A DNA stretch of 16,533 bases, taken from positions 1 to 16,533 of the forward strand of contig JAMCWZ010000055.1 in assembly GCA_023480765.1 (NCBI GenBank), read 5' to 3'. Positions within the stretch are counted from its first letter, which is position 1. The number at the start of each line of letters is the position of its first letter. Below the pieces are notes generated by a model, which was given only the letters and a program-made list of their open reading frames with translations, did not search any database and was not told the origin of the DNA. Positions 1 to 16,533 of this stretch are shown here, piece by piece. The position numbers and the translations under genes are program-made. The DNA is from Nitrospirota bacterium (GTDB lineage: Bacteria; Nitrospirota_A; Leptospirillia; Leptospirillales; Leptospirillaceae).

Positions 1-688
1 CGCGGAGTGTCTTGTGTGTGGAGGTCGTGACGAAGTCGGCGTAGGGAAAGGGGGAAGGGTGCATTCCGGCTGCCACGAGACCCGCAAAATGCGCCATGTC
101 CACAAGGAGATGGGCGCCGACCTCATCGGCAACTTTTCGGAAAAACGAAAAGTCAATGATCCTTGGATAGGCACTGGCTCCCGCAATGATGATCTTGGGT
201 TTGTGCTGTCGGGCAAGACTTTCGACCTGATCGTAGTCAATCAGACCGGTATCTTTTCGTACGCCATAAAACACCGCTTTGTAGTAATGTCCGGAAAAAG
301 AGACCGGACTCCCGTGAGTAAGGTGCCCCCCGTGAGCCAGGTTCATTCCCAGAATGGTATCTCCGGGGTTGATGGAAGCGAGATAAACTGCCATGTTTGC
401 CTGGGATCCGGAGTGGGGCTGAACGTTTGCATGTTCTGCGCCGAAGAGACTCTTGGCCCGTTCGATGGCGAGGGTTTCCACCTTGTCGACCGCTTCGCAT
501 CCGGCGTAATAACGGCGTCCTGGATAACCCTCTGCGTATTTGTTCGTCATCACGGATCCGACAGCTTCAAGAACGGGCCGGCTCACGTAATTTTCCGAGG
601 CGATCAGAATCAGTTTTTCCTGTTCCCTCCGGATTTCATCGGAAATTGCTCCATGGACTTCAGGGTCCGATTGTATGAGCCAGGACAT
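1..688 (-). CDS. glyA: Serine hydroxymethyltransferase, 3' end cut by window edge
   Basis: PLP enzyme of the cytoplasm that interconverts serine plus tetrahydrofolate with glycine plus 5,10-methylene-tetrahydrofolate. Reading the minus strand from ATG at 688 gives 229 codons starting [20 protein letters not shown]. Family hallmarks follow in order: [16 protein letters not shown] (about 21-36), [17 protein letters not shown] (about 50-66), an HGGHLTHG stretch, [14 protein letters not shown], and at the cut edge STHKTLR, whose Lys (about residue 226) is the PLP-binding lysine. Normal length is about 410-420 residues, so roughly 190 C-terminal residues lie beyond base 1. The start follows an AAAGGA-like ribosome site and lies 27 bases after the rpiB stop, so the two genes are probably co-transcribed. 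Identity is very secure. Confidence 0.97.
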
Positions 689-715
689 TGGCTTTTGATC
701 CTTTCGGAAAGACTG

Positions 716-1192
716 TTAAGACTGCCCTGTGCTTCCAGGGGATTCAAGGGCAGAGATCTCGTCAATTCTTCGTTGGTGCCGGCCACCTTCGAAGGATGCG
801 GAGAGAAAGAGTCTGGTCCAGGTGTGGGCCTGCTCTAGAGAGATTTCCCGTCCGCCGAAACAAATAACATTGGCATTGTTATGCCGGTGGGCAAGACTGG
901 CTGTCTCATCGTTGTAAACGAGCGCCGCCCGGATGCCCCTGATTTTGTTGGCGGCAATGGATACACCGATGCCGGTTCCGCAGAGGAGAATGCCAATATC
1001 TCCCTCTCCGGCGTGCAGGGCACGGGCGACTTTTTCAGCATAATCGGGATAGTCGACAGATTCTTCGGAGAATGTCCCGACATCCAGAAGGGGATAACCA
1101 TCTTTTTCCAGACGTTTCCGTAAGGATTCTTTCAGGGGATAACCGGCGTGGTCGGATCCGATGACAATACGAGCTTGTAAAGATTCCATCAT
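716..1192 (-). CDS. rpiB: Ribose-5-phosphate isomerase B
   Basis: Interconverts ribose 5-phosphate and ribulose 5-phosphate in the non-oxidative pentose phosphate pathway. The 158-residue protein shows the RpiB/LacAB signatures in order: IGSDHAGYPLKESL near the N-terminus, VDYPDYAEKVA, the CGTGIGVSIAANK loop containing the catalytic Cys, GIRAALVYND, a HNNANV segment, and FEGGRHQRRIDEI near the C-terminus. Length is typical (about 145-160). Two adjacent ATG codons (1192 and 1189) could both serve; an AAGG lies about 10 bases upstream. A rpiB-glyA order is common in bacteria and is seen here, with glyA 27 bases downstream. No convincing promoter was found in the 85 bases separating it from the divergent lipoprotein. 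Confidence 0.95.
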   Translation of the reverse strand: MMESLQARIVIGSDHAGYPLKESLRKRLEKDGYPLLDVGTFSEESVDYPDYAEKVARALHAGEGDIGILLCGTGIGVSIAANKIRGIRAALVYNDETASLAHRHNNANVICFGGREISLEQAHTWTRLFLSASFEGGRHQRRIDEISALESPGSTGQS

Positions 1193-1313
1193 GATTCTTA
1201 ACCTTGGAATAAAGATGTTACAAAATGGGGCGGATCTTTTGCCGACAGAAGAAAAATGATCTCAATTTTTCGTTGGCATGTCAATTATGGGTTATCATAA
1301 GTATAGGATTAAA

Positions 1314-1823
1314 TTGGATAAAATAAAGAAGGCTTTTGTTCATTTTATAGCATCGAGCTTTTTTCTTGTTTCGGCGGGATGTTCTTCCTCCGTCTGGAAC
1401 AATCCGCACGGTCTGTTGGGAGGCCTTTTTAGTGGATCTTCCGGAGGGACGTCGGGGAACAGGCCGGTTCCACAGAGCGACGCATCCTACCAAAATGCAT
1501 CAAAAACACAATCTTCAGCTCCGCCAGACCGTTCTGGAAACGGATTTTCCAGCATTTCTCCCCCCCGATTTATCCATATCGTCCCTTTTGAAGAGGGTGA
1601 CGGTTTTTATCTCCAGTGGACCCGGGTGACCGGGGCGACGGATTATCTGCTTTACAGCGAAGGAATCCTCGTGGCGGACATTCCCCGGAACGTTTATCAA
1701 ATCCATGGACTTCTCCCCTGCCGAGCCTACAAATTTTCAATCTGGAGTTCGAATGGTTCCGTCTTGTCGAAAAAACCTCTGACTGTCCATGCCAGGACCC
1801 TGGGATGTCTCCGGACACGTTAG
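1314..1823 (+). CDS. Small lipoprotein with fibronectin type III-like domain
   Basis: Probable exported lipoprotein of unknown function. The N-terminus reads DKIKK, then a hydrophobic stretch and the lipobox LVSAGC, so the mature protein would start at that Cys. A Ser/Gly/Pro-rich linker follows (about 35-80). The C-terminal part resembles a fibronectin III fold: FYLQWTRVTGATDYLLYSEG, then YQIHGLLPCRAYKFSIWSSN. I chose TTG at 1314 because AGGA sits 5 bases before it and it gives a compact signal peptide (M-DKIKK-hydrophobic-C23). The first ATG is at 1278 with a second at 1287; neither has a visible ribosome site, and from 1278 the protein is 181 residues. The same contig uses GTG and TTG starts elsewhere. 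No enzymatic motif is seen. Confidence 0.75.
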   Translation: MDKIKKAFVHFIASSFFLVSAGCSSSVWNNPHGLLGGLFSGSSGGTSGNRPVPQSDASYQNASKTQSSAPPDRSGNGFSSISPPRFIHIVPFEEGDGFYLQWTRVTGATDYLLYSEGILVADIPRNVYQIHGLLPCRAYKFSIWSSNGSVLSKKPLTVHARTLGCLRTR

Positions 1824-1840
1824 CTTTCAGTCAGGATTGA

Positions 1841-1871
1841 TTGACAACGGCGAAAACTTTTACCATATCAT
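1841..1871 (+). promoter_or_regulatory. Possible sigma70-type promoter for the kinase pair
   Basis: TTGACA (1841-1846, perfect -35 consensus) and TATCAT (1866-1871) are separated by 19 bases, slightly long. A start site near 1878 would give a leader of about 50 bases before the kinase at 1931. It lies in the only gap (1824-1930) between the lipoprotein and the kinases. Inference from sequence only. Confidence 0.45.
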
Positions 1872-1930
1872 AAACCTTCAGAATATTTTCATGCCATCGT
1901 TAGTCGCATGCACCCAGGGAGATCAGCGGC

Positions 1931-2620
1931 ATGGAAAAAACTTCACAATACCCGGGGACCCTGATCGCGATCGAGGGTACGGATGGTTCCGGTAAAACGA
2001 CTCAGTCTGAACTGCTCAAGCACTTTTTTGAATCCCGGGGGCAAGGGGTTGTTCTGTCTCCATGCAATACAGCAGAACTGATTCGGGGAGCAATTTCAAA
2101 GCTGAAAGAACGGAACACCCTTGATCCGGTGACGTTCTGTTTTCTTTACGCAGCCGATTTTGTTGACCGGTTTGAACATGTCATTATTCCGGCCCTTGCA
2201 TCAGGCAAGGTCGTCATTGCCGAGCAATATGTCTATACCGTGTTTGCCAGGGCGATGATTCGGGGGATTGAACAAGACTGGATTCGCAAGATGTTTGACT
2301 TTGCCCTGACTCCTGCAAGGACTTTTTATCTTGATGTCCGCTTTGAAGACCTCTTGAACAGAATTCAGTGGAAATCCCGGGATGAAAGATATTTTGATTA
2401 TTATGAAGCGGGGATGGACCTGAATCTTGCAAACCGGAAAAAGGATTCCTTTGTCATCTATCAAAAAAGACTGATTGAGATTTATCGGGAAATGGCCTTG
2501 TCCGATGGCTTTGAAACGGTCGATGCAATGAAGCCAATCCAGTTACAGCAACTGGAGCTCCGACAATCCATCTCGCAGATACTCCGGAACCGGAGTCGCC
2601 GTAAAGGAAGCCGTTCATGA
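1931..2620 (+). CDS. Thymidylate kinase-like protein, divergent copy 1
   Basis: P-loop nucleoside-monophosphate kinase of the thymidylate kinase family (canonical reaction dTMP + ATP to dTDP + ADP). The 229-residue protein has the Walker A loop EGTDGSGKTTQ (15-25), a helical AADFVDRFEHVIIPAL region and a C-terminal YYEAGMDL stretch where canonical enzymes carry the lid. The family's DR(Y/H) motif, conserved in its neighbour, reads EQY here (98-100), so both the acidic and the arginine residue are changed. The TREPGG-type loop of canonical enzymes is also absent (SPCNTAEL instead). It is a clear tandem paralogue of the next gene and overlaps it by ATGA, implying translational coupling. GGGAG at 1917-1921 supports the start. 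Catalysis of the dTMP reaction is uncertain; a different substrate or a structural partner role is possible. Confidence 0.8.
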   Translation: MEKTSQYPGTLIAIEGTDGSGKTTQSELLKHFFESRGQGVVLSPCNTAELIRGAISKLKERNTLDPVTFCFLYAADFVDRFEHVIIPALASGKVVIAEQYVYTVFARAMIRGIEQDWIRKMFDFALTPARTFYLDVRFEDLLNRIQWKSRDERYFDYYEAGMDLNLANRKKDSFVIYQKRLIEIYREMALSDGFETVDAMKPIQLQQLELRQSISQILRNRSRRKGSRS

Positions 2621-3270
2621 CAAGCCATTCATTTCCGGGCAGACTGATTGTCGTCGAGGGGATTGACGGGTCGGGAAAGTCCACTCAGATCGAACTTCTC
2701 GAAAACTATCTCCGGATCAAGGGATTCGGAGTTTTGAGAAACGCATGGAATTCGAGCCAGGAAATCTCCCCCATTATCAAGAAGGCAAAGAAAAAACAGC
2801 TTCTCACCCCTTATGGATTCAGTCTGCTGCACGCAGCGGATTTCAGCTATCGTTACACACACGAAATTCTTCCTGCTCTGAATGCAGGAAAGATTGTCCT
2901 TTCAGACAGGTACATCTATACAGCCATTGCCCGGGACGCTGCCCGGGGGATTCCCCGGGACTGGCTCGTCAATAATTTTCGCTTTGCCATTCGTCCGGAC
3001 CTGACCTTCTTTTTCCGGATGGACCCTGCATTGGCCTATGACCGGATCACCCAGGTCCGGGATATCAAGTACTACGAAGCAGGGCTCGATATGGAGCTTT
3101 CGATGAATCCCCGGGAGTCTTATATCCTTTTTCAGTCCCGCGTTCTCGAGGGGTACGAAAGTTTGGCCAAGGAACACGGATTTTCCGTTCTCGACGGAGC
3201 GAAGCCTGTAGAGGAGACACAGCGGGTTGTCAGACGACTCGTGAATTCCCTGATACAATCCCTGCTCTAA
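2617..3270 (+). CDS. Thymidylate kinase-like protein, copy 2
   Basis: Second member of the kinase pair, 217 residues. Walker A is EGIDGSGKSTQ (14-24) and the DRY motif is intact (97-99, within LSDRYIYTAIAR). The lid-side motif YYEAGLDM matches copy 1. Like copy 1, it lacks the canonical REPGGT loop (NAWNSSQE instead), so both belong to a divergent subgroup and not to the standard housekeeping Tmk. The ATG overlaps the stop of copy 1 (ATGA at 2617-2620), suggesting a coupled, possibly heterodimeric pair in which this is the catalytically better-preserved member. Its stop overlaps the stop of the convergent ppx gene, leaving no room for a terminator. Fold assignment is secure; the substrate is inferred. 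Confidence 0.82.
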   Translation: MTSHSFPGRLIVVEGIDGSGKSTQIELLENYLRIKGFGVLRNAWNSSQEISPIIKKAKKKQLLTPYGFSLLHAADFSYRYTHEILPALNAGKIVLSDRYIYTAIARDAARGIPRDWLVNNFRFAIRPDLTFFFRMDPALAYDRITQVRDIKYYEAGLDMELSMNPRESYILFQSRVLEGYESLAKEHGFSVLDGAKPVEETQRVVRRLVNSLIQSLL

Positions 3271-4823
3271 TGGTGGTGGGCTCCTCCCTGGGGAGGGACA
3301 TATCGCATCCATTGGATGATCACGTTTCGTCCTTTCCCCAGATCTCTCTCCTGGGTCTGGATGAGGGTGGATTCGAAATGATTGTCCTCGTCCGAATTCC
3401 CCGGGTCTGCAATCATCAGATAGGGGTCTGTGTAGGAGAGGACAGGCGATCTGCCACCGGAAAAAAGAAGGGCGTCCCGGGCCAAGGTTGTCAGACGGGC
3501 ATAGTGATTGACCTTGTTGATCTGGTCGGGGGTCAACATGTCTGAGAACGGTTTCATGTTCTTCCGGAAATCCTGTTCCTGGGGATTTCGACTTCGAATG
3601 AGTGCCAGTGTGATCATGACACGTTCAGGGTGGCTGAATCCCTGAAGGTCCTCTTCCAGAAAAAGTGGGCCGATGTTCGAGGTATCGGTAACCGGATGAA
3701 AATAAAGGGGAGTCATGGAAAGGGTGCTGACAGTGGAGAGGAGAATCCTCTGCCGGGGATCGGAAAACGTGTCCGGATAGAGTGCCATTCCGAGAGCTAG
3801 CGTCAGTTTTCGATGGTTGCGCGAATCACGGTAGCTTCCATATTTTCTCGATATTCGACGTAACGTGAGTTTTGCCGGACTTTCCGAAAATTTTTCCCTG
3901 CCACCCCTGTAGTACTCCATGAAGAGGCCATAGCGAAGACCTTGTTGAGACACCGTCAGGGATTCGCTCCGGAAAAGATCCAGAATACGGGAAATCAAGA
4001 GAATTCCCGCCGGCAGAATATCGGCACGGTCGCGTGGAATGCCCAGCACCTCGCTCCTCTGGGAGAACGACATTTCCCGGACGGAGGTCATGATCCGGTC
4101 CATTTCTCGTTTTTGCACAACGTATTGATGAACGATCGGATAGAGCGGGTATTTTTGGAGACGCTGGGAAATTCTCGCGATTTGGCGGACGGTACCTCCG
4201 ACTCCGACGAGCCGGGGGGCTGACGAAAGGAGAGACGAAGGAGCTTCCGAAAGAACCCGGTCGATGTGTTTTTCCAGCTTTTTCCATTCGCGGGTTGTGG
4301 GACCCTGATTCTTTCGAAAGAAAAGTTCGGTCAGTCGGACGGCCCCCAGGGGAAGGGTACAGACGGTGTCCATCTGACCCTTTCGGACGCTGATGAACTC
4401 GGTGCTGCCTCCACCCACATCGAATACAACGCCATCGTCGAGGTCAAGGCTGTTTTTGACCCCAAAGTAACTGTAAAATGCTTCTTCTTCCCCGGATAAG
4501 ACTTCGATCTTGTAAGGAAGATTGGAGCCCAGCAGTTCGAGAACGTCCGCCTGATTTTTGGCGTCACGGACAGCACTTGTCGCGACGCATCGAATATGGT
4601 CGGCGCGATGGAAGGCGATCAGAGAGGAAAATTTTTCGAGAGCCAGTTTTGCTCTTTCCAGAGATTCGCGTGTAATCGTTGTTTCATTGTACATCCCCGA
4701 AGAAATGCGAGCCGTTTCTTTTTGTTTTTCGACAAGCCAGTAATCTGAACCACGGCGTGCAAGAATTTCAAGCCGCATGGAATTCGATCCGATATCAATA
4801 ATCGCGATTTTTTCAAGACTCAT
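3267..4823 (-). CDS. ppx: Ppx/GppA exopolyphosphatase or pppGpp phosphatase
   Basis: Hydrolyses terminal phosphate from polyphosphate and/or pppGpp; the family does not separate the two by sequence alone. From ATG at 4823 the protein has 518 residues. ASKHA phosphate-binding motifs appear in order: IIDIGSNSMRLEI (about 8-20), CVATSAVRDA (79-88), SGEEEAFYSYFGV with the catalytic Glu (110-122), FDVGGGSTEF (134-143), LPLGAVRLTELF, and LVGVGGTVRQIARI. The C-terminal half is the HD-like domain, rather degenerate here (HPVTDTSN, then GFSHPERV). The protein ends in three His. The open frame runs up to 5120, but GGGAG 7 bases before 4823 and the promoter at 4865-4892 place the start at 4823. It is convergent with the kinase pair, stops overlapping by four bases. 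Confidence 0.9.
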   Translation of the reverse strand: MSLEKIAIIDIGSNSMRLEILARRGSDYWLVEKQKETARISSGMYNETTITRESLERAKLALEKFSSLIAFHRADHIRCVATSAVRDAKNQADVLELLGSNLPYKIEVLSGEEEAFYSYFGVKNSLDLDDGVVFDVGGGSTEFISVRKGQMDTVCTLPLGAVRLTELFFRKNQGPTTREWKKLEKHIDRVLSEAPSSLLSSAPRLVGVGGTVRQIARISQRLQKYPLYPIVHQYVVQKREMDRIMTSVREMSFSQRSEVLGIPRDRADILPAGILLISRILDLFRSESLTVSQQGLRYGLFMEYYRGGREKFSESPAKLTLRRISRKYGSYRDSRNHRKLTLALGMALYPDTFSDPRQRILLSTVSTLSMTPLYFHPVTDTSNIGPLFLEEDLQGFSHPERVMITLALIRSRNPQEQDFRKNMKPFSDMLTPDQINKVNHYARLTTLARDALLFSGGRSPVLSYTDPYLMIADPGNSDEDNHFESTLIQTQERDLGKGRNVIIQWMRYVPPQGGAHHH

Positions 4824-4864
4824 GCCCAGACTCCCTTGTCCGTGTCGTGTGCTTGTCTTCTGCC

Positions 4865-4892
4865 AGTATAGTGTATTTTGGGACGCGGGCAA
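4865..4892 (-). promoter_or_regulatory. Sigma70-type promoter for ppx
   Basis: On the minus strand, TTGCCC (plus-strand 4887-4892) and TATACT (4865-4870) are spaced by 16 bases, about 40 bases upstream of the ppx ATG at 4823. It lies in the 98-base divergent gap and would overlap any plus-strand promoter for the outer-membrane gene. Confidence 0.6.
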
Positions 4893-4907
4893 TATGGCGT
4901 ATTGGCT

Positions 4908-4913
4908 GGAGGG
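4908..4913 (+). promoter_or_regulatory. Ribosome binding site that sets the GTG start at 4922
   Basis: GGAGGG, a strong Shine-Dalgarno sequence, lies 8 bases before GTG at 4922. The longer open frame from ATG at 4847 lacks such a site and would place the signal peptide about 40 residues inside the protein. Confidence 0.7.
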
Positions 4914-4921
4914 ACCCATCT

Positions 4922-6217
4922 GTGAGAACAAGAAGATGCGCTCTGGGCTCCGGCAAAGGCCCGGTCTCCATTCTGCTTCTGATTTTTCTTTTGCTGAAAG
5001 CAAATGTCGGTGCAGCAGATCCTTTGTCTCCGGATTTATCCCAGCCGACATCCGGTGAAAGTTCCTCTTCTGCGGCCGTTCCAGAAAATTCTTCTGGAAA
5101 ATCCGGTCCGGCATCCTCAAAAACGAAGAAAATTCAACGATCGAAGACTTCCGGGCGGCCGAATGGTCTGTCTTTGCAAAAACCTTCAGGAGTCACCGGG
5201 AATTCCACCGGAGCAACGCAAACAAAAACAAAAAAGGAGAGGAAAAAATCTTCACTCCCCCCTTTGTCAAGAAATGGGCCGGACGCTCTGGCGGCTTACC
5301 GCCACACATGGAATCCTATTACAGGGGGACCAGAGTTTTTGCCGATTGCAGACACGTTGCCGGAAGGGGAGCTGAATGGAAGGATGTTTTTTTATTCCCG
5401 ATTTACGGAAGCGCAGTACACGGCTTCGGGGGGAATACAGGGACTGCCAAGCGGATTTTATCAGACACAGCTTCTTTTGCTGGGAGCAGTCTATTACGGC
5501 CTGACCACCAATGATGAGCTGGTCCTCCTGCCTTCCCTGATTTCGACCTTTTCATCGTCGAATGGACAAAATTTGTATGGGACAGGGTTGAATGATTTCA
5601 CATTTGGAATCAAGCATCGGTGGGTCATTCAGGACCCAAACAGTTGGCGGCCATCCATTGCCACTCCCTTTCTGATTACGTTGCCGACAACGACCTGGCT
5701 GGGGACGCCTGTTCCCAAAGGCGGACTGCCTCCGCTCTCTGTGGTTCCATCAACCCATTTTGGGTCCTATGCTCTCACAACTGGTCTGTTTATCCGAAAA
5801 AATGTGAAACCTTTCCGCCTTTATTCAGATTTTTTCTATACGTTTAATGTTCCGACCAATGGTGTTTTGCCTGGAAAGACGGCAGAACAACAAATCCAGT
5901 ACGGAGATCTGGCCCAGTACCGGTTTGGAGTGGAGGATGTCTTTAATGATGAAACCGGCTTTGGAGCGCTTCTGGAATTTGTCGGACTTTCGGGGCTCCC
6001 TTTCAGTATTGATGGAATCGGGCCATCGGTCACGCCCACAAACTTTAACCTGATGGGACTCCAGCCAACGATCGAATACAATTTGACCTCCCGTCTGATG
6101 TTCTCAGCAGGAGTGCTTCTTCCCGTCTTTGGGAATAATGAATACATGGCCGTCATTCCCAACTTCTCTCTCTGGTATTACTGGGGAGCCGTTAACGGGA
6201 AGCTGATGCCGAGATAG
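4922..6217 (+). CDS. Exported, probable outer-membrane beta-barrel protein
   Basis: About 431 residues from GTG. A basic start (RTRR) and hydrophobic stretch SILLLIFLLLKANVGA form a signal peptide, with likely cleavage before ADPLS (about residue 32). Residues about 32-118 form an unusual Ser/Thr/Lys/Pro/Gly-rich linker containing clusters such as TKTKKERKKSS. The remainder alternates aromatic and polar residues in beta-barrel style (FYSRFTEAQYT, FGIKHRWVI, LYSDFFYTFNV, IEYNLTSRLMFSAGVLLPVFG, FSLWYYWGAV). It resembles the loosely defined outer-membrane transporter group annotated as phenol meta-pathway-like (Phenol_MetA_deg), though that name carries no substrate information. It does not end in the usual C-terminal aromatic residue (ends KLMPR). 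It is divergent from ppx and is followed by the quinone-unit promoter. Export is well supported; function is unknown. Confidence 0.7.
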   Translation: MRTRRCALGSGKGPVSILLLIFLLLKANVGAADPLSPDLSQPTSGESSSSAAVPENSSGKSGPASSKTKKIQRSKTSGRPNGLSLQKPSGVTGNSTGATQTKTKKERKKSSLPPLSRNGPDALAAYRHTWNPITGGPEFLPIADTLPEGELNGRMFFYSRFTEAQYTASGGIQGLPSGFYQTQLLLLGAVYYGLTTNDELVLLPSLISTFSSSNGQNLYGTGLNDFTFGIKHRWVIQDPNSWRPSIATPFLITLPTTTWLGTPVPKGGLPPLSVVPSTHFGSYALTTGLFIRKNVKPFRLYSDFFYTFNVPTNGVLPGKTAEQQIQYGDLAQYRFGVEDVFNDETGFGALLEFVGLSGLPFSIDGIGPSVTPTNFNLMGLQPTIEYNLTSRLMFSAGVLLPVFGNNEYMAVIPNFSLWYYWGAVNGKLMPR

Positions 6218-6256
6218 AGACCTGACGGGGACAGTGGCCTGGGAAACCGGAAAGGA

Positions 6257-6272
6257 CCCTTTGCGTAAAGGG
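6257..6272. repeat. Perfect inverted repeat overlapping the ubiE -35 element
   Basis: CCCTTT (6257-6262), loop GCGT, AAAGGG (6267-6272). It covers the candidate -35 hexamer TTGCGT (6261-6266) and is not followed by a T tract, so it looks more like an operator or weak hairpin than a terminator. Confidence 0.4.
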
Positions 6273-6290
6273 CAAGGGATTACATATAAT
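6261..6290 (+). promoter_or_regulatory. Sigma70-type promoter of the quinone unit
   Basis: TTGCGT (6261-6266) and a perfect TATAAT (6285-6290) with 18-base spacing. The -10 element ends only 9 bases before the ATG at 6300, so transcription from it would start around 6297 and give a nearly leaderless message. Confidence 0.6.
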
Positions 6291-6299
6291 CGGAGAATC

Positions 6300-7040
6300 A
6301 TGAAAACATATACTTTGCCGGATACGAATGAAAAAGAAACAGTCGTGCAGAACATGTTTACTTCTGCCGCCACTGCATATGACATTAACAATACCGTTCT
6401 GAGTTTCGGCCTACATCATCTCTGGAAACGGCTGACGATCTCCCTTCTGGATATACAGGAAGGAAACACCGTGATCGATCTGTGCGGAGGAACGGCGGAC
6501 CTGTCCCTCCTTGCGGCCTCAAAATCCGGAAAGACCGGCCATGTTCTGACGATGGACCTGAATTTTGCAATGCTCCGGATTGGCCTGGAGAAGGTGAAGG
6601 CAAAACAGTCTGCCAGTAAGGAAAAGTGTTCTGTCGCTATCGTTCAGGCGAATGCCGAATTCCTTTCTCTCAGGGACTCTTCAGTGGATAGGCTCGTTGT
6701 CGGCTTTGGTCTCAGAAACGTCTCCCACCTGGATGCTGCCTTGTCAGAAATATATCGGGTTCTGAAGCCGGGGGGGCGTTTTGCGTGTCTTGAGTTCTCA
6801 ACGCCGGTGAATAGTCTCTGGCGGCAAATGTACAAGTTCTATTCTTTTGCCCTGCTGCCATCGATCGGCAAAATCGTGTCAGGAGACCAGACAGGGATCT
6901 ATGAATATTTGCCCGCATCGATTTCCCGTTTTCCGAACCAGGAAACCTTTTGCTCCATGATACAGAAGGCGGGCTTCCGGGAGGTATCTTACCGGAACCT
7001 TTCGGGCGGCATCGTTGCGATCCATATGGGAGTCCGTTGA
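6300..7040 (+). CDS. ubiE: UbiE/MenG-family quinone C-methyltransferase
   Basis: SAM-dependent C-methyltransferase of the UbiE/COQ5/MenG family, which methylates the ring of a prenylated benzoquinol or demethylmenaquinol. The 246-residue protein shows the family's N-terminal pattern NMFTSAATAYDINNTVLSFG (19-37), SAM motif I VIDLCGGTADLSLL (58-71), GFGLRNV (135-141), LKPGGRFACLEFS (155-167), and the C-terminal SGDQTGIYEYLPASISRFP (194-212). ATG 6300 was chosen because GGAG precedes it and the length fits; the open frame extends to 6234, but that part would include the promoter. The context with UbiC-like and UbiA proteins favours a benzoquinone over a naphthoquinone substrate. The next gene follows by one base, so it heads a four-gene unit. 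Confidence 0.93.
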   Translation: MKTYTLPDTNEKETVVQNMFTSAATAYDINNTVLSFGLHHLWKRLTISLLDIQEGNTVIDLCGGTADLSLLAASKSGKTGHVLTMDLNFAMLRIGLEKVKAKQSASKEKCSVAIVQANAEFLSLRDSSVDRLVVGFGLRNVSHLDAALSEIYRVLKPGGRFACLEFSTPVNSLWRQMYKFYSFALLPSIGKIVSGDQTGIYEYLPASISRFPNQETFCSMIQKAGFREVSYRNLSGGIVAIHMGVR

Positions 7041-7041
7041 T

Positions 7042-8634
7042 ATGTCCACGTCTTCCCCACTATTGAAAGATCACGTTGAGCCTCTTTCGCTTGTCCCTTC
7101 AACTCCCCCTTCCATTCTGAAAAGAGTTCTCTTTGTCTGGCTCCCGGTCAGCCCTATTTTCCCCGTCGGAATTGGATATCTTGTCAACTGGCTTCATCGG
7201 CATCATCCGGAAGTGGAAATTTCTGTCCTGGACCTCACGCAGGTTCCTGAAGGTGCTGTCAAGAAGGAGTTGGCAAGGAAAATTTCCGAATTCCAGCCGG
7301 ATCTTCTTGCTTTTTCGTGGAGAGATGTCCAGATTTTTGCCCCGCATGAGGGGGATAATTCCCTCCGGCGTGCATTCGAGTTTTATTATTCTCCCAATCC
7401 TCTGGTTCGGGCCAGGGCGGCTTTGGATGGCCTTCGGATGGTCTGGAAATACAAGAACGAGTTCAATAAAAAGCTTCGTTTGATCAAAGAGGGAATCCGA
7501 CTTGCCCCCAAGGCCCGGGTGATGGTTGGAGGCGGTGCTTTTTCCGTTTTCGCGGATCAGATCATAAAACTCCTTCCGGAAGGGGTGATCGGGGTTGTCG
7601 GAGAAGGGGAAGACGCGATCGTTAAAATCGTTGAAGGAAAGCCCGTCGATGATGACAGGGTCATTTACCGGAAAAATGGCAAGACGATTCGGGGAAAGAA
7701 GGAGGGGGGGGTTGCCATCCGAAGCGCACCCTATGACCTTCGGTATCTTGAAAGTGTTTTTGAAGGCCATGAGTTTTATCACAGGACGATGGTCGGAATT
7801 CAGACGAAACGCGGATGTCCTTATGGATGTTCGTTTTGTCTCTATACCTATATTGAGGGAAAGAGGGTCTATTACCGGGACCCGGAAGACATTGTCAATG
7901 AAATGCGTCAATACTATGACCAGTGGGGAATCCGGAACTTCTGGTTTGCCGATGCGCAGTTCATTCCGGGGGTCAAGGCGATTCCGGAAGCAATGGATTT
8001 GCTGAAAGCCTTGCGGGACAGCGGGATGAAAATCAGCTGGAGCGGTTATATCCGGACGAGCCTTATTTCGCCGGAGATGGCGAAACTCATGGTGGAGTCC
8101 GGAATGGGGGATCTCGAAGTTTCCGTGACGTCCGGATCACAGGAAATCCTGGACTCTCTCCGTATGGGATTCCGTCTGGACCAGCTTGTGGAAGGGTGTC
8201 GTAATCTGCGTGATGCAGGGTACAAGGGAAATATCATTCTCAATTACTCCCTGAATGCTCCGGGGGAAACAGAAGAAACATTGCGCGAGTCCATCCGGTC
8301 CTATGAATCGATCTGTTCTATCTTTGGTGAGGACAGGGTTTATCCGATGGTTTTTTTTCTGGCGGTCCAGCCTCATACAGGCTTTGAAAAAAGACTCATG
8401 CGGGAAGGTTACCTCGAAGAAGACTATAATCCGATTACGCTGAACCCGGTCACTATCCGAAAGCTTCTCTACAACCCCGGACGTTTGGGAAAAATGATTG
8501 CAAGGGCATGTCTTCTGGCATGGGATGAAGAGCCGATGAAGATAGGGCGGGCTGTCATGAGAGAGCTGGCTTCGGTATTGGGAAAAACATCTCCTCCCCG
8601 TTCGTCTTCCTTGGAAGCACCGAGTCCTTCCTAA
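7042..8634 (+). CDS. B12-binding-type radical SAM protein in the quinone unit
   Basis: 530 residues from ATG 7042, with GGGAG 9 bases upstream and the ubiE stop one base before. The N-terminal part (about 25-200) looks like a cobalamin-binding Rossmann domain: PVGIGYLVNWLHRHHPEVEI, FQPDLLAFSWRDVQIF, VMVGGGAFSVFADQI, VVGEGEDAIVKIV. No DxHxxG motif is visible, as is usual for the class. The radical SAM core carries the cluster motif CPYGCSFC (Cys 259, 263, 266) after GIQTKRG, then FWFADAQFIPG and a TIM-barrel-like region to about 450. The tail is Ser/Pro-rich (TSPPRSSSLEAPSPS). Family members methylate unreactive carbons or rearrange or cyclise lipids; here a role on the quinone ring or prenyl chain is inferred from context only. 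The exact family is not recognised. Confidence 0.85.
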   Translation: MSTSSPLLKDHVEPLSLVPSTPPSILKRVLFVWLPVSPIFPVGIGYLVNWLHRHHPEVEISVLDLTQVPEGAVKKELARKISEFQPDLLAFSWRDVQIFAPHEGDNSLRRAFEFYYSPNPLVRARAALDGLRMVWKYKNEFNKKLRLIKEGIRLAPKARVMVGGGAFSVFADQIIKLLPEGVIGVVGEGEDAIVKIVEGKPVDDDRVIYRKNGKTIRGKKEGGVAIRSAPYDLRYLESVFEGHEFYHRTMVGIQTKRGCPYGCSFCLYTYIEGKRVYYRDPEDIVNEMRQYYDQWGIRNFWFADAQFIPGVKAIPEAMDLLKALRDSGMKISWSGYIRTSLISPEMAKLMVESGMGDLEVSVTSGSQEILDSLRMGFRLDQLVEGCRNLRDAGYKGNIILNYSLNAPGETEETLRESIRSYESICSIFGEDRVYPMVFFLAVQPHTGFEKRLMREGYLEEDYNPITLNPVTIRKLLYNPGRLGKMIARACLLAWDEEPMKIGRAVMRELASVLGKTSPPRSSSLEAPSPS

Positions 8635-9147
8635 GTGGAAGAAGATTTCGTTGTTTATCGGGAAGGAGTCTCCGGATGGGAGACCTTAAACACTGTTCCT
8701 CCGGGAATACGCCTTCTTCTGGGAATTGATGGTTCCCTGACGCGAACGCTCGAGTTTATTGGATGCGGTCCTGTGACTGTCGAGATGCTTCCACCGCCTT
8801 TCCCAGATTCCCGGCTTGTCAATTTATGTTTGCCGAATCTGGGCCCTGTTGTTCAGGCCTTGACGCGTATTCCCACCCCAATTTCTCCGGAAGACAGGGA
8901 AATCCTGCAGGATAGCCAACCGATTGGTCCTGCCTTGTCGAAAAAAAAAGGGCCATTGATCCGGGAGGGGCTTACGATTCTCAAGTCATCAGGAATTGCT
9001 CTGGAAATTCCGGAAGTGCGACGTCATCAGGATGTTCTGTGGAGCAGGATCTACGATCTCGTTGTATACCCTGTACCGAGGCTGACCATACAGGAATGGA
9101 TCCTTCCGCGACTGCAGGGCATTCTGGAAAAGGTTCATCTTCCATGA
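8635..9147 (+). CDS. Chorismate lyase (UbiC)-like protein
   Basis: 170 residues starting at GTG directly after the TAA of the radical SAM gene and in the same frame. The pattern matches chorismate lyase, which splits chorismate into 4-hydroxybenzoate and pyruvate: LLLGIDGSLTRTLEFIG (27-43), a segment LVNLCLPNLGPVVQALTRIP (61-80, preceded by Arg 60) aligning with the REILL...P region of E. coli UbiC, SQPIGPALSKK (94-104), WSRIY (136-140), and LTIQEWILP (150-158), where Glu154 corresponds to the catalytic Glu of the family. Overall similarity is remote, so the call rests on these anchors plus the UbiA neighbour. It overlaps ubiA by ATGA (9144-9147). No clear ribosome site is seen, so translation may depend on reinitiation after the preceding gene. 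Confidence 0.7.
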   Translation: MEEDFVVYREGVSGWETLNTVPPGIRLLLGIDGSLTRTLEFIGCGPVTVEMLPPPFPDSRLVNLCLPNLGPVVQALTRIPTPISPEDREILQDSQPIGPALSKKKGPLIREGLTILKSSGIALEIPEVRRHQDVLWSRIYDLVVYPVPRLTIQEWILPRLQGILEKVHLP

Positions 9148-10007
9148 ACACTGTGATTGCCATACTCGATCTGATCAGGTTTCGTCGTCCCGTGGGGACG
9201 CTTCTTCTTTTTATGCCGGCTTTGTGGGGACTCCTGGCAGCATGGGGGGGAAAACCGCCTGTTTCCATGATCTTGCTGTTTGGAACGGGCGCTTTCGTGA
9301 TGCGATCGGCCGGATGCGCCATTAATGACATCCTGGACAGGAATGTCGATGGAAAAGTCTGGAGGACGCGCGATCGTCCCTTGCCTTCCGGAAGGCTGAG
9401 TCTTCGGGCAGCCTGGCTTGTATTTCTGGCTCTTTCCCTCGTTGCTGCAAGCCTACTTCTGTTTTTGCACCCCCTGACACGAATGATTGCCCTGGCAGGT
9501 TTCGGGGCAACAATGCTCTATCCCCTGATGAAAAGATTCATGCCTCTTCCGCAGGTCTTCATGGGGATCCCCTTCGGAATGACGGCCCCCCTGATGGCAT
9601 GGGCTGAAGGCAGGGGAACTCTGGATTGGCCTGCCTTCATGATTGCACTGGGGGGGCTTTTTTGGGCAACAACCTATGATCTGGTATATGCGATTGCGGA
9701 CAGGGAAGACGATATCAAGGCGGGCATCTGTTCTGGAGCGGTCACCTTTGGAGATCGCTTGTGGATGGCGATCCTCCTGTTTGGCATGTCCTCCGCGTTG
9801 TTTCTCTGGTCGGCGGGGGCTGATCTCGGACTAAACCGTTTCTATCCCTGGACTGTCGGGATCTTTGTGCTGTTTATGGTATGGCAATCTCTCGCTGTCC
9901 GAAAAGGAATGTCTCCTGAAGGAGCATTGTCCTGTTTCAAGTCACACGTCTGGATCGGTTTGATTATCGCATCCGGGATGTGGTTTGAGGGTCCTGTCCT
10001 TGTGTGA
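9144..10007 (+). CDS. ubiA: 4-Hydroxybenzoate polyprenyltransferase
   Basis: Integral membrane prenyltransferase that attaches the isoprenoid tail to 4-hydroxybenzoate. The 287-residue protein carries both aspartate-rich Mg-diphosphate motifs: AINDILDRNVDGKVWRTRDR (59-78; Asp 62, 65, 69) followed by PLPSG, and YAIADREDDIKAG (182-194). Other UbiA anchors are YPLMKRFMPLPQVFMG (126-141), the FWATTYDLVYA segment (173-183) and the C-terminal CFKSHVWIGL. Several hydrophobic helices surround these motifs. This is a UbiA-proper pattern, not MenA or a heme O synthase. The ATG lies inside the stop of the UbiC-like gene. It is the last gene of the unit, and a 255-base gap with a new promoter follows. 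Confidence 0.95.
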   Translation: MNTVIAILDLIRFRRPVGTLLLFMPALWGLLAAWGGKPPVSMILLFGTGAFVMRSAGCAINDILDRNVDGKVWRTRDRPLPSGRLSLRAAWLVFLALSLVAASLLLFLHPLTRMIALAGFGATMLYPLMKRFMPLPQVFMGIPFGMTAPLMAWAEGRGTLDWPAFMIALGGLFWATTYDLVYAIADREDDIKAGICSGAVTFGDRLWMAILLFGMSSALFLWSAGADLGLNRFYPWTVGIFVLFMVWQSLAVRKGMSPEGALSCFKSHVWIGLIIASGMWFEGPVLV

Positions 10008-10082
10008 GTTTTTCATGTTTTCAAAGACAAGGCTCTATGGTAGGATCGGACCGTTTGGATCATGGGACAGGTGGGTTCCCTC

Positions 10083-10111
10083 TTGAGATTGGGAAACCGG
10101 TGGGTTATAGT
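10083..10111 (+). promoter_or_regulatory. Strong sigma70-type promoter for the small membrane genes
   Basis: TTGAGA (10083-10088), exactly 17 bases, then TATAGT (10106-10111); each hexamer differs from consensus at one position. The start site would be about 10118, giving a leader of some 145 bases before the ORF at 10263. The rest of the gap 10008-10262 holds no recognisable gene apart from a possible 12-codon reading frame. Confidence 0.65.
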
Positions 10112-10262
10112 CAAGACTGGTAATTCCCTAAAAGGGCTTTTGGAAACCGCGACCTTCCATCCGGGTGAAATATGGCATCATAGTTCCTTTATCCTATTGC
10201 CCCGGTAAACGAAGGAAGAACGGTGAGTGTCAAGGGAACAGAGGAAAAGACAGGAGGCTGAA

Positions 10263-10379
10263 ATGATCTTGACGGTTGGTAACTGGGGGTTCTTTCAATG
10301 GGCCCTTCTGTTGGGTGTTGGAACGTTGATTGTTTCTGGCTGGTTTATGGTCATTAACGCGATCTACCACAACAAGTAA
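10263..10379 (+). CDS. 38-residue single-helix membrane protein
   Basis: Short reading frame beginning MILTVGNWGFFQWALLLG and ending INAIYHNK, with one long hydrophobic segment (about 8-32) and a short basic end, so probably one transmembrane helix. AGGAGG lies 5 bases before the ATG, one of the best ribosome sites in the window, and a promoter lies upstream, which together argue for a real gene. Size and shape recall accessory subunits of respiratory complexes such as cbb3 or bd oxidases, but no signature confirms that. The next small membrane gene begins 32 bases later. Confidence 0.65.
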   Translation: MILTVGNWGFFQWALLLGVGTLIVSGWFMVINAIYHNK

Positions 10380-10411
10380 GAACAGTTTCTGGGAGAGGGA
10401 CACGGAGGAAT

Positions 10412-10600
10412 ATGTCTTTTACAGGGGACATCCGGAAAATGTGGACTGACTCCAAGCCCGTTTTTTTTATTCTCTCCGGGGCGGTTTTTCTCTTTGTCCT
10501 TCTCCTGTTGTCCATGTTGTGGGGGGTGTTTGGTCAGGACACCTTCAAGGCTCATACGGTTCTTCCCGCTGTCCACCCACAAGACAACAAAAACCCCTAG
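10412..10600 (+). CDS. 62-residue single-helix membrane protein
   Basis: Begins MSFTGDIRKMWTDSKP, followed by a strong hydrophobic helix FFILSGAVFLFVLLLLSMLW (about 18-37) and a polar tail ending HPQDNKNP. GGAGG precedes the ATG. It probably has one transmembrane helix. It sits between the 38-residue gene and the MFS transporter, on the same strand and downstream of the same promoter. Function is not recognised; an accessory role in a membrane complex is a guess. Confidence 0.65.
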   Translation: MSFTGDIRKMWTDSKPVFFILSGAVFLFVLLLLSMLWGVFGQDTFKAHTVLPAVHPQDNKNP

Positions 10601-10601
10601 G

Positions 10602-10618
10602 CCGAGTCCCGGATTCGG
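10602..10618. terminator. Hairpin just after the small membrane genes
   Basis: CCGAGT (10602-10607) pairs with ATTCGG (10613-10618), including one G-T pair, around a 5-base loop, starting directly after the TAG at 10598-10600. No T tract follows, so intrinsic termination is uncertain; it may be an attenuating or RNA-processing hairpin. Confidence 0.35.
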
Positions 10619-10625
10619 TCTCATG

Positions 10626-10652
10626 ACGCTCTCTTTCTCAGTGGAAGAGCGT
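10626..10652. repeat. Second hairpin in the leader of the MFS gene
   Basis: A perfect 7-base stem ACGCTCT (10626-10632) and AGAGCGT (10646-10652) with a 13-base loop, immediately after the hairpin at 10602-10618. Confidence 0.35.
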
Positions 10653-10660
10653 TCCCGCCT

Positions 10661-10690
10661 TTGGAAAGACATTTTTGGAAAGTCCTTTCC
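10661..10690. repeat. Direct repeat plus palindrome upstream of the MFS gene
   Basis: TTGGAAAG occurs at 10661-10668 and 10675-10682, a spacing of 14 bases. The second copy runs into the palindrome GGAAAGTCCTTTCC (10677-10690). This has the geometry of a possible regulator site, but no promoter was recognised next to it. Confidence 0.3.
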
Positions 10691-10748
10691 TGTCCCTGCG
10701 TCTAGGTGATCAAGAACAAAAGTCAGCGTTGTTTCTGGAAGGAAGCAT

Positions 10749-12128
10749 ATGGAAAAGGAAGATTTGACCCCCCTCGAGAAAAAGACATTAATGAGTCTTA
10801 GTCTCATATTTTCAATCAGAATGTTTGGTCTCTTTATCGTTTTGCCGGTCATTAGTCTTTATGCCCGGAAAATGCCCGGATCGGATCCCTTTTGGCTTGG
10901 ACTGGCGCTGGGAGGGTACGGTTTGACACAGGCTCTGTTCCAGGTTCCTTTCGGGATGTTGTCCGACAAGCTTGGAAGAAAGCCTGTTATTGCAATGGGT
11001 CTCATTATTTTCTTTCTGGGGTCCGTCGTTGCGGCGGAGGCCCACTCGGTGGAGACACTCTTCCTGGGGAGACTTCTTCAGGGGGCAGGAGCCATCGCGT
11101 CGGTCATCATCGCCTTGATGGCAGATTTGACCCGGGAAGAAGTGCGTACCCGTGCCATGGCCGGAATCGGGATGTCGATCGGGCTGGCATTTGCCATGGG
11201 AATGATTGTAGGCCCGATTGTCGGAGCTCATTGGGATGTTTCTGTTCTTTTCTGGATGACGGCAGCCCTTTCTCTTCTGTCTCTCGTCATTCTTTTTGCC
11301 GTTGTCCCCAACCCGCAGGGTGCAGTCCAGAAAAACGAGATGGAGCTTTCCATTGACCAATTGGGATACGTTCTCCGTGTTCCGTCGCTTTTAAGAATGG
11401 ATTTGTCCGTCTTTGTGCTTCATTCGTCCCTGACAGCCGTGTTTGTCAGTTTCCCGATCCTTCTGTCTTCCTATATGCCGGAAAAAGCGATGTGGCATGT
11501 CTATCTTCCGGTGATTAGATCGGAAGAGCACACGTCTGATCCCGGCATGATCTATGCCGAAAAAAAGAAGAAACTCAAACAGACATTTCTGTTTTCGATT
11601 CTTTTGATCATCGTGAGCTTCTTGATCTTCCTGTCGGGCTATACGAACAAGGTCGGACTGATTGCAGGGTTAACGATCTTTTTTATTGGGTTCAATCTTC
11701 TCGAACCACTTATGCCCTCCATTATGACCCGATTTGTCCGGACAAAAACCCGGGGAACTTCATCCGGGGTCTTTAACATGAGTCAGTTTTTGGGGGCTTT
11801 TGTCGGTGGAAGTGCGGGAGGCTATCTCGTTTCCATTTCAGACAAGGTTTTGTTTGGTGGCCTCTTGATTCTTTCGGTTGTCTGGTTTCTCGTGAGTCTG
11901 GGGCTGACCGATCCCAATCATCTTCAGATCTTTGAACGGGAACTGGGAGCCGAAGTCAATGACCCATCGCCTATCTGCAGGCAGGTTGGGGCAATGACCG
12001 GGGTCATCGATTGCCGGTATCTGGAGAAAACGAAAACACTTTGGGTCAAGTATCTTAAAACGGACCTTTCTTCCGATGATCTGAACCGGAAACTGGAAAG
12101 CCTGATCGCCAACAGTCCGGCCCAATAG
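10749..12128 (+). CDS. YajR-like MFS transporter (sequence interrupted by adapter)
   Basis: Inner-membrane major facilitator superfamily protein of 459 residues, closest in pattern to E. coli YajR, a 12-helix transporter with a soluble C-terminal YAM domain. MFS motif A is GMLSDKLGRK (69-78) and RLLQGAGAI (108-116) follows in helix 4. Other YajR-like parts are the MIYAEKKKKLKQ loop, a PSIMTRF segment and GVFNMSQFLGAFVGGSAGGY. Residues about 395-455 are polar with a ferredoxin-like pattern (GVIDCRYLEKTKTLWVKYL). Residues 257-263 (RSEEHTS) come from an Illumina adapter and replace what should be hydrophobic helix sequence, so this translation is not the true protein. GGAAGGA precedes the ATG. 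Substrate unknown. Confidence 0.85.
   Translation: MEKEDLTPLEKKTLMSLSLIFSIRMFGLFIVLPVISLYARKMPGSDPFWLGLALGGYGLTQALFQVPFGMLSDKLGRKPVIAMGLIIFFLGSVVAAEAHSVETLFLGRLLQGAGAIASVIIALMADLTREEVRTRAMAGIGMSIGLAFAMGMIVGPIVGAHWDVSVLFWMTAALSLLSLVILFAVVPNPQGAVQKNEMELSIDQLGYVLRVPSLLRMDLSVFVLHSSLTAVFVSFPILLSSYMPEKAMWHVYLPVIRSEEHTSDPGMIYAEKKKKLKQTFLFSILLIIVSFLIFLSGYTNKVGLIAGLTIFFIGFNLLEPLMPSIMTRFVRTKTRGTSSGVFNMSQFLGAFVGGSAGGYLVSISDKVLFGGLLILSVVWFLVSLGLTDPNHLQIFERELGAEVNDPSPICRQVGAMTGVIDCRYLEKTKTLWVKYLKTDLSSDDLNRKLESLIANSPAQ
11517..11539 (+). other. Embedded Illumina TruSeq adapter (assembly contamination)
   Basis: The 23 bases starting AGATCGGAAGAGCACACGTC and ending TGA are identical to the TruSeq read-through adapter; the match stops where the adapter would continue ACTCCAG. 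In the reading frame it gives RSEEHTS, a peptide well known as adapter contamination in protein databases. It preserves the frame, so the gene looks intact. Confidence 0.97.
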
Positions 12129-12135
12129 GTCCCCG

Positions 12136-13179
12136 ATGCCGTCCTCCCAACGACTTTTTGTTGCGATGCTTGTCCTCTTGGGCTTGTTGGGGGCCGGCAC
12201 TTTCGGATACATGGAAATCGAACACTGGAATTTTGTCGATTCCCTGTTTATGACGGCCATTACGCTGTCTACGGTCGGCTATCAGACGGTTCATCCCCTT
12301 GATCAATCAGGTAAATATTTTACAATTTTGTTGATTGTTGGTGGTGTTGGTACGGTTGGTTATGCAATCGCCACCTTGAGTGAATTGATCCTTGAGGGTC
12401 ATGTCTATAAGTTGCTGGGAATCCGGAAAATGGACCGAAAAATCGGGTCTCTGAAAGATCATGTTATTGTGTGCGGGTATGGGAAGATCGGGTCTCTTGT
12501 TATTCCCGGCCTGGTGGAGAGAGCCATCCCGTTTGTCCTCATCGAGGAAAATCCCCAGATTGCACGGGAGGCCGTCGAAAAAGGATACCTTACCGTAGAG
12601 GGAAATGCCTCTGAGGAAGAAGTCTTGAAAAAAGCCGGTATTGAAAGGGCCCGTTCACTTTTGGTGACGCCTTCTTCCCGGCCTGCGGATTCCGTGTATA
12701 TCACGATGAGTTCGCGCCTTGATAATCCCGGGCTGTCCATTATTGCCCTGGCAAGTGATCCCAAGACGGAATCCAAACTCCTGAAAGCCGGAGCGACCCG
12801 TGTTGTCTCTCCCTTTGTTCTGGGCAGCCACCGCATGCTTCTGGCATTAACCCAGCCCACCATACTGGACGTTCTCGACCGGGTCGTTTCTCCCGAAAGT
12901 GGAGGATTTGTTTTTGACGAAATTTCGATTCCGGAAGGTTCCCGTTTTGATGGGAGAACGGTGTCGGAGTTTTCGCAGGATCTCGGGATCAAATTTCATA
13001 TTATCGCTATCCAATCCAAAGGCCTGTCCCGCCTCGTCTTGCCGACAGCAGAGACCATCATCTCTGCCAGGGATCAGATGGTGGTGATTGGTACCCGTGA
13101 AGATATCCTGCGGGTAAAGGAAAATCTGGGATTGCCATCCGATTTATACGAGAGGGGACAATCTTTTGAAACCGCCTGA
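12136..13179 (+). CDS. Two-helix potassium channel with RCK (TrkA-N/TrkA-C) domain
   Basis: 347-residue membrane protein of the MthK/Kch type. TM1 is about 7-28, followed by a pore loop FVDSLFMTAITLSTVGYQTV (33-52) and TM2 GKYFTILLIVGGVGTVGYAI (59-78). The cytoplasmic RCK domain starts HVIVCGYGKIGSLV (109-122), a Rossmann GxGxxG nucleotide site, and a TrkA-C-like domain covers about 250-335. The selectivity filter reads TVGYQ instead of TVGYG. The ATG is 7 bases after the MFS stop without a strong ribosome site, and Met 11 is an alternative start. It overlaps the argD start by 14 bases. Likely a ligand-gated K+ channel, with gating by nucleotide or divalent ions inferred from the family. Confidence 0.88.
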   Translation: MPSSQRLFVAMLVLLGLLGAGTFGYMEIEHWNFVDSLFMTAITLSTVGYQTVHPLDQSGKYFTILLIVGGVGTVGYAIATLSELILEGHVYKLLGIRKMDRKIGSLKDHVIVCGYGKIGSLVIPGLVERAIPFVLIEENPQIAREAVEKGYLTVEGNASEEEVLKKAGIERARSLLVTPSSRPADSVYITMSSRLDNPGLSIIALASDPKTESKLLKAGATRVVSPFVLGSHRMLLALTQPTILDVLDRVVSPESGGFVFDEISIPEGSRFDGRTVSEFSQDLGIKFHIIAIQSKGLSRLVLPTAETIISARDQMVVIGTREDILRVKENLGLPSDLYERGQSFETA

Positions 13180-14419
13180 ATTTCTAAAAAAATCTCCGCC
13201 CTTGAAGTCGCCAAAAAAAGAAGGGTGGGAGGAAAGGGGTGCCCGGGTGCTTCTTGGAAATTATAGCCGTGAGCCTCTGGTTTTTGAGAAAGGACGCGGA
13301 AGCTACCTTTTCGACCCGTCAGGAGTGGCTTATCTGGACTTCCTGGGGGGCATCGCGATTCATGTGCTGGGTCATTGCCATCCGGGAATTACGCATGCCA
13401 TACAAAAACAGGCCCAGCGCATGGTGCATGTGTCCAATCTTTACTATAATCCGGCTGTTGTGGATCTTGCAGAACTTCTGGTGGAAAAGACCTTTGCGGA
13501 CAAAGTTTTTTTTTCGAACTCGGGGACCGAGGCGATTGAAGCTGCGATCAAGCTTGCCAGACGATATGGAGCATCCTCCGGCCGGTATGAAATGATATCG
13601 ATGGAAGGCAGTTTCCATGGAAGAACACTGGGGGCGATGACACTGACAGGACAGGCAAAGGTTCGGGAAGGTTTCGGTCCCTTGCCCCCCGGATTCCTGT
13701 ATGCGCCGTTTAATGATTTCGACAAAATACGTGCTTCCAGAACAGCAAATACGGTTGCCGTGATCGTTGAACCGGTTCAGGGGGAAATTGGGGTCATTCC
13801 GGCGGAAACGGATTTTCTTCAGAAGCTCCGTCGATGGACCCAGGAAGAAGATATTCTCCTGATCCTTGATGAGATTCAGACGGGTCTGGGGAGAACGGGC
13901 ACCCTTTTTGCCTATGAACAATATGAAATCGTTCCGGATATTCTTGTTTCATCCAAGGCCCTGGGGGGAGGACTTCCCCTGGGGGCTCTGCTGACCAGCG
14001 AAAGACTGTCGAAATTCCTTCCGCCGGGAACGCATGGTTCAACCTTTGGAGGGAACCCTGTCGCCTGTGCAGCCGGAGCTGCACTTGTGCGGGCCCTTTT
14101 TGCCGAAGACTTTCTTCCGGAAAGGGTTCGGTCCATGAGTTCTTATTTATGGGATGGATTGATGGCATTGAAAAACAGGTATCCTTCCCTGATCCGCGAG
14201 ATTCGGGGAAAAGGCTTTATGATTGGCTGTGTTGTTTCCGTGAGTGCGAAGAAAATCAAAGATCTGTTCCGGGAAGAGAGAGTTCTCGTCAATGCGACAG
14301 GTCCGGCAGATGATGTGATCCGGATCCTGCCTCCCCTTTCCATTACCTATGATGAAACGGATGATTTCCTGTCCGTGGCGGAGAAAATCTTTTCCTCGTT
14401 GCCGGTGGAAAAGTCCTGA
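13166..14419 (+). CDS. argD: Acetylornithine aminotransferase
   Basis: PLP class-III aminotransferase converting N-acetylglutamate 5-semialdehyde and glutamate to N-acetylornithine (also often N-succinyl-diaminopimelate). The 417 residues contain YLDFLGGIAIHVLGHCHPGI near the N-terminus, FFSNSGTEAIEAAIKLAR, SFHGRTLGAMTLTG, VEPVQGEIGVIPA, LDEIQTGLGRTGTLFAYEQY, the PLP lysine in SSKALGGGLPLGA (Lys 264), and HGSTFGGNPVACAAG. Length is slightly above the usual 390-405 because of a Lys/Pro-rich N-terminus. The start is TTG at 13166, with AGGGG (13153-13157) 8 bases upstream; no ATG exists near the expected N-terminus. It overlaps the channel gene by 14 bases and the argF ATG by one base, so it is part of an operon. 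Confidence 0.94.
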   Translation: MKPPEFLKKSPPLKSPKKEGWEERGARVLLGNYSREPLVFEKGRGSYLFDPSGVAYLDFLGGIAIHVLGHCHPGITHAIQKQAQRMVHVSNLYYNPAVVDLAELLVEKTFADKVFFSNSGTEAIEAAIKLARRYGASSGRYEMISMEGSFHGRTLGAMTLTGQAKVREGFGPLPPGFLYAPFNDFDKIRASRTANTVAVIVEPVQGEIGVIPAETDFLQKLRRWTQEEDILLILDEIQTGLGRTGTLFAYEQYEIVPDILVSSKALGGGLPLGALLTSERLSKFLPPGTHGSTFGGNPVACAAGAALVRALFAEDFLPERVRSMSSYLWDGLMALKNRYPSLIREIRGKGFMIGCVVSVSAKKIKDLFREERVLVNATGPADDVIRILPPLSITYDETDDFLSVAEKIFSSLPVEKS

Positions 14420-15348
14420 TGGAAAAAAAGCCATTTCGACATTTTCTCAAGGTGAGTGATTTCCAGCCTTCGGAAATCCGGGAAGTCTTTGAACTGACCG
14501 AGGAAGTCCGAAAAAATCCCGGTCAGTATGATCAACGGTTCGCCCGAAAAACAGTGTGTCTCCTGTTTGAAAAGTCCTCCACCCGGACCCGCTTGTCTTT
14601 CGAGGCCGGCGTTCACCAGATGGGAGGCGACACTGTTTTTCTCGGAGGGGACTCCCAGCTGGCCCGTGGCGAAACCATTGAAGATACCGCCCGGGTCATG
14701 TCCGGATACCTTGATATGGTGATCATCCGGACGTTCGGTCATGACAGGATTGAACGGTTTGCAAAAAGTGCGGAGATTCCGGTCATCAATGGACTGACGG
14801 ACGGGCATCATCCTTGCCAGGCTCTTTCAGATTTCTCTTTTATCGGAAAAGAGTTCGGTGAGATTAAAGGAGTCCGGATGGCGTATGTCGGGGATGGGAA
14901 TAACATGGCCCACTCTCTGATGGAAGCCGCTGCACTTCTGGGTGTTCATCTGATCGTTGCCACTCCTCCGGGATATGCTCCGAACAGGGATGTTCTGCAC
15001 TGGTCGGCCGAACAGGCCAGAAAAACCGGCGGATCCATTACATGGATGAGTGATCCGATGGAAGCTGCACGAGGAGCCCGCGTCCTCTATACCGATGTCT
15101 GGACCAGCATGGGGCAGGAAGCGGAGTCTTCTATCCGGGAACAATCGTTTGCGGGTTATCAGATTAATCAGGAAATGTTGTCCAGAGCCGAATCGGACGC
15201 GATTGTCCTGCATTGCCTTCCGGCGTATCGGGGAAAAGAAGTGACCGAAGAGGTCCTCGAAGGACCGCGATCAAGAGTTTTTCCCCAGGCGGAAAATCGT
15301 TTGCATCTTCAGAAAGCGCTCATGCTCTTTTGTAGCAGGAAAGGATAA
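14419..15348 (+). CDS. argF: Ornithine carbamoyltransferase
   Basis: Forms citrulline from ornithine and carbamoyl phosphate. The 309 residues carry all key motifs: carbamoyl-phosphate site SSTRTR (53-58) followed by LSFEAG, HPCQ (131-134), the SMG ornithine-side motif (230-232), and HCLPA (265-269) with the reactive Cys 266. The C-terminus FPQAENRLHLQKALM is typical. Length is normal (about 300-315), and the STRTR motif together with SMG distinguishes it from aspartate carbamoyltransferase. The ATG shares one base with the argD stop (TGATG), indicating coupled translation. argG follows after 6 bases. Confidence 0.96.
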   Translation: MEKKPFRHFLKVSDFQPSEIREVFELTEEVRKNPGQYDQRFARKTVCLLFEKSSTRTRLSFEAGVHQMGGDTVFLGGDSQLARGETIEDTARVMSGYLDMVIIRTFGHDRIERFAKSAEIPVINGLTDGHHPCQALSDFSFIGKEFGEIKGVRMAYVGDGNNMAHSLMEAAALLGVHLIVATPPGYAPNRDVLHWSAEQARKTGGSITWMSDPMEAARGARVLYTDVWTSMGQEAESSIREQSFAGYQINQEMLSRAESDAIVLHCLPAYRGKEVTEEVLEGPRSRVFPQAENRLHLQKALMLFCSRKG

Positions 15349-15354
15349 AGGCAT

Positions 15355-16533
15355 ATGGTTCAGGGAACAGGGACAGGGCCCGGAAAAGTTGTTCTGGCGT
15401 ATTCCGGTGGTCTGGATACGTCCGTCATCATGACGTGGCTCAAGGAAAAGTACGGATGTCAGGTTGTGGCGTATTGTGCTGATCTGGGGCAGGGCGAGGA
15501 TCTCGAAGAGATTTCCCGAAAAGCCTTCAGAACGGGCGCTTCAAAGGTGTATGTCCGGGACCTCCGGGAAGAGTTTGTGAAAGATTTTCTCTTCCCGATG
15601 ATTCAGAGTGGAGCTGTTTACGAAGACGGATATCTTCTGGGAACATCCATTGCCCGTCCCCTGATTGCCAAGGCCCAGATGGAAATTGCCCGCCTTGAAG
15701 GAGCGGATGCCGTGGCTCATGGTGCCACCGGTAAAGGGAACGACCAGGTCCGTTTCGAAATGGCGTATGCCTATTTCGATCCGCGTATCCAGGTGATCGC
15801 TCCCTGGCGGGAATGGGAAATGTCCTCCAGAAGCGAACTGATCAATTACGCCAAGAAACATGCCATTCCAATCCAGGCAACACTGGAAAAACCGTATTCG
15901 ATCGACCGCAATCTTTTCCATACCAGTTATGAAGGGGGGATTCTCGAAGATCCCTGGATTGCGCCTCCGAAGGAAATTTTCACCCTGACCAAAGATCCTG
16001 TCGAATCCCCGGATATTCCTGCCGAAGTGACAGTTTCCTTTGAAAAAGGGATCCCTATTGCGATCAATGGGGATCTTCTGGATCCTGTTCCTCTTCTGGA
16101 AAGGGCGAATCAGCTGGGAGGAGAATACGGGATCGGCCGCATCGATCTGGTCGAAAGCCGATTTGTCGGCATGAAGTCGCGGGGTGTCTATGAAACCCCG
16201 GGAGGAACTCTTTTGTACGCTGCTCACCGGGCTCTGGAAACGTTGACGCTCGACAGGGAGATCCTGAAATTGAAACAGTCCCTTGTCCCCCAGTTTGCCT
16301 CTCTCATCTACAACGGATTCTGGTATTCTCCGGAAAGGGAAGCCCTCTGGGCGATGATCCTCAAAACCCAGGAACGTGTCACCGGCGATGTCCGTCTTCA
16401 ACTCTATAAAGGGGCGCTGCGTGTCCTGGGGAGGCGGTCCCCCTATTCTCTCTACAGGAAGGATCTCGCAACGTTCGAGGCCGGAGGGTTTTATAACCAG
16501 GCCGATGCGACCGGATTCATCCATACCAGTTAT
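15355..16533 (+). CDS. argG: Argininosuccinate synthase, 3' end cut by window edge
   Basis: ATP-dependent ligation of citrulline and aspartate to argininosuccinate. The 393 visible codons start [20 protein letters not shown]; the PP-loop motif AYSGGLDTS (15-23) binds [16 protein letters not shown] (123-135) is the second nucleotide and citrulline segment, and [14 protein letters not shown] matches the conserved central region. The C-terminal part ([20 protein letters not shown] and [11 protein letters not shown]) is also typical. The family normally ends within about 10 residues of this point, so little is missing. The final four codons (HTSY) are suspicious because the last 14 bases duplicate an upstream segment. 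An AAAGG lies before the ATG. Confidence 0.95.
15917..15930 (+). repeat. 14-base direct repeat, copy 1 (inside argG)
   Basis: TCCATACCAGTTAT, in frame as the end of NLFHTSY, the conserved family context. Identical to the last 14 bases of the window. Confidence 0.9.
16520..16533 (+). repeat. 14-base direct repeat, copy 2 (window end)
   Basis: Same 14 bases and same frame as 15917-15930, ending exactly at the last base. Family members usually read GFI followed by a short hydrophobic tail here, so this copy may be an assembly artefact. Confidence 0.85.

What the first reader, a model, noticed from the sequence alone, without database searches (positions are those of the whole stretch)
11517..11539. 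Illumina adapter embedded in an intact-looking transporter gene
Twenty-three consecutive bases equal the TruSeq read-through adapter, translated as RSEEHTS. From memory of E. coli YajR, about 10 residues (helix 8 start) lie between the VYL-type and IIYAE-type segments, and about 10 lie here (RSEEHTSDPG). The adapter therefore seems to have overwritten a similar length of true sequence, which is why the frame survives. Any analysis would accept this ORF as real, although a charged peptide has replaced membrane helix.
Basis: partly seen in the sequence, partly recalled or inferred. Interest (0 to 1): 0.8.

Follow-up and report, generated by a model that had tools for sequence, protein, structure and literature searches.

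The report
Sequencing adapter overwrote part of gene
A 23-letter piece of Illumina sequencing adapter stands in place of the same length of real sequence in a membrane-transporter gene of a Leptospirillum-like bacterium; it is an assembly error, not biology, although the gene still looks intact.

Summary
Window 11517-11539 equals the first 23 bases of the Illumina TruSeq read-1 read-through adapter; the 24th base differs. It lies in frame in a 459-aa MFS transporter ORF, 10749-12128, closest in sequence to the solved transporter 3wdo.

Of 49 homologues, the 48 that cover the site align through it without a gap and carry an uncharged hydrophobic octapeptide where the window has RSEEHTSD. DNA identity to the nearest relative held (L001) is 82% over the gene but 6 of 23 in the block, the lowest of the gene's 23-base windows. 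It is an exact-length overwrite, not an insertion, which is why the frame survives.

The position is what is less usual: in a capped IMG/VR sample, 126 of 127 copies of this 23-mer lie within 300 bases of the contig end to which they point. The trimming rule of a published survey (PMC11536531) would leave this one.

Verdict: assembly artefact, confidence 0.98. How it came to sit in register (most likely one read's untrimmed tail entering the consensus) is inferred; raw reads are not available.

The parts
11517..11539 (+). First 23 bases of the Illumina TruSeq read-1 read-through adapter, standing in place of 23 genomic bases
   Evidence: Exact match over 23 bases; 5 or 6 of 23 identical to each of five relatives' DNA
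10749..12128 (+). MFS transporter ORF (459 aa) that contains the artefact; residues 257-264 are false
   Evidence: ORF list, Pfam MFS_1, 3wdo E 1.1e-88, homologues

Best explanation
It is an assembly artefact. A library fragment ended at 11516, so read 1 ran on into the adapter, and about 23 adapter bases stayed untrimmed at the end of that read. The read was laid against overlapping genomic sequence without gaps, and its adapter tail won the consensus in a thinly covered place. The adapter therefore stands base for base in place of 23 genomic bases, and the frame continues. Shown: the adapter match, its read-through orientation from the first adapter base, the exact-length replacement and the loss of homology in those bases. 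Inferred: that a single read's tail in a read-alignment consensus, mapping-based polishing or gap filling did it.
For: 23 of 23 bases equal the adapter from its first base. 48 of 48 homologues that cover the block fill it without a gap and are hydrophobic there. Against L001 the block is the worst of 1,358 23-base windows of the gene: 6 of 23, against at least 13 of 23 for windows away from it. Window and L001 proteins are both 459 aa; outside the block 180 codons differ silently and 29 change the residue, inside it 1 and 7. P0002 differs from the window at 12 of 459 residues, 7 of them in the block. A gapped blastn alignment puts 5 bases extra on each side in this place, net zero. The 23-mer is in none of the loci L001-L018, and its 18-base prefix in none of the genomes of L001-L003.
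Against: No reads, depth or assembler are known, so the route is not shown. The usual form of adapter contamination lies at contig ends (PMC11536531), and this copy is 4,994 bases from the nearer end. The one other interior frame-open case I found, L167, is 6 bases shorter than its relatives, so exact register is not general. With distant relatives the block does not stand out alone: it is 11th worst of 1,358 windows against L004, and the lowest windows elsewhere are 4 of 23 for L004 and 6 of 23 for L009.
Confidence: 0.98

Rival explanations
1. Adapter artefact by another route: two reads or contigs, the left one tailed with adapter, were joined by scaffolding or gap closing, and the zero net length change is luck.
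For: L167 is an interior adapter patch in an open frame that is 2 residues shorter than 40 of 40 relatives, so inexact joins do occur. Adapter-to-adapter junctions occur in L155 and L158.
Against: The replacement here is exact to the base, and no second adapter piece is present in the window.
Confidence: 0.25
2. The 23 bases are really in the organism's genome, as a natural replacement or a coincidence.
For: The frame is free of stops across the site, 269 codons before and 195 after it, and the contig continues for 4,994 bases.
Against: Expected number by chance about 5e-10. Charged residues stand where none of 48 homologues has any. The rest of the gene looks under purifying selection.
Confidence: 0.01

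Closest known systems
Illumina TruSeq adapter contamination of microbial assemblies (PMC11536531; parts 1 and 2 of 3 of the text read)
   Same: Same adapter core and read-1 continuation, from untrimmed read-through, in an assembled contig
   Different: The paper finds adapters concentrated at contig ends, pointing outward, and trims those within 300 bases of an end; here the copy is deep inside the contig and the genome resumes in register
Interior adapter patch in L167 (IMGVR_UViG_3300038673_000385, 346-369)
   Same: Adapter prefix (24 bases) inside an open frame, genomic sequence resumes, same RSEEHTS peptide
   Different: 2 residues shorter than 40 of 40 relatives, so not in exact register; only 345 bases from the contig's left end
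MFS transporter 3wdo (recalled as E. coli YajR)
   Same: Aligned over residues 6-427 at E 1.1e-88, no gap in the block
   Different: Has its own sequence, not adapter, in the block

Membership tests
Illumina adapter contamination | Long exact match to an adapter | tested here: met
   23 of 23 from the first adapter base
Illumina adapter contamination | Foreign to the locus: absent from relatives | tested here: met
   0 of 18 loci carry the 23-mer; block identity 5-6 of 23 in the five relatives aligned of the 18
Illumina adapter contamination | Located at a contig end, pointing outward (typical, not obligatory) | tested here: not met
   4,994 bases from the nearer end; 126 of 127 IMG/VR copies are within 300 bases of an end
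Illumina adapter contamination | Reads ending in adapter at the site, no clean spanning reads | not testable with these tools
   No raw reads available
MFS / YajR-like transporter (host gene) | MFS_1 domain | tested here: met
   4.2e-44, 151.3 bits against a cut-off of 33.4
MFS / YajR-like transporter (host gene) | Sequence match along nearly the whole of 3wdo | tested here: met
   Chain residues 4-427 of 453; the identity of 3wdo with YajR is recalled
MFS / YajR-like transporter (host gene) | Transport activity | not testable with these tools
   None

The most novel reading that the evidence does not exclude
In-register adapter overwrites form a small, little-noticed class of assembly error: interior, frame-preserving, and missed by end trimming and by gene-integrity checks. 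They leave adapter peptides such as RSEEHTS inside otherwise sound proteins in public databases.
Probability: 0.35. Interest if true: 0.3.

Novelty: not a real feature. Interest (0 to 1): 0.12.

Why it matters
As biology it does not matter. As quality control it shows that adapter contamination can sit deep inside a contig, keep the reading frame and pass a family search, so that alignments or structure predictions that use this protein contain eight false residues. Screens should look for adapter prefixes, or their translations, anywhere in a contig and not only at its ends.

Tried and rejected
The window's own genome is not held, so other adapter copies in the same assembly could not be counted. 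A plasmid search gave no match. A search of 61 genomes around G001 found the gene in 21, none closer than the 82% of G001 itself, the genome of L001. Rfam and tRNA scans of the window were empty.

Literature: searches for adapter-derived peptides found 0 papers. Searches were seen as listings only, except PMC11536531, which one search listed and of which I read parts 1 and 2 of 3. No title among the 10 papers is about interior adapters; I opened none of them.

A 20-base adapter prefix turned up in 2 of 395 genomes drawn from the phylum. Both lie near the end of the stretch held, 1 and 182 bases after the adapter, presumably the contig end. One of them (L152) runs into an inverted adapter copy.

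I looked for the same kind of error in IMG/VR with prefixes cut at 19, 22, 23, 24 and 28 bases: 18 loci. I read the sequence of 7 (L153, L154, L155, L157, L158, L166, L167). The other 11 I judged only by the listed positions, which put each about 110 bases or less from a contig end and pointing outward. Of the 7, four are adapter with an error near a contig end, two are adapter-to-adapter junctions, and only L167 is interior with an open frame; it is not in exact register. Other cut lengths were not searched.

Considered and rejected: an insertion (no length change), a natural mutation (chance and conservation), and an adapter-dimer junction as in L155 and L158 (no second adapter in the window).

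On recheck I mended one statement: the 11,014 windows are not 'outside the gene' but all ungapped windows shared with L001, the block itself excluded by gaps. I also added.

Full report
OBSERVATION. Bases 11517-11539 on the + strand are identical to the first 23 bases of the TruSeq read-1 read-through adapter; the next window base differs from the adapter. The 13-base core occurs once in the window at up to one mismatch. The expected number of chance matches to one given 23-mer is about 5e-10. With the site masked, no stretch longer than 10 bases of the read-1 or read-2 adapter remains.

CONTEXT. The 23-mer lies in the ORF 10749-12128 (459 codons). Pfam scores it as MFS_1 (E 4.2e-44). Its best solved relative is 3wdo (E 1.1e-88, query residues 6-427), which I recall as E. 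coli YajR. The 18 relatives found in genome contigs come from MAGs titled Leptospirillum sp. or Nitrospirae bacterium; L001 is the nearest, at 92% protein identity. The window's own protein is recorded on a contig of 16,533 bases, so the window is probably a whole contig.

WHAT WAS REPLACED. I aligned the window protein with P0001-P0050, the first 50 of 120 listed of 7,716 hits. P0001 is the window itself. Of the other 49, P0049 has no residues at the site. The remaining 48 fill the eight columns of the block without a gap, none has a charged residue or histidine there, and their mean Kyte-Doolittle values run from +2.20 to +3.25. The window has RSEEHTSD at residues 257-264, mean -2.56. P0042 lacks six residues shortly after the block. 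P0002 differs from the window at 12 of 459 residues, 7 of them inside these 8 codons.

DNA TEST. In a MAFFT alignment of the gene with five relatives (L001, L002, L003, L004, L009, of 18 loci held), identity in the block is 6, 5, 6, 6 and 5 of 23, while whole-gene identity is 82, 73, 70, 64 and 63%. Counted from the lowest, the block ranks 1, 3, 2, 11 and 1 of 1,358 windows of 23 bases. Only against close relatives does it stand far apart: the lowest window elsewhere is 13 of 23 for L001 but 4 of 23 for L004. In a longer blastn alignment with L001, the lowest of 11,014 ungapped 23-base windows has 10 matches; the block itself is not among them, because blastn put gaps in it, 5 bases on each side, net zero. 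Outside the block, codon differences from L001 are 180 silent and 29 changing; inside they are 1 and 7. The gene is thus an ordinary conserved one with a foreign patch of exactly adapter length.

HOW UNUSUAL. They hold 127 copies; 126 lie within 300 bases of the contig end to which the adapter points, the farthest 213 bases beyond the adapter match. For the 20 stretches that cover only part of their contig, strand and range show that the end in question is the contig's own. The one exception, L035, carries at least 34 adapter bases followed by what I recall as an index and the P7 end. Of 395 genomes drawn from the phylum, 2 have a 20-base prefix. PMC11536531 (parts 1 and 2 of 3 read) reports adapters concentrated at contig ends and trims contigs with one within 300 bases of an end. 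By that rule a copy 4,994 bases from the nearer end would be left.

SEARCH FOR THE SAME KIND. Prefixes cut at five chosen lengths and followed by a non-adapter base gave 18 loci in IMG/VR. I read 7 of them and judged the other 11 by their listed positions near contig ends. One, L167, is interior with an open frame: 24 adapter bases in a polymerase-A frame. Against P0121-P0160 (40 of 120 listed) it is 2 residues short here; 40 of 40 fill those columns. Interior, frame-preserving adapter patches therefore exist elsewhere, but exact register is not shared by this second case.

MECHANISM. Shown: adapter identity, read-through orientation, exact-length replacement, absence from the relatives held. 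Inferred: one read's untrimmed tail of 23 bases, aligned without gaps, entered the consensus at low depth. My reasoning, not a test: in a plain k-mer graph an adapter tail is a dead end and would not rejoin the genome in register, so consensus calling, polishing or gap filling is the likelier step. A lucky join cannot be excluded; the 0.25 given to that rival is shared within the artefact reading (0.98), not added to it.

VERDICT. Low biological interest, modest value as a quality-control example.

Noticed in passing
10227-10379 and 10412-10600 (+): Two small ORFs (50 and 62 aa, each with a hydrophobic stretch) in the gap before the transporter. tblastn finds the first in 16 and the second in 16 of the 18 relatives' loci, all but L006 and L007, in each case just upstream of the transporter. 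In L001 the first match runs through a stop near its start, so its true start is probably later. No name found; not searched in family libraries.
   Followed up: partly
1931-2620 and 2617-3270 (+): Two thymidylate-kinase-like genes in tandem, overlapping by 4 bases, both matching Pfam Thymidylate_kin above its cut-off.
   Followed up: no
L167 346-369 (+): A second interior adapter patch in an open frame, in a polymerase-A-like gene of an IMG/VR contig, 2 residues shorter than relatives.
   Followed up: partly
L155 (- strand, adapter start 5078) and L158 (+ strand, adapter start 6381): IMG/VR contigs in which the read-1 adapter runs straight into what I recall as the reverse complement of the read-2 adapter and then into other sequence: probable adapter-bridged chimeras.
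   Followed up: no
   Followed up: no
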